Source: an uncultured Campylobacterales bacterium
GTDB taxonomy: Bacteria; Campylobacterota; Campylobacteria; Campylobacterales; Arcobacteraceae
Assembly: GCA_947494995.1 (NCBI GenBank)
Contig: CANLWY010000001.1
Coordinates: 806,001 to 870,000 of the forward strand
Direction of reading: 5' to 3'
DNA: 64,000 nucleotides
Part shown: piece by piece, positions 1 through 64,000 of the stretch
How positions within the stretch are numbered: the stretch's first letter is position 1
Layout of the letters: each line of letters opens with the position of its first letter
Notes under the pieces: model-generated
What the model was told of the DNA's origin: nothing
The model's database searches: none
The model's input: the letters and a program-made list of their open reading frames with translations, nothing else
Made by a program: the position numbers and the translations under genes

Positions 1-2
1 TA

Positions 3-302
3 GATGCAGAGTTTGACTTTTCATTTGTAATAAAAGAGAGTTTAGATAAACCCTTTATTTATCTTGGAATGATTGCCTTTTCTATTTTGATTTTCATGGC
101 AATAACTTCAACAAAAAAACTTTTTAGAAAGTATAATAAGTATCATAAGTTAGTCTATCTCTCTTTACTCTTAATAACAATACATTTTATAATGGCTCAA
201 AAATCTTTAACAATTTTACAATTTTCTTACATTGCTATTATTTTATTTATAGCATATTGTAAACTTTTACAGCAAATCATACAAAAAAACAGAGTAAATT
301 AA
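3..302 (+). CDS. msrQ: C-terminal fragment of MsrQ/YedZ-like heme-binding membrane subunit (5' end outside window)
   Basis: Open frame from base 3 reads DAEFDFSFVIKESLDKPFIYLGMIAFSILIFMAITSTKKLFRKYNKYHKLVYLSLLLITIHFIM, resembling the MsrQ pattern (KRPY..G..A...L..LAITS....R.....WK.LH.LVYL). The track ORF at 69 is only an internal ATG. Confidence 0.7.
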   Translation, partial: DAEFDFSFVIKESLDKPFIYLGMIAFSILIFMAITSTKKLFRKYNKYHKLVYLSLLLITIHFIMAQKSLTILQFSYIAIILFIAYCKLLQQIIQKNRVN

Positions 303-477
303 CTTTCTGTTAACCTTTTGTTAGATTATTATTAATACTCATCTATTATAATTTTCATATGGATTAAGAAGACTTGCGAAACCTTCTTAAAATGAATTTA
401 AAAAAATGCGAATTTTTAAGTTTTCAATTTGTTTCCTTGTGTATAAAAAGAGCTCCTTTTTAAGGAGCTTTTTTTTT
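299..477 (+). ncRNA. Candidate small RNA copy 1 (promoter, RNA and terminator); RNA body about 360-477
   Basis: TATAAT at 347-352; stem TTAAGAAG/CTTCTTAA (364-371/383-390); terminator AGCTCC-TTTTTAA-GGAGCT plus T-run ending ~477. Near-identical to the second copy at 507-685. Confidence 0.6.
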
Positions 478-506
478 GGTACTAAAAATTATCTTTTTTA
501 ATTAAA

Positions 507-685
507 TTAACTTTCTGTTAACTTTTCATTACTTTATGATTAATTCTCATCTATTATAATTTTCATATGGATTAAGAAGAACCGCGAAACCTTCTTAAAA
601 GAATTTAAAAAAATGCGAATTTTTAAGTTTTCCAATTTGTTTCCTTGTGTATAAAAAGAGCTCCTCATAACGGAGCTTTTTTTTT
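507..685 (+). ncRNA. Candidate small RNA copy 2 (tandem paralog); RNA body about 568-685
   Basis: TATAAT at 555-560; stem TTAAGAAG/CTTCTTAA (572-579/591-598); terminator GAGCTCC-TCATAAC-GGAGCTT plus T9. Same start motif TTAACTTTCTGTTAAC as copy 1. Confidence 0.6.
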
Positions 686-750
686 ACCCAAATTAAAGGA
701 ATTTTCGCTAACATTCGCCAATGAAAAAACTATCAAGAAATATTAATTAA

Positions 751-2793
751 ATGCCATTATCCAATCTAAATGAAGAACAATTAAGTGCAGCAACCTGTCC
801 AAAAGGTTATAACCTTATTATTGCTAGTGCAGGAACAGGAAAGACTTCAACAATTGTAGGTCGTATTGCAAACTTAATTAACAGCGGAATAAAACCTGAA
901 GAAATATTATTATTAACTTTTACAAATAAAGCTGCTGCTGAAATGGTTGCTAGAGTTGCAAAGTTTTTTGGAAAAGAGACAGCAAAGAAAATTATGGCTG
1001 GAACTTTCCATTCTGTTTCATATAAACTTCTAAAAGAGTTAAATGTAAATATTACATTAAAGCAACCAAGTGAATTAAAAACATTATTTAAGTCTCTATA
1101 TGAAAAAAGAGTATTTTATGATAGAGATGATGAAGCCAATCCATATGATGGTGGGTATTTATATGATTTATACTCTTTATATCTAAATTCAAATGAAGGG
1201 GAAGAGTTTGGTGCTTGGGTATTAGATAAGAATCCTGCACATGAACTTTATACGGCAATTTATGAAGATGTAATTATTGAATTCAATGAGTTAAAAATAA
1301 AATATGGATATGCAAATTTTGATGATTTATTAACAATTATGCTTGATACTTTAAAAGAGAAAGAGTTTGACTTTAAAGAGATTCTTGTAGATGAATATCA
1401 AGATACAAATCCTTTACAAGGAAGATTGTTAGATGCCTTTAGACCCAAGTCTTTATTTTGTGTAGGTGATTATGATCAAAGTATCTATGCTTTTAATGGC
1501 TCAGATATTGGAATTATCTCTACTTTTTCTTCAAGATATGAAGGTGCTGAGGTTTTTACTTTAAGAAAAAACTATCGTTCAAGTAGACCCATTTTAGATT
1601 TAGCAACAAAAGTTATTGAACACAATGAAAGAGTATATGAAAAAAAACTACAAGTAATGAGACATGATGTCTCTATTCCTCCAAAATTATTAGAGTTTAC
1701 TGAACTTTTTCAACAGTATCATTATATTTCAGAACAGATATCAAAAAGTGGTACCCCACATAATGAAATAGCAATTATCTTTAGAAATAATTCTAGTGCT
1801 GATGGTATAGAAGCAAATTTACGTGAATATGGAATTCCAGCAAAAAGAAAAGGTGGAATGTCTTTTTTTGACTCTGTTGAGGTAAAGTTTGTTCTTGATG
1901 TTCTTGTAATGCAATTATCACACAATGATATGATGGCTTTTATTCATGTTTTAGAGCATGGTAAAGGAATAGGAAAGGCTATTGCAAAGGATATTTTTGA
2001 TGCACTTATAAAACTTGGGCATGGTGATATGTTTAAAGGACTTTTCTATCCAGACCCAAATATTAATAATCCATATGAATCAAACAGGGTAAAAAATATT
2101 CAGCTTGGACTTTTTGATGACTTTTTAGAGTTAGGCTCTGTTTCAAAGTTTAAAGATTGTGGTTTTGAAGAGGCTTTTTTATCTAACCCCATACTAAAAC
2201 ATCCAAAACTTTCAGTTGATGGAGCTAAGTATGTATATGATTTTTACCTTCTTATTAAACTTATTAGGAGAACTAAAAATCCTGACTCTTTAGTGACTTC
2301 TATAACTAGTTCTATGATGTACTCAAGAATTAAAGAGTTTCTTGCAACAAAAAGAGCAACACAAAAAGATGGAACTGTAAATGCAATTGCAAAAGCAAAG
2401 GCTTTAGCTAAGTTAAATAGAAAAGTAATGCTTCTAAAACAACTTTCACGTAATTTTAATGATCTATCGAAATTTGTAAATTCAATGATTTTAGGTGGTG
2501 GAGAAATGAGTGAAGGTGATGGGGTGAATCTTCTATCAGTACATGCAAGTAAAGGTTTAGAGTTTAAAGAAGTTTATGTAATAGACCTTATGGATGGACG
2601 TTTCCCAAATAGAAAATTGATGAGTAAGGGTGGAAGTTTAGAAGAAGAGAGAAGACTTTTTTATGTTGCAGTTACAAGAGCAAAGGATGTTTTATATCTA
2701 AGTTTTGCAAAGTTTGACAAAATTAAAAAAATGGATTTTGTGGCAAGTCCTTTTCTCAAAGAAGCAGGTTTAATAAAGTCTACACCTGAATAA
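751..2793 (+). CDS. UvrD/Rep/PcrA-family ATP-dependent DNA helicase (SF1)
   Basis: ASAGTGKT Walker A, LLTFTNKAA, VDEYQDTN, GDYDQSIYAFNGS, LLSVHASKGLEF, RRLFYVAVTRA motifs. Confidence 0.93.
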   Translation: MPLSNLNEEQLSAATCPKGYNLIIASAGTGKTSTIVGRIANLINSGIKPEEILLLTFTNKAAAEMVARVAKFFGKETAKKIMAGTFHSVSYKLLKELNVNITLKQPSELKTLFKSLYEKRVFYDRDDEANPYDGGYLYDLYSLYLNSNEGEEFGAWVLDKNPAHELYTAIYEDVIIEFNELKIKYGYANFDDLLTIMLDTLKEKEFDFKEILVDEYQDTNPLQGRLLDAFRPKSLFCVGDYDQSIYAFNGSDIGIISTFSSRYEGAEVFTLRKNYRSSRPILDLATKVIEHNERVYEKKLQVMRHDVSIPPKLLEFTELFQQYHYISEQISKSGTPHNEIAIIFRNNSSADGIEANLREYGIPAKRKGGMSFFDSVEVKFVLDVLVMQLSHNDMMAFIHVLEHGKGIGKAIAKDIFDALIKLGHGDMFKGLFYPDPNINNPYESNRVKNIQLGLFDDFLELGSVSKFKDCGFEEAFLSNPILKHPKLSVDGAKYVYDFYLLIKLIRRTKNPDSLVTSITSSMMYSRIKEFLATKRATQKDGTVNAIAKAKALAKLNRKVMLLKQLSRNFNDLSKFVNSMILGGGEMSEGDGVNLLSVHASKGLEFKEVYVIDLMDGRFPNRKLMSKGGSLEEERRLFYVAVTRAKDVLYLSFAKFDKIKKMDFVASPFLKEAGLIKSTPE

Positions 2794-2806
2794 AAAACAG
2801 AAGAAG

Positions 2807-2842
2807 TGACAAAATGTCAAAAATTTGACACGTTTTTTGACA
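2807..2842. promoter_or_regulatory. Operator-like cluster of TGTCA/TTTGACA half-sites upstream of 2880 ORF
   Basis: TGACA-AAA-TGTCA (2807-2819), TGTCAAA-AA-TTTGACA (2815-2830) and another TTTGACA (2836-2842). Confidence 0.4.
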
Positions 2843-2879
2843 TTTTCTTTATAGAATACCTAACGAAGGTAGGTATTTT

Positions 2880-3218
2880 ATGTCAGAAAGAACAATTTCC
2901 CAAATAAGTAGAATGATTTCAACAGATTTTCAAGTATTGTTTAATAGTGATAAGTTATCCAATGAGATTGATTGTGCAATCATTGAAGTTAAAAAAATAC
3001 ATAAAAAAGAAGAAGAGAGAAAATGTATTCTTGAAAAAGAACTTTTTTTATTAAAAAAAGAGTATAAAAAAATCTCTTTATTAAATTCTTCATCTCAAGT
3101 AAAATTTCAAGAAAAAAGAGATTTTTTCAATGGACATTTAGATCAAATAAATATTAATATTAGTAAATTAGAAAAATTTATTCATATTTTAAAATCTAAG
3201 AAAAATAAGCTCTTGTAA
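2880..3218 (+). CDS. Small coiled-coil protein of unknown function
   Basis: 112-aa ORF rich in K/E/L heptads; preceded by a hairpin holding the AAGG ribosome-binding region. Confidence 0.6.
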   Translation: MSERTISQISRMISTDFQVLFNSDKLSNEIDCAIIEVKKIHKKEEERKCILEKELFLLKKEYKKISLLNSSSQVKFQEKRDFFNGHLDQININISKLEKFIHILKSKKNKLL

Positions 3219-3347
3219 TTGTATGTTAGTAAATCTAACATACTAGGAAAACTCATCTCATCTAACAATAAAATAAACTTTTTTTCGATATAATCGCGAA
3301 TATTTTTAAACATACACAACGATAATCAACAATAGGGAACTAATATT

Positions 3348-5966
3348 ATGAGTAATAAATACGAACCATCAAAGGTAGAGGATAACTATTATAAAATCTG
3401 TGAAGATAGAGGTTACTTTGAAATCGATGGAAACAAAGATATTCAAGAAGAGGGTAAAAACTTTTCAATTATGATGCCACCACCAAATGTAACAGGAAGT
3501 TTACATATTGGACATGCACTTACTTTTACATTACAAGATATTATTACTAGATATAAAAGAATGGATGGGTTCAAAACTCTTTGGCAACCAGGGACTGATC
3601 ATGCAGGTATTGCAACTCAAAATGTAGTTGAAAAACAACTTTTAGCTGAAGGTACAACCAAAGAAGAGATTGGTAGAGAAAAGTTCTTAGAAAGAGCTTG
3701 GCTTCAAAAAGAGACTTCTGGTGGAAATATTGTACACCAAATGAGAAAACTAGGTGTTACACCAGCTTGGAAAAGAGAAAGATTTACAATGGATGAAGGT
3801 CTTAAAGAGGCTGTAAAAGAAGCATTTGTAAGTCTATACAATGATGGTCACATTACTCAAAATAATTATATGGTAAATTGGTGTACTCATGATGGTGCAT
3901 TATCAGATATTGAAGTTGAACACGAAGAAGTAAATGGTAAATTCTACCACATGATTTATAAGTTTGCTGATGGTTCTGGGGAACTTCAAGTTGCAACAAC
4001 AAGACCTGAAACATATTTTGGGGATACTGCTGTAATGGTTCACCCTGATGATGAAAGATATACTCATATCGTTGGAAAAGAAGTATTACTACCATTAACT
4101 GATAGAAAAATCAAAGTTATTACAGATTCTCATGTTGATATGGAGTTTGGAACAGGTGTTGTAAAAGTAACTCCTGCACATGACCAAAATGACTACGAAG
4201 TAGGTAAGAGACACGATTTAGAGTTTATTAAGTGTTTTGATGAAGCTGGTATTTTAAATGAATACTGTGGAGAGTTTGCTGGACTTGAAAGACTAGAAGC
4301 TAGAAAACCTATTGTTGAAAAGTTAGAAGCTGAAGGTTATATTGTAAAAATTGAAGAGCATTCACATCAAGTAGGACACTGCTATAGATGTAAAAATATT
4401 GTTGAGCCATTTATTTCTCAACAATGGTTCTTATCTGAAAAAGTTGCACAATCTTCAATCGCGAAAACAAAAGCACATAATAACTTCCACCCGCAACATT
4501 GGATTAATTCATATACTGCATGGATGGATGAGTTAAGACCTTGGTGTATTTCTAGACAGTTATGGTGGGGACATAGAATTCCTGTATTTACTTGTGATTC
4601 TTGTAATCATCAATGGGCAGATCAAGCAGATGAGCCAGAAGCTTGTCCAAAGTGTGGTGAAAAACACTATACTCAAGATCCAGATGTTTTAGATACTTGG
4701 TTCTCATCTGCTTTATGGGCTATGTCACCATTAGGTTGGGGAAATAACAACAAATTACCAGAACTATATAATTTAGAACAAGATATGAAAGACTTCTATC
4801 CCAACTCATTACTTATTACTGGTTTTGATATTATGTTCTTCTGGGTTGCTAGAATGATGATGATGGGTGATCACTTCCAAGGTGAGTTACCATTTAAAGA
4901 TATCTATATGCATGCACTAGTACGTGATGAACATGGGGCTAAAATGTCTAAATCAAAAGGGAACGTAATTGACCCACTTGATATGGTAGAAGAGCATTCT
5001 GCTGATATTATTAGATTTACACTTGCTTACCTTGCAGTTCAAGGAAGAGATATTAAGCTTGGAGCTAAGAACTTAGAGCAATTTAGAAACTTTACAAACA
5101 AACTTTATAATGCATCTAATTTCTTAACATTAAATGTTGATACATTCTCTGACTTAAAAGATATTCAGATTCAAACTGCACTTGGAAAGTATATGCAATC
5201 AAGATTATCTCATGCTGTTGAAGAAGTGAGAGTTGCTTTAGAAGCATTCAAATTTAATGAAGCAGCTTCAATTTTATATAAATTTGTATGGACTGAGTTT
5301 TGTGATTGGGGTATTGAGTACTCTAAAGCTTCAAAAGAGTCTATTTCTGAGCTTGGTGCTATTTTCAAAGAGACTTTAAAACTAGTATCTCCATTTATGC
5401 CATTTATTTCTGATTACTTATACCACAAGTTATCAGGTAGTTCATTAGAAGAGGGCGCGCCTTCTCTTATGGTTACAAACTTCCCTAAAGATATTGCAAA
5501 AGATACAGAAGTTGAAGCAATGTTTGAAATCATTGAAGAAGCAATTACAGCTCTTAGACGTGCAAAAGTAATCATTGATATGGGTAACTCTAAAATTGCA
5601 AAAGCTTATGTAAAATTAGACAAAGCAATTGATACACAATTAGCTAAACCATTTATTGAAAAACTTGCAAAAGTTGAGGATATTGAGTTTGTTGATGCAA
5701 AAGTTGAAAACTCTATTACAGATGTATCTGATAACTTAGAGGTTTATTTACCAACAAGTGAGATTGATATGTCTCCAATTATTGATAAACTTACTAAACA
5801 AAAAGAAAAAGTTGAAAAAGAAGTAAATAAGTTAAAGGGAATGCTTTCAAATGAAAGATTCGTAGCAAATGCTCCAGAAGCAGTAGTTACTGAAAATAAA
5901 CAAGCGCTGTCTGATGCAGAAGCTAAATTAGAGAAAATAGAAAACGAATTAAAAGCTATTTCATAA
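3348..5966 (+). CDS. valS: Valyl-tRNA synthetase
   Basis: MMPPPNVTGSLHIGHAL (HIGH motif), KMSKSKGNVIDP (KMSKS motif), C-terminal coiled coil. Confidence 0.97.
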   Translation: MSNKYEPSKVEDNYYKICEDRGYFEIDGNKDIQEEGKNFSIMMPPPNVTGSLHIGHALTFTLQDIITRYKRMDGFKTLWQPGTDHAGIATQNVVEKQLLAEGTTKEEIGREKFLERAWLQKETSGGNIVHQMRKLGVTPAWKRERFTMDEGLKEAVKEAFVSLYNDGHITQNNYMVNWCTHDGALSDIEVEHEEVNGKFYHMIYKFADGSGELQVATTRPETYFGDTAVMVHPDDERYTHIVGKEVLLPLTDRKIKVITDSHVDMEFGTGVVKVTPAHDQNDYEVGKRHDLEFIKCFDEAGILNEYCGEFAGLERLEARKPIVEKLEAEGYIVKIEEHSHQVGHCYRCKNIVEPFISQQWFLSEKVAQSSIAKTKAHNNFHPQHWINSYTAWMDELRPWCISRQLWWGHRIPVFTCDSCNHQWADQADEPEACPKCGEKHYTQDPDVLDTWFSSALWAMSPLGWGNNNKLPELYNLEQDMKDFYPNSLLITGFDIMFFWVARMMMMGDHFQGELPFKDIYMHALVRDEHGAKMSKSKGNVIDPLDMVEEHSADIIRFTLAYLAVQGRDIKLGAKNLEQFRNFTNKLYNASNFLTLNVDTFSDLKDIQIQTALGKYMQSRLSHAVEEVRVALEAFKFNEAASILYKFVWTEFCDWGIEYSKASKESISELGAIFKETLKLVSPFMPFISDYLYHKLSGSSLEEGAPSLMVTNFPKDIAKDTEVEAMFEIIEEAITALRRAKVIIDMGNSKIAKAYVKLDKAIDTQLAKPFIEKLAKVEDIEFVDAKVENSITDVSDNLEVYLPTSEIDMSPIIDKLTKQKEKVEKEVNKLKGMLSNERFVANAPEAVVTENKQALSDAEAKLEKIENELKAIS

Positions 5967-5976
5967 GGAATCCAAA

Positions 5977-6735
5977 ATGGTAGTAAGAAATCTTATTTTA
6001 GTATTTGGTTTATTACTACTATTTAGTGGTTGTTTACCAAAAAGTGAAGATGTTCAAACAGCTTTTCAAACAAATGCTGCAACAACAATAAAAAATGACC
6101 AAAAGAGACTACAATCTTTACTCCTAAAGTTTAAAAAGAAATTAGATTTAAGAAATCCTAAGGCTTTTAATAAACAAAATATATACAAAATAAACTCTTT
6201 AATAAAAGATTCAAATACAAAATTTTTTTTAAAATACAAAAATACAGTTCTTGAAAATTATAAAGACTATTTACAAATAGCATTTTCTAAAGATGAAATA
6301 TCAATGAGAAATGATTATCTTATTTTAGGTATTTACTATTTAATAGATAGTGCTTATGATTTTGATACTTCTTATAAAGTTGCTGCATTAGAGTATGATA
6401 AACATACTCTAGATATTCTCTATAAAAATCTTCAAATTATAAAATGGAAAATTAAATCTAATAAAGATTTAAATGGGGATTATCTTTTTCTTACTTGGCA
6501 AAATAATTGGCAAGTAGAACTTGATAAAAGATTAAGAGCTGATGAAAACTTTTCATATGAAAAATTAAATGAACTTAAATATATAAAAGAGAAAAAAGAA
6601 AGTATCTTAGATTCGTCAAACTTCTCTTTTGAAGTAGTTTTAACTCAAATGATTGATAGTGCAGAAAACTCTTTAAGAGCTTTGGGAGAAGAACCAAAAG
6701 AGCTTACTGTTAAGGCTATGTTTTTATTCTTATAA
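5977..6735 (+). CDS. Putative lipoprotein of unknown function
   Basis: Signal peptide with lipobox LLFSGC; starts 11 bp after valS stop. Confidence 0.6.
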   Translation: MVVRNLILVFGLLLLFSGCLPKSEDVQTAFQTNAATTIKNDQKRLQSLLLKFKKKLDLRNPKAFNKQNIYKINSLIKDSNTKFFLKYKNTVLENYKDYLQIAFSKDEISMRNDYLILGIYYLIDSAYDFDTSYKVAALEYDKHTLDILYKNLQIIKWKIKSNKDLNGDYLFLTWQNNWQVELDKRLRADENFSYEKLNELKYIKEKKESILDSSNFSFEVVLTQMIDSAENSLRALGEEPKELTVKAMFLFL

Positions 6736-6747
6736 AAAGAGAAAGAT

Positions 6748-9700
6748 TTAATCTTGCCCTTTTAGTTTATGTGAAATTGAGTATATAACTGGTAGATATA
6801 GTAAGTTTAATACTGTCCCCCATAAAAGACCAAATCCCAGACCTATTGCTATAGGTTGGAAGATAACTGCTTGACCTGTTGGGAAGAAAATTAATGAACT
6901 CATACCAATAAGTGTTGTAATAGTTGTTAAAATAATTGGTCTAAATCTTTTTGTTGCTCTTAAAAATACATCTTTTAAAGTTTTTGCTTTTTTAAGATAA
7001 GTCATCATAATAATACCATCATTTATAACAACTCCTGCAAGTCCTAATGCTCCTATCATAGATGGCATTGATAAATTTAAGCCCATGATTTTGTGACCTA
7101 TCAAAACACCAAGAAGAGAAAAAGGAATAACACTCATTAAAATAAAAGTCTCTCTAAATGAGTTAAATAGATAAAGCATTGCAAGCATTATTAAAATTAC
7201 TGCTAATCCACTTGCTAGTAGCATATCTTGTTTTAAAGATTTTTGTTTTTCAGCTTCACCTTTAAATACAAGTCTTACTCCAGAGTTCTTGACTTTATCA
7301 GTTATTGGTTGTAATTTTTCAATCACTTCATTTGCTGTTATAATATCCGGGTCAACATTTGCAAAGACATAAAAGTTTTTTTGTGCATCATCTTTTACAA
7401 GCTGTTCAAAACCTCTAATTATATTAAAATCAACAATTTGGTTTAAAGATATAAAGGTTCCATCTTTTAATGGTATTTCTAAGTTTTTGAAGTTCTCAAA
7501 ATCGTCTTTATTTAGACTCTCTATTTTTATATCCAACATATCTGTTGCATCAAAAGTAACACCTTTTTTCTTTGATAGATACATATTTGATAAATATGAA
7601 CCTATAAAGGCTTCATCTATACCTAGTTGTTCTCCATAAGAGTTAACTTTTACTTTGATTTCATCTACACCAAATTTTAAAGAGTTTGAAGCTGATTTAA
7701 TTCCCTTCATATTTTCAAGCTCTTTTTGTAGTAGTTCAATACCATTTATAATTTTTTCATTATTATCAGACACTAGTCCTATTTTTATATCTGCTTTTAC
7801 AGGACCTACTTTTTTCTCTAAAACTACAATTTCTGCTAAATCATATTTTTCTTTATATTCTCTTTTTTCAATAAATTTCTTAAGTTTTTTAGCTATTTTT
7901 CTAGATTTTTCAGTTCTTGTTCTTCCTTCTTCATCATAATAAAAACTTAAATAAGGAGTTACATATTTATCTAAAAAGTTTGCTGCTTTTAGTTTCTGAA
8001 GTTCTACCGTCATATACATTACATAAGGGTATCTTTCAGTATTATTTCCTGTATCTCTTCTAAAACCAGCAACAGAGTCAATACTTTTTATAAAGAATTT
8101 ATCACTTTTCTTCATCATATCTGCTTCAATCTCTTGAACTATTTTAAAAGCATCTTCAAGTTTAGTATTTTCATTTGCTTTAATAGATATTTTTACATCA
8201 GTAGCATCAAATTTTGGAAACATTTGAAATTTTGAAGTTTTAATTGCCATTACTGTTGCTATAGGAACAGCAATAATAAAAATTAATAAAAATGTCTTTT
8301 TCCAATCCATAAAAAAGTGTAAAATAGAGTTATAGATTCTATTTGGTCTTTCCCAAGATGTAACTTTTGCTTTATTTTTAAGCATATGTGCTGCATGAAT
8401 TGGTAAGAAAATAAAAGATTCAATAAGTGAAGCAACAACTAACGCTGATAGAGCAATAGGAATTAACTTCATAACTTCTCCCATTGTTCCACTAATCATT
8501 AAAATAGGTAAAAATGAGAAAAGAGTTGTAATTGACGCAACTGTAACAGGTTTTACCATCTCTTTTGCACCCATCACAGCTGCTTCTTTAGGAGGATAAC
8601 CTTCTTCAATATATTGTTGAATATTTTCACTTACAACAATGGCATCATCAACAACAATACCGATTGCAATCAATACTCCAACAAGGGAGATCATATTTAT
8701 AGTATATCCACTAAAATACATATAAATTGCTGCAATTACAAAGGAAGTTGGTATTCCAATTGCAATAATTGCAGACATTCTAAAGTTGATTAAAATCATT
8801 ACAAGAATAGTAATTAAAATGATTCCAAGCATAATATTTGATACTACAATATTAAGTCTATCTAAAATTCTTTCACTATTATCATCGGCAATAGAGATTT
8901 TTATATCAGGATTTTTTTCATTTAGTTTAGGCAGGATTTTTTTTATATCTTGTGCAATAACAATTGCATCAGCTGTTTCACTTTGCTCAACTGCTAATGA
9001 TAGGGCATTTTCACCATTAAAAGAGTATTTTGTAGAAGAATCTTCATACTTTTTTGAGATAAATGCAATATCTCTTAAATAGATATTGGAGTTTCCTATT
9101 TTAACTAAAGTGTTAGCAAAATCTTCTGCTGTTTTTGCTCCATTGAATGTTGAAATATAGTAGTGTTTACTTCCACCTTCTATTTTACCAACAGGAAAGA
9201 TATATGAAAGTGTTGAAATAGCTGAAAAAACTTCATTCTTATTCAGATTTAAGGCTTCAATTTTTTTATTATCTAAAAGAACTTCATAGTATTTATCAGA
9301 ATCACCATAAATAGTAATATCATTCACTCCATCTACACTTAAAAGTTTACTTTTTAGTTCATCTGCAAAGGGTTTTAGTTCATCTGTAGAGTATTTATCA
9401 GAAGTTAAAGTAATATCTATAAGTGACCTAGAACGGGTTAAAACATTTACCGTAGGTTCATCCATGTCTGAGGGTAAGTTTGATTTTACAAGAGCAATAG
9501 CATCTTTCATTCTATTAGCTTCATTGTATTTTTCTTTACCTTTTTTTAGTTCAACTACAATTGAGAAACTTCCTGGACTAATTACTGTTGTCATAGCGTC
9601 AATACTGTCTAGGTTTTTAATATTATCTTCTATTTCACTTACAGCCATTCTATCTAGAATATCAACTGAAGCTCCAGTGTATGATCCTTTTATTGAAATC

Positions 9701-9837
9701 ATATCTAAATCAAAACTTGGGAAAATCTCTTTAGCTGTTTTATTATAAGACCAAATACCAATAGCAAAAACAAGTATGAAAAGAGTGTAATTCATACGAG
9801 AGTTTTCTACAAAAAATCTCAAAAATCTTTCAAACAT
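6748..9837 (-). CDS. RND-family (AcrB/HAE1-like) efflux transporter
   Basis: 1029 aa; GIVVDDAIVVSENIQ, KPVTVASITTLFSFLPI, duplicated RND TM architecture. Confidence 0.93.
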   Translation of the reverse strand: MFERFLRFFVENSRMNYTLFILVFAIGIWSYNKTAKEIFPSFDLDMISIKGSYTGASVDILDRMAVSEIEDNIKNLDSIDAMTTVISPGSFSIVVELKKGKEKYNEANRMKDAIALVKSNLPSDMDEPTVNVLTRSRSLIDITLTSDKYSTDELKPFADELKSKLLSVDGVNDITIYGDSDKYYEVLLDNKKIEALNLNKNEVFSAISTLSYIFPVGKIEGGSKHYYISTFNGAKTAEDFANTLVKIGNSNIYLRDIAFISKKYEDSSTKYSFNGENALSLAVEQSETADAIVIAQDIKKILPKLNEKNPDIKISIADDNSERILDRLNIVVSNIMLGIILITILVMILINFRMSAIIAIGIPTSFVIAAIYMYFSGYTINMISLVGVLIAIGIVVDDAIVVSENIQQYIEEGYPPKEAAVMGAKEMVKPVTVASITTLFSFLPILMISGTMGEVMKLIPIALSALVVASLIESFIFLPIHAAHMLKNKAKVTSWERPNRIYNSILHFFMDWKKTFLLIFIIAVPIATVMAIKTSKFQMFPKFDATDVKISIKANENTKLEDAFKIVQEIEADMMKKSDKFFIKSIDSVAGFRRDTGNNTERYPYVMYMTVELQKLKAANFLDKYVTPYLSFYYDEEGRTRTEKSRKIAKKLKKFIEKREYKEKYDLAEIVVLEKKVGPVKADIKIGLVSDNNEKIINGIELLQKELENMKGIKSASNSLKFGVDEIKVKVNSYGEQLGIDEAFIGSYLSNMYLSKKKGVTFDATDMLDIKIESLNKDDFENFKNLEIPLKDGTFISLNQIVDFNIIRGFEQLVKDDAQKNFYVFANVDPDIITANEVIEKLQPITDKVKNSGVRLVFKGEAEKQKSLKQDMLLASGLAVILIMLAMLYLFNSFRETFILMSVIPFSLLGVLIGHKIMGLNLSMPSMIGALGLAGVVINDGIIMMTYLKKAKTLKDVFLRATKRFRPIILTTITTLIGMSSLIFFPTGQAVIFQPIAIGLGFGLLWGTVLNLLYLPVIYSISHKLKGQD

Positions 9838-9982
9838 TATTAACCTTTTAATTAAAATAAGAATTATAATATAGGATTATTAATGGCAGTTTAATATTTA
9901 AAATAAAAAGTAATTTAAATATCTAAAAAAGTATATTATCAAATTTGTTATAATATAAAGAGACTACTCTAAGGACAATGTT

Positions 9983-10474
9983 ATGAAACTAGAAGAAAAA
10001 ATAGTATCCGACTTGGCTTTTGAATTAAAACGAACACTTACAAAAAGAGTAATAGACTCTTTAAAAAAAGACTTAACACCTCTAGAAGATGAAAAGTCTT
10101 GTTTGGAAAGTATTTGGGAAGAGTTTTGTATATCAATACAAGAACAAGACTCTTTATACAAAGAACAAGATTATAAAAAACATATAATAGACTTATATCA
10201 CAATATATATAATGAGCTTAAATTATATGAAAAAATTGCTATTTGGTTAAAAACTCCAGATGGGGTGGATTGGATTTATGATAAAAAAGATAGTAGCAGT
10301 GATTTTGAAAATGTTCCTTTCTCTTTTGATTCTTGTAAAGAGGGCTTTTTTAAGGATATCTACGAAGTAGCAAAAACTTTCGACAATGATAATATTTACA
10401 GATACATATATATGGGATGCGAAGTTTTTAAAGAAGATTATTCAGAAGATGACAGAGAGTTAGTCTATGAATAG
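9983..10474 (+). CDS. Hypothetical protein
   Basis: 163-aa ORF with TATAAT-like box ~9948; no recognised domain. Confidence 0.5.
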   Translation: MKLEEKIVSDLAFELKRTLTKRVIDSLKKDLTPLEDEKSCLESIWEEFCISIQEQDSLYKEQDYKKHIIDLYHNIYNELKLYEKIAIWLKTPDGVDWIYDKKDSSSDFENVPFSFDSCKEGFFKDIYEVAKTFDNDNIYRYIYMGCEVFKEDYSEDDRELVYE

Positions 10475-10494
10475 CTATAGAGCGTAGTAGAATA

Positions 10495-12711
10495 TTATCT
10501 ACTTGCTCCATGAAGTTTTATCTCTTTTATAATTTCTAGGTCTTCATCATCTTTTACATTTTCTGCAAATACTTTAATATTTAGAAGGTGTGCTAGTTCA
10601 TTGATTGATTCAATAAACTCTTTTTTAGATTTTTCCTCTTTTATACTTGAAGTATAATCTCTTGCAAGTCTAATATAGTCAAGATTGAACTCTTTTAGAT
10701 TATCTGTAGGGATAAATCTACTTTCAAATCGTTTTACAATGATTTTAGCTCCTGAATTGTGAACATAGTCACAAAAGCTTTTAAATATTGCAATATCTTT
10801 TGCAACAGAATAAGCTGTAATTGAAAATACCAATTGAGATGATATCTTTTTATTTTTTGTAATCTCTTTTTGAAGCCAATTAATAAACTCATTGTTTGAA
10901 ATAGAATCAAGTGATAAGTTTATACTTACATCATATTTAATATTGTTTATTTGTATATGACTCATTACTTTATTGATTACTGCCTTATCAAAATCAACAA
11001 TTTTTTCATACTTTTCTGCAATTGATACAAACGAACCTATTGGTATAGGGTTATTATCTTTATCTTTTGCATTAGTAAATGCCTCTTGCATTATAATATC
11101 ATTATTGTCATCATCTAAAGTATATGCATCATTGATAAAATCTATTTCAAAACTCGAATTGTCAATAATCTCAGTAATTAGATCTCTCCATACTGTCATA
11201 TCTCTTGATAAGTCACTTTTACTTCTAATAAAATATTCATTTGGTCCAATAATTTTTGCTTTTTCATAGGCTTCATTAGCAGCTTGTAGCATTTCATCTA
11301 TTGTTCCTAATTCATTAAATGGTGTTGCTCCAATATGTGCAACTTCTTTTAGATTAAACTCTTCACTTAAATTTTCAAAAGAGTATTTTAACCTTGAACT
11401 AATATCTTTTGCACAGTTATGATCACACTCTTTTGCTATAAGTACAAACTCCGAACCAAAAAATCTATAAGCATTGATATCTAAACTCTTATCCGTACAT
11501 AAACTTTTTAGAATTTGAGCAAATTTAATGATATATTTATCAACTTCATCATCAGTATGAGTTTTTGCATAGGCTGCCAAATCATCAATTTTGATACAAA
11601 AAACATATCCATGCTCTTTTTTTATAAACATCTGTTTCATATCAGTTTCTAGGGTTTGTTTTAAGCTTAATCCTGTTAATTCATCTTCTGATAGTTTTTT
11701 TGAAAGATTTTCAAGATTGTTAGTTAGTTTATTTATCATTGCTTCAATTTTTCTTGACATATCATTCATGGCAATTGATACATTTTTTATCTCAGTTGTC
11801 CAAGGAAGAGGGTCAATCACTCCAAATTTAGCCTTTGAAATATCTTTTGCTAGAGATTCTATATTTTTAAGTGGTTTTAAAAGTATTTGAACGAAAGCAA
11901 AAAGAATTAACATCGATATCATAAAAGCAATAATTGCATATACTATTGAGTTTCGTGCTTGTTCAAAAAGTTTTGCATAAGCCTCTCCAGGGTTAGGACT
12001 TACATATATTATTGCTGTAGTGTTCCATCCATTTGAAATTTCACTTAGTTTTTCATCTAAATTTATTGGAATAAGTTGTATAAACCATTTTGGAACATAC
12101 TCAAACTTGATATCTCTACTTTCACTTAATAGAACTTTATTTATAGTAAGGTTAGCAAAAGTATCAATAGTTTTATTATCTAAACTTGCAGTAAAGTTAA
12201 AAGTGATATTACCTCCATCTTTATATACAGTTGATGGTACATATCTATATTGGATATCTGATATTTCTTCTTCAAAACCTAAGTCTTCATCATCATTTTC
12301 AAGTTTTAAAAGTTGTTCATTCATAGATGCATCTGATTCTATTTTTTCAACAAAACCAAATTTTGGATCAACAGAAATATTGTTGATTTTCCAGTTTGCA
12401 TCATCTAAGTCAGTTGAAGCTCCTATTAATTCGTTTTGACTTATTGTAAAATCAGCATCTTCTAGCCTTATCTCTTTATAAAAACCACTGTTTGAAATAG
12501 CTTTGATAATTGACTCTATTTCAGGGTCTTGTTTATCTTTTATAAGTGGTCTTAAGCTTAATCCTAAAGATGTAGCTGTATCTTGAGCTTTAGTAGCAGA
12601 TTCAAGCTCTAAATACTCTTTCATATTGTTCACACTAATTAAAAAATTTCCACTAAATATTATAAAAAATATAAAAGCTATAATTAAATAGAGTTGTTTT
12701 GATAAAGACAT
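10495..12711 (-). CDS. lapD: LapD-like inner-membrane c-di-GMP receptor with degenerate GGDEF and EAL domains
   Basis: N-terminal TM plus LapD/MoxY-type periplasmic region, HAMP, RFFGSEF in place of GGDEF, MQEAFTN in place of EAL, AENV in place of AEGVE; adjacent to LapG-type protease. Confidence 0.85.
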   Translation of the reverse strand: MSLSKQLYLIIAFIFFIIFSGNFLISVNNMKEYLELESATKAQDTATSLGLSLRPLIKDKQDPEIESIIKAISNSGFYKEIRLEDADFTISQNELIGASTDLDDANWKINNISVDPKFGFVEKIESDASMNEQLLKLENDDEDLGFEEEISDIQYRYVPSTVYKDGGNITFNFTASLDNKTIDTFANLTINKVLLSESRDIKFEYVPKWFIQLIPINLDEKLSEISNGWNTTAIIYVSPNPGEAYAKLFEQARNSIVYAIIAFMISMLILFAFVQILLKPLKNIESLAKDISKAKFGVIDPLPWTTEIKNVSIAMNDMSRKIEAMINKLTNNLENLSKKLSEDELTGLSLKQTLETDMKQMFIKKEHGYVFCIKIDDLAAYAKTHTDDEVDKYIIKFAQILKSLCTDKSLDINAYRFFGSEFVLIAKECDHNCAKDISSRLKYSFENLSEEFNLKEVAHIGATPFNELGTIDEMLQAANEAYEKAKIIGPNEYFIRSKSDLSRDMTVWRDLITEIIDNSSFEIDFINDAYTLDDDNNDIIMQEAFTNAKDKDNNPIPIGSFVSIAEKYEKIVDFDKAVINKVMSHIQINNIKYDVSINLSLDSISNNEFINWLQKEITKNKKISSQLVFSITAYSVAKDIAIFKSFCDYVHNSGAKIIVKRFESRFIPTDNLKEFNLDYIRLARDYTSSIKEEKSKKEFIESINELAHLLNIKVFAENVKDDEDLEIIKEIKLHGASR

Positions 12712-12724
12712 ATTTTTTCCTTTT

Positions 12725-13372
12725 TTATATTCTACTCATAAGTTTTTTCCAATTTCTTAGATTGTTTTTTCCTACTCTTTTTTGAGTTCTACCTTTGTTT
12801 TTTGCTTGCCAAAGGCCACTAGCATTGAAACTATATACAGGTCTTAAATCTGTTCTTTTTGATGCAAGTTTAAGTTTCTTGTTTACATTATCAAGTACAA
12901 TTGGCGAGGCACCTTTTTTATGATAATAAGTTAATACCATATGTGCTTCTTCATATTTTGTTCTTTTTCTCATCAGTTTTACATAAGTTATTCTAAGTTT
13001 ATGTTCTGGAATACCAAGTTTACGTAAAGAGAAATATTTAGCAATAGCGTAATCCTCACAATCACCTCTACCATTTCCTAAAAACTCAAAAGGTGCAGCC
13101 CAATAATCTTTTTTGCCCCAAGCGGCTTTATCTCTACTATATCTAATTTTATTCCAAAAGTCATTTACATCTTTTAATTTATGTAAAATATCTTTATTTT
13201 TGGCATTTTGAATAACTTTATCCCAAATCTCAACTCTTTTTTTTGCTTTTTCACCATATTTGGCTGTAATGGAGTTTAGTTTACTTTGGGAAATGTTATA
13301 GGTTTTTTGTGCAGTAGTTACTGTGAGAATAAAAGGAACGATGAAAAAAGATATTAACAATATTTTTTTCAA
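12725..13372 (-). CDS. lapG: LapG-like periplasmic transglutaminase-type cysteine protease
   Basis: NGRGDCEDYAIAKY (Cys), EEAHMVLTYY (His), LDNVN (Asp) triad of bacterial transglutaminase-like cysteine proteinases. Confidence 0.85.
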   Translation of the reverse strand: MKKILLISFFIVPFILTVTTAQKTYNISQSKLNSITAKYGEKAKKRVEIWDKVIQNAKNKDILHKLKDVNDFWNKIRYSRDKAAWGKKDYWAAPFEFLGNGRGDCEDYAIAKYFSLRKLGIPEHKLRITYVKLMRKRTKYEEAHMVLTYYHKKGASPIVLDNVNKKLKLASKRTDLRPVYSFNASGLWQAKNKGRTQKRVGKNNLRNWKKLMSRI

Positions 13373-13398
13373 GGCCGCTCCTTTTAAATATTAATATA

Positions 13399-14724
13399 TT
13401 ATTTTAGAGTATTTAAAATTGTATCTTCTTGAAGTTTTTCACTATCATATTTTACAATTATTATATTTTCAGTGTCATTTATATACCACTCATCAATTTC
13501 ATTAATTGTATCTAATTTATGTGTATGTTTTGTTAATTCTTCTGTTAATGGAATATATGATAATTTTTTCTTTGCTGGATTTGGCATAGTAATAATTAAA
13601 ATAATCCATAAAATACAAACAATTGCAATTACAATTACAAGTGTTGAAAGACTTGCTTTTTCAAAAAACATACCACCTAAAACACCACCTAAAAAAGTAC
13701 CAAAATATCCAAATGAGTTGAAAATACCTAATACAAGTCCTCTTTGGTGAACTTTTGCAAATTTAGTAGCTAATGATTGCATGATTGGCTCATGAACATT
13801 AAAACCAATAAAGAAAATTACAACACCAATTACAAACATAGTTGTACCGGTACTAAATCCTATAATTAAATAAGAAACAGCAAATAAAACAATTCCAATT
13901 AAAAGAATTTCTTTAAACTTTCCTTTTTTCTCAGCTATAATTGCAGCTGGTGCCATAGCTAAAAATCCAAAAATCATTGCTGGAAGATAAACTTTCCATA
14001 GTTCACTCATTTGCCATTCAAAGCTTCTAATTAAAACCATAGGAATAATCATAAATGCAAATGTCATTAAACCTTTTTGTAAAAAGTTAGTGATATTCAT
14101 TTTAATTAAATTTGCATTTCCTAAAACTTGTCCAAGTTGTGCTTTCCCATTATAGGTATGAGTTATTTTTGGTGGATTTGGAACAGCTTTTACTAAAACT
14201 ACAATAGAACCAAGTGCTATTAATGCTGTCAAATAGAATAGTGTTTCAACACCAGCAAATGCACCAATTGTAGGCCCTAAAATCATTGAAGCGGCAAAAG
14301 ACATCCCAATGAACATTCCCATTGTAGCCATTGCTTTTGGTCTTTGCTCTTCTTTTACTAAATCACTAATCATAGCCGTAACAACTGCACCAATTGCTCC
14401 TGCACCTTGTAAGAATCTACCTACTAAAAGAGTTAAAATATCAGTTGCAATAGCACAAAAAATAGAACCTATAGCAAAAAGTAAAAGACCCGTAATAATC
14501 GTCCCTTTACGTCCTAACTTATCACTCATAACTCCAAAAGGAACTTGAAAAAGCATTTGAGTTAAAGCATAACCACCAACAACAATACCAACTAAAGTAG
14601 TTGTTGCTCCATGTAAATTTATAGCATATACAGAAAGTACTGGTAAAACTAAAAAAAGTCCAAAAAATCTTAATGCAATAATTGAACTAAGAGGTAAAAT
14701 AGATTTAATCATATATAATCCCAA
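13399..14724 (-). CDS. MFS transporter, YajR-like, with C-terminal ferredoxin-fold-like extension
   Basis: 12-TM MFS pattern (GVMSDKLGRKGTI, GRFLQGAGAIGA) plus ~60-aa soluble C-terminus (NDTENIIIVKYDSEKLQEDTI). Confidence 0.8.
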   Translation of the reverse strand: MGLYMIKSILPLSSIIALRFFGLFLVLPVLSVYAINLHGATTTLVGIVVGGYALTQMLFQVPFGVMSDKLGRKGTIITGLLLFAIGSIFCAIATDILTLLVGRFLQGAGAIGAVVTAMISDLVKEEQRPKAMATMGMFIGMSFAASMILGPTIGAFAGVETLFYLTALIALGSIVVLVKAVPNPPKITHTYNGKAQLGQVLGNANLIKMNITNFLQKGLMTFAFMIIPMVLIRSFEWQMSELWKVYLPAMIFGFLAMAPAAIIAEKKGKFKEILLIGIVLFAVSYLIIGFSTGTTMFVIGVVIFFIGFNVHEPIMQSLATKFAKVHQRGLVLGIFNSFGYFGTFLGGVLGGMFFEKASLSTLVIVIAIVCILWIILIITMPNPAKKKLSYIPLTEELTKHTHKLDTINEIDEWYINDTENIIIVKYDSEKLQEDTILNTLK

Positions 14725-14785
14725 TTATTAAAATAAAGGACGATTATATAATTTTAAAATTAATAACACGTTAAAAGGAAAATCA

Positions 14786-15376
14786 ATGAAAATAGTTTTA
14801 GCCTCAGGAAATAAAGGGAAGATTAACGAGTTTAAAAATCTAATGCCAAATGATGAAGTAATAGCTTTTAAAGAATTAATTGGTGAATTTGAAGTTGTAG
14901 AGGATAGAGATACTTTTCAAGGTAATGCAATAAAAAAAGCTCAGGAGATTTATGCAAAAATTGATGATGAAAATATTGTTGTGATTTCTGATGATAGTGG
15001 AATAACTGTTCCTTCAATCAACAATGAACCAGGTATCTATTCTGCAAGATATGCAGGAGAAAATGCTAGTGATAAAGATAACAATAATAAGTTGATTTCA
15101 AAGTTAATACAAAAGGGTCTAGAAAGAACTCCTGCCTTTTATACAGCATGTATTGCTATAGTTTACAAAGGAGAAACTTATACTGTACATGGTTGGATGC
15201 ATGGAGAGGTTTTAAATAAAGAGATAGGAGAGGGTGGTTTTGGATATGATCCTATGTTTATTCCAAAAGATTATAATAAAACTTTAGGAGAGCTACCTTT
15301 AGAAGTCAAAAAATCTTTTTCACATAGAAGTAAAGCTCTTAAATTAGCAAAACAAGTGTTAGAAGTTATTTTGTAA
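14786..15376 (+). CDS. rdgB: Non-canonical purine NTP pyrophosphatase (RdgB/HAM1)
   Basis: [49 protein letters not shown]. Confidence 0.95.
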
Positions 15377-15728
15377 CTTCTACTCTTTTATAAACTCTAA
15401 CAGAACTATCTTTTGCTTTAACTACTAGTTCTACATCATATTTTGTATTAGTTTCTTCTATTTGTGCAAAAATTTCATAGTTTATATCTTCAATTTTAAT
15501 TTTATCAAGAGCTTTTAAGTTGTCTAAAGCCTTGATATACTCCTCTAAAAATAAAAGATGATTCTTTGCTTGAATATATTTGTATTGATTTAAGATGTTT
15601 ATTGAGCTGATAGTTTTTGTTTCATAGATTTTTATTATTAAGATTGAAAAGATAAATACCAATAATAGTGTTGAAAATAGAGTAAAAGATTTTTTGCCTG
15701 TAAACAGGATTCCTCTTTGTTCCATCAT
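15366..15728 (-). CDS. Type II/IV pseudopilin-like protein
   Basis: Leader [29 protein letters not shown], prepilin-like N-terminus followed by hydrophobic helix. Confidence 0.65.
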
Positions 15729-16099
15729 AATCTAAATTTCCAGTTTTGTGATATCTTATCTTCTAAAGTAATATTGATTTCTAATATATCATTTGAATTT
15801 TTCATTGAAAAAGATGTTACATTTTTAAGTAGTATATTCCCTTGATAAAAAAGAGTTGAACCATCATAATATAGCTTCTGCTTTATTGTGGATAAGTTTT
15901 TTTCAATAAATATTTTTGTGCTATTAATATCAATTTTGAAAATAGCTATTTTTTCATTTTTTATTTGAGATTCTTGCGTCTCTTTTGCAAATTTAAAAGT
16001 AAAGATAAGTAGAATTGAACTTATAAAAAGTACTAAAATAAGTTCTAAAAGAGAAAAGGCTTTTTTACCTGTATGCAGGATTCCTCTTCGTTTCATCAT
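15725..16099 (-). CDS. Type II/IV prepilin-like protein
   Basis: MMKRRGILHTGKKAFSLLELILVLFISSILLIF: canonical prepilin N-methylation motif. Confidence 0.8.
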   Translation of the reverse strand: MMKRRGILHTGKKAFSLLELILVLFISSILLIFTFKFAKETQESQIKNEKIAIFKIDINSTKIFIEKNLSTIKQKLYYDGSTLFYQGNILLKNVTSFSMKNSNDILEINITLEDKISQNWKFRL

Positions 16100-16396
16100 T
16101 TATTTAATCTCATACTTTTTAAGTTTGATTTTTTTATTTTCATAAGCTATTTGATTGACTAATAGAGTTTCTTCTTCTGTACCGTTTTTTATGATTTTTA
16201 TAGTTTTAGTAGATTTTGAAAAGTTTGAGTTATAGTTTTTTATATTAAATGAGTTTTCAATCTCATTTAAAAGCATATACTCTTCATCAAAATTATCATA
16301 GTTAGAACTTTTTGAAAATCCAACTATGATAATTGATAAAAGAAATATACTAATTAAAGTTTCAAATAGTGTAAAACTATTTTTGTCCAATTTCAA
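16100..16396 (-). CDS. Pseudopilin-like protein
   Basis: MKLDKNSFTLFETLISIFLLSIIIVGFS: prepilin-like N-terminus; overlaps 3' end of proC. Confidence 0.7.
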   Translation of the reverse strand: MKLDKNSFTLFETLISIFLLSIIIVGFSKSSNYDNFDEEYMLLNEIENSFNIKNYNSNFSKSTKTIKIIKNGTEEETLLVNQIAYENKKIKLKKYEIK

Positions 16397-17147
16397 CTGC
16401 TTTATTATGTGCAGCTTCTATAGCTTTTATCATTGCGTCTCTAACTGCACCTTCTTCAAGTTTTCCCATTCCAGCAGCAGTTGTTCCGCCTGGACTCATA
16501 ACAGAATCTTTTATTAATGCAGGATGTTTTGTATCTAATAGTTTTGAAAAGCCTTCAAAAAGACCTTGTACAAGTTCATTACTTATGTGTCTTTCAAGTC
16601 CAGCTTTTACAGCTCCATCAGATAAACTTTCAGCTATTAAAGATAAAAATGCAGGTCCACTTCCTGCAACTGCTGTTGCTATGTCAAGTTGTTTTTCAGT
16701 ATTTACCCAAACAGATTTCCCTACATAGTTAAACAGTTCAATAGCAAGATTCTTTGCTTCTTTATCCCCTGTTATTGTAGTTGTTGAAGCTGAAACGGAT
16801 GCTGCAACATTTGGCATAGTTCTTATATAGTATTTTGCTTTTATTTGACTTTTTAGTGTATCAAGCGTTGTCCCTGCTAAAATAGAGAATAAAATATTTG
16901 CTTCACCTTGAAGTCTTACTGCTACACTTTGGAGTGCATAAGGTTTTACGCAAAAGATAATATTCTTATCTGAAATGTCTTCTGTATCAGTTATTACTTT
17001 TATTTCAATATTTGGAATCTCTTCTTTTATTTTGTTTAGTTTATTTAAATCTCTTCCAATAATTTCAATTTCAAAATCGTTTATTAGTCCACGAGCTAAA
17101 GCTTGTGCCATAAATCCATTTCCGATAAGTGTTAGTTTCATATACAA
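16377..17147 (-). CDS. proC: Pyrroline-5-carboxylate reductase
   Basis: LIGNGFMAQALARGL, RTMPNVAASV, VAGSGPAF, SPGGTTAAG motifs. Confidence 0.95.
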   Translation of the reverse strand: MYMKLTLIGNGFMAQALARGLINDFEIEIIGRDLNKLNKIKEEIPNIEIKVITDTEDISDKNIIFCVKPYALQSVAVRLQGEANILFSILAGTTLDTLKSQIKAKYYIRTMPNVAASVSASTTTITGDKEAKNLAIELFNYVGKSVWVNTEKQLDIATAVAGSGPAFLSLIAESLSDGAVKAGLERHISNELVQGLFEGFSKLLDTKHPALIKDSVMSPGGTTAAGMGKLEEGAVRDAMIKAIEAAHNKAVEIGQK

Positions 17148-17268
17148 TGCCTCTTATTTAATTATTTAAAGTATTATAACCAATTGTAAAACTTAGGTCA
17201 AAAAAAGTAAGAAAATAGCAAGGATTTATTAGATAGAATACTAACTTTATGAAAAAAGGATTATTAAA

Positions 17269-17940
17269 ATGACTCAATATTTTAAACTTAGAAATCTACT
17301 TTTAGTTGCTGCTTTAGCTTTTTTATTTTCAGCTTGTTCTCAAAAAAGTGAAACTTCACAAGAATATGATAGACCTGCTCTTTATTGGTATAACAAGATG
17401 ATTAAACAAATTAGTACTAATTATTTAGAGGATGCAGATAACACATATACTTCACTAGAGAGTGAACATAGAAACTCGCCACTTCTTCCAACAGCGCTTT
17501 TAATCTTAGCAAATGGACATATGGCTGAAGAACAATATCAATTAGCAAATTTTTATTTAGATGAATATATTAAAAGATATGCATTAAGTAAAAATATTGA
17601 TTATGTAAGATATCTAAAAATTAAGGCAAACTTCCAAGGTTTTGCATATGATTTAAGAGACCAACAATTAATTGAAGATACGATTTTAGAAATAGATCAA
17701 TTTAAAGATTCTTTCCCAAGATCGCCATATATGCCTTTAGTTAATACAATGAGTGCAAGACTTTATATGGCAAAAGCATCTTTAGACAAAGAGATTGCTG
17801 ATCTTTATCAAAGATTAGATAAGCCAAAAGCTGCAAAGTTTTATGATGAAAAAGTAAAAGAGTCATGGGTAGAACCAAAAGAGATAGAAGAGGTTAATGT
17901 ACCATTTTATAGATATCCTTTTGAAAAAAATCTATTTTAA
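17269..17940 (+). CDS. bamD: Outer membrane assembly lipoprotein BamD
   Basis: Lipobox LFSACS, TPR pattern (ANGHMAEEQYQLANFYLDEYIKRY, FPRSPYMPLVNTMSARL). Confidence 0.88.
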   Translation: MTQYFKLRNLLLVAALAFLFSACSQKSETSQEYDRPALYWYNKMIKQISTNYLEDADNTYTSLESEHRNSPLLPTALLILANGHMAEEQYQLANFYLDEYIKRYALSKNIDYVRYLKIKANFQGFAYDLRDQQLIEDTILEIDQFKDSFPRSPYMPLVNTMSARLYMAKASLDKEIADLYQRLDKPKAAKFYDEKVKESWVEPKEIEEVNVPFYRYPFEKNLF

Positions 17941-17977
17941 TTAAATACAAGTTTATATATTTTAGGAGCGTTAGTTT

Positions 17978-20395
17978 ATGGAGTTAGAGAATTACGATTC
18001 TTTTCCACAAGAGATACCATTAGTAATTGAGGATGATGTATTTTTATATCCTTTTATGATTGCACCGCTATTTTTGGGAAATGAAGAGAATATAAAAGCG
18101 GTTGAAGATGCAATTGAACAAAATAAATTGGTAATTGTAAGTGTTAGTAAATCAGGACTTGAGGGAAAAAGAGACAAAGATAGCTTTTATGATGTAGGAG
18201 TTATTGGAAATATTATGAGAAAAGTAAGTTTACCTGATGGTAAAATAAAAGTACTTTTCCAAGGTTTAGCAAAAGGAAAAATTAAAAGTTTTAATGAAGA
18301 TAATCCAACTTTTGCTTATGTTGAAAAATTAGAAGAGGAAGAGTATTCTCAAGAGAGTGTTAATTCTATAATTGAAGTTTTAATTGAACAAGTTAAAAAG
18401 CTTTCAAGAATAAACTCAAAATTCCCTGCTGATTTAATCAAAACAATTGAAGAGAATGATGATGCAATTAGAATTGCAGATTTAATTTCATCTGTTTTAA
18501 GAGTTAAAAAAGATGAGGCATATGAACTTTTTGCCGAAACTAATATTGAAAAAAGATTGTTAGAGATTATTGAAACTATTAAAAAAGAGATTGAGAGTTT
18601 TAAGATTCAAAAAGAGATTACTCAAAAAGTAAATTCAAAAATTGAAAAAACTCATAAAGACTACTTTTTAAAAGAACAAATCAAAGCTATTCAAAAAGAG
18701 CTTGGTGGAGATAATCAAAAAGATGTAGAGATTAAGTCTTATAAGAAAAAACTTAAAAAGATAAAAAAAGACATGCCAAAAGATGGCTATAAAGAGACAA
18801 AAAAGCAGATTGAAAAGCTTTCAAGAATGCATCAAGACTCTCCTGACTCTGCACTTTTACAAACATATATTGAAAATGTATTAGATGTACCTTTTGGAAA
18901 ATATTCAAATGAAAAGATTTCAGTTAAAAATGTAGATGATCAACTTAATTCAGACCATTACTCTTTAGAAAAACCAAAAGAGAGAATTTCAGAGTATTTT
19001 GCAGTAAAAGAGATGTTAGAGCAAAGAAAAATAGAGGATTTTAAATCAAAAGGTACTGTTTTATGTTTTGTAGGACCTCCAGGAGTTGGTAAGACATCTT
19101 TAGCAAACTCTATTTCTCAAGCACTTAAAAGACCCCTTGTAAGAATTGCCTTAGGTGGGATGGAAGATGTAAATGAGTTAAGAGGACATAGAAGAACTTA
19201 TGTAGGAGCAATGCCAGGGCGAATTGTAAAAGGTTTAGTTGATGCTAAACAGATGAATCCTGTAATTGTACTTGATGAGATTGATAAACTTGGAGCAAAT
19301 CATAGAGGTGATCCAACTGCTGTTATGCTAGAAGTTTTAGACCCTGAACAAAACCATGAGTTTAGAGATTTATATTTAAACTTTGCAATTGACTTATCTC
19401 AATGTATTTTTGTAGCAACTGCAAATGATGCAAGAAGAATCCCTCCTGCATTAAGAGATAGAATGGAGTTTATTGAAATGTCTTCTTATACTCCAAATGA
19501 AAAATATTATATTGCAAGAGATTATTTAATTCCTCAAGAGTTAGAAAAGCATGGACTTAAAAAAAGTGAAATTTCTATGTCTAAAATAACTATTGAAACA
19601 ATTATTGCTAAATATACAAGAGAAGCAGGGGTTAGAAACCTTAGACGAGTTTTCGCTAAGTTATTTAGAAAAGCGGTAAAACAACTTTTAACAGATAAAG
19701 AGCTTAAAAAAGTTTCAATAAGTACTAAAAATATACATGAGTATTTAGATAATCCAATTTTTGAAATTGATCCAGCAGATAAGAAAAATAGTGTTGGTGT
19801 TACAAATGGGTTAGCATGGACATCTGTTGGTGGAGATGTTTTAAAAACTGAGGCTGTTAAACTTAGAGGAAAAGGTTTACTATCAGTAACTGGAAATTTA
19901 GGCGATGTTATGAAAGAATCATCTAAGATTTCATATTCTGTTGTAAAACTTTTAATTGATAATAAAAAGCTGAAAATTGATAGTTCTTTAATTCCTAAAA
20001 CAGCAAAAGAAGAAGAAGAAAAAACTAAAGTTGAGCCAAGTGAAATTTATAAAAGATATGATATTCACTTACATATCCCAGAAGGAGCTACACCAAAAGA
20101 TGGGCCAAGTGCAGGTATAACTATGGCTACGACTATTGCTTCAATTTTGTCTAATAAAGAAGTGAAATCAGATGTTGCTATGACGGGTGAACTTACACTT
20201 ACAGGGAAAGTACTTCCTATTGGTGGATTAAAAGAGAAGTTAATTGCGGCATTTAAAGCTAAGATGAAATTAGCACTTATTCCAAGAAAGAATTTCCAAA
20301 GAGATTTAGATGAAATTCCAGAAGAAGTAAAAGAAGCAATGGAAATAAAAGCTGTTGATACAATCGAAGATGTATTAAAAGAGGCTTTAGTCTAA
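17978..20395 (+). CDS. lon: ATP-dependent protease Lon
   Basis: GPPGVGKTSLANSIS, GGMEDVNELRGHRRTYVGAMPGRI, PKDGPSAGITMATT catalytic Ser/Lys region. Confidence 0.97.
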   Translation: MELENYDSFPQEIPLVIEDDVFLYPFMIAPLFLGNEENIKAVEDAIEQNKLVIVSVSKSGLEGKRDKDSFYDVGVIGNIMRKVSLPDGKIKVLFQGLAKGKIKSFNEDNPTFAYVEKLEEEEYSQESVNSIIEVLIEQVKKLSRINSKFPADLIKTIEENDDAIRIADLISSVLRVKKDEAYELFAETNIEKRLLEIIETIKKEIESFKIQKEITQKVNSKIEKTHKDYFLKEQIKAIQKELGGDNQKDVEIKSYKKKLKKIKKDMPKDGYKETKKQIEKLSRMHQDSPDSALLQTYIENVLDVPFGKYSNEKISVKNVDDQLNSDHYSLEKPKERISEYFAVKEMLEQRKIEDFKSKGTVLCFVGPPGVGKTSLANSISQALKRPLVRIALGGMEDVNELRGHRRTYVGAMPGRIVKGLVDAKQMNPVIVLDEIDKLGANHRGDPTAVMLEVLDPEQNHEFRDLYLNFAIDLSQCIFVATANDARRIPPALRDRMEFIEMSSYTPNEKYYIARDYLIPQELEKHGLKKSEISMSKITIETIIAKYTREAGVRNLRRVFAKLFRKAVKQLLTDKELKKVSISTKNIHEYLDNPIFEIDPADKKNSVGVTNGLAWTSVGGDVLKTEAVKLRGKGLLSVTGNLGDVMKESSKISYSVVKLLIDNKKLKIDSSLIPKTAKEEEEKTKVEPSEIYKRYDIHLHIPEGATPKDGPSAGITMATTIASILSNKEVKSDVAMTGELTLTGKVLPIGGLKEKLIAAFKAKMKLALIPRKNFQRDLDEIPEEVKEAMEIKAVDTIEDVLKEALV

Positions 20396-20401
20396 CAAAA
20401 G

Positions 20402-20998
20402 ATGAGAAGAGGGGCAAGAGATAGTCAAGTTGTAAACAACTTTTTTACTTTTGCCACTATTATTATAATTGCTGTTGTAATTACTTTATACTCTAAATAT
20501 GTTGTAAAAGAAGAGGATAAAAATCCAAAAAGAGAAGTTATAAAGTTAGAGTGTGAAAAAGAAGCTTATACCTACTCAAAAGTATTTAATCAAACTCTTT
20601 TAGACAAATCAATAAAAGCCTTAGATAAGGGTTATTATCGACTTGAAGGCTCTTATTTAGAGTCTGAATATATGAAATCAAATATTAAAAATATAGTATC
20701 AATAGAAGAGAGCGATAAGTTTTATATGGATGCTATAAAAACACTTCCAAAAAAAGATATAGAAAAGTTTTTAAAAATAAAATATGAAATAATAGAAAAC
20801 GATAAAGACAATCCAAATAAAAAAGATAAAGAGTGTAAGTTAAACTCAGGCTCTGTTATGACATCATTTAGAATAAACTCAAAAGAGATATTTAGAGTTT
20901 ATACAGACTTTGCATTTATGTATAAAAATGCTATAAAAAATAGAATTGAATGTTCAATAAAGGTATTTAAAAATCATGCTAACACAACAAGAAAATAA
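20402..20998 (+). CDS. Hypothetical single-pass membrane protein
   Basis: 198-aa ORF, N-terminal TM (FFTFATIIIIAVVITLYSKYVV); between lon and a rhomboid gene. Confidence 0.5.
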   Translation: MRRGARDSQVVNNFFTFATIIIIAVVITLYSKYVVKEEDKNPKREVIKLECEKEAYTYSKVFNQTLLDKSIKALDKGYYRLEGSYLESEYMKSNIKNIVSIEESDKFYMDAIKTLPKKDIEKFLKIKYEIIENDKDNPNKKDKECKLNSGSVMTSFRINSKEIFRVYTDFAFMYKNAIKNRIECSIKVFKNHANTTRK

Positions 20999-21509
20999 AT
21001 GGACTATGACCAATATAATTATTGGTATAACAATAATTATGTACCTAATTCAAACAAGCATAATGAATGGTGGCCTTATATTAGGACTGAATATGTATTT
21101 TACTACAGGTCTTTTTTGGCAACCACTTAGTTCTATGTTTGCTCATGGTGGTTTAGGGCATTTAGCTATGAATATGTTTGTACTTTATCAGTTTGGAAAC
21201 TTGATAGAGAGATATAGAGGAAGAGGATATTTCTTATTTTTATACTTTGCTGGTGGAATATTAACTTCTCTTATAAGTTTTGCATATATTTACTATTTGG
21301 ATAATTATGTAAATCTTGTAGGTGCTTCAGGAGCTTTATGTGTACTTATGGGATATATTGCTTTACTAGACAAACGTCAAAGAAGTGGAATCATAACTTG
21401 GGTTCTAATAATCTCTGTTGCCCCTCTATTAATAGGTCTTCCAATTGCTTGGTATGCGCACTTTATTGGTTTAGCAATAGGTTTTTTAATTGGGTTTATT
21501 AAAAGATAA
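20976..21509 (+). CDS. Rhomboid-family intramembrane serine protease
   Basis: HLAMNMF, GASGALCVLMGY (catalytic Ser), YAHFIGLAIGF (catalytic His). Confidence 0.9.
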   Translation: MLTQQENKWTMTNIIIGITIIMYLIQTSIMNGGLILGLNMYFTTGLFWQPLSSMFAHGGLGHLAMNMFVLYQFGNLIERYRGRGYFLFLYFAGGILTSLISFAYIYYLDNYVNLVGASGALCVLMGYIALLDKRQRSGIITWVLIISVAPLLIGLPIAWYAHFIGLAIGFLIGFIKR

Positions 21510-21511
21510 AA

Positions 21512-21679
21512 TTACTTCATAAAAAGAGAAACTACATACATAACAATTAAAATAGCAGCCATTGTTATAACTATCTCTTTTTTCTTTACTGTTGGATTTA
21601 GTGTCCCACAGTAAGGGCATTGCCTTTTTTTTGTGTCAATCTCTTTTTTGCAGTATCTACATGGTTCTTGTTTTATAAT
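21512..21679 (-). CDS. Small zinc-ribbon membrane protein missing from ORF track (start codon uncertain)
   Basis: Minus-strand frame: IIKQEPCRYCKKEIDTKKRQCPYCGTLNPTVKKKEIVITMAAILIVMYVVSLFMK*; two CxxC pairs plus C-terminal TM; AAGGA just upstream but only ATT/ATA at the expected start position. Confidence 0.6.
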   Translation of the reverse strand: MIKQEPCRYCKKEIDTKKRQCPYCGTLNPTVKKKEIVITMAAILIVMYVVSLFMK

Positions 21680-21840
21680 TTTTTCCTTGAAAATAAATAA
21701 TGACTTAAGAATGTAACTTATTTGATATAATTTTGTTACAATTATACTATATTATATAATAATTTTAATAAAACTTCATAAGAAGTATTAATGCCTTTGA
21801 GATTAATAAGTATAAATAATCATAAAACAAGGAGCAAGTT

Positions 21841-24186
21841 ATGAATAACGTGTCAATAAAAATGAGATTAATTGGATCTTTTTTGGTTATTGCTTTGTTA
21901 GTTGCAGTTTTGGCAGGATATAGCAATTATGGAGTTAATGAATCATCAAAAGGATTTGCAAATTATAGAGAGATGGCTAGAGACAGTCTTCTTGCAAGTA
22001 GAGTACAAGCAAATATGTTGATGGTGAGGATGAATGTTAAAGATTATCTAAATAATCCCGTACAAAAAGAGATTGATGAGTTTAATAGTTATTATAATAG
22101 AACTAGTAAATTTATGGGTAAAGCATTAGTTGAGATTCAAAAACCTACTCGTGCAGGTTATGTGAAAAAAATGTCCGAGGATTTAATTACTTATAAAGAC
22201 TCCTTTTTTAAAGTTGTTGATTATATGAATAGACGTAATGATATTGTAAATAATAACTTAGACGTAAATGGAAAAAAAATTGAACAACTTTTAAGTGCTG
22301 TAATGTTAAGCGCCAATGAAGATGGAGATAAAGAAGCAGCAATAGCTGTTGCTCAAGGTGTAAGAACACTTCTTTTAGCTAGATTATATACTGCAAAATA
22401 TCTAAAATCAAATGAAGAAAAAGATGCTAATAGATCAAACGAAGAATTTCATATTTTAGAAAAACAAGTTGTTGATATAAGAAAAGAGCTTCAAAATACT
22501 AAAAGAAGAGAACAATTAAAAGAAGCAATTAGACTAAAGACTATCTATTTACAAGGTGTTTCTGAAATTGTTAAAATAATAAAAGAGAGAAATGATATTA
22601 TTAATAACAAACTTAATAAGATTGGACCTAATATTGCTAAGTTAGCAGAAGATGTTAAACTATCAATAAAAGAAGATCAAGATAGAATAGGTCCTGCTGT
22701 TTCAGTACAAAATGATAACATTTTGAAAATATCTCTAGTTATTGCAGCTATTGTATTTATTTTAGTTATTTTATTTGCAGTTATAATACCAAGACAGATT
22801 TCAGGACAAATCAATGTATTTCAAGATGGTTTATTAGGTTTCTTTAAATTTTTAAATAAAGAAAATAAAGATACTGAACCAATAGATATAAGTTCTAGTG
22901 ATGAAATAGGAACTATGGCTAAGATTGTAAATGAAAATATCTCTAAAACGAAAAAGCTAATTGAAGATGATGAGTTATTGATTAATGATGTTAAAAGAGT
23001 AGTTGATTTAGTAAATCAAGGAAAAATAAATCAGACAATTAATAGTTCTACTACTAATGAAAGCTTAGAAGAGTTAAAAAGAATTTTCAACGAAATGCTT
23101 GATACAATTAGTAGAAAAGTAGATGGTGATATTAATACTATTGAAGAAGCATTAGAAAAATTCCAAAAATTAGATTTTACACATAGATTAAGTAATCCAA
23201 CAGGAGATACTTCAAAAGGATTAAACTCTTTAGCAGAAATAATTAACAGCATGTTAGTTGAAAATAAAACTAATGGATTGACTTTAGATAAAAGCAGTAA
23301 TATTTTACTTAAAAATATCAATAGTTTAAATGTAAATGCAAATGAAGCGGCAGCCTCATTGGAAGAGACATCTGCAGCTTTAGAAGAGATAACAGGTAAT
23401 GTTTCTCAAAACACTCAAAATGTAGTTCAAATGTCTGATTTTGCAAATCAATTGAATAATTCAGCAAAAGATGGACAAGCTTTAGCGACTAAAACAACAG
23501 AAGCAATGGATGAAATCAATAATCAAGTTACTTCTATAAATGAAGCAATTACTATTATTGATCAAATTGCATTCCAAACAAATATCTTAAGTTTAAATGC
23601 AGCAGTTGAAGCAGCAACAGCTGGTGAAGCAGGAAAAGGTTTTGCGGTAGTTGCACAAGAAGTAAGAAACTTGGCCTCAAGAAGTGCTGAAGCAGCAAGT
23701 GAAATTAAAAACTTAGTTGAAAATGCAAATATAAAAGCCAATGATGGTAAAGATATTGCTGATAAGATGATTCACGGTTATAGTGGTTTAACTGAAAATA
23801 TTAATAAGACAATAGATTTAATCTCAAGTGTTGAAAATGCAACAAAAGAACAACTTCAAGGGATTGAACAAATTAATGATACAGTAGCTTCATTAGATAG
23901 AAAAACTCAAGAAAATGCAAGTATTGCATCACAAACAAATGATATTGCTGTAGAGACTGATTCAATTGCAAAATTAATCTTATCTGATGCAAATGAAAAA
24001 GAGTTTTTAGGTAAAGAGAGTGTAACAGTAAGAAAAGTTAATAATGATACTAAGGTAAGAGTAAATGAAAATAGAAGTAGTTCTATCTCAAAACCTAAAG
24101 TAGAGAAAGCAGTTCAAAAAGAAAATAAAACAAAAACAATTGAAGCGAATAACAAAAAAGAAGATGATGCATGGGAAAGTTTTTAA
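21841..24186 (+). CDS. Methyl-accepting chemotaxis protein, likely HBM-type sensor, with C-terminal CheR/CheB tether-like pentapeptide
   Basis: Two TMs, long helical periplasmic domain, QTNILSLNAAVEAATAGEAGKGFAVVAQEVRNLA signalling tip; ends DDAWESF. Confidence 0.93.
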   Translation: MNNVSIKMRLIGSFLVIALLVAVLAGYSNYGVNESSKGFANYREMARDSLLASRVQANMLMVRMNVKDYLNNPVQKEIDEFNSYYNRTSKFMGKALVEIQKPTRAGYVKKMSEDLITYKDSFFKVVDYMNRRNDIVNNNLDVNGKKIEQLLSAVMLSANEDGDKEAAIAVAQGVRTLLLARLYTAKYLKSNEEKDANRSNEEFHILEKQVVDIRKELQNTKRREQLKEAIRLKTIYLQGVSEIVKIIKERNDIINNKLNKIGPNIAKLAEDVKLSIKEDQDRIGPAVSVQNDNILKISLVIAAIVFILVILFAVIIPRQISGQINVFQDGLLGFFKFLNKENKDTEPIDISSSDEIGTMAKIVNENISKTKKLIEDDELLINDVKRVVDLVNQGKINQTINSSTTNESLEELKRIFNEMLDTISRKVDGDINTIEEALEKFQKLDFTHRLSNPTGDTSKGLNSLAEIINSMLVENKTNGLTLDKSSNILLKNINSLNVNANEAAASLEETSAALEEITGNVSQNTQNVVQMSDFANQLNNSAKDGQALATKTTEAMDEINNQVTSINEAITIIDQIAFQTNILSLNAAVEAATAGEAGKGFAVVAQEVRNLASRSAEAASEIKNLVENANIKANDGKDIADKMIHGYSGLTENINKTIDLISSVENATKEQLQGIEQINDTVASLDRKTQENASIASQTNDIAVETDSIAKLILSDANEKEFLGKESVTVRKVNNDTKVRVNENRSSSISKPKVEKAVQKENKTKTIEANNKKEDDAWESF

Positions 24187-24258
24187 ATCTAAAATAGATT
24201 AAAATTTGCAAATTGTAATTTTATTGCAAAATGAAATAAAAAATGCTAAAATTCAATT

Positions 24259-25539
24259 ATGTTTATTCATTTGGATTTAGATTGTTTTTTTGTATCTGCA
24301 CATAGAACTCTTGATAAAAGTTTAGAAAATATCCCTGTTGCGGTTGGAGGACGAAGCAACTTGAATATTTTCTCTTCTGACAAAATAGTTCGAAAAATCT
24401 CTGAAAATAAAGGAGCTTTTGTTAGTACAATCTTAACTAATGAGGGTGAGAAAACCTTTAAAGACTACTTTGTAGATGAAAATGGAAAAATCAGAGGTAT
24501 TATTACAACTTGTTCTTATGAAGCAAGAGGATTTGGAGTAAAAACGGCAATGAGTGTAAATGAAGCTCTTAGTTTATGTCCAAAACTTAAAATGATAGCT
24601 CCAAACTATCCTTTATATCATGAGTTATCTCATAAACTTTTAGAGATATTAAAACTTGAAATTCCTTTAGTAGAACAGTTCTCCATAGATGAGTTTTTTG
24701 GAGATTTAAGAGGATATGTAAAAGAAGAAGATATAGTAGAGTTTTCAATGAATCTTAAAAAAAAGATTGAGAAAGAGTTAGATCTTCCTATTTCTATTGG
24801 AATAGCACATTCAAAATATCTTTCAAAACTAATGACAGAGTTTGCAAAGCCTGATGGGGTAAAATATGTAAAAAAAGAGCATATGAAAAGTTTTATAAAA
24901 GATATACCAATAGAAGAGTTCCCTGGTATTGGTAAAGGTTACCAGCAAAGACTTAAAGGGTATGGAATAAAAACTCTTGGGGATATAGAAAAAAGGAAAG
25001 CACTCTTTTACTCATGGAAAAAACCAGGAATAGAGTTATATAATAGAATCACAGGTGAAAATGATACAAATATAATTCAACATAGAGATAAAAAATCCAT
25101 AGGTATAGGACGAAGTTTTGATCCTATTTATGATAGAAGTGAAATAAAAAGAAGAGTTGTTATTTTAAGTAGATATCTATGTTTTTTAGTAAAAAAAGCT
25201 AAAGTAAACCCTTTAACTTATGCAATAAAAATAAAGTATGATTCCAAATTAAAATCTAAAGACTATATAAATGTGAATAGAATTTTTAATGAAGAAGATT
25301 TTAAAAGATTTGTAATTCAACTTTATAGTAAAAATGATACTCATCCTACACATGGAGTAATACAACTAAATCTTACAGTATCAAATTTTTCAAAATCTAC
25401 AGAGTTTACTTCTAATATTTTTGAGTATGAATCAGATTTAAAAAAGAGAGAGCTTACAAATAAACTTCAAATTTTAAGGGAAAAATATGGAGTTGATATT
25501 ATAAAAACTGCTTCTGAACTTGAAGAAAAAAATCATTAA
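24259..25539 (+). CDS. Y-family DNA polymerase (DinB/Pol IV-like)
   Basis: MFIHLDLDCFFVSAHR, CSYEARGFGVKTAM, EQFSIDEFFGDL, SIGIAHSKYLSKL. Confidence 0.92.
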   Translation: MFIHLDLDCFFVSAHRTLDKSLENIPVAVGGRSNLNIFSSDKIVRKISENKGAFVSTILTNEGEKTFKDYFVDENGKIRGIITTCSYEARGFGVKTAMSVNEALSLCPKLKMIAPNYPLYHELSHKLLEILKLEIPLVEQFSIDEFFGDLRGYVKEEDIVEFSMNLKKKIEKELDLPISIGIAHSKYLSKLMTEFAKPDGVKYVKKEHMKSFIKDIPIEEFPGIGKGYQQRLKGYGIKTLGDIEKRKALFYSWKKPGIELYNRITGENDTNIIQHRDKKSIGIGRSFDPIYDRSEIKRRVVILSRYLCFLVKKAKVNPLTYAIKIKYDSKLKSKDYINVNRIFNEEDFKRFVIQLYSKNDTHPTHGVIQLNLTVSNFSKSTEFTSNIFEYESDLKKRELTNKLQILREKYGVDIIKTASELEEKNH

Positions 25540-25583
25540 CTAATTAATGGTATAATGCCAAAATATAAACAATTAGGAAAAAC

Positions 25584-25898
25584 ATGAGTTTAAAAAATAT
25601 ATTAAGAAATAATTCAAATAAACTATTAAATATTGCTTCTGAAAATGTTACGAAAGCTTTTGATTATCCTGCTATAAAAGGTAGAGAATTAAAAGATGCT
25701 ATAAAAAATAAAATCAGGGAGAAAGCAATATTAGCTACGAAAGCTAGATTAGCAGAACACCATAAGACTTTTGATGATTATACAGATGAAGAGTTAGAGA
25801 TTATTATTATAGATGAAGAGAATAAAATAAAAGATGATTTAAAAACAAAATCTTTAGTAGGTGCATTAGCTATACTTGGATTAGATTTTTTAGTTTAG
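25584..25898 (+). CDS. Hypothetical protein
   Basis: 104-aa ORF, no recognised domain. Confidence 0.5.
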   Translation: MSLKNILRNNSNKLLNIASENVTKAFDYPAIKGRELKDAIKNKIREKAILATKARLAEHHKTFDDYTDEELEIIIIDEENKIKDDLKTKSLVGALAILGLDFLV

Positions 25899-25907
25899 AG
25901 ATTTAAA

Positions 25908-26321
25908 ATGTTTAGACAAGTAAAATCTGCACTTTTTTGGTACTACTTATATAAGTTTAGAAAAAAAGTTTTAATTATAGCTTTTCTTTTAATTCTTGCA
26001 CTTTTTGCAAATGCAATATATGGAGATATTGTTCAATATCTAACTTTAAAGCAGAAATTAGAGTATTTAGAAATAGCACTTATGTCAAAATGGGTAATTA
26101 TAATCTTCAATCTATTATTCTCTTTATATCTTTTGCTTACACTTTTTAAATCAGAAGAGAAAGAGAAAAAAGAGATTGTTAAAGAAGAGAAAAAAGAGAA
26201 TAAAACTATTGAATCTAATGAAAAGAGTGACAAAAATACAACTTCTAAATTTACAAAAAGAGAAGAGAAGTTTTTAAAAAAAGAGTTAAAAAGTAGAAGT
26301 GACCTATTAGTTGAAAGATAG
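25908..26321 (+). CDS. Hypothetical two-TM membrane protein with charged C-terminal tail
   Basis: Two hydrophobic helices followed by K/E-rich tail; 10 bp after previous ORF. Confidence 0.5.
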   Translation: MFRQVKSALFWYYLYKFRKKVLIIAFLLILALFANAIYGDIVQYLTLKQKLEYLEIALMSKWVIIIFNLLFSLYLLLTLFKSEEKEKKEIVKEEKKENKTIESNEKSDKNTTSKFTKREEKFLKKELKSRSDLLVER

Positions 26322-26326
26322 TTTGT

Positions 26327-26362
26327 CTTTTTATGAAAAAGTTCTTACTTTTTCATAAAAAG
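26327..26362. terminator. Bidirectional terminator-like hairpin between convergent genes
   Basis: Perfect 15-bp inverted repeat CTTTTTATGAAAAAG-TTCTTA-CTTTTTCATAAAAAG; overlaps the stop end of the mscS-type gene. Confidence 0.75.
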
Positions 26363-28180
26363 TGTTTGTGTAGGATACGCAAATTCACAATTGTTTTTTT
26401 GAACTAGTTCACTTATTTTTATCAAAACGTCTTCTTTTACTGTAAGCCAATCTTCCCAGTTTGGACTTCTTGTAAAACAATAGATTAAAATATTTATTGA
26501 ACTTGCATCATATTCATCAATATAAACTAGAAGTGTTCTTTTTACACCCTGTAAGTCTTCTCTTTTAATTGCTTCAAATTTTCTACTTTTACTTTGTTTA
26601 ATATTCTTATTACTTGCAATATGAGGGTGTGTATCCAGCATTTCAAAGATATCTTTTTTTAAGTTTACAATATCTTCCATCGCACTTTCATAGGTAATTC
26701 CAATTTTCATTTTAATTCTTCTACCAATTCTTCTTTTTGAGTAGTTTTTAATATGAGTATTGGCAAGTTCTGAGTTTGGAACTGTAATCATAGCATTATC
26801 AAAAGTTCTAATTCTTGTTGTTCTCATTCTAATATCTACAACAGTTCCCTCAACTGAGTTTGCAACAATCCAATCCCCTTGAGAAAATGAGTTATCAGTC
26901 ATGATATTTAATGAACCAAAGAAGTTTGCTAGAGTATCTTTAGAAGCTAAAGCAATAGCAATACCACCAACTCCAAGTGAAGCAGCGATTGCTTTTATAT
27001 CAATACCAAGTTGAGTAAATAAGAATAGAATAACAAGTAAAATTAGAATCACTTTTATAATTCTTAAAATAAAAACAATCATTTCACGTCTTACATTAGG
27101 GTACTTTTCTATTAAATGTTGAGCGAAGTTAGTAATACTATTTGATAAAAGTGAATATATCGCCCATGTAAATAGACCCATATAAACAGTATTAACCCAA
27201 GGCATTATTTGATTTAGAAGCTCATTATCTTTTATAAGAATATATAAAGAGATTTGTATTGATAAAATATATAGTGCAACAACAAGAGGTTTTTCTATAG
27301 ATTCTTCTAAATAACTTTGAGTTCCAGAGTTATCTTCTTCCTCTTCTTCACTATTGATATCGGTTCTATTTTTAAATATAAGGTTGTTTAAAAAACCAAT
27401 AAATAGATGAATGATTTTTGTAATAAAAAGTTTAAAAAGTAAAAGAATAAATAATACAACTACTATATCACCAACAGAAAACTTTAAATGATAGCTTGTA
27501 AGTTGTGATATAGGTGCAATTATAGGATATGAATCAATTTTTGATACTAAATACTGTAAATTAAAATTATCTATAAAGAAGTTTGTTTTTCTATAAAGTC
27601 CGATATTTTCAAGCAAGTACTTAAGTGTATAAAGTTGTTGATTGTTTTGACTGATTAATTCTTCATAATTCTTAGTTAAGCCATTTGAAATTTTATTATT
27701 GTTTTTTTGCTCTTTTATATAAAGAGTTTTATACTCTTTTAAATCACTATTTTCTAAAAGCTTTATATTGTTTGAAATAATATTTTCAAAGAATTTTGCA
27801 TCTTTAAAAGATTTTTTTGCATAGTTTATATCTGTTAAAGTTGTGATAAACATTCTTTCTTCTTGCAAAATAAGAAGTTTAATTTCATCTCTTTTTACTG
27901 CAAGGTCATTATGTTCTCTTTGGTTTATATCCATTCTATTTTGTAAATAGTTAATCTCTTTATCATAGTCTCTTTCATTGAAACTATCATCTAGGTACTT
28001 ATCTTCATTTATATTGTTTATAATGTTTTCAGCATAAGTTTGTTGTTCTTTGATTCTTTCTTCAATTGTTTTTTGAATATCTACAGTTGTATTTTCTTTT
28101 GTTTGTACAGCTTCTTCACTTAGTAGTAAAATAGGTAGTAGAAGAATCAAAAATATTTTAAAAAATTTATATCTATACAT
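26345..28180 (-). CDS. MscS-family mechanosensitive channel
   Basis: AIAASLGVGGIAIALASKDTLANFFGSL, GDWIV...GTVVDIRMRTTRIRTFDNAMITVPNS. Confidence 0.92.
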   Translation of the reverse strand: MYRYKFFKIFLILLLPILLLSEEAVQTKENTTVDIQKTIEERIKEQQTYAENIINNINEDKYLDDSFNERDYDKEINYLQNRMDINQREHNDLAVKRDEIKLLILQEERMFITTLTDINYAKKSFKDAKFFENIISNNIKLLENSDLKEYKTLYIKEQKNNNKISNGLTKNYEELISQNNQQLYTLKYLLENIGLYRKTNFFIDNFNLQYLVSKIDSYPIIAPISQLTSYHLKFSVGDIVVVLFILLLFKLFITKIIHLFIGFLNNLIFKNRTDINSEEEEEDNSGTQSYLEESIEKPLVVALYILSIQISLYILIKDNELLNQIMPWVNTVYMGLFTWAIYSLLSNSITNFAQHLIEKYPNVRREMIVFILRIIKVILILLVILFLFTQLGIDIKAIAASLGVGGIAIALASKDTLANFFGSLNIMTDNSFSQGDWIVANSVEGTVVDIRMRTTRIRTFDNAMITVPNSELANTHIKNYSKRRIGRRIKMKIGITYESAMEDIVNLKKDIFEMLDTHPHIASNKNIKQSKSRKFEAIKREDLQGVKRTLLVYIDEYDASSINILIYCFTRSPNWEDWLTVKEDVLIKISELVQKNNCEFAYPTQTLFMKK

Positions 28181-28241
28181 AAAAACTCCAAATAGTTAAA
28201 TAGTTAATATTATATAAAAATATCACTTATTTATTGTTTTA

Positions 28242-28256
28242 TGATAACAGTTATCA
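28242..28256. promoter_or_regulatory. Fur-box-like palindrome
   Basis: TGATAAC-A-GTTATCA, 7-1-7. Confidence 0.65.
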
Positions 28257-28293
28257 AAATCAGCGAAGATTAAGGTTTATAAAGTTATTATTC

Positions 28294-28308
28294 TGATAAC
28301 AGTTATCA
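28294..28308. promoter_or_regulatory. Fur-box-like palindrome, identical second copy
   Basis: TGATAAC-A-GTTATCA, 52 bp from the first copy, just upstream of ORF 28320. Confidence 0.7.
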
Positions 28309-28319
28309 ATAAGGGAGAG

Positions 28320-28625
28320 ATGATGTCAGTTTTAATTATAGGTGGAGATAAGATAGATACTATAAAAGGTATTTTAGATGAGTTAGGTAATTTCTCTATT
28401 ACACATTGGGATACTAGAAAAAAGTCAAGCGCATGTAGAAAAGATATTCCTCAAGGTACAGATTATATCTTGATGATTACAGATTTTATAAATCACAATG
28501 CAATGTACAAGTATAGAAAAGAGGCAAAGAAGAAGAATATTCCTCTTATTTGTACAAAAAGAAGTGCAAGTTCTGTTTATTGTGAGGTGTGTAAGTTCTT
28601 AAAAATGAATAAATGTGAAGGATAA
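28320..28625 (+). CDS. DUF2325-like protein
   Basis: VLIIGGDK...ITHWDTRKKSS...DYILMITDFINHNAMYKYRKEAKKKNIPLICTKR. Confidence 0.75.
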   Translation: MMSVLIIGGDKIDTIKGILDELGNFSITHWDTRKKSSACRKDIPQGTDYILMITDFINHNAMYKYRKEAKKKNIPLICTKRSASSVYCEVCKFLKMNKCEG

Positions 28626-28628
28626 GTT

Positions 28629-28829
28629 ATGAGTGAAATGATTATAGATGAAATAAACAGTTTTTCAAGTTATAAGTATGAACCAATGACAAGAAGAGTT
28701 ATAAATTTAAAAGGTGTATCAAATGCTAACTTAGATGAGTTTTTAGAAATTGCACATCTTTTAGATTTAAATCACATAAAATATAAGTTTACAACAAATA
28801 TTGATATTAGAATTTTAGGAAGAAAGTAG
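28629..28829 (+). CDS. Hypothetical small protein
   Basis: 66-aa ORF, tightly packed in the operon. Confidence 0.55.
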   Translation: MSEMIIDEINSFSSYKYEPMTRRVINLKGVSNANLDEFLEIAHLLDLNHIKYKFTTNIDIRILGRK

Positions 28830-28833
28830 AATC

Positions 28834-29586
28834 ATGGGAAATATTGGCTTTGATATAAATAATGAATTTTTACCATCATTTGATAGATTTCAAAATGAAG
28901 TAAATCAAAGATTGATGTTCTTAAAACTTTTTAATCAAGAAAACTGTTGTGATATAAGATTCTCAAAAGAGGAGTTAACAGAGTGTAAAACAAGTTCTCT
29001 TTTTAAGATTTTTGCAAAAAAGATTACAAAAAATCTTCAGTTTGATGGTTATATTAAAACCTTTATTAAAGAAGTTGATGTTGAAAAAACAAATACAATA
29101 AATAGGTTTTTTGAAAAAACATCTCTTCAAAAAAGAAAATTTTCATTAAAAAATAGTTTTGAAGAATCAAATGTTGATGTGGCATTGAAACTGATTAAAG
29201 TATTTGATGAGTCTAACTACTCTATATTTTTAGATGGAGAGAAGATATTTAAAAATTTTGTTACAAATAAGATTATAAGAGGAGCAGCTGATAAAGAAGT
29301 TTATGTAAATGTAGACTCTATTGATATCAAAACAAATAATGATTTTTCAAATACAAAAATATTTACATATTGGCAATTTTTAGACTCAAATAACTTGAAG
29401 GTTGAAGAGCATATTAAACAAGCAGTTAATTGTATAGAGACAACTGAATTTAAGCAAGTTTATTTAGTGTATCCAAAAAATGAAAAGTTTAATAAACATA
29501 TAAAAATAGAGTGTGAAAATGAGCTTAGTTCTAAAGAGTATGAAATTAAATTAATTCCATATTCTTTACGTTCAACTCTAAGATAA
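28834..29586 (+). CDS. Hypothetical protein in Fur-box operon
   Basis: 250-aa ORF, 4 bp after previous gene. Confidence 0.6.
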   Translation: MGNIGFDINNEFLPSFDRFQNEVNQRLMFLKLFNQENCCDIRFSKEELTECKTSSLFKIFAKKITKNLQFDGYIKTFIKEVDVEKTNTINRFFEKTSLQKRKFSLKNSFEESNVDVALKLIKVFDESNYSIFLDGEKIFKNFVTNKIIRGAADKEVYVNVDSIDIKTNNDFSNTKIFTYWQFLDSNNLKVEEHIKQAVNCIETTEFKQVYLVYPKNEKFNKHIKIECENELSSKEYEIKLIPYSLRSTLR

Positions 29587-29604
29587 AAGGAATAATAAAA
29601 AGAT

Positions 29605-30096
29605 ATGAAAGCAATTTTTTATGCAACAAGTACAGGAAATACAGAAGAAGTAGCAAATAAAATTCACAAAAACTTTAGTGATTTTGAAATTATTGATATT
29701 GCAAGTGATGGAGTTTCTCAAATGAATGATTGTAGTTCATTTATTATAGGAGCACCAACTTGGGGTGAGGGTGATTTGCAAGATGATTGGGAAGATTGTT
29801 TTGATGAATTAAAAGATATGGATTTCAAAGGTAAAACTGTAGCTCTTTTTGGTTTAGGTGACCAAGATAGCTATGGTGACGAATTTGTGAATGCTTTAGG
29901 AACATTATATGAAGTGGTTAAAGAAAATGGTGCAAATATCATTGGCTTTACTTCTACTGATGGTTATGATTATGATTATTCAACTGCTGAACTTAATGGA
30001 GAGTTTGTTGGCTTAGTAATTGATGAAGATAATCAGAGTGATTTCACTGAGGAAAGAATTGAAACTTGGTGTAACACTATAAAAAACGAAATTTAA
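29605..30096 (+). CDS. fldA: Flavodoxin
   Basis: IFYATSTGNTEEVA FMN loop, GAPTWGEGDLQDDWEDCF, FGLGDQDSYGDEFVNALGTLYE. Confidence 0.93.
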   Translation: MKAIFYATSTGNTEEVANKIHKNFSDFEIIDIASDGVSQMNDCSSFIIGAPTWGEGDLQDDWEDCFDELKDMDFKGKTVALFGLGDQDSYGDEFVNALGTLYEVVKENGANIIGFTSTDGYDYDYSTAELNGEFVGLVIDEDNQSDFTEERIETWCNTIKNEI

Positions 30097-30100
30097 ATCA

Positions 30101-30150
30101 GTGCCAAAGGAAGAATAAAATTTGTGTTCTCTCATTCTTCCCTTTGGCAC
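30101..30150. repeat. Long GC-rich inverted repeat after flavodoxin gene (possible terminator)
   Basis: GTGCCAAAGGAAGAAT ... ATTCTTCCCTTTGGCAC, one bulged base. Confidence 0.6.
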
Positions 30151-30223
30151 ATACTCTTCAATTATTTTCTTTTTTCTTGAAATTTAGCTATAATAGCCGA
30201 ATTTTAAATAATCTAGGGGAAAA

Positions 30224-31663
30224 ATGAAAATTACAAAAATCATATTTTTATTGCTTTTTATTATTTTTTTAACAGGATGTAACTCTATTAAGCAAGTTAC
30301 AAGTGATAATGTTTCAGGTATAAGTGAAAAGCAGGCTTCTCTTAACAAAGAATTATCTTCTAAAGATAATAATATATCTCAAAATATTCAAGTTATAAAA
30401 GAAAAGATACCTTCATATAAATTAACACAAAAAGAAATAGAGTTTTTAGATATTTTAAAAATTGATAAATACGCTTCTTTATGTTCAAGTCAAGATAACT
30501 ATTTAACAATAAAAAAAATGCCAGCAAGTGTAGAGAAATCAGAACTTTTAAAAGAACTTTTTTATGATTATACGACTAATTTAAGTAATTCTTGTATTGA
30601 TCAAGATGGTTTCAAAAGAGTTCTAAAAAAAACAAAATATAAAAAATCTAATCAATCTTATGCAATGTATAATGCAACAATAGATAAAGAGAAATTATTA
30701 AAAGAATATAGTTCAAATAATACTTCAATTGAATCAATTTTAGCTAAGTATACTCCTAAACATCCAGAGTTTTTTAGACTTGTAAAAAAATTAGATATAA
30801 AGAAACTTTCAAAAAATGAATATCATAAATTAAGATTAAATATTGAGAGACTCAAACTTTTAAAATATTCAGGGAAAGATGATTTTATTCAGCTAAATGT
30901 TCCTTCACATAACTTTGCTTTCTATGAAGATGGAAAAAAGACAAAGAGTTTTGGAACAATTGTTGGTGAAAAAGAGACTCAAACTCCTATTTTGACTAGT
31001 GATCTTTCATATTTTATTATAAATCCAACATGGAATATTCCTGATTCTATTGCAAAAAAATCTATTATTCCAAAAGCTTTAAAAGATAAAAACTATCTAA
31101 AAAAGAAAAATATAGTAATACGAAAGAAAAGTTATAAATTAGATGCTCCAAAAGTTAGATTCAAAGATGTAAATTGGAAAAAATATCAAAAAAAGCATGT
31201 GAAATATATTCCATATAAATTTATTCAACTTCCTTCAAAAACAAATGGTATGGGAAGAGTAAAGTTTATGTTTCCAAACAAACATGCTGTTTATATGCAT
31301 GATACAATTGGAACTTGGAGATTTAAGAGTAACAAAGAGAAAATAAGATTTATTAGTCATGGTTGTATTAGATTAGAACATCCACTCTCTTTAATGAAGC
31401 ATTTAACTACAAACTATACACCTAAATCATATTCAAGTGTTAGGAAAACATTTGATCAAAATAGAATGAGTACAATAAGTTTAAGTAAAAAGGTACCTGT
31501 TCATATTACATATCAAACAGCATATATTAACTCAAAAGGAAAGTTAGGGTTCAATAAAGATGTTTATGGATATGACAAGATTCAAAAATTAAATTTTGTT
31601 CCTTATGATAATGCAGTTACTTTAGCTCAGTTTCAAAAAGAAGAAAGCACAAAAAGTTTTTAA
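30224..31663 (+). CDS. L,D-transpeptidase (YkuD/LdtD-like) lipoprotein
   Basis: Lipobox FLTGCN; VYMHDT...RFISHGCIRLEHP catalytic motif. Confidence 0.9.
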   Translation: MKITKIIFLLLFIIFLTGCNSIKQVTSDNVSGISEKQASLNKELSSKDNNISQNIQVIKEKIPSYKLTQKEIEFLDILKIDKYASLCSSQDNYLTIKKMPASVEKSELLKELFYDYTTNLSNSCIDQDGFKRVLKKTKYKKSNQSYAMYNATIDKEKLLKEYSSNNTSIESILAKYTPKHPEFFRLVKKLDIKKLSKNEYHKLRLNIERLKLLKYSGKDDFIQLNVPSHNFAFYEDGKKTKSFGTIVGEKETQTPILTSDLSYFIINPTWNIPDSIAKKSIIPKALKDKNYLKKKNIVIRKKSYKLDAPKVRFKDVNWKKYQKKHVKYIPYKFIQLPSKTNGMGRVKFMFPNKHAVYMHDTIGTWRFKSNKEKIRFISHGCIRLEHPLSLMKHLTTNYTPKSYSSVRKTFDQNRMSTISLSKKVPVHITYQTAYINSKGKLGFNKDVYGYDKIQKLNFVPYDNAVTLAQFQKEESTKSF

Positions 31664-31689
31664 AATAGAAGGGAAATTCCTTCTATTTT
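31662..31689. terminator. Bidirectional terminator between convergent genes
   Basis: AAAATAGAAGG-GAAATT-CCTTCTATTTT, A/T tracts on both sides. Confidence 0.75.
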
Positions 31690-32846
31690 TTATTCTCTTC
31701 CAAAAGATGCTCATATCTTTTATCTGTTAATAGTTTCATAAATGCCACTAAAGCTTCTACTTTTTTATCGTTTTGTTTTTTAGCTTTTAGTTCATCTAAA
31801 GAGATTGTTTCTTTTACTTCAGGTTCATCCCATACTTTTCCTGTTTCAGGGTTTATAGTTCTTTGTTTATTGTTATATTTATCATAAAACTCAACTACAG
31901 TTTTTAAGTCTTTAAATACTCCATTGTGCATATATGGTGCAGTTACAGCTATATTTCTTAGTGTTGGTACTTTATATTTACCTTTATGTTTTTCATCATT
32001 TACTGCTGGGTTTGCTAAAAGACCATCATCTATTTTTGATACACCATTTTTTGATCTAAGCTCATGATTAATTGGTGTTCCAATATTATGATACTCATAG
32101 TTTGTAAATGTTTCACCTTTTGCATCTTCTTTTTTTAGTAAGTGGCAAGTTGCGCATGAGTTATTTGCTTGTGAGAAGAATAAAGAACGCCCTAAATCTT
32201 CTAAAGGTGTTAAATCATATTTTCCTTCTAAATATCTATCATATTTAGAATCAAAAGGTGCAAACTCTTTTGTTTGCTCAAATTTCTCAATTGAGTCAGC
32301 CATTGCAGAATATGCTTTTTCAGGCTTTTTAAAAATATCTTCACCATAAATTGATTTGAAACTACTTACATAGTAATCATTCTCTTTTATTCTTTCAACA
32401 GTCGCTTCTTTTGAACTCATACCCATTTCAATAGGGTTTGTTGGAGGACCACCTGCTTGTCTTGCTAGAGTAGCTTCCCTTCCGTCCCAAAATTGTCCAC
32501 CAATGTATTTTTTCTTTTTTTCATCATAATAAAACTCTGGACTAAACATAGCATAGGCTGCACTTGGTGCTTGTCTATCTCCTAGCGAGTGTCCATCATC
32601 ACCAAGTGATGCCATAGCACCAATACCATTGTCTCTATCATCTACAAAACCTGCATCTGGATTATGACAGGTTGCACATGATTGAGTTCTATTTTTTGAT
32701 AGATTTTTATCAAAATATAGAGCTTTCCCTAGTTGTTCTTTTTTCTTTTTTTGTAAAGTTAGTTCTTCTTTTGATAATTCACTTGTTGAACAAGCAACAA
32801 AAAGTAAAGTAGCAGCAACTACTGTACTAAGTTTTAAATATTTCAT
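31683..32846 (-). CDS. Di-heme cytochrome c peroxidase/MauG-family protein
   Basis: Two heme-binding CxxCH motifs (CATCHNPDAGF, CATCHLLKK), signal with lipobox-like FVACS. Confidence 0.88.
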   Translation of the reverse strand: MKYLKLSTVVAATLLFVACSTSELSKEELTLQKKKKEQLGKALYFDKNLSKNRTQSCATCHNPDAGFVDDRDNGIGAMASLGDDGHSLGDRQAPSAAYAMFSPEFYYDEKKKKYIGGQFWDGREATLARQAGGPPTNPIEMGMSSKEATVERIKENDYYVSSFKSIYGEDIFKKPEKAYSAMADSIEKFEQTKEFAPFDSKYDRYLEGKYDLTPLEDLGRSLFFSQANNSCATCHLLKKEDAKGETFTNYEYHNIGTPINHELRSKNGVSKIDDGLLANPAVNDEKHKGKYKVPTLRNIAVTAPYMHNGVFKDLKTVVEFYDKYNNKQRTINPETGKVWDEPEVKETISLDELKAKKQNDKKVEALVAFMKLLTDKRYEHLLEENKK

Positions 32847-33748
32847 GCATTTCTCCTTCTTAAAATATTTATAAATGGATAAACTATTATATTTGTAAGT
32901 GATTCATAGTTTTTCATTTGTTCTTTTTTTAGTCCAAACTTTAAGACCTTTACATCTTTTGAAAGTTTTAAAGTTCCAAAAACACTATCCCAAATAGCCA
33001 AATATCCTCCGTAGTTTTTATCAAAATGCTTTTTACTATGGTGTATTTGATGTTGTTTTGGGGAGATGAAAATTTTCTCACACCAAGAGAAATATGCTAG
33101 TGGAATATGTGAGTGTCTTAAGTTTGAACCTAAAAGTGAAAAGACAAAAATAAAGATATTTGCACCCAATACTTCTACTAGTCCAATTTTTGAGCCAAAA
33201 AAGTAGATAAAAATTCCTGTAACAAAGCCAATACTTAAAGAGTATCTAAACCCAAATAGAATATTTTCTATTGGATGAACCCTGTAAAAAGTTAAAGGAT
33301 TTAATACTTTTGCACTGTGATGAACTTTATGAAACTCCCAAAGAAAAGGAATAGTATGCAAAAATCTATGCAGCCAATATCTTGTAAAATCACTTATAAT
33401 AAATAGTGTAATAGTATATAGTACAACTGTTGTTTCATAAGAAATTCTCTCTATTTGATTTAAGCCAAACTCATAGTAGAGATTTTTATTTATGAAAAAA
33501 GCAACAGATTTAGCACTAATTACTATTGGAATAATCATCACAACTTTAATAAAATATGAAAGAACAAAATAGTAGTAATCAAGTTTTGCACTAGGATGTA
33601 GCCAAAGTTTGGAACTAAAATTTACTTTTGTCAACTTTTTATTAAAGTAAAGATAAATCATTGCAATAGCAATTGATGAGAGTATATAAACCCAGTAAGT
33701 TCTCTTATCTGGGTTTATAAGATACTCTAAAATTGAAAAGTCAGCCAA
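32843..33748 (-). CDS. Sterol desaturase/fatty acid hydroxylase superfamily membrane protein
   Basis: His clusters HRFLH, HKVHHSAK, HQIHHSKKH. Confidence 0.88.
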   Translation of the reverse strand: MADFSILEYLINPDKRTYWVYILSSIAIAMIYLYFNKKLTKVNFSSKLWLHPSAKLDYYYFVLSYFIKVVMIIPIVISAKSVAFFINKNLYYEFGLNQIERISYETTVVLYTITLFIISDFTRYWLHRFLHTIPFLWEFHKVHHSAKVLNPLTFYRVHPIENILFGFRYSLSIGFVTGIFIYFFGSKIGLVEVLGANIFIFVFSLLGSNLRHSHIPLAYFSWCEKIFISPKQHQIHHSKKHFDKNYGGYLAIWDSVFGTLKLSKDVKVLKFGLKKEQMKNYESLTNIIVYPFINILRRRNA

Positions 33749-33750
33749 TA

Positions 33751-34737
33751 TTAGTCACCATCAGCATCTAAAATTTTTGCATTTATTGATAATTCTTCAA
33801 TCATTTCCACAAAAAGGATTACATGGAGTTTATTTGTTTCGATAAAAAGATCTTTTGCGTTTGAAAGGTCATCATTTTTAATCTCTTTTACTAAGGCAAG
33901 TGATTTATCTAAAGATTTTTTTAGCTTTTTCATTTCACTTCCATCAGTTAGTTTAATAAGAAAGTCTCCAAAATCTTTATATGAATTTTCATTTAAAACT
34001 TTTTTATAAGTGTTTAAAATAGCCTCAATTGCAATTGCACTATTTTTACTTAAATAGTATTCTGCTCTTCTTTTATCAGGTTTTCCATTGTATTTTTTAG
34101 ATAAGCCCGCAACATCCCCAACTCTCCACTCTTTTAGTTTATATGAGTTTTGAATAATGGCATTGATTACAATTGCATTTGCTTTTTTTAATTCATTTAA
34201 AAAGCTTTTCTCTTGAGCTATATACTCTTTTTTAATATCTTCTATATGTATTTGAATCTTATTTATAATAGCCATAGCGATATCATTTATTCTTTGTTTA
34301 TTGATATCTTTTGCAAAAAGCATATACTCTAAAGCATTGATTGATTTTGTTGAGTTTTTAAATAAAGCAATTCTAATCTCATCATCACTTTTTATAGCTC
34401 TATCTAATTGTTTTGTTATATCTTCATTTCCATTGTGGTAGATATCAACATATCTTGGAGTATCAATAAAATCTTCATTTAAATCTCCTAAGATATAAAA
34501 AGCTTCAACTGCTTTCCAAGATTGTACTAAGTTTATAAATCTCTCTTGAGTTCTTTTTTTATCTTTATCTTTTACAGAAGTTTTTAAATTGTCCAAGCTT
34601 GTTAAAGTTTTTTCAACATCTTTTAGAATTACTTTTTCATAAAGATTTTTCAATACTTCTTTATTCTCTTTTTCATCATTTGCATTTGCAAATAGCGTTA
34701 AAAAGCTTATTAATAATATACTTTTTAATAATTTCAT
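33751..34737 (-). CDS. Imelysin-like protein (second, divergent copy)
   Basis: Signal peptide, helical imelysin-like pattern; NALEYMLF where a GxHxxE motif would be expected. Confidence 0.7.
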   Translation of the reverse strand: MKLLKSILLISFLTLFANANDEKENKEVLKNLYEKVILKDVEKTLTSLDNLKTSVKDKDKKRTQERFINLVQSWKAVEAFYILGDLNEDFIDTPRYVDIYHNGNEDITKQLDRAIKSDDEIRIALFKNSTKSINALEYMLFAKDINKQRINDIAMAIINKIQIHIEDIKKEYIAQEKSFLNELKKANAIVINAIIQNSYKLKEWRVGDVAGLSKKYNGKPDKRRAEYYLSKNSAIAIEAILNTYKKVLNENSYKDFGDFLIKLTDGSEMKKLKKSLDKSLALVKEIKNDDLSNAKDLFIETNKLHVILFVEMIEELSINAKILDADGD

Positions 34738-34738
34738 T

Positions 34739-36133
34739 TTATACCTCTTTTAAAAACTTTAGTAGTTTTTCTCTTTCTTCTTTTTTTAAGTTCATATAGT
34801 TCTCTTTGATTTTCTTAGCTTCTCCACCATGCCATAAAATAGCTTCTTGGAAATCTCTTGCTCGTCCATCATGTAGTAATCTAGGCTCTTTTTTATTGAT
34901 TTTTTTATGAAGGGCTAATCCCCATAAAGGAGCAGTTCTCCACTCTTTTGCATTTGCTTTAAATTCACTTCTTCCATCTGCAAGTGCTTCTCCCATATCA
35001 TGAAGTAACATATCAGTAAATGGAGAGATTTGAATACCTGATTTTGTAGTAAATGAATCTATATGACATTTTGCACAGCCTATGGATTTAAAAATCTTTA
35101 AGCCTTCTTTGTAGTTTTTGTCTTTTTTTGCACTATATGTTTTTTTATTGTTTATATAAAAAGTCATAGCCTCTAATCTTAAATCAGTTATATCAATAGG
35201 ATCTCTAGGTTTTGGTGCTTTTTTACACTCAACTTGTTTGTCAGTACAAGTATCATTTGGAAAGATTGATGTTGTTAGTCCCATATCATTAATTGCTGCA
35301 TCTGCAACTTGATGTTTGATTGAAGTAGTACTTGCTTTCCAACTATACTTTCCAAGTTCCATTTTTTTTGTAATTGGAGAGTAAACATAGTTTGCACGTC
35401 CCGAAATACCATCTTTATTTTTGTCAAATTCATCTGCATTTTTTAGGATATCTTCATTTGAAATATCTTCAATTAGCCCTAAACCATTTAGACTAGGAGC
35501 AATTCTAAAAGTCATGATTGTATCTTTATGTAGTTCACCATATTGTAAATCTTTTAAAGCATAAATAGGTTTTAAAAGAGTATCAATCTCTCCATCAGGA
35601 AACTCTACTTTGATTTCTTCAAATCTGATATCTGCTTTTGCTTCAAATTTTATACCATGATTTGCATTTATAGAGATTTGTCCACCATAAGTAGGTTCTT
35701 GTATTAAAGCATTTGTTCTTAGAGTCTCTTGATGTTCTTTAGAGCCATTATTTTTGATAGAAACTTTAGGAATAAGACTTCTTGAAAATTGTCCTTTTGA
35801 ATTATAAAGGTTTCCTCTTCCATTTCCTGGATGACATGATGCACATGTATTTGCATTAAAAAGTGGACCTAATCCATCTCTTGCTGTTGTTGCACTTGGT
35901 GCTTCAACCCATGGAATTGTAAAAAAGCTTCTTCCTAATATAAACATATCATATTGTTCATCACTCATACCTTTTAAAGGTTTTAAAAGTAGTGATTTGT
36001 CTTTACTGTAAGATAACTCTTTTGCTTCACAATTAACGCCAAAAAGCCCAGCAGTTAAAATAACTGCTAGGCTTTTTATAGAGATAATTGTAGTTAAAGA
36101 ATTAAAGTTTAGTTTCTTCAGGGTCTGTAACAT
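34739..36133 (-). CDS. Di-heme oxidoreductase, DUF1111-like (putative thiol oxidoreductase); start uncertain
   Basis: CASCHPGNGRGN and CAKCHI, HDMGEALADGR, PLWGLALHKK...LLHDGRARDFQEAILWHGGEA. Confidence 0.87.
   Translation of the reverse strand: MLQTLKKLNFNSLTTIISIKSLAVILTAGLFGVNCEAKELSYSKDKSLLLKPLKGMSDEQYDMFILGRSFFTIPWVEAPSATTARDGLGPLFNANTCASCHPGNGRGNLYNSKGQFSRSLIPKVSIKNNGSKEHQETLRTNALIQEPTYGGQISINANHGIKFEAKADIRFEEIKVEFPDGEIDTLLKPIYALKDLQYGELHKDTIMTFRIAPSLNGLGLIEDISNEDILKNADEFDKNKDGISGRANYVYSPITKKMELGKYSWKASTTSIKHQVADAAINDMGLTTSIFPNDTCTDKQVECKKAPKPRDPIDITDLRLEAMTFYINNKKTYSAKKDKNYKEGLKIFKSIGCAKCHIDSFTTKSGIQISPFTDMLLHDMGEALADGRSEFKANAKEWRTAPLWGLALHKKINKKEPRLLHDGRARDFQEAILWHGGEAKKIKENYMNLKKEEREKLLKFLKEV
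36041..36077 (-). terminator. Attenuator/terminator-like hairpin directly after irpA stop, inside predicted 5' end of DUF1111-like CDS
   Basis: Minus-strand RNA AAAAAGCCUAGCAGUUA-UUU-UAACUGCUGGGCUUUUU; 17-bp stem, the only irregular pair is a U-G wobble on this strand. Confidence 0.6.
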
Positions 36134-37445
36134 CGTCAGTACTTAAAGAGATTCCATTTGCTTTTGCTACAATAACCATTTCATCACCAAGTTTTCTCAT
36201 CTCATTTTTAAGTTTTACAATAACTTTAGCTTGAGGGTTATCTGGTTGAATTTGGTAATCAAAGTGCTCTTTTGTATTTGCTAATTCATTTATACTTGCA
36301 ATTTTCATTTCAATTGATTTCATAAGAGTCATAATTCTTGTTTTATCTTCAACTGAAACAGCATCTAACATAGAAGGACCAAATGATTTACCCATGTATG
36401 TTGAAGTTAAAATATTTCTAAAACCTAAATAGTTAGTTACAATATCTCTATGAGTATTGTCAGAGAAGCAAGAGTGCTCATCTTCTTCAGATGGAGTTAA
36501 TACTGCAACTGCAATTCTTTCATTTGCTAGTTCTGATTTAATAAATACACCCATTCCTGCAATAACTTGTTTTAAAGCATCGTCAGAAGCGATATTTTTA
36601 GAAGAGTTATTTCCTGTAAGTTTACCTAAGAAAGCATTTTTATATAAACCATTTTCAGTCCAAGCTCCTGATACAACTTCTAAATCGGCAATAATTTTAG
36701 CAGTAGCAGCTTTTAAGTAAGCAATTCTTCTAGGAGCATCTTTATGCGATGTAAAATCAGAAAGTGGTCTTTGACCTGCTGTTAAAGCACCTTTTGTAAC
36801 AGAATCTTTTACAAAGTTTGAATAATCTTGATCTTGTCCCCATAATAAGAATTCAATAGCATGGTATCCTGTGGCAACATTTGCCTCTCCACCATTTTCA
36901 TTTAATTCTGTAATAGCGTCAACTGTAATAGTTGAAACATTTACTGCTTTTGAATCTTCTCCACCTGGATTGAAAGAACCTTTTGTATCAATAATATTTC
37001 CTGAAGTTCTTTTCCCTTCAGCATCAACTGTATAATCAATCATATTTTCATCTAAAGGCCAAGCATTTAGTTGTCCTTCTAATGCTCCATATGTATCAGC
37101 TACCCATCCTTCTTCTGCATCAATTGGTCCATTTGAAAGTCTAAAGATTTCCGTTTGACCATAAGATTCTCTTGAAATTAACCATGCTTTTTTTGCTTCT
37201 GCAAAAGTTGCTTCTGTTGGATTAGAAGCAAAGTCATTAATTGCTTTTTGCAAATATTTTGCACCGTTTAGTGCATCTGTGTAGTTTTGATTTGCAATTT
37301 TTGCATATGATTCTAAAATAGGAGAAACTTTTTTCATCTCCATACTTTTAGTCGTTTCAACATTTGATGATGTTGTTGAACAACCAGTAAATGCTAAAGC
37401 TGCAGCTAAACTAATACTAGCAGCAATTAATTTTGTTTTTGACAT
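36102..37445 (-). CDS. irpA: Imelysin-family iron-regulated protein (IrpA-like)
   Basis: Lipobox FTGCS; GPIDAEEG, ATGYHAIEFLLWGQD (GxHxxE), IDTKGSFNPGGEDSKAVN. Confidence 0.88.
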   Translation of the reverse strand: MSKTKLIAASISLAAALAFTGCSTTSSNVETTKSMEMKKVSPILESYAKIANQNYTDALNGAKYLQKAINDFASNPTEATFAEAKKAWLISRESYGQTEIFRLSNGPIDAEEGWVADTYGALEGQLNAWPLDENMIDYTVDAEGKRTSGNIIDTKGSFNPGGEDSKAVNVSTITVDAITELNENGGEANVATGYHAIEFLLWGQDQDYSNFVKDSVTKGALTAGQRPLSDFTSHKDAPRRIAYLKAATAKIIADLEVVSGAWTENGLYKNAFLGKLTGNNSSKNIASDDALKQVIAGMGVFIKSELANERIAVAVLTPSEEDEHSCFSDNTHRDIVTNYLGFRNILTSTYMGKSFGPSMLDAVSVEDKTRIMTLMKSIEMKIASINELANTKEHFDYQIQPDNPQAKVIVKLKNEMRKLGDEMVIVAKANGISLSTDDVTDPEETKL

Positions 37446-37467
37446 ATCTTTCCTTTGAATTTTAAAA

Positions 37468-37482
37468 TGATATTTATTATCA
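37468..37482. promoter_or_regulatory. Fur-box-like palindrome upstream of irpA
   Basis: TGATATTTATTATCA, one mismatch to TGATAATnATTATCA. Confidence 0.65.
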
Positions 37483-37531
37483 TAAATGATTTTGACATTT
37501 TAATGGTTTTATTCTTAAATGATTCTTATAT

Positions 37532-37549
37532 TAATAATGGTTATCATTA
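37532..37549. promoter_or_regulatory. Fur-box-like site in irpA/small-ORF divergent region
   Basis: TAATAATGGTTATCATTA. Confidence 0.5.
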
Positions 37550-37626
37550 AAATTTAAAAAATCTTGATAGCCATTATTAAATTATGCAAACTTTAAGAAA
37601 ATGTATTCTATCATTCTCTTTGTAAA

Positions 37627-37641
37627 TGATAATTATTATCA
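37627..37641. promoter_or_regulatory. Perfect Fur-box-like palindrome upstream of small-ORF operon
   Basis: TGATAAT-T-ATTATCA. Confidence 0.75.
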
Positions 37642-37655
37642 TAAAAGGAGAAGAA

Positions 37656-37826
37656 ATGTCAGATTTAATTGTAAAAAGAGAGATAAGAAAATTGATAAGA
37701 ACTTCAAGTTTAGAAGTCAATTGTAAAATGGTATGTCCAATAGTAAAGTTATTTAAGATGAAGTATGGAAATGTTGATCAAAAACATATATCATCAATTG
37801 CAACAAAATTGATTAATGAGTATTAA
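37656..37826 (+). CDS. Hypothetical 56-aa protein (track start at 37626 lies in the Fur box; real start likely here)
   Basis: MSDLIVKREIRKLIRTSSLEVNCKMVCPIVKLFKMKYGNVDQKHISSIATKLINEY preceded by AAAGGAGAAGAA. Confidence 0.65.
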   Translation: MSDLIVKREIRKLIRTSSLEVNCKMVCPIVKLFKMKYGNVDQKHISSIATKLINEY

Positions 37827-37838
37827 AAGGAACTTTTT

Positions 37839-37994
37839 ATGAAAGAGATTTTAAAAGGTGTAAAAAATGATCCTTATGAGTTTTTTGAATTTATAAGTTG
37901 GGGAGTATTTTTATATCTGTTTGTATACATAAGCTTTTCAGGTTTTTCTGAAGTAGAAGAAAATGTTTACTTTTTAGTACATAACTATTTATAG
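37839..37994 (+). CDS. Hypothetical 51-aa one-TM protein, absent from ORF track
   Basis: MKEILKGVKNDPYEFFEFISWGVFLYLFVYISFSGFSEVEENVYFLVHNYL*, AAAGGA 8 bp upstream. Confidence 0.6.
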   Translation: MKEILKGVKNDPYEFFEFISWGVFLYLFVYISFSGFSEVEENVYFLVHNYL

Positions 37995-38002
37995 GATAAA
38001 TT

Positions 38003-38122
38003 ATGAAAGAAGTTAATATAGATAAAAAATTGGATATGAAACTTTTGCAAAAAAGGTTTAATAAAATAAAACAAGAAGTTTTAAATGAAAAAATGGAGGA
38101 AAAAAAGAAAAATGGGATTTGA
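38003..38122 (+). CDS. Hypothetical 39-aa charged peptide, absent from ORF track
   Basis: MKEVNIDKKLDMKLLQKRFNKIKQEVLNEKMEEKKKNGI*, AGGA upstream; stop overlaps the start of the next ORF. Confidence 0.5.
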   Translation: MKEVNIDKKLDMKLLQKRFNKIKQEVLNEKMEEKKKNGI

Positions 38123-38474
38123 AAATGATTATGCAGTTTTTTTAAAATCAATTCTTGCAGAAAAGGTTCAAGTAGCTGAAGAGTTAATATCTTTTTCAGA
38201 TAATAGAAGAAGTTTTATCCTTGGAGCAGTTCATGATTTAGGTGAGTTAAGGGTATCTACTTTTTTAAATCTTTTTAAAAGTATTGGTTTAAAAAAAGAG
38301 TTAGAAAAGATTGTTCATGAATATAAAGAACAACCAAGCAATAAAGAGTATTCATTAAAACTTGAAAGTAGAAAAATTGTTAGGGTTCATGAACAAAATA
38401 AGCAGATGAATGAAAAATATCATCTAAGTGGAGGTAGTTTTAAAAATCAAAAAAGTTCTGCAGTTTCCGCATAA
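38112..38474 (+). CDS. Hypothetical protein (track start 38085; MGFENDY start preferred)
   Basis: GGAGG precedes ATGGGATTTGAA; product MGFENDYAVFLKSILAEKVQVAEELISFSDNRRSF... Confidence 0.6.
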   Translation: MGFENDYAVFLKSILAEKVQVAEELISFSDNRRSFILGAVHDLGELRVSTFLNLFKSIGLKKELEKIVHEYKEQPSNKEYSLKLESRKIVRVHEQNKQMNEKYHLSGGSFKNQKSSAVSA

Positions 38475-38493
38475 ATGAAAGAGTGTAGTTTTA

Positions 38494-38868
38494 CTACATT
38501 CTCTTCATGTGAGTCTTTAAAGTATTAATTAATTCATCATTTAACACTTCTAAATTTATATCATTTTTATAGCATTCAAACTCATTTAGTATGAAAGAGT
38601 AGTTTTCAAGGTTTGTTTTTAAATCTTTATCATCAATTAATAGTATGATTTTAGAGGTGATTTCTCTAACTTTTTTTTGTTTTTCTTTTAAATTGTCACA
38701 CTCTATTGATAAAACTTCACTTGAAAGTTCTGAAAAAAGATTTAGTGTTTTTTCTCTAATCCATTTTTTCTTTTCACTTTTTTGTGTAAATTTTGAGGTA
38801 ACAAGAGAATCAAACAATTTAGTTGCAACTGATCCTACTATAGCATTTCCTGCAATTGCTGCTGTCAT
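38494..38868 (-). CDS. Hypothetical protein
   Basis: 124 aa, N-terminal Gly/Ala hydrophobic segment, helical remainder; Fur-box-like site 64 bp upstream. Confidence 0.55.
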   Translation of the reverse strand: MTAAIAGNAIVGSVATKLFDSLVTSKFTQKSEKKKWIREKTLNLFSELSSEVLSIECDNLKEKQKKVREITSKIILLIDDKDLKTNLENYSFILNEFECYKNDINLEVLNDELINTLKTHMKRM

Positions 38869-38931
38869 AACTATCCTTTTTGATATTAATTATTAAATTC
38901 TATAAAAAGAAAACTTAGATGAGCATTAAAC

Positions 38932-38946
38932 TGATACTAATTATCA
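38932..38946. promoter_or_regulatory. Fur-box-like palindrome
   Basis: TGATACTAATTATCA. Confidence 0.6.
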
Positions 38947-38991
38947 TTAATATAGGAATGGTGTGTAATTAAGTAAACCAAAAGATAGAAT

Positions 38992-39453
38992 TTATCTTTT
39001 GGCTACTCTTCTATTTTTTATAGATATATAAATTGATAATAGAATAAAAAGAATAGATAAGCCTAAGGTTGTATTAAATGCAATATTTAAAGGCTTTATA
39101 GAACTATCCTTATCAAAGCCATCAACAGGTGATATCTTTCCTTCTTTCTCAATCCTATGTCCTGGACCACTATCAAGTATCACATTATAAGGAACTTTCG
39201 GGATATCAATAGTTAGATATCCTGATTTTGGAACTCTATTTTCATATATTATTTTTGAATCAATAGCGGATTTTATTTTAAGTTTTGCTCCTGCAGCACT
39301 TTGTCCTGTACTAAAACCTCCAAAAACTTCTATAGTACCATCTTCATTGTCAACTATTTGAAGAACAGGAGAGTGTGCATATAGAAAACAAGGGATAAAA
39401 AATAGAGTTAATATTTTAAAAATAGTTTTTTGTTTCATTTTAAATCCTTTCAA
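38992..39453 (-). CDS. Periplasmic domain plus C-terminal TM protein of PepSY/TonB-receptor cassette (paralog of 52799-53290)
   Basis: Signal peptide, DNEDGTIEVFGGFSTGQSAAGAKLKI, IDIPKVPYNVILDSGPGHRIEKEG, C-terminal TM. Confidence 0.7.
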   Translation of the reverse strand: MKGFKMKQKTIFKILTLFFIPCFLYAHSPVLQIVDNEDGTIEVFGGFSTGQSAAGAKLKIKSAIDSKIIYENRVPKSGYLTIDIPKVPYNVILDSGPGHRIEKEGKISPVDGFDKDSSIKPLNIAFNTTLGLSILFILLSIYISIKNRRVAKR

Positions 39454-40972
39454 GAAGTTTTATATTTGGCATTTTTTTAGATATAAAAAATGACAATATA
39501 GCAAAGATTATAAGAGATAAATCAATCCAGAAAATTTCATAAAGACCTGCTGCAAAACTATCCCATATAAAATACTTGCTTCTAATTCCGTGAAATAAAA
39601 CAGAAAGAATTAAAAAAATTGCATTTATCTTCATAAAAAACTTGATAATTTCTACTGTATTTTGTTTGTAAACACTATATAAAAGTGTAAAACTCCAAAG
39701 TACAAAAAAACCTCCAAGTATCCAAGTGTTTTTCTCATTTATATGCAAAGGTAATGCCCAATAAAGAAAAAGTAAAAATGAAGTTGCGGGAAGTATCCCT
39801 ATAAAAAGTGCAAGTGAAAACTTAGAAACAAAAGAGAAGTACTCTTTTTCCTTTTTATGTTTATTAGCTCTTTTTTCAAGCCAAATTAATGTCCCAAAAA
39901 CCATACTTGTTGCAAAGCAGAAACCAAATATTAAAAATAGAATTCTAATAAAAAGTTCTTCATCTGGTAAAAAGTGTAGCCAGTAAAAGCCAGATAAAAC
40001 TTTTGCCATAGAGTGAGAATTATCTAGGTTTTTTTTCTGTATTAACTCTCCTGAAAAGGCATTAAATGAAATACCAACTCTATTAGTTGTTCCTGTTAGA
40101 GCTCTGTTGTCTTCTAAGTGGCCGATAAAAGCTATACATGCATTTTTGTCATTCCATGCATTTAACATTATATTTTTTATTACAAGTTCTGGATATTGTT
40201 TTTGTGCTTTTGCATAAAGTGATGAAATAGTTTGCATTTGTGCACTTTCTCCACTTTTTTTAATTTTACAAGCTCTTGAAAAAACGACAGGTCTTACAAG
40301 TTTTGACATATTTGCTTCTTTTCCATCAGTTGAACTTAAAGCAAAAGGGGCAGATGCTGTTAACATAACCCCAAGAACTGCTCCTGTCATACTAAAAATT
40401 AGTATATAAGGTAGTATAATTAAAGATAAATCTTTATGCCATTTAAACCAAAAACCTTTTTTTGAGTTAACTCTTTTTTTTCTACTTACTAACCAAAGAT
40501 ATATTCCACTAATAGTTAGGAATATAATTACAATGGAAGTTAAGCCCATCAAAATTTGACCTGGTCTTTTTAGGTTTAGATTTATATGCATTTGGTTAAA
40601 GAAGTTTGATATAAGTCCTGTATCTTGACTTGTATCTAAGACTTTATTTGTGTTTGGGTCAATATGTACTTTTTCCGAAAAACCATATTTTACACTTAGC
40701 GTTTTATCTTTAAAAGAAGGTAACTCAATTTGAATATTAGTAGTTGGATTTTTAAGCTTTTTTAATGCTTCAGTAATGGCTATATCAAGATTTAGTGTTG
40801 ATTCATCTTTTATACTAAAGTGTCTTGATGTACTTTCCCAGCTGTTAATATATGGTTTGAAAAGAGTAATTGTTCCAAAATACGTAGATATAAAGAATAT
40901 AAAAACTACAAATACACCAATTATTGTATGCGCTCTTATTAGGTATTTTAAATATATATTGTCTAAGTTCAT
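39440..40972 (-). CDS. PepSY-associated TM protein (putative ferric-siderophore reductase)
   Basis: YLIRAHTIIGVFVVFIFFISTYFGTITLFKPYINSWESTSRHF, TM/periplasmic PepSY arrangement; start trimmed from 41062 to MNLDNIYLKYL. Confidence 0.8.
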   Translation of the reverse strand: MNLDNIYLKYLIRAHTIIGVFVVFIFFISTYFGTITLFKPYINSWESTSRHFSIKDESTLNLDIAITEALKKLKNPTTNIQIELPSFKDKTLSVKYGFSEKVHIDPNTNKVLDTSQDTGLISNFFNQMHINLNLKRPGQILMGLTSIVIIFLTISGIYLWLVSRKKRVNSKKGFWFKWHKDLSLIILPYILIFSMTGAVLGVMLTASAPFALSSTDGKEANMSKLVRPVVFSRACKIKKSGESAQMQTISSLYAKAQKQYPELVIKNIMLNAWNDKNACIAFIGHLEDNRALTGTTNRVGISFNAFSGELIQKKNLDNSHSMAKVLSGFYWLHFLPDEELFIRILFLIFGFCFATSMVFGTLIWLEKRANKHKKEKEYFSFVSKFSLALFIGILPATSFLLFLYWALPLHINEKNTWILGGFFVLWSFTLLYSVYKQNTVEIIKFFMKINAIFLILSVLFHGIRSKYFIWDSFAAGLYEIFWIDLSLIIFAILSFFISKKMPNIKLLERI

Positions 40973-41262
40973 TAAAATGCCTTTAAAACAATAGCAAGAA
41001 TAATTGCAAAAGAAAATAGTTTTATGAGAGATTTTATAATGCTTTTTGAGAACAGAAGCCAAATAGAGTAACAGGCCATTAATAGAGGTGTTATAATCAA
41101 AGAGGGAACAATTTTAATTCCATAATCCCCACTCATAAATTTAGAATAAATCATCATAGTTAAATATGAAAGAATTATTGCACCTAAAATCGTAATTGTT
41201 CCATGAACCCAGCCGATTTTCGACTTAGGTTCATAAAGATAGTTTTTTAAATCTGCTATCAT
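40972..41262 (-). CDS. Small multi-TM protein of PepSY cassette (paralog of 50914-51216)
   Basis: ~3 TM helices, start region YEPKSKIGWVHGTITILGAIILSYLTM. Confidence 0.65.
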   Translation of the reverse strand: MIADLKNYLYEPKSKIGWVHGTITILGAIILSYLTMMIYSKFMSGDYGIKIVPSLIITPLLMACYSIWLLFSKSIIKSLIKLFSFAIILAIVLKAF

Positions 41263-41273
41263 AAAAACAGCTC

Positions 41274-43298
41274 TTAGAATTTATATGAAAGAGTAACTTT
41301 GAAGTTTCTTCCTGGCTCATAATCTCTTGAAGATTCACTTCCTCCACCTCTAAGGTTTAGAGTTCTACTTTCTGAAATATGAGAAGAATATTCTTCATCA
41401 AAAATATTATCAACACCAGCAATTATAGATAAACCTTTAACTGCTCTTGGTTTCCATTTAACAGCAATATCATGTACATTATAAGCTTTTTTCTCATTAT
41501 AAGTATATGGAGTGTTTTTGGGAACATCATTTTCACTCATTACAAATAGTGATTCCCAAGAAAGACCAACTTCAGGAGTGATTTGATAATCAATTCCAAG
41601 TGTTAAACTATCACCTGGTTCATTAATTAAAGGATCCCCATCACTTTCTCTGTTAGATGAAGAATGAGCATAAGTCAGTAGGGAGCTAAAGTCTCCTTTA
41701 ATATATTTAAAACTTGTTTCAAAACCATTGATTTTAACATCACCTACGTTTGTTAAATAATTATATGCCCATCCTGGTCCCCATTTGTTTTCTATATAGT
41801 TATTGATTTCTGTTTCAAAGATTTTAAATGACCAACCAACTGTATCAGCTCCTATTACATTATCTTTAATAAATCTAAATCCTATTTCTTTATTAATCCC
41901 TGTTTCTGATTTAATCCCTTTTGTTGCATTAGATGAACCTGAAAGTCTATTGGTTGCTAATACATCTACCATTTCTACACCTTTATAAAGTGTAGTTGCA
42001 CTTGCTAAAAAAGAAAATTCATCAGTCACTGCATATTCTGCAGCTAAACCATATGTAAATCTACTATCATTTACATTACCATTTGCTCCATCTAAATCAT
42101 ACTTGTTATATCTAATACCTGGAGTTAATACAAGTCCATTGTCAAAATCTATTGCATCTTCTAGATAAAGAGCAAAAGTATTAGCTCTTTCATTTTCTCC
42201 ATATTTATCGCCGTTCCAAGTAACTTTACTTGTTTGTCTATCGTATAAAGCACCATAGGTTAAAGTATGTAAAATATTTCCTGTGTTTAGATTTGTTTGG
42301 GCTTTTGTATTAATACCTACTGTTTTAACTTTACCAAGAAGCTGTCCCTCAAAAACACCTCCAGGTCTTACTGGAGCTCCATCACTTAATGGTCCTTCAT
42401 ATCTATCTAATTCATTTTCATTTGAGTAAATAGTTGTATCTACTCTTAATTTGTCACCTAAGTCAAGTTCATGTTTTAAGGTAATAGTTTCTCTAGTATA
42501 TTTAGTATCATATGTATCTTTTCCTGTTCTTTGGAAGTTATAGTCTCTACCAAAATCTGGTCTTGGAGAATAATCACCTGCATCTTTTAATCTATCATAA
42601 GATACGAATAATTTGTTATTGTCATTTATATTTGCACCGATTTTAATTAAAGTATTATTTGATTTCCCATCAGTTCCAAAAGTTTTAACTCCTCTCCCAT
42701 CTTTCCAGTCATTTTTGTTTAAGTGATTGTGGTAAATTAAGAAATCGAATGTCTCTGAAATTTTTCCATATCCTGCAAAAGAACCACTTATGCTGTCATT
42801 TGAATTATATGTTGAAGAGATTCTAGCTCCAAAACTTTTACCTTTTTCAAGCATCTCTGCACCACTTTTTGTTTCAAAAGCAGCTGAACCTCCAAGACTA
42901 CCACTTACAACTGAATTTGTACCAACTTGGATATCTGCTTTTTTTAGAATATCTGGGTTAATAAGTAAGTTTCCAATATGGTGAAACATATTAACGTTTG
43001 AAACCTTTGCTCCATCTACTGTGATATCTAAATTTTCATCTTGTAAACCCCTGATATTAAGTCTATTATTAATAGAGTGAGTACCACCTACATCAACACC
43101 TGGCAAGTCTCTTAATAGATCACTTAAGTGGTCTGCTTGTTTTGTTTCAATTGCATCTTTTCCTAGGTTTAAAGATGAACTAACAACTTCTGTTTCCCAA
43201 ACATCAACTGCTTGAAGTTCAGTATCTTGAGCTGTTGCATGAGAAGATAAAATTGTAAGTGCGGCGATTGAACTTAACAAAATTTTATTTTTATACAT
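41274..43298 (-). CDS. TonB-dependent receptor
   Basis: Signal peptide, plug LLRDLPGVDVGGTHSINNRLNIRGL, C-terminal beta-barrel ending in F. Confidence 0.93.
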   Translation of the reverse strand: MYKNKILLSSIAALTILSSHATAQDTELQAVDVWETEVVSSSLNLGKDAIETKQADHLSDLLRDLPGVDVGGTHSINNRLNIRGLQDENLDITVDGAKVSNVNMFHHIGNLLINPDILKKADIQVGTNSVVSGSLGGSAAFETKSGAEMLEKGKSFGARISSTYNSNDSISGSFAGYGKISETFDFLIYHNHLNKNDWKDGRGVKTFGTDGKSNNTLIKIGANINDNNKLFVSYDRLKDAGDYSPRPDFGRDYNFQRTGKDTYDTKYTRETITLKHELDLGDKLRVDTTIYSNENELDRYEGPLSDGAPVRPGGVFEGQLLGKVKTVGINTKAQTNLNTGNILHTLTYGALYDRQTSKVTWNGDKYGENERANTFALYLEDAIDFDNGLVLTPGIRYNKYDLDGANGNVNDSRFTYGLAAEYAVTDEFSFLASATTLYKGVEMVDVLATNRLSGSSNATKGIKSETGINKEIGFRFIKDNVIGADTVGWSFKIFETEINNYIENKWGPGWAYNYLTNVGDVKINGFETSFKYIKGDFSSLLTYAHSSSNRESDGDPLINEPGDSLTLGIDYQITPEVGLSWESLFVMSENDVPKNTPYTYNEKKAYNVHDIAVKWKPRAVKGLSIIAGVDNIFDEEYSSHISESRTLNLRGGGSESSRDYEPGRNFKVTLSYKF

Positions 43299-43379
43299 AT
43301 CTTTCCTTTGTGTATTTTATAAAGTAGGCAATAAATAAAATATGGAGAACAGTATAGTTTATTTAAGCTTACTTTATAT

Positions 43380-43394
43380 TGATAATAAGTATCA
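43380..43394. promoter_or_regulatory. Fur-box-like palindrome between TonB receptor and response regulator
   Basis: TGATAATAAGTATCA. Confidence 0.65.
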
Positions 43395-43435
43395 TAACCG
43401 ATATAAATCACACCCAAATCACAAAAGGTAAATAA

Positions 43436-44167
43436 ATGACGAAATTTCCAGATTTTTATAAAGAGGATACTCGAGTTTTAATTGTTGAAGATGAAACAGT
43501 ACTTGCTCTTGGTATGGAGTATTCTTTAGAAGAGTTTGGATATGAAGTTTCTGGAATAGAGTCAACAGCGGATGGTGCTGTAAGTCATGTGTTTGAAAAT
43601 GAACCTGATATAGTTCTGATGGATATAAAACTTAAAGGCATAAAAAATGGAGTTGATGCTGCAAAGCAGATTTGGAATACTTCTAAAACACCTGTGATTT
43701 TTTTAACATCATTTAGTGATGATAAAACTATAAAAAATGCTATGCAAAGTGAACCTTATGGATACTTGATAAAGCCTTGCCGAGATGAAGAGTTAAAAGT
43801 TGCAATTGAAACTGCACTTCACAAGCATAACTACTTTTTTAAAAATAAAAACTCTCTAGAAAATAAAAAAGATATAAGTTTAATAATTGAGTGTGAAAAT
43901 GACTTTACTTATGATAAAGGAAAGAATATCCTCTTTAAAAAAGAAGAGGTTGTCAAATTAACAGGAAATGAAGTGAAGCTTTTTGATATTTTAACTGATT
44001 ATCCAAGTGAACCAGTTAGTTTTGAAAGAATAAGTAGTTTTATTTGGAGAGATGAAACGGGGGATATTGGAAAGTTAAGAACTCTTATATATAGGGTTAA
44101 AAATAAGCTAGGAGTAAATTTAATTGAAAATATATTTGAACTAGGTTATAAGTTAAAAATTAAGTAG
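43436..44167 (+). CDS. Two-component response regulator, REC plus winged-helix output
   Basis: VLIVEDETVLALGM, IVLMDIKL, IFLTSFSD, YLIKPCRDEEL; wHTH KLRTLIYRVKNKLG. Confidence 0.9.
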   Translation: MTKFPDFYKEDTRVLIVEDETVLALGMEYSLEEFGYEVSGIESTADGAVSHVFENEPDIVLMDIKLKGIKNGVDAAKQIWNTSKTPVIFLTSFSDDKTIKNAMQSEPYGYLIKPCRDEELKVAIETALHKHNYFFKNKNSLENKKDISLIIECENDFTYDKGKNILFKKEEVVKLTGNEVKLFDILTDYPSEPVSFERISSFIWRDETGDIGKLRTLIYRVKNKLGVNLIENIFELGYKLKIK

Positions 44168-45958
44168 ATGTCTGCACCTAAGCCATACTCATTAAATACT
44201 AAAATTACACTCTCTTTTATTGCGTTAGGATTTATTCTTCTAGCCATACTTTTTATGCAAATTGTTCCAAATATGCAAGAAGAACAAAAACGATATAAAA
44301 ATACTGAAATAGAACATATGATTACTCTTACAAAAGGACAGATTAAATTAGCAGTAGAGCTTCTTGTTCATTCAAGAGAGTCAAGGCTTGAGAAAATTGA
44401 ATCAAAATTAAATTCCGTAGTTGATAAATATACTTTTGATGGTTCAATAGATGTTAAATCTATTAGTAATGATTCAAAATGTGATGTATATTTTTATGAA
44501 GAGAAAAAGAGAAGTTTTAGTGATAAGACTTTAAATCTTCTTAGAGGTGATGGATTAAAAATATCTACTGAAAATCAGAGTCATATGTGCCCTAAACTTA
44601 TAAAAAGAGTATTTTATATTAAGACTTTAGAAGCTAATAGAAGAGTTGTTTTAGAATGTAATCCAAAAATTTTTCCAAATGAACATTATAATTTAGAAGA
44701 AAACATTAAAAAAGATTTAGAAAAGAGCTTTGATTTAACTTATCAAGATCATAAGGGTAAAATCAATTTAATGTGGTTAAATACAAAACATAAAGACTTT
44801 TCTTCAACACCCTTATATAGTATTCAGGATAATCCATACAATGAGAAATACTGTTTAAGTAAGATGTCAAGTGCACCATTACCTCAAACAGGGACTTTAA
44901 GTGGTAAACAAATCTTTGAAGCAAGTGAAAAAAAGCCTATAAAACACTCTTTAAAAATTAATGATAGAGAAGAGAAAGCAATAACTTGGGTTCGAACAAT
45001 TAAAGATGACAATGATGTAAAGATTTTATTTTTAACGACTGTTTATGAAAAAGATTTTAATAGAGAGCTTTATTCCCCTGTATTCAAAGTATTTCCTGCT
45101 GCTGCTTTGGCTCTAATAGTTGCAATTATATTAGGTTTTTTCATATTTAGAAGATTGTTTAAAAGTATAAATATTTTATCTCATATAGCAAGTGAAGTAA
45201 ATAAAGGAAATCTAAATTTAAGAAGTAATATAAAAGGTGATGATGATATATCTGATTTAGGAAAAGTTTTTGATAGTATGCTTGACTCCCTTGAAGAGAA
45301 TATCAAAACTCTTGATAAAAAAGTTGAAGATAAAACAAAGGAACTTAGTAGTTCTTTAGAAGAGAAAGAAGTATTGTTAAAAGAGATCCACCATAGGGTA
45401 AAAAACAATCTTGCTATGACAATAAATTTAATCAAACTTCAAAAATCAAAAATAGAAGATGAAAAAACAAAAGAGACCCTTGTGGATATACAAGAAAGAA
45501 TATTTACAATGGAACTTTTGCATAGAAAATTATATGAATCAAAAGATTTAAATTCAATCTCCTTTAAAAAATATGTAGAAGAGTTATGTTTTGATTTAGA
45601 AAAGACCTATGGAAATAATAAGGATATTAAAATCAATTATCATATAAAAGATATAAATATGAGTATAGAGTATGCATTGCCTTGTGGTTTAATAATTACA
45701 GAGTGTTTAACAAATGCTTATAAGTATGCCTTTGTAGAAAATACAGGAACAATAACAATCTCTTTTACACAAAAAGAAAATAGATATACTTTAGTTGTAA
45801 GTGATAATGGAGTAGGGCTTCCTGAGTATATAGATATCAATAAATCAAAAACACTTGGATTAAGATTAATCTCTTCTATTGTAAGAGGTCAATTATTAGG
45901 AACTTTTGATTATGTATATAAAAATGGTTCAAAGTTTTATATAAATTTTAGAGTGTAG
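44168..45958 (+). CDS. Sensor histidine kinase, HisKA_2 type with periplasmic (dCache-like) sensor and HAMP
   Basis: LLKEIHHRVKNNLAMTINLIKLQ, CGLIITECLTNAYKYAF, VVSDNGVGLPE. Confidence 0.9.
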   Translation: MSAPKPYSLNTKITLSFIALGFILLAILFMQIVPNMQEEQKRYKNTEIEHMITLTKGQIKLAVELLVHSRESRLEKIESKLNSVVDKYTFDGSIDVKSISNDSKCDVYFYEEKKRSFSDKTLNLLRGDGLKISTENQSHMCPKLIKRVFYIKTLEANRRVVLECNPKIFPNEHYNLEENIKKDLEKSFDLTYQDHKGKINLMWLNTKHKDFSSTPLYSIQDNPYNEKYCLSKMSSAPLPQTGTLSGKQIFEASEKKPIKHSLKINDREEKAITWVRTIKDDNDVKILFLTTVYEKDFNRELYSPVFKVFPAAALALIVAIILGFFIFRRLFKSINILSHIASEVNKGNLNLRSNIKGDDDISDLGKVFDSMLDSLEENIKTLDKKVEDKTKELSSSLEEKEVLLKEIHHRVKNNLAMTINLIKLQKSKIEDEKTKETLVDIQERIFTMELLHRKLYESKDLNSISFKKYVEELCFDLEKTYGNNKDIKINYHIKDINMSIEYALPCGLIITECLTNAYKYAFVENTGTITISFTQKENRYTLVVSDNGVGLPEYIDINKSKTLGLRLISSIVRGQLLGTFDYVYKNGSKFYINFRV

Positions 45959-46004
45959 CTAATATTAATAAGTGATTATTATTTTTTATTTAATATTTTA
46001 TTCC

Positions 46005-47135
46005 TTAAAACTCAAGTCTATTTTTTCCATTACCTTTTGCTTTGTATAATAACTCATCAGCTCTTTTCATTATTTTTTCTTGAGTATCACCTTTTTTAAA
46101 CTCTACTATTCCAAAAGAACAACTTATTGAATTTAATTTATCAAATTTGAGTTGATTTATTAGTACTCTTAGTTTCTCAGCAATTATACAAGCATGTTTA
46201 ATATCTATAAAAGGAGAAATAATAACAAACTCTTCTCCACCCCATCTTGCAAAGGTATCACTTGTTCTTATCTGTTCTTTTACATTTTTTGCAATTTCTT
46301 TTAAAACTAAATCACCATAATCATGCCCAAAGTTATCATTTATAGTTTTAAAGTTGTCAATATCCATAATAATTACAGAAAATTTTTGTTCATCAAATCT
46401 TGAGGCTATTTGAATTAAGTCTTTTAGTGTCTCATCAAATTTAAGTCTTGACGCAGCTTTTGTAAGAGTATCTTCAAAAGCTACCTTTTTAGTTTCTAAA
46501 CTTAGTTCTTCATAGTTTTGTTTTAAATCTCTTGATATCTCTATAATGGTTTTCTTGAGAATAAGGATATAAATGAAAAAGAAGAGAGAAATGACAAGGA
46601 ATATAATTACAAGTATAATAAAAGAGTCTAAGTTTTCTAAATTTTGTTTATAATCTTTTATATCTTGATTGATTAAAACATAATCATTATTTTGAACTTT
46701 ACCAAAAAGTATTATTTTATTGTCACTTAAAAATTCGATTAGATAATCTTCATTTTTTGTTTCGAGCTTTTTGACGTATCTCTTTGTATTTTTATCAAAC
46801 GTTTCTTTCTTTAAATATTCAAATTTTAAATCGAATTTAGATACCTCTTTTTCTATTGTTTTTGTATAAAGAGGGGTACTTTTTTTATACTCTTCAATAA
46901 ACTCTTGAGTGTTGAAATATTCAGAGTTTTTAATAGTTAAAGAGGTGAAAGTTTTATTTTTTTTAACAAATTCAATATAAGTATTATATTTTAATATTAA
47001 AGATTTTTCTAGATATGTACTTGAATTATTTTTGATTGATTTATATTCATAAAAGATGTACAAACTAAATATGAGAAAAAATAGAATTAAAGTTGAGGCA
47101 AATTTTATATGTCTATTAATTAGTATTTTACTCAT
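46005..47135 (-). CDS. Membrane diguanylate cyclase (active-type GGDEF); start trimmed from 47192
   Basis: FARWGGEEFVII, DIDNFKTINDNFGHDYGD; two TMs flanking a periplasmic domain. Confidence 0.9.
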   Translation of the reverse strand: MSKILINRHIKFASTLILFFLIFSLYIFYEYKSIKNNSSTYLEKSLILKYNTYIEFVKKNKTFTSLTIKNSEYFNTQEFIEEYKKSTPLYTKTIEKEVSKFDLKFEYLKKETFDKNTKRYVKKLETKNEDYLIEFLSDNKIILFGKVQNNDYVLINQDIKDYKQNLENLDSFIILVIIFLVISLFFFIYILILKKTIIEISRDLKQNYEELSLETKKVAFEDTLTKAASRLKFDETLKDLIQIASRFDEQKFSVIIMDIDNFKTINDNFGHDYGDLVLKEIAKNVKEQIRTSDTFARWGGEEFVIISPFIDIKHACIIAEKLRVLINQLKFDKLNSISCSFGIVEFKKGDTQEKIMKRADELLYKAKGNGKNRLEF

Positions 47136-47152
47136 AGTTAGTGCTTCAATAG

Positions 47153-47413
47153 TTAGTTTTGATCTGAAATCTTCATAAGATTTACATACCAATCTTCTGC
47201 AATGTCTTCAATAGTTAGGTTTTGAAGAGATATCTCCATATTATAGCTATCATCTAAATTTAGTTCTGCTATTTTTTCATCAGGGACTAAAAGTGCTTCA
47301 ATACAATAATCAAAAAGTTGTTCTTCACATTGGACATCTTCCATTCCCCAGCCTTCTTCAAACTCACTTACAACAAAATATCTCTCTGGCTCACTTATTG
47401 TTTTCAAGTTCAA
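47153..47413 (-). CDS. Hypothetical acidic 86-aa protein
   Basis: ORF directly upstream of the GGDEF gene and downstream of a Fur-box-like site. Confidence 0.55.
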   Translation of the reverse strand: MNLKTISEPERYFVVSEFEEGWGMEDVQCEEQLFDYCIEALLVPDEKIAELNLDDSYNMEISLQNLTIEDIAEDWYVNLMKISDQN

Positions 47414-47434
47414 TCATCCTTAAATATATAATAT

Positions 47435-47449
47435 TGATAATAAGTATCA
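47435..47449. promoter_or_regulatory. Fur-box-like palindrome
   Basis: TGATAATAAGTATCA, identical 15-mer to 43380-43394. Confidence 0.65.
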
Positions 47450-47588
47450 AAAAAAGGATAATATAATTTCTTGACTTTCTTAATCCTTAAGTAAATAAGT
47501 AGTTATAAGATTTTTTAAATATTATTTAACTAGTTAATTTGAAAATAAATTTATAGAGTTTATTATCAAAAAAAAAGTAAAATGGCAT

Positions 47589-47723
47589 ATGTATAAGGAA
47601 AAAAGAATTAATTATTATGATTTAGTAGAAGTTATTAAAAAAAGTGGTAATTTATTTTCACTGGGAAATATCTTTAGTAATCATAGCTTAAGCATAGACA
47701 ATTATAGAAAGAAGTTTAAATAA
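47589..47723 (+). CDS. 44-aa upstream ORF 1 nt before AraC-type regulator; absent from track
   Basis: MYKEKRINYYDLVEVIKKSGNLFSLGNIFSNHSLSIDNYRKKFK*, ends 47723, next ATG at 47725. Confidence 0.4.
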   Translation: MYKEKRINYYDLVEVIKKSGNLFSLGNIFSNHSLSIDNYRKKFK

Positions 47724-47724
47724 G

Positions 47725-48690
47725 ATGAATAAAAAAATTAATTGTTTAAATCTTATAGATATTTTAGAGGAAGTAAATAATCCTTTCTCTAGAGAAAAGA
47801 GATTAGCTCAAATAAAAGCTGATTATGGAAGTGGAGAATTAAGCTACTATGATACAGGAAATGGTATGGCTATTGCTAATGTCCGACATAAACTAAATCA
47901 AGATATAATCGCTACCTTAGATTCAGAAGAATCCCTTGCAAGTTTAATTTTTAATTTAGGGGATGATATTGAATATAGGTTTAGTAATAATAAAAAATAT
48001 ACATTTAAGAAGAATACTTTTTTTTTAGGATTCTCAACTAACGAATTTTCAGTAGATATGCATTTTAAAAAAAATATTCTTAATCATACTTTTACTATTG
48101 ATATTCAAAATGAACTTTTTAAAAACCTTACTAAAGGAGAACAAGTTTTTGACGAAAAAATAAATCAAGCGCAGATTGATACCTACTCTTTTTTTGATAT
48201 ATATGAGATAGATTTAGAGCAATTAGAGTTTCTAAACTATTTTAAAGAACAATCAAAAGAAAAAGATTTAGCTACAAATCTTCAAATGGAAGGAAAAATT
48301 ATTGATTTTATTTTATATACAATTGAAAAGATTAAAAAAAGTCACAATCAGAAAAATAGTTTAGATAAAAATATAGTTAAATCACTTCAAAAAGCCAAAA
48401 GTATAATTACTACAGATTATGCTCATAATCTATCAATAAAAGAAATAGCTTATCGTTCAGCTATAAATGAATGCTATCTAAAAAAAGAGTTCAAAAGTTA
48501 TTATAATATGACTATATTTGAAATGATTCAAAAACACAGGCTTGAAATGGCAAAGGTTTTATTGCAAGAGAATTTTAGTGTAAAAGAAGCAGCTTTGCAA
48601 GTTGGATATAAGCACTCAGGAAATTTTAGCAAATTGTTTAATCAAAGTTATGGTTTAAGCCCAAGTAATTACAGAAGGCAGTTTAACTAA
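47725..48690 (+). CDS. AraC-family transcriptional regulator (PchR-like arrangement)
   Basis: C-terminal IKEIAYRSAINECYLKKEFKSYYNMTIFEMIQKHRLEMAKVLL...VGYKHSGNFSKLFNQSYGLSPSNYR. Confidence 0.9.
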   Translation: MNKKINCLNLIDILEEVNNPFSREKRLAQIKADYGSGELSYYDTGNGMAIANVRHKLNQDIIATLDSEESLASLIFNLGDDIEYRFSNNKKYTFKKNTFFLGFSTNEFSVDMHFKKNILNHTFTIDIQNELFKNLTKGEQVFDEKINQAQIDTYSFFDIYEIDLEQLEFLNYFKEQSKEKDLATNLQMEGKIIDFILYTIEKIKKSHNQKNSLDKNIVKSLQKAKSIITTDYAHNLSIKEIAYRSAINECYLKKEFKSYYNMTIFEMIQKHRLEMAKVLLQENFSVKEAALQVGYKHSGNFSKLFNQSYGLSPSNYRRQFN

Positions 48691-48743
48691 AACCAATTTT
48701 TCCTTTTTGTAGATAATTTTTTCCTTCCCTTGACTTTTTTATA

Positions 48744-48771
48744 TTGATAATCATATTCATTAATGATAATA
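48744..48771. promoter_or_regulatory. Overlapping Fur-box-like sites upstream of TonB receptor
   Basis: TTGATAATCATATTCATTAATGATAATA. Confidence 0.7.
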
Positions 48772-48804
48772 TTCTCCAAAAAATTTCACACTAGGAGAAA
48801 CTAC

Positions 48805-50862
48805 ATGAATAAAAGTTATATTGCAATAACTTTATCTGCTTTGCTACTTTCAAGTACAAGTTTATTTGCTGATGAGAAAAAGAGTAAAAAACTTGATACT
48901 GTAACTATTATTAGTCAGGATGACTCAAGTTATTTAGATTATGACAAACCATCTATTACCAGAGGAAATATAGATCTAGAAGATACTTCAAGATCTGTTC
49001 AAATCTTTAATGATAAGTTTATTGAAAACTATCAAGCAAAAGATGTTTGGGAACTTCCAGCACTTTCTTCAAACGTTACTTATGCAGGTCACAATAGATC
49101 AAGAGGAATTAACTTTAACATCAGAGGTTTTAAAAATGATAATATATTAAGAGATGGATTAAGGGTTCCAAATGCTATTCCAAATACTGATGCTTATAAC
49201 ATTGATAGAATTGAGGTTTTAAAAGGACCTGATTCAATTCAATTTGGACAATCAAATCCTGGTGGATTAATAAACTTTGTTAAGAAAAAACCATTAGGAG
49301 AGGAACATGCTGAGATTGTTTTAGATATAAATGATAACACCTCTATTAGTCCTAAAGTAGATTTTGGTGGAACGATTGGAGATAAATTAAGCTATAGAGT
49401 TGTTGCTTCATATACAAAAGATGAGACTTTTAAAGAGTTTACAAATGATTTTAAAAGATATTTCATAGCGCCATCTTTAACTTATGATATTGATGAAAAC
49501 AATTCAATTGATTTTATTTTAGAAGTAAACAATGAAGATAAGCCATATGACTTTGGTGCTATTTCTTATCCGGACAAGGGTAAATTAATGCATGATAGGA
49601 AGTATCCTATTAGTAATGCTAATGAAATGTCAACAAGAGATCAAACTACTTATGGATTAGATTATAGAAATACTATTGGAAATTTTGAATCAACATTTAG
49701 ATATAGACATATTAAGTATGACTTTGATTTACCAGTAGGATTCTTCCCAAAGCCAATTGATTATGATAATAAAACTGTTACAGGTAATTATGCTGAAATG
49801 TACTGGCATAATAAATCAGATATTTTTCAATATAACTTAGCCCATGAATATGAGGATGATACATTTAAAAATAAGTTTAATTTTGGAATTGACTATATAA
49901 AATCAGAGCAAGATGAATACACAGCTTTTGGTGGTTCTCCAAGAATAACTCAAACTTATGATTTAAAAAATGGTAAGTATCCTAGTCTTCCAGATAATAA
50001 ACCAACAGGTATGATACCTTTTACTTTCCCTCTTCCTTCAGGCCTTGATAAAAAGAAAGAAAAGGGTATATTTATTCAAAATAGTTTAACTATTAATGAA
50101 AAGTTTATAGTAAATGCTGGTCTTAGATTTGATAAAGTTGAGTTTAAACATAGAACAGGTTCTCAAAGAAGTTATGATAAAAATAATTTAACACCACAAC
50201 TTGGGTTTGTTTATAAAATTAATCCAGAGTCTTCAGTTTATGCAAATTACTCTGAATCTTTTTATGCTCAAAATAATAGAGATACTAGCGGTAACTTCTT
50301 AGAACCTGAAACAGGAAAAGGGTTTGAGTTAGGATTAAGACAATCATTATTTGATGATAATTTACACTTAACTACTTCTATTTTTAAAATTGAAAAAGAA
50401 AATGTTGCAACTGCAGATGGTGGATCTTGGCCAAATGAATATTTTAGAGCTAGTGGAAAAGTACAATCAAAAGGTTTTGAGATTGACTTAGGTGGGAATA
50501 TTACAGATGATTTTGCAGTACTTGCTTCATATGGTTATGTAAAGACAAAAGATGATAATGGCAATAGATTTGACAATGTTGCACAACATACAGGTAATAT
50601 TTATGGAACATATAGAATCAATGACTTTTATTTAAGTGGTGGATTACAATATGTTGGTTCAAGATATTCTGGTGACGTAAAATATGATTCACACTTAGTC
50701 GCAAATGCGAATATTGCTTATAAAACAGATTCGTGGTCAGCTAATATTGGTGTAAAAAACTTAACAGATGAAGTTTACTTTTCTTCTGTTAGTACATTCC
50801 CTGGTGGTTCTTCTATTGGTACTCCAAGAACAATCTATGCAAGTATCGCGTATAGATTTTAA
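48805..50862 (+). CDS. TonB-dependent siderophore receptor (FhuA/FpvA-like); start trimmed from 48763
   Basis: Signal peptide MNKSYIAITLSALLLSSTSLFA, NFNIRGFKNDNILRDGLR, IEVLKGPDSIQFGQSNPGGLINFVKKKP, terminal YRF. Confidence 0.93.
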   Translation: MNKSYIAITLSALLLSSTSLFADEKKSKKLDTVTIISQDDSSYLDYDKPSITRGNIDLEDTSRSVQIFNDKFIENYQAKDVWELPALSSNVTYAGHNRSRGINFNIRGFKNDNILRDGLRVPNAIPNTDAYNIDRIEVLKGPDSIQFGQSNPGGLINFVKKKPLGEEHAEIVLDINDNTSISPKVDFGGTIGDKLSYRVVASYTKDETFKEFTNDFKRYFIAPSLTYDIDENNSIDFILEVNNEDKPYDFGAISYPDKGKLMHDRKYPISNANEMSTRDQTTYGLDYRNTIGNFESTFRYRHIKYDFDLPVGFFPKPIDYDNKTVTGNYAEMYWHNKSDIFQYNLAHEYEDDTFKNKFNFGIDYIKSEQDEYTAFGGSPRITQTYDLKNGKYPSLPDNKPTGMIPFTFPLPSGLDKKKEKGIFIQNSLTINEKFIVNAGLRFDKVEFKHRTGSQRSYDKNNLTPQLGFVYKINPESSVYANYSESFYAQNNRDTSGNFLEPETGKGFELGLRQSLFDDNLHLTTSIFKIEKENVATADGGSWPNEYFRASGKVQSKGFEIDLGGNITDDFAVLASYGYVKTKDDNGNRFDNVAQHTGNIYGTYRINDFYLSGGLQYVGSRYSGDVKYDSHLVANANIAYKTDSWSANIGVKNLTDEVYFSSVSTFPGGSSIGTPRTIYASIAYRF

Positions 50863-50866
50863 TTTA

Positions 50867-50900
50867 ATATCTCAAAGCCAAACTATATGCTTTGAGATAT
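50867..50900. terminator. Intercistronic hairpin after TonB receptor
   Basis: ATATCTCAAAGC-N10-GCTTTGAGATAT, 12-bp perfect stem. Confidence 0.6.
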
Positions 50901-50913
50901 AAAAGGTATCAAT

Positions 50914-51216
50914 TTGATTATAAAATATATTAAAATATTACAAGAACCAGAAATTAATGGTAAGAAAATAGGTTTATTTAGAGCTATAGTTTCTATTTTT
51001 GGAGGTTTGTTAGTTGCTTATTTAGGGATGACCTTACTTGCTTTTATAATTCCTTTAACAATGAAAGAATCTGCAATTATCTCTATAATGTTCAATACTT
51101 TTGCTTGGGCTTGTACATTAACTTGGATAGCTCTTTCATATACTAAATTAGGTGCATTAGCTAGGTTTTTAATTCCTACAATTATATTCTCTATAGCACT
51201 TTATATTCTATATTAG
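50914..51216 (+). CDS. Small multi-TM protein of PepSY cassette
   Basis: IKILQEPEINGKKIGLFRAIVSIFGGLLVAYLGMTL; positionally equivalent to 40972-41262. Confidence 0.65.
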   Translation: MIIKYIKILQEPEINGKKIGLFRAIVSIFGGLLVAYLGMTLLAFIIPLTMKESAIISIMFNTFAWACTLTWIALSYTKLGALARFLIPTIIFSIALYILY

Positions 51217-51224
51217 GAATTTTA

Positions 51225-52799
51225 ATGAATAATGTAAAATCAAAACTTTTTAAACAAAGGCTTTTTAGACTTCATATCGCAGCAGGTGCCTGTTTTTCAA
51301 TAATTATGTATATATCTATATTTTTTGGTATTTTTGCAATTATGCTTCCATATATAAAGACTTGGGAAAAACCTTCAAGACATATTGAACAAATAAATTT
51401 AATGAAAATAGATTATAACTCAATGATTGATGAGGTTTTAAAAGAACCTGATTTTCCACAAAACAATATTATGGTAAATCTTCCAGGTTTTATGGAAGAT
51501 CCTGCTTTAGTAATAACTCATAGATTTACTGAAGCAATTGCTTTTAACCCAAGTACAAAACAGCGTTTAGATAATGAACCTCAAACAGAATCCCATTTAG
51601 CAGAGTTTTTAAATGAACTTCATTATGGGGCTCCCTTAGAAGTTATTGGGAGGATTGTTTTTGGTTTTGTGGCTGTAGGGACAATGTTTTTAATTGTAAC
51701 AGGTTTAATTTTGATAGCTCTTTTTAAATTCAAAAATTCTAGTAAAAACCAACAAGCAGTATTTTCAAAAATTCATGTAAAAACTTTTTCTTGGATTTTT
51801 TTACCTTTCTTTTTGATAGTTTTAAGTGGAGCAGTTATGAATGTTGGATTATTAAGTTCAGCTCCTATGTCTAAGATACTATCTAAAGGTGAATCAAACT
51901 CTATTGATGCAATTGTTGGAACAGTTCTTTTCCCACAAGAGAAAGCAGTAAAAAAAGAGAATATTAAAGCTTCTATGTTACCTTTATCTGAACTATTGGC
52001 AAAAGCTAAACAGATAAATCCTGAACTAACATTAAAACAAGTAAAGCTAGTAAATTGGTATGATAAAAGTGCAAGGGTGGAGATAATAGGCTACAACCCT
52101 TACAAACCTTTTTTAAATGGTGGAATTTTTAATAAACCTTACATAGTTTTAAATGCGACAAATGGTGAGCTTATCAAAAATAAAAAGGTTTTAGATAATG
52201 TATGGCCTGTTTTTGTATCTGAAACAATTTTCTTTTTGCATTTTTTATTTGGTATTGATATTTTTTCAAGGATTGCAGTTGCTATTATAATGGCTTTATG
52301 TTGTATTGCAATTGGTTTTGCAGTTATGCTTTGGCTTGAGAAAAAAGCAAAAGCTTATGAAAACAAGGCTCCATTTTATCATGGGGTAGGAAAGTTTTCA
52401 TTAGCAGCAATGATTGGTATAATTCCAGCAACTAGTACTCTTTTTGTAAATCAATGGCTCCTTCCTTTTGGTTTAGAGGATAGGGTTTTATGGCAACAAG
52501 GAATATTTTACAATACTTGGCTATTTACACTTTTTTGGTCATTTTATAGAATAAACTCATATAAGGCTTCAAAAGAGTTCTTTTTTGTAGGAGGAGTACT
52601 TTTTTCTCTTTCTTCATTATTACATTTATATTTTATGAACTTATCCCCTTTTAAGTTATTGGAAAATGATTTATTTGGTATTTTGGGAGTAGATATAGTT
52701 TTAGTATTACTTGGAATTACATTTATTTATATTTCAAAAAAATTACCAAAAGATAGAAATGAGGCTAAAAAATTTTGGCCTAAGAAAAAGGAGAAATAA
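51225..52799 (+). CDS. PepSY-associated TM protein (putative ferric-siderophore reductase)
   Basis: RLFRLHIAAGACFSIIMYISIFFGIFAIMLPYIKTWEKPSRHIE; same architecture as 39440-40972. Confidence 0.82.
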   Translation: MNNVKSKLFKQRLFRLHIAAGACFSIIMYISIFFGIFAIMLPYIKTWEKPSRHIEQINLMKIDYNSMIDEVLKEPDFPQNNIMVNLPGFMEDPALVITHRFTEAIAFNPSTKQRLDNEPQTESHLAEFLNELHYGAPLEVIGRIVFGFVAVGTMFLIVTGLILIALFKFKNSSKNQQAVFSKIHVKTFSWIFLPFFLIVLSGAVMNVGLLSSAPMSKILSKGESNSIDAIVGTVLFPQEKAVKKENIKASMLPLSELLAKAKQINPELTLKQVKLVNWYDKSARVEIIGYNPYKPFLNGGIFNKPYIVLNATNGELIKNKKVLDNVWPVFVSETIFFLHFLFGIDIFSRIAVAIIMALCCIAIGFAVMLWLEKKAKAYENKAPFYHGVGKFSLAAMIGIIPATSTLFVNQWLLPFGLEDRVLWQQGIFYNTWLFTLFWSFYRINSYKASKEFFFVGGVLFSLSSLLHLYFMNLSPFKLLENDLFGILGVDIVLVLLGITFIYISKKLPKDRNEAKKFWPKKKEK

Positions 52800-53290
52800 T
52801 GAAAAAAATATTAATTGCTTTTTGCGTGTTATTCTTACAAACAAATATCTATGCACACTCAATAATTATGAATGTTTTTGATAATGATGATGGAACTATT
52901 AGTATAGAAGGAGTTTTTAATACAGGTGAGAGTGCTCAAGGTGCACTAGTAAAATTTGAAGCAGTAAATGGTGGAGAAGTACTTTTTCAAAAAAGACTTC
53001 CTGATGAGGGGGAGTTAGTTGTTGATATTCCAAAGGTCAAATATAAGATTGTACTTGATGGAGGGTCAGGGCATAAAGTAGTAAAACATGGAATTGCACC
53101 TGAAGAAGGTTTTATAGAAGAGGAAAGAAAGGAAGTTGAAGGAAATGATAAGAAAGAAAAAACAAATATGAAGTTTTCTTCAAGTAATGCTGTTACTTTG
53201 TCAATAGTTTTAGCTTTTTTACTGTTGTTTGCAATATTATTTATTAGTATAAAAAATACAAATAAGATATTAGAAAAGATTAGAACTTAG
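52799..53290 (+). CDS. Periplasmic domain plus C-terminal TM protein of PepSY cassette
   Basis: DNDDGTISIEGVFNTGESAQGALVKF, VDIPKVKYKIVLDGGSGHKVVKHG; paralog of 38992-39453. Confidence 0.7.
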   Translation: MKKILIAFCVLFLQTNIYAHSIIMNVFDNDDGTISIEGVFNTGESAQGALVKFEAVNGGEVLFQKRLPDEGELVVDIPKVKYKIVLDGGSGHKVVKHGIAPEEGFIEEERKEVEGNDKKEKTNMKFSSSNAVTLSIVLAFLLLFAILFISIKNTNKILEKIRT

Positions 53291-53350
53291 TAATAGGTGC
53301 AATTTTCTTGTCTTGAGGATGGATCATGTAAGAGCTTTTTTAGTTAAAAT

Positions 53351-53365
53351 TGATTATGATTATCG
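53351..53365. promoter_or_regulatory. Fur-box-like site upstream of TonB2-type cluster
   Basis: TGATTATGATTATCG. Confidence 0.5.
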
Positions 53366-53459
53366 AAATTATGTATTTTTTATTTTGTGATTTTTGTGTC
53401 ATTTTATTTTGCAATAATAACAATGACTATTAATATTTATATATAAATAAAGGAAAAAA

Positions 53460-54209
53460 ATGAATAAGTTTTGTAAAACAGCAATTGTTTTATCTATTTT
53501 ACAAATATCACTTTTAGCAAACCCCGTTGATAAATCTGTAAAAGTGATTGAAAAGACTAATAACCAGTTAAAGTCGTATCAAAAGCAAATTGATAAGAAT
53601 GAACTTACTAGAGAAGAGCTTTTAAATGAGTATAAGTTTACGAATTCAAGTTTAAAAAGTACAAAAAAATATAATGAGCAATTAGGAAAGATTGTAAAAT
53701 CTCAAGAAGATGAAATATCTAGCTTAGATCAACAATTAGTTGATATAGAAGAAACTCAAAAAAATATTTTCCCTCTTATGAAAGATATGATTAAATCTCT
53801 AAGAAGCTTAATTGAACAAGATACACCATTTTTACTTGAAGAAAGAATGAATAGAGTTTCTAAACTTGAAAGTTCTCTAGATAGAGCAGATATTCAAACT
53901 CACGAAAAATATAGAATTATTCTAGAAGCATTTAAAATAGAGTATGACTATGCAAAATCTATTGAATCTTATCAAGATAAAATTGATGATAAAACTTACA
54001 ATTTCCTAAGACTTGGTAGAACTGCTCTTTATTATCAAAGTTTAGATTTAAAAGATTATGGGTATTTCAATAAAGAGAATATGTCTTGGGAAAAAATTAC
54101 AGACATGACTTCAAAATCAAATATTAGAAAAGCAATTAAAATAGCTAAAAAACAACAAAATGTTTCTTTATTAAACCTTCCATTTTTAGCTAAGAAGGAA
54201 TCAAAATGA
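53460..54209 (+). CDS. DUF3450-like periplasmic coiled-coil protein of TonB2-type cluster
   Basis: Signal peptide, coiled coil, LGRTALYYQSLDLKDYGYFNKENMSWE. Confidence 0.82.
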   Translation: MNKFCKTAIVLSILQISLLANPVDKSVKVIEKTNNQLKSYQKQIDKNELTREELLNEYKFTNSSLKSTKKYNEQLGKIVKSQEDEISSLDQQLVDIEETQKNIFPLMKDMIKSLRSLIEQDTPFLLEERMNRVSKLESSLDRADIQTHEKYRIILEAFKIEYDYAKSIESYQDKIDDKTYNFLRLGRTALYYQSLDLKDYGYFNKENMSWEKITDMTSKSNIRKAIKIAKKQQNVSLLNLPFLAKKESK

Positions 54210-55519
54210 TTAGATATTTATTAACTATTATACTTTTTACAACACTATGCTTTGCATTAAATTTAGAAGGACTTTTACAAAGCGTTAAAAAAGATTCAAA
54301 TATAGAATTAGTAAATGAAAAACAAAGACTACAAGAGTTTATAAATAATAAAAACCAACAAGCAGCAATGCTTGTAAAAGCAAAAGCAAACTTAGCTGTA
54401 GTAGAAGCAGAAAGTGATAAATTAAAAAAAGCTATAGATGCTAATGAATTAATATTGGAACAAAAAGAGACTGAACTTGAATCAAAAGCGGCAAGTCTAG
54501 GTGAAATGTTTGGTAGTGTAAGACAAACTTCTGCTGATTTTCTTACAAATTTTCAAAGCTCACTTACTGCATCACAAGATCCGGCAAAAGAAGAACTTTT
54601 ATTAAAGTTTGCAAACTCTAAAAAGTTGCCAAACCTTGAAGAACTTACTTTGTTTTGGCATTCAATGTTAGATGAGATTATTAAATCTGGAAACATCTCA
54701 AAATATGATGCAAATGTTATTTTGAATACAGGTGAAAAATCAAATGAAGCAGTAACAAGAGTAGGTCTTTTTGCCGCTGTTGCAAATGGAAAATATTTAA
54801 CTTATTCAAATGATATGAAATCATTAGTAGAACTTGCTGTTCAGCCAAGAAATACTGTTTTAGATGAAGCAAAAGTTTTTGAGCAAAGTGATGATATAAA
54901 AAATATAACAATTGATCCTTCAAGAGGAACACTGTTTCAAATGTTAGAAAATAACCCTACAATTTTAGATAGAGTTAATCAAGGTGGAGTAGTAGGTTAT
55001 GTAATCATTGCCCTTGGAGCTATGGGATTACTTTTTGCTTTATTTAAAATATTGATTTTGACTATATATTCAGTAAAGATCAAAAGTCAAATCAAAAATC
55101 TTGATACTCCAAAAACAACAAATTCACTTGGAAAAATAGCAAGTATATTTTATGAAAATGTAAATGATTCTATAAATGATTTAGAAATTAAAGTTGGTGA
55201 AGCGATAATCAAAGAAACAAATAAGATTAAAAAAGGTCAAAGTTTTGTGAAACTTTTAGCCGCTGTTACACCACTTTTAGGACTATTAGGAACCGTTACA
55301 GGTATGATTGCAACTTTCCAAGCAATCACTCTTTTTGGAACAGGTGATCCAAAACTTATGGCAGGTGGAATTTCAACTGCACTTATTACAACAGTATTAG
55401 GTCTAATTACTGCAGTTCCATTACTTTTTGCTTATACATATATCTCTTCAAAAGCAGATTCCCTAATCTCAATTTTAGAAGAACAAAGTATAGGTTTATT
55501 AGCTAAAACAATAAAATGA
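54206..55519 (+). CDS. TtpC-like MotA/TolQ/ExbB proton channel protein with N-terminal periplasmic extension
   Basis: LLAAVTPLLGLLGTVTGMIATFQAITLFGTGDPKLMAGGISTALITTVLGL. Confidence 0.88.
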   Translation: MIRYLLTIILFTTLCFALNLEGLLQSVKKDSNIELVNEKQRLQEFINNKNQQAAMLVKAKANLAVVEAESDKLKKAIDANELILEQKETELESKAASLGEMFGSVRQTSADFLTNFQSSLTASQDPAKEELLLKFANSKKLPNLEELTLFWHSMLDEIIKSGNISKYDANVILNTGEKSNEAVTRVGLFAAVANGKYLTYSNDMKSLVELAVQPRNTVLDEAKVFEQSDDIKNITIDPSRGTLFQMLENNPTILDRVNQGGVVGYVIIALGAMGLLFALFKILILTIYSVKIKSQIKNLDTPKTTNSLGKIASIFYENVNDSINDLEIKVGEAIIKETNKIKKGQSFVKLLAAVTPLLGLLGTVTGMIATFQAITLFGTGDPKLMAGGISTALITTVLGLITAVPLLFAYTYISSKADSLISILEEQSIGLLAKTIK

Positions 55520-56034
55520 TTGAATTATATTTAGACGATTTATTAGGCTTTTTTGAAAAAGGTGGTTTAGTTTTATACCTTGTATTTGCAATAGCACTTT
55601 TTTTATGGACTTTTTTAGTTGAGAGATATATTTATGTTCATTATACATATAGAAAAGATAAGAAAATACTTTTTGAAGAGATAAAACAAATAAGTCAAAG
55701 TAATAAATTTAAAGATGAGATAAAAAGGTATTTACTTGAGAGAAGTTCTTTAAAACTAGGTTCTGGACTTGAGTTTATAAAAACTTTGATAATAGTTTGT
55801 CCACTAGTTGGACTTCTTGGCACTGTTACAGGTATGATTGAAGTATTTGATGTTATGGCTATTACCGGAACAAGTAATGTAAAATCAATGGCAAATGGTG
55901 TTTCAATGGCAACAATCCCTACAATGGCAGGGATGGTAGTTGCATTAAGTGGAATATTATTTGAAAAGAGATTAGAACTTACAATTAAACAAAAAAAACA
56001 AACACTTGAATTTGAAATTTCAAAGGCTATATAG
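55516..56034 (+). CDS. exbB: ExbB-like protein
   Basis: TLIIVCPLVGLLGTVTGMIEVFDVMAITGTSNVKSMANGVSMATIPTMAGM. Confidence 0.88.
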   Translation: MIELYLDDLLGFFEKGGLVLYLVFAIALFLWTFLVERYIYVHYTYRKDKKILFEEIKQISQSNKFKDEIKRYLLERSSLKLGSGLEFIKTLIIVCPLVGLLGTVTGMIEVFDVMAITGTSNVKSMANGVSMATIPTMAGMVVALSGILFEKRLELTIKQKKQTLEFEISKAI

Positions 56035-56445
56035 ATGAGAAGATTTTCACAAAAAAAGAGTAAAGAAGAGACTGAAATAAATTTGACACCAATGCTTGAT
56101 GTTGTATTTATTATGCTTATATTTTTTATTGTAACAACATCTTTTGTAAAAGAAACAGGAATTGAGGTAAACAGACCTAGTGCAAAATCTGCAAAAAGTA
56201 AATCAAAAGCAAATATTTTAATTGCTATTAGAAATAATAATGAAATATGGATAGATAAAAGAATGGTTGATATTAGATCAGTACGCGCAAATATTGAAAG
56301 GTTAAAAGCTGAAAATAATTCACAAAGTAGTGTTATTATTCAATCAGATACTGAGTCTAAAACAGGTGTTTTAGTTAAAGTTATGGATCAAGTAAGACTT
56401 GCTGGTATTTTTAATATCTCTATTTCAGCATTAAAAGATAATTAG
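56035..56445 (+). CDS. exbD: ExbD-like protein
   Basis: INLTPMLDVVFIMLIFFIVTTSFVKETGIEVNRP. Confidence 0.92.
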   Translation: MRRFSQKKSKEETEINLTPMLDVVFIMLIFFIVTTSFVKETGIEVNRPSAKSAKSKSKANILIAIRNNNEIWIDKRMVDIRSVRANIERLKAENNSQSSVIIQSDTESKTGVLVKVMDQVRLAGIFNISISALKDN

Positions 56446-56446
56446 T

Positions 56447-57079
56447 ATGAGAATATTTTTTGCTCTAGTTTTTGGTGTTCTAATTAGTATAGGACTCTTT
56501 TTTGGTATGCATTTAATGATTAGTAGTGAAGGCAAATCTATAAAAGAAACAAAAAAAAAACCTCATTTAGTCTATTTAAGTGAAAAAAGAGATACAAAAA
56601 TTGAAAAGAAAAAGAGAATTAAGCCAAAAGAACCACCCAAAAAAGAACCTATTAAACAGATAAAAATCATTAAAACAAATATTCCAAAAATCAATCAAAA
56701 GGTAAATGTAAAACCTTTAAAAACTGTTGTACCAAAAAATATTGATATTTCTGCAATTTCATCTTTAAGTGGTGCACAAGTAGCATCTGCTGTTACAATA
56801 GAAAAACCTAGTTTATATGATGCAAATTCTTTAAAAATTGTGAGGAAGGTAAATCCTAGGTATCCTAGACGGGCGAAGATGAAAAAACAACAAGGTTCTG
56901 TACAACTACAATTTTTAATTTCTAAAGATGGTAGTGTTTCAAATGTAGTAGTGCTATCTTCTAATCCAAAAGGAGCTTTTGATAAAGCTTCAATTAAAGC
57001 GATTAAGAGATGGAAATTTAAAGCAAGTAGTGAAGAGAAAAACGCGACAATAACATTTAATTTTAGGTTGGCAAAATGA
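56447..57079 (+). CDS. tonB: TonB-like energy transducer
   Basis: N-terminal TM, K/P-rich linker, VNPRYPRRAKMKKQQGSVQLQFLISKDGSVSNV...AIKRWKF. Confidence 0.9.
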   Translation: MRIFFALVFGVLISIGLFFGMHLMISSEGKSIKETKKKPHLVYLSEKRDTKIEKKKRIKPKEPPKKEPIKQIKIIKTNIPKINQKVNVKPLKTVVPKNIDISAISSLSGAQVASAVTIEKPSLYDANSLKIVRKVNPRYPRRAKMKKQQGSVQLQFLISKDGSVSNVVVLSSNPKGAFDKASIKAIKRWKFKASSEEKNATITFNFRLAK

Positions 57080-58242
57080 GAAAATTAATAGTTCTATTTT
57101 TAATAGTTTCAAGTGTAGTTTTTGCAAAGAATACAATTTCAAAAGAGGCTTATAATATATTGCAAAAAGCAAATAAAATGATTGAAAAAAAGCAATATTC
57201 AAGTGCTAAAAATCTTTTGACACCACTTACAAACAGTAGTGAAAATCTAATGGAGAAAACCTATGCTCTTCAGTTATTGGCAAATATTTATGTAAACCAA
57301 GATAAATATAAACAAGTTGCAAAATATTATGAAAAGATTTTAAACCTAAATACTTTAGAAAAAAAAGATAATGATAAGATGAAGTTCTCTTTATCACAAA
57401 TTTATTTTAGTGAGTCTTTATATAGTAAAAGTATTAGATATTCATTAGAGCTTTTAAATGCCCCAGGAATAAAAAAATCAAGACTTCATGAAAATCTTGC
57501 AATTGCTTATTATCATAATAAACAGTATTCAAAAAGTATTCCTTATATTAGAAAAACTATTAAAAGTAAAAAGAAAAAAGAAAATTGGTATAGAATGTTA
57601 TACTCTGCACAAATAGAATCAAGAGCTTATAAAGGTGCTATAGGTACATTAAAATATATGGTAAAAGTTTATCCAAAAGAAGAGTATTGGATGCAGTTAA
57701 TTTCTATTTATCAAAAAACAAAAAAATATAAAAAGGCTTTAGCTACAATGGAGCTTGCATATAGAAAAGGTGCTGTAAGTAAGGGAAAAAATCTTATGTA
57801 TTTAGTTAGTGTTTTAACTCAAAATGGAGTTTATAATAAAGCAGCTAAATATGTTCAGGATGGAGTAAATAACAAAATCATAAAAAATTCAAGAAAAAAC
57901 TTTGATATTCTTGTTTCTTGCTATTTAAATGCAAAGAATTATAAAAAACTTGTTTCTAAATTAATAACTTCAAAATATGCAAAAACACCAAAGTATAAAA
58001 TTCTTCTAGCAAATATTTATTACAATAATAATCAACATAAAAGTGCGATTAATACTTTAAAAAACTATAGCTTCAAAAAAGGTTCAAAGTATGATGGGCA
58101 AAAGTATATTATGATGGCATTATCTTCATATGAATTAGAAAATGAAAACTCTTCTAAAGAGTTTCTTAAAAAAGCGACATTAAATGCATATGAGAAAAAG
58201 AGGGCTTTCTCAATCGCTAAGGATTTAGGTTATAAAATCTAA
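57076..58242 (+). CDS. TPR-repeat protein of TonB2-type cluster (TtpA-like position)
   Basis: Signal peptide plus TPR repeats; overlaps tonB stop. Confidence 0.8.
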   Translation: MRKLIVLFLIVSSVVFAKNTISKEAYNILQKANKMIEKKQYSSAKNLLTPLTNSSENLMEKTYALQLLANIYVNQDKYKQVAKYYEKILNLNTLEKKDNDKMKFSLSQIYFSESLYSKSIRYSLELLNAPGIKKSRLHENLAIAYYHNKQYSKSIPYIRKTIKSKKKKENWYRMLYSAQIESRAYKGAIGTLKYMVKVYPKEEYWMQLISIYQKTKKYKKALATMELAYRKGAVSKGKNLMYLVSVLTQNGVYNKAAKYVQDGVNNKIIKNSRKNFDILVSCYLNAKNYKKLVSKLITSKYAKTPKYKILLANIYYNNNQHKSAINTLKNYSFKKGSKYDGQKYIMMALSSYELENENSSKEFLKKATLNAYEKKRAFSIAKDLGYKI

Positions 58243-58246
58243 ATCC
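58221..58246 (+). terminator. Terminator-like hairpin at end of TonB2-type operon
   Basis: GGATTTAG-N10-CTAAATCC followed by TTCTTTATTT; overlaps the stop codon. Confidence 0.55.
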
Positions 58247-58341
58247 TTCTTTATTTGATTACTTATAAACTAAATATATAAATAAAAATCTAATCTGCCT
58301 TATTTGTTTAAAGAGAAATTAACATATATAATATATAATAT

Positions 58342-58356
58342 CAATAATAATTATCA
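58342..58356. promoter_or_regulatory. Fur-box-like site upstream of ankyrin-sodN-sodX
   Basis: CAATAATAATTATCA, 13/15 to TGATAATnATTATCA. Confidence 0.5.
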
Positions 58357-58373
58357 ATACTATAAGGATTGCT

Positions 58374-58979
58374 ATGAGTAATAATCATCTAGCTCATATG
58401 GATGATTTGTCAGATCTATTATTGACAAATCTTCATAATGAAAAGACATTTAAACAATTAATATTTAATGGTGCAGACATAAATTATCAAAATGATTCTG
58501 GATGGACAGTCTTTTTTGAAGCTATAGTTAATGGATACGAACAAAGAGTTCTTGATATTATAGAGCTAGGGGTTAAGCTAGAACATAGAGACAGTAATGG
58601 AAGAAATGCATTGTTTTGGGCTATTTATTCTCAAAACTATTCAATCGTAAAATTACTTGTATCTTTAAATATTAATTTATTAGTACATGATAAAGAAAAT
58701 TTATTTGCATTACATTATTGTGTTTTTAAAGGAAGGTTAGATTTTATCCAACTTATTTTAGATAATGGCGTACATGTAGATAAAACAGATTATTTAAATG
58801 CAACATCTTTATTCTATGCTTTTATGTACAAAAATATAGAGGTTGCAGAGTATCTTATAGAAAATGGTGCAAATATTTATCATAAAGATAAGTTTGGAAA
58901 TAGTGCTTATTCAATGGCACAAAAATTAGATTTAAATATAGAAATAAAGGACAATTATGAAAAGTTTAGAGTTAGTTAA
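58374..58979 (+). CDS. Ankyrin-repeat protein
   Basis: Repeats NGADINYQNDSGWTVFFEAI, HRDSNGRNALFWAI, NGVHVDKTDYLNATSLFYA, NGANIYHKDKFGNSAYSMA; overlaps sodN start by 23 bp. Confidence 0.88.
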   Translation: MSNNHLAHMDDLSDLLLTNLHNEKTFKQLIFNGADINYQNDSGWTVFFEAIVNGYEQRVLDIIELGVKLEHRDSNGRNALFWAIYSQNYSIVKLLVSLNINLLVHDKENLFALHYCVFKGRLDFIQLILDNGVHVDKTDYLNATSLFYAFMYKNIEVAEYLIENGANIYHKDKFGNSAYSMAQKLDLNIEIKDNYEKFRVS

Positions 58980-59412
58980 AGCACATTGCGATGTACCTTG
59001 TGGGATTTATGATCCAATTTCTGCACAAATTGCAGCATTAAGTGTTATTAGAGTGATTGATTTAATGGAAGGATTAGAGAAATCAAATTCATTAGAGTAT
59101 GTTAATACAATCTCAAGACACGTTGCAGTAAAAGAAGATGAAGCGGAAAAAGTAAAACATGAAGTAAGAATTATTTGGGGAGATTTTATTAAACCTCCAA
59201 TGGTAGAAAAATATCCAAATGTACATGAATTAGTTCATAGAATCATGGCTCTTGGAAGTGCAAATAGACAACATATTTCAAGAGCAAAAGCTGTTGATTT
59301 ATTAGAAGCAGTAAATGAGTTTGCAGAGATTTTCTGGGCATTAAAAGAAGTAGAAACTAAGAAAGTAAAAGCAAACTATGCTCCTAATGAAGAGATTGTA
59401 GTTCCAGCTTAA
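58957..59412 (+). CDS. sodN: Nickel-type superoxide dismutase
   Basis: Short propeptide MKSLELVKA then HCDVPCGIYDP nickel hook. Confidence 0.93.
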   Translation: MKSLELVKAHCDVPCGIYDPISAQIAALSVIRVIDLMEGLEKSNSLEYVNTISRHVAVKEDEAEKVKHEVRIIWGDFIKPPMVEKYPNVHELVHRIMALGSANRQHISRAKAVDLLEAVNEFAEIFWALKEVETKKVKANYAPNEEIVVPA

Positions 59413-59687
59413 TGTTTAAACTATTAAAAATAGAAGGGGATTCAATGTATCCCTTTCTAAAAGATGGGGATAAGATTCTTTGTATTAAACCTTTTTTTAA
59501 TTTCTTAAAAGAGAATGATATAGTTATATTTAATTATGAAAAAGAAGGACTGATGATAAAAAGACTTACTAAAATAAATTGGCAAGGATACTATGTGGAA
59601 GGTACTACTCCATACAGTATTGATAGTTCTATATTTGGATACCTTGAAAAAAAAGATATTCTTTATAAAATGATTTTGAAGTTTTAG
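59412..59687 (+). CDS. sodX: Nickel-SOD maturation protease, S24/S26-like
   Basis: IEGDSMYPFLKDGD (catalytic Ser), IKRL (Lys); TAATG overlap with sodN. Confidence 0.88.
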   Translation: MFKLLKIEGDSMYPFLKDGDKILCIKPFFNFLKENDIVIFNYEKEGLMIKRLTKINWQGYYVEGTTPYSIDSSIFGYLEKKDILYKMILKF

Positions 59688-59701
59688 ACAAAATAAATAA
59701 A

Positions 59702-61537
59702 TTAGAAAACCATCTTAAATTCAGCACCATTTTTATAGCTATATTCAAAGCTACCTTTTAATTGAAGAGTTGAGATAGAGTTGATAAGTTTTAATCCAAG
59801 AGTATTTGAATTATATATATCAACTTTTTTGTGTATGCCTTTTCCATTGTCTTTTATTATTAGTGTGTATTTATGATTCTCCTCTTTCATACTTATAAAA
59901 ATTTTAGGATTTTTATTATTTTTAAATGCATATTTAAAGGCATTTGTGATGATTTCATTCAAAATTAGACCACAAGGCATGGCCTTTTCTATGTTTAAAT
60001 AAATATCTTTTATTTGAACTTCTTTTTCTATTGTTGTATTGTACATATAAGTCATAGATATATTATCAAGAAGGTTTTGTACATACTCTCTAAAGGCTAT
60101 TTTATTAAGATTAGGAGATTCATATAGTTTTCTATGTAGAAGCTCCATTGTATAAATTCTCTCTTGAATATCAATAAGAGTTTTTTGAGATTTCTCTTCT
60201 TCTATTTCTTCTTGTTGTAGTTTTATTAAACTAATTGTCAAGGCTAGATTATTTTTAACTCGGTGATGAATCTCTTTTAATAAGATATCTTTTTCTTCTA
60301 ATGAAGATTGTAGTTTTTTGGTTTTTTCTTCAACTTTCAAATCAAGTGTTGTGATATTGTTCTCAAAAGAGTCAAGCATAGAGTCAAAGGCAATTCCAAG
60401 GTATCCTATATCATCATTTCCTTTGACATTACTTCTTATTTTTCTGTTTCCATTGTTTACTTCTTTTGCTGTTTGTGTTAAGGTACTAATACTTTTAAAA
60501 AGTCTTTTAAATAAAAAGAAACCAATTATTAAAGCTAAAAGAAGTGAAATAAAAGCTGCTGGTAAAATCTGTAGAAAAACTGAATCTAAGTGATTAATCA
60601 AGTCTTCTTTATAGATAGTTTTAACTAATAAAAAAATATATCCTTCATACTCTTTTTCATATAAATCAATAATCCAAGATATAGCTTTTTTATCATTTAA
60701 GGTATGTTCAATATATCCATTGTTTCTTGCATCCATAATCTGTTTTGCACTTAAGTTCCCTGTATAGATATTAGTAACATCAGACATTTTACTTAAAGTG
60801 TACTTCTCTTCACTTTTTACTTTATCCTTCTCATATAAGGGTTTATTGTTTTCATTTTTATAGGCTGAATTGAGCCAAAACATATAGGTTTTGCCCTTAT
60901 GAAGATTTTGAGTTATATTAAAGGTATTTTGAACATTTTCTTTAAGAGTTTCTTCAAAAGGGAAGTGGTTTGGGTTGAGTTTACTCTCTGTAGAGAAGAT
61001 TGTAAGTTCAACGTCATTTGCTAGCTTTTTGGTATAGAAAAGATATTTTTCTGTATCTAAATAGTCTTTTGAAATCTTTTTTGTACTAAACTCTTCCCAA
61101 GTTCCATAGTTTTTAATAAGAAGGTTTCTATAAACCTCTTCTTTTTCATTTACAAAAATATTTTTATCTTTTTTTATTGCATATGAAGCAAATTTATTAA
61201 TTGATGAGTTCTTTAGCTTTTCTTTTAGTTTTTCAAAGCTTGTTGATGGATCTGTATTCTCTTTGATTTTTGCTACTTGTAACTCCAAATAGTTTTTACT
61301 CGATTGTATCTCTAAGCTTGTTTGATTTACAATAGCTTTTCCTGCAATTCTTATTTGTTCTTGAGTTATTGATAAAACTTGTTCTATCTCTTTTATTGTA
61401 GTATTATATTGATCTTTTTGCATTTTAGGAACAATTAGTGCAAATAGAATAGTGATTAATAGAAGTGCTAATAGAAAAAGAGATATGGCAACCTTTGTAT
61501 TAAAAGAGTAAGTTTTTATATTAAGAAGTCTAGGCAA
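59702..61537 (-). CDS. Sensor histidine kinase, HisKA_2 type (paralog of 44168-45958)
   Basis: LLKEIHHRVKNNLALTISLIKLQ, CGLILNEIITNAFKYAF, IIKDNGKGI. Confidence 0.9.
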   Translation of the reverse strand: MPRLLNIKTYSFNTKVAISLFLLALLLITILFALIVPKMQKDQYNTTIKEIEQVLSITQEQIRIAGKAIVNQTSLEIQSSKNYLELQVAKIKENTDPSTSFEKLKEKLKNSSINKFASYAIKKDKNIFVNEKEEVYRNLLIKNYGTWEEFSTKKISKDYLDTEKYLFYTKKLANDVELTIFSTESKLNPNHFPFEETLKENVQNTFNITQNLHKGKTYMFWLNSAYKNENNKPLYEKDKVKSEEKYTLSKMSDVTNIYTGNLSAKQIMDARNNGYIEHTLNDKKAISWIIDLYEKEYEGYIFLLVKTIYKEDLINHLDSVFLQILPAAFISLLLALIIGFFLFKRLFKSISTLTQTAKEVNNGNRKIRSNVKGNDDIGYLGIAFDSMLDSFENNITTLDLKVEEKTKKLQSSLEEKDILLKEIHHRVKNNLALTISLIKLQQEEIEEEKSQKTLIDIQERIYTMELLHRKLYESPNLNKIAFREYVQNLLDNISMTYMYNTTIEKEVQIKDIYLNIEKAMPCGLILNEIITNAFKYAFKNNKNPKIFISMKEENHKYTLIIKDNGKGIHKKVDIYNSNTLGLKLINSISTLQLKGSFEYSYKNGAEFKMVF

Positions 61538-62270
61538 TTTTTTTTGTAACCTTTATCTTATATCCTTGTTCATACATGTTTTCAAAAGGGTCAATACCAA
61601 GCTTTATTCTAAGTCTATAAATAAGGGTTCTTAGTTTTCCCATATCATATAAGTTTTCTCGCCAAATATATGCATAAATAGTTTCAAAGCCAACTATATC
61701 ACCAGGGTTTTTTGTGATGATTTCAAATAGTTTTTTTTCGTTTTTTGTAAGTTTGATTTTTTCATCATTTTGAAAAAGTTCTGAATTAATTTTATCAAAT
61801 TTTAATTCTCCCTCAAGAAATAGAAACTCAGCTTTTGATTTTTCTAAATTGTTTATATCTTTAAAAAAATATCTATGTTTATGAAGGGCTAAATTAATTG
61901 AAGCTTTTAATTCCTCATCTCTGCAAGGCTTTATAAGATAGCCATATGGTTCACATTCCATAGCATCTTTGATGGTTTTGTCATTTGTATATGAAGTAAG
62001 AAATATAATAGGGATTTTAAACTTTTTCCATATAATATTTGCTGCATCAATTCCTGTCTGTGCTGAGTTTAGATTAATGTCCATTATAATAATATCAGGA
62101 TGATGGTTTTTTGTATGAGTAATTGCTCTTGATGCTGTTGTCTCTATTCCACTAACAAAGAAACCCATTTTTTTAAGACTTACTTCTATTGCCATGGCTA
62201 AAACAACTTCATCTTCTACAATTAATACATTAATATCATCATCTTTATGAATTAAATCAAATTTTTGCAT
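61530..62270 (-). CDS. Response regulator, REC plus winged helix (paralog of 43436-44167)
   Basis: VLIVEDEVVLAMAIEVSLKKMGFFVSGIETTA, ECEPYGYLIKPCRDEELKASINLALHKHRYFFK. Confidence 0.9.
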   Translation of the reverse strand: MQKFDLIHKDDDINVLIVEDEVVLAMAIEVSLKKMGFFVSGIETTASRAITHTKNHHPDIIIMDINLNSAQTGIDAANIIWKKFKIPIIFLTSYTNDKTIKDAMECEPYGYLIKPCRDEELKASINLALHKHRYFFKDINNLEKSKAEFLFLEGELKFDKINSELFQNDEKIKLTKNEKKLFEIITKNPGDIVGFETIYAYIWRENLYDMGKLRTLIYRLRIKLGIDPFENMYEQGYKIKVTKKIA

Positions 62271-62304
62271 AGAAGTACCTTCATAATCTATTATATTTAA
62301 GTAA

Positions 62305-62319
62305 TGATACTGAGTATCA
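62305..62319. promoter_or_regulatory. Perfect Fur-box-like palindrome
   Basis: TGATACT-G-AGTATCA. Confidence 0.6.
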
Positions 62320-62409
62320 ATTTAAGGAGAGGTTAAACAAATATGAGTATAAATTCAAAAAACGTAAAGAATTAAGATTTTGTGATTATTTTGTGATTAT
62401 ATATAAGTA

Positions 62410-62424
62410 TGATTCTCAATATCA
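62410..62424. promoter_or_regulatory. Fur-box-like site upstream of TonB receptor
   Basis: TGATTCTCAATATCA. Confidence 0.45.
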
Positions 62425-62442
62425 TTAAATACAAGGAAATCC

Positions 62443-64000
62443 ATGAAAAAGAATAGTAAATTATTATTCTCTCTTTCTATCTGCACTTGTTTTGCACTAA
62501 ATACAATGGCAGAAGAAAAAACAGACTTAGGAGAAGTATCAATTATAGATACTGCGTTAGAAGCACAAATTAAAAGTATTACTTCAGAAAAATTAGAAAA
62601 TCTTCAAGCAAGTGATATTAAGGATATTTTAAAATCAATGCCAAGTGTTATTGTAGATGGAAATGCAAGATATTCTCAAAAGGTGTATATTAGAGGTCTT
62701 GAAGATAAATCATCAAATATTACTATTGATGGTGCAAAAATTTCTGGTCAACTTTTTCACCACTCAGGTGACCAGACAATTGATGCAGAAATGTTAAAAA
62801 TTGGTTCAATTGAATTAGGTCCTAATTCTGCACTAAGTGGACCAGGGGTAATAAATGGTTCATTTATATATGAAACAAAAGATCCTAGTGATTATTTAAA
62901 AGAGGGTGAAAATTTTGGTGGAAAAGTCTCTGTTGGATACCAAAGTGGATTTGATAGAAAATCTCTTGATGTAGCAATATTCTCAAAAATAAATGAAAAA
63001 TTAGAGTTTGTTGGTATTGGAAACTTGTCAAAGGATGGAGAACTTTCTATTCCTAATTCTGATAATATTAAATCAAAAGAGAGTAAATTAAAAAGTGGTT
63101 TAGTAAAAGTGATTTTTAAACCAAATGATGAAAACACTTTTAAACTTTCTTATAATAAGTATCAAGACGGTGGTAATAGACAACTATCAGGAGAAAAAGC
63201 AGGAAGTTCATTAAGTTCAAATGATCGACATAATGAGATCTCAAGAGATACATATACTTTAAACTATAACTATTCTCCTCAAAATGATTTAGTAAATATA
63301 GATGCTAAACTTTATTCTTCTAAACAAGACCTTGAGATAGAGGGTGACTCTGGACCTGCATATTGGTTATGGCAGAGAGGTTTTTCTCATGAATCTGATG
63401 AGCCAACTATGAATTTTGAAAATGAAACAAAAGGGATTGATTTAAGGAACACTTCTCTTCTTAGTAATCATAAATTAACTTATGGAATTAGCTTTGATAA
63501 AGAGAAACAAGCAGCAAAAGCAGGTGGTAAGGCAAGATATACAAATGGTCCAAGAGCAGGTGAAATTGTTGATTTAAATGTAGCAGGTGGTGAAACTAAA
63601 GAGTATGCTCTTTATGTAGAAGATGAAATTGAGCTTGATAAATTATTGTTAACAATTGGAGCTAGATATGATATTCATAAGCTTGGAGGTTTATATTCAG
63701 AGAAGAATAAACAATTGTCTCCAAAACTTAAAGCAGAATATCAACTTACTGATAATCTTAAGTTAAGAGCAGGGTATGGTAGAATCTTTAAAGGCCCAGT
63801 TTTAAGTGAAACGATGTTAGTTTCTGATATTACTACAAATCCATTTAATATTAATGCTCAAACTGGTCATAATTATGAATTAGGTTTTGATTATGATTTA
63901 ACAAACGCTTTAGATGCCGATGAAGCAATCTTTGGTTTTACAGCATATACTTATAATGTAGATAATTTTATGCATCCAACTAAAAATATCTATTTAAGAA
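62443..64000 (+). CDS. TonB-dependent receptor, truncated by right window edge; not in ORF track
   Basis: MKKNSKLLFSLSICTCFALNTMAEEKTDLGEVSI...DILKSMPSVIVDGNARYSQKVYIRGLEDKSSNITIDGAK, open to base 64000. Confidence 0.9.
   Translation, partial: MKKNSKLLFSLSICTCFALNTMAEEKTDLGEVSIIDTALEAQIKSITSEKLENLQASDIKDILKSMPSVIVDGNARYSQKVYIRGLEDKSSNITIDGAKISGQLFHHSGDQTIDAEMLKIGSIELGPNSALSGPGVINGSFIYETKDPSDYLKEGENFGGKVSVGYQSGFDRKSLDVAIFSKINEKLEFVGIGNLSKDGELSIPNSDNIKSKESKLKSGLVKVIFKPNDENTFKLSYNKYQDGGNRQLSGEKAGSSLSSNDRHNEISRDTYTLNYNYSPQNDLVNIDAKLYSSKQDLEIEGDSGPAYWLWQRGFSHESDEPTMNFENETKGIDLRNTSLLSNHKLTYGISFDKEKQAAKAGGKARYTNGPRAGEIVDLNVAGGETKEYALYVEDEIELDKLLLTIGARYDIHKLGGLYSEKNKQLSPKLKAEYQLTDNLKLRAGYGRIFKGPVLSETMLVSDITTNPFNINAQTGHNYELGFDYDLTNALDADEAIFGFTAYTYNVDNFMHPTKNIYLR

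Follow-up and report, generated by a model that had tools for sequence, protein, structure and literature searches.

Tandem candidate small-RNA genes in Arcobacteraceae share a promoter element with the htrA operon and are likely directed at outer-membrane protein mRNAs

What are the two similar intergenic segments that stand side by side near the start of the window (the whole 64,000-nucleotide stretch of Arcobacteraceae DNA analysed here), what switches them on, and what might they act upon? The two units (299-480 and 507-685) are direct tandem copies of ~180 bp each, 91% identical, and are the sole full-length copies in the host genome. On their 5' side lies a reading frame that ends at 302 and has weak matches to MsrQ/ferric-reductase-type membrane proteins; on their 3' side, a gene for a UvrD-like helicase starts at 751. 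Each unit runs from a promoter through hairpin 1, an AU-rich hairpin 2 and an unpaired tail to a terminator, as follows (evidence after the semicolon):

299..336, plus strand: unit 1 regulator box with four direct repeats of the TTAAC type every 11 bp (299, 310, 321, 332); sequence, 57.7 bits with the matrix, conservation of the box at further sRNA genes and at htrA
347..352, plus strand: unit 1 -10 element TATAAT, separated by 10 bp from the fourth repeat; sequence, spacing fixed in homologues
360..477, plus strand: unit 1 predicted sRNA, ~118 nt, putative start ~8 nt after the -10 element; fold z = -2.96, homologues
364..390, plus strand: unit 1 hairpin 1, loop with GCGAA; fold, homologue stems that differ yet pair
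394..423, plus strand: unit 1 hairpin 2, AU-rich, loop with GCGAA; fold, homologues
428..442, plus strand: unit 1 unpaired tail TTTGTTTCCTTGTGT, candidate seed for pairing with Shine-Dalgarno regions; near-invariant in homologues, complementary to outer-membrane protein starts
445..477, plus strand: unit 1 Rho-independent terminator; fold, stem changes on both sides that keep pairing
507..544, plus strand: unit 2 regulator box, four repeats; 59.0 bits with the matrix
555..560, plus strand: unit 2 -10 element TATAAT; sequence, box-matrix search
568..685, plus strand: unit 2 predicted sRNA, ~118 nt; fold z = -2.77, 91% identity to unit 1
572..598, plus strand: unit 2 hairpin 1; fold, stem comparison
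601..631, plus strand: unit 2 hairpin 2; fold
636..650, plus strand: unit 2 tail TTTGTTTCCTTGTGT, proposed seed; identical to unit 1
653..685, plus strand: unit 2 Rho-independent terminator; fold, sequence

Both units thus have the features of genes for trans-encoded sRNAs, i.e., an intergenic location, a promoter of their own, a short structured predicted transcript and an intrinsic terminator. Small overlapping ORFs (23-42 aa) are present in them, and indels are frequent among unit homologues. A preliminary description of the locus had listed tandem units with a common motif (TTAACTTTCTGTTAAC, at 299-314 and 507-522), TATAAT, stems, loops and terminators, all of which were found in place, and its account of the AU-rich GCGAA hairpin and of the terminator loops agrees with the sequence. 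It had also taken the units to be genes for structured RNAs; indeed, the predicted folds of units 1 and 2 are more stable than those of dinucleotide shuffles (z = -2.96 and -2.77), of which 1/200 and 0/200, respectively, were as good. The hairpin-1 stem TTAAGAAG/CTTCTTAA (364-371/383-390 in unit 1, 572-579/591-598 in unit 2) encloses the loop ACTTGCGAAAC in unit 1 and AACCGCGAAAC in unit 2. A covariance model made from a MAFFT alignment recovered only the terminator and not hairpins 1 and 2, because hairpin 1 was misaligned; the model was left unused, and the hairpin-1 stems were therefore compared sequence by sequence among homologues. The stems found were TTAAGAAG/CTTCTTAA, ATTAGGAAG/CTTTCTAAT, ATAGGTAA/TTACTTAT, AATAAGCAAG/CTTACTTATT and ATTAGG/CCTAAT, all of which pair despite their divergence, and the terminator stem likewise retains pairing through changes on both sides. 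Such compensatory changes are what a conserved structure in an sRNA gene entails.

Homologues of the units occur in 32 of 105 Arcobacteraceae genomes, among them all 16 from the genus of the host, and a single genome has as many as five matches (E<=1e-4, a cut-off at which a few matches, e.g., in G024, are partial or due to chance). Halarcobacter, Arcobacter and Aliarcobacter are among the genera named in the records of carriers. Some matches comprise the promoter alone, downstream of which lie further sRNA genes with a GCGAA hairpin and often a second GCGAA, UCUCCU and a terminator, and in several genera the UvrD-like helicase gene is preceded by an sRNA with a different hairpin (GUUGACGCAGCGAC) and the same UAUGUUUCCUUGUGU tail. 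With many homologues, compensatory stem changes and a conserved promoter and terminator, the proposal of tandem sibling sRNA genes with conserved stems has held up; the four-repeat box with its 11-bp period, the conserved tail TTTGTTTCCTTGTGT and a third host unit with the same promoter are additions to it. This shorter third member (G000:C3:180886, minus strand; locus L092 near 6940, minus strand) lies between a LOG/lysine-decarboxylase-like gene and a gene for a 135-aa protein, and consists of a GCGAA-loop hairpin, a second, unpaired GCGAA, UCUCCU and a terminator (fold z = -3.97). Rfam gave no match at the gathering score for the tandem units in the window and no family match at six related loci, the one hit being a tmRNA elsewhere in L247. 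A published search of Arcobacter sp. L for structured RNAs left several intergenic regions that are confined to Arcobacter without a name (PMC6429828), and a relative of the tandem locus may therefore have been seen there but left undescribed.

Several side observations concern this family. In G068, a related RNA precedes the same 135-aa gene that adjoins the third host copy. At L416 and L417 (G082 and G083), box-like sites are followed by a short segment made up of UCUCCUUGUU and a terminator, and this segment precedes a 114-115-aa gene that resembles the 135-aa gene of the third host locus. Genus g15 (G080-G083; L029, L030, L034) also has tandem sRNA pairs, in which the first loop carries ACGGA or GCGGA, not GCGAA.

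The promoter offers the clearest indication of what might control these genes. The four TTAAC direct repeats recur every 11 bp, and their distance to TATAAT is constant at 10 bp; direct repeats that are spaced by a single turn of the helix and take over the place of the -35 box are typical of OmpR-family regulators. Exact box matches in the host genome number only three, all at sRNA genes, and a weaker box (14.2 bits), at the same distance from TATAAT, precedes the host htrA, which is followed by genes for an OmpR-family response regulator and a HAMP/HisKA histidine kinase. The htrA-cprRS locus of C. jejuni has the gene order htrA, regulator, kinase. CprRS affects htrA and other envelope genes there (PMC4518328). 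The htrA box is present in 16/16 genomes of the genus and in several other genera, with scores of up to 44.9 bits; the matrix search found none at htrA in four genomes of two genera (G033, G034, G042 and G043). Across 400 Campylobacterales genomes, there were 46 box matches versus 0 for a reversed control, and the majority of those examined precede sRNA-like genes or htrA, with a few, maybe by chance, before other genes. Two genomes of a second family have the box directly before htrA. In a third family (L425, in G114), htrA lies ~225 nt downstream of the box, with an sRNA-like segment (UACACAAACUCCUCCUAAAAUUG) between them; therefore, the htrA leader itself may yield an RNA. A box-like site before a host TonB-receptor gene (C2:66718) fell below the matrix threshold and was set aside.

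The sRNA units thus share a promoter element with the htrA-regulator-kinase operon, as members of a CprR regulon would. Because the box co-occurs at the sRNA genes and at this operon, we infer that the CprR orthologue acts at the four repeats and would activate both its own operon and the sRNAs. Our literature search found no paper linking an sRNA with CprRS.

As to what the RNAs might repress, the tail TTTGTTTCCTTGTGT is their most conserved unpaired stretch; it is identical in units 1 and 2, almost invariant within the genus and genus g15, and also present in the RNAs that g2, g5 and g19 carry at the helicase locus. Its conserved part UUUGUUUCCUUGUGU is complementary to the ribosome-binding sites of OmpA, Opr porin, TonB-receptor and MlaA genes in the genus. 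The best start-codon complement found in the host belongs to an OmpA-family gene, where the match spans both the Shine-Dalgarno sequence and the start codon. By duplex energy with the tail, host ompA ranks 1st of 69 starts; it is first or second in each of the 16 genus genomes (against background sets of mostly 1-15 starts), and its mean fractional rank of 0.29 is blunted by the very small gene sets. Exact tail complements are not in overall excess genome-wide (49 matches vs. 54 for the reversed sequence), and the target argument therefore rests on start-codon context. In that context, ACACAAGGA-N4-9-ATG gave 88 matches vs. 27 reversed, and 10 of the 19 ACACAAGGA gene families with a real start, as counted by eye, encode outer-membrane proteins, i.e., OmpA, Opr porin, a DUF3373 protein (read as porin-like), MlaA and six TonB receptors. 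A control motif of matched composition that shares the AAGGA core yielded 73 vs. 68 matches, with ~4 real starts and no outer-membrane protein. The outer-membrane excess has p below 1e-8 against an assumed 2-5% share and p = 0.08 against the few starts of the control motif. The starts of prs, nuoL, HU and sucD match ACACAAGGA as well, for which reason the motif may partly mark highly expressed genes.

The RNAs therefore carry a conserved candidate seed complementary to outer-membrane mRNA starts, as expected of outer-membrane-repressing sRNAs, and mRNAs for outer-membrane proteins are their likely target class; we grade this no higher because of the comparison with the control motif, the families counted by eye and the highly expressed genes among the matches. 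The preliminary description had proposed siblings whose differing loops set overlapping targets. Overlap is plausible, but the loops do not appear to be the determinants, as they differ only slightly, on either side of a GCGAA that hardly varies, while the shared UUUGUUUCCUUGUGU tail matches ribosome-binding sites; the shared tail, rather than the loops, is likely to be the seed. The tandem copies more likely provide dosage or redundancy than RNAs with separate specificities. As a side observation, prs (ribose-phosphate pyrophosphokinase; L099 1574-2506, minus strand, and orthologues) adjoins ompA, and its start, ACACAAGGAAAA-N-ATG, is conserved in seven genus genomes with a tail match about equal to that of ompA.

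Outside Arcobacteraceae, the four-repeat promoter precedes an unrelated sRNA-like element at nine loci of Sulfurovum and Campylobacterales MAGs (L212, L183, L234, L247, L198, L190, L253, L230 and L211). This element, nearly invariant over ~70 nt across the nine loci (fold z = -5.15 at one locus), has a long stem (AACAUUGUUCACGAG...CUCGUGNNCAAUGUU) around three anti-Shine-Dalgarno stretches (ACUCCUUU, ACUCCCUUG and ACCUCCUUUG). It had no Rfam match at the four loci scanned, and a seed test returned a mixed list, with TorF as a putative porin and a weak match to an outer-membrane barrel next to infA- and amtB-like genes, which supports outer-membrane targets only weakly; the targets of this element are less clear. 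The occurrence of the same promoter before an unrelated RNA supports a conserved promoter with exchangeable RNAs. It is quite possible, and proposed here tentatively, that much of Campylobacterota shares an envelope-stress regulon in which a fixed promoter module (four-repeat box, CprR-type regulator and htrA) is combined with replaceable RNA bodies, i.e., that translation-repressing sRNAs were recruited repeatedly and independently. The RNA bodies would then be the GCGAA-hairpin/anti-Shine-Dalgarno type in Arcobacteraceae and the long-stem type with three anti-Shine-Dalgarno stretches in Sulfurovum.

Other explanations have to be weighed against these data. The RNAs might be controlled by CprR while their tail serves as a general anti-Shine-Dalgarno sequence that lowers many abundant mRNAs, whether for outer-membrane proteins or for prs, nuoL, HU and sucD. 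The ACACAAGGA starts of non-envelope genes and the three anti-Shine-Dalgarno stretches of the Sulfurovum RNA behind the same promoter would fit such a role; however, outer-membrane proteins account for approximately half of the matched gene families, compared with none for the control motif, and the conserved tail extends past the Shine-Dalgarno complement (UUUG...UGUGU), which makes this explanation unlikely. Alternatively, the GCGAA hairpins might be the functional part and the tail secondary, with the RNAs sequestering an RNA-binding protein in the way that CsrA is held by RNAs of the CsrB type. GCGAA recurs in hairpins of differing sequence and even where unpaired, and g15 members carry ACGGA in the same loop, which would fit such a role. 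Nonetheless, each RNA has only two such sites, GCGAA differs from the CsrA motif ANGGA, and the tail is at least equally conserved, several g15 and g2-type members having kept it with GCGAA lost or altered; we thus regard sequestration as quite improbable.

A different OmpR-type regulon, e.g., that of phosphate starvation (PhoB), is a further candidate, as the B. subtilis PhoP box resembles four TTAAC repeats at 11 bp, and both the period and the number of repeats fit a PhoP/PhoB-type box. However, the stretches that hold the host pst-phoU-regulator operon contain no box match, and the TTAAC box sits at htrA instead. The pst promoters have a repeat of another kind, TGTAACC-N4-TGTAACC, which is why control of the sRNAs by PhoB was rejected, and we consider this family of explanations very improbable. 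The host pst leaders themselves (L094 near 10960-11060 and 13930-14130, minus strand) have GTAACC-type repeats, with TGTAACC-N4-TGTAACC before pstC, which likely represent a PhoB box distinct from the sRNA box. Finally, the tandem arrangement and 91% identity could reflect a recent accidental duplication without function, which the preliminary description had already disfavoured. This is scarcely credible, as homologues occur across genera, often at the same site before the UvrD-like helicase gene, and the compensatory changes and almost invariant tail contradict it.

Known systems offer analogues rather than relatives. AbcR1/AbcR2, NmsRA/NmsRB and the cuckoo RNAs CcsR1-4 are sibling sRNAs encoded next to one another that carry anti-Shine-Dalgarno stretches and act on overlapping targets. 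In these respects they resemble the tandem units, but they have other regulators and target classes, and a sequence relation is not expected. The enterobacterial envelope-stress sRNAs are the sigma-E-dependent MicA, RybB and MicL. MicA has been reviewed (PMC4618604). Like the proposed role of the units, these sRNAs act alongside a DegP/HtrA-type protease and pair with outer-membrane mRNA starts, including that of ompA; however, they depend on an alternative sigma factor and Hfq, whereas the tandem units have an apparent two-component activator, and there is no relation in sequence or structure. ChvR of Caulobacter crescentus (PMC6237742) is closer in control, being an Hfq-independent sRNA under the two-component system ChvI-ChvG that represses a TonB-dependent receptor by pairing near its start. 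It is nonetheless a single gene with one known main target, pairs via stem-loops rather than one tail, and is unrelated in sequence. RepG, CJnc170 and CJnc230 (PMC8295292, PMC11187230) are sRNAs from the same phylum, Campylobacterota, but their targets are tlpB/LPS or flagellar genes and their promoters are not of the htrA-cprRS type; no resemblance in sequence was noticed.

Taken as a whole, the comparative evidence makes it reasonably probable that both units encode CprR-activated, trans-acting envelope-stress sRNAs that repress outer-membrane protein translation as functional analogues of MicA/RybB and ChvR. Envelope stress would activate CprS-CprR, and the CprR orthologue would bind the four-repeat box, switching on its own htrA operon and the sRNAs, so that ~118-nt RNAs would be transcribed from both units, the tandem copies raising their dose. 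The single-stranded UUUGUUUCCUUGUGU tail would pair with the Shine-Dalgarno region and start of OmpA, Opr porin, TonB-receptor and MlaA mRNAs and block ribosome loading; outer-membrane protein synthesis would fall, while HtrA would handle misfolded proteins. The role of the GCGAA hairpins is probably to stabilise the RNA or to bind a protein; since GCGAA recurs even where unpaired, it may be a protein site or a second seed.

If this is true, the envelope-stress response of Arcobacteraceae includes an RNA branch like the one that MicA and RybB form under sigma-E, and by promoter homology other Campylobacterota would share it. CprR, an essential yet poorly understood regulator, would be indicated as the activator. 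Moreover, if the promoter stays fixed while the RNA bodies behind it are exchanged, one could look for such RNAs via their promoter and not their own sequence.
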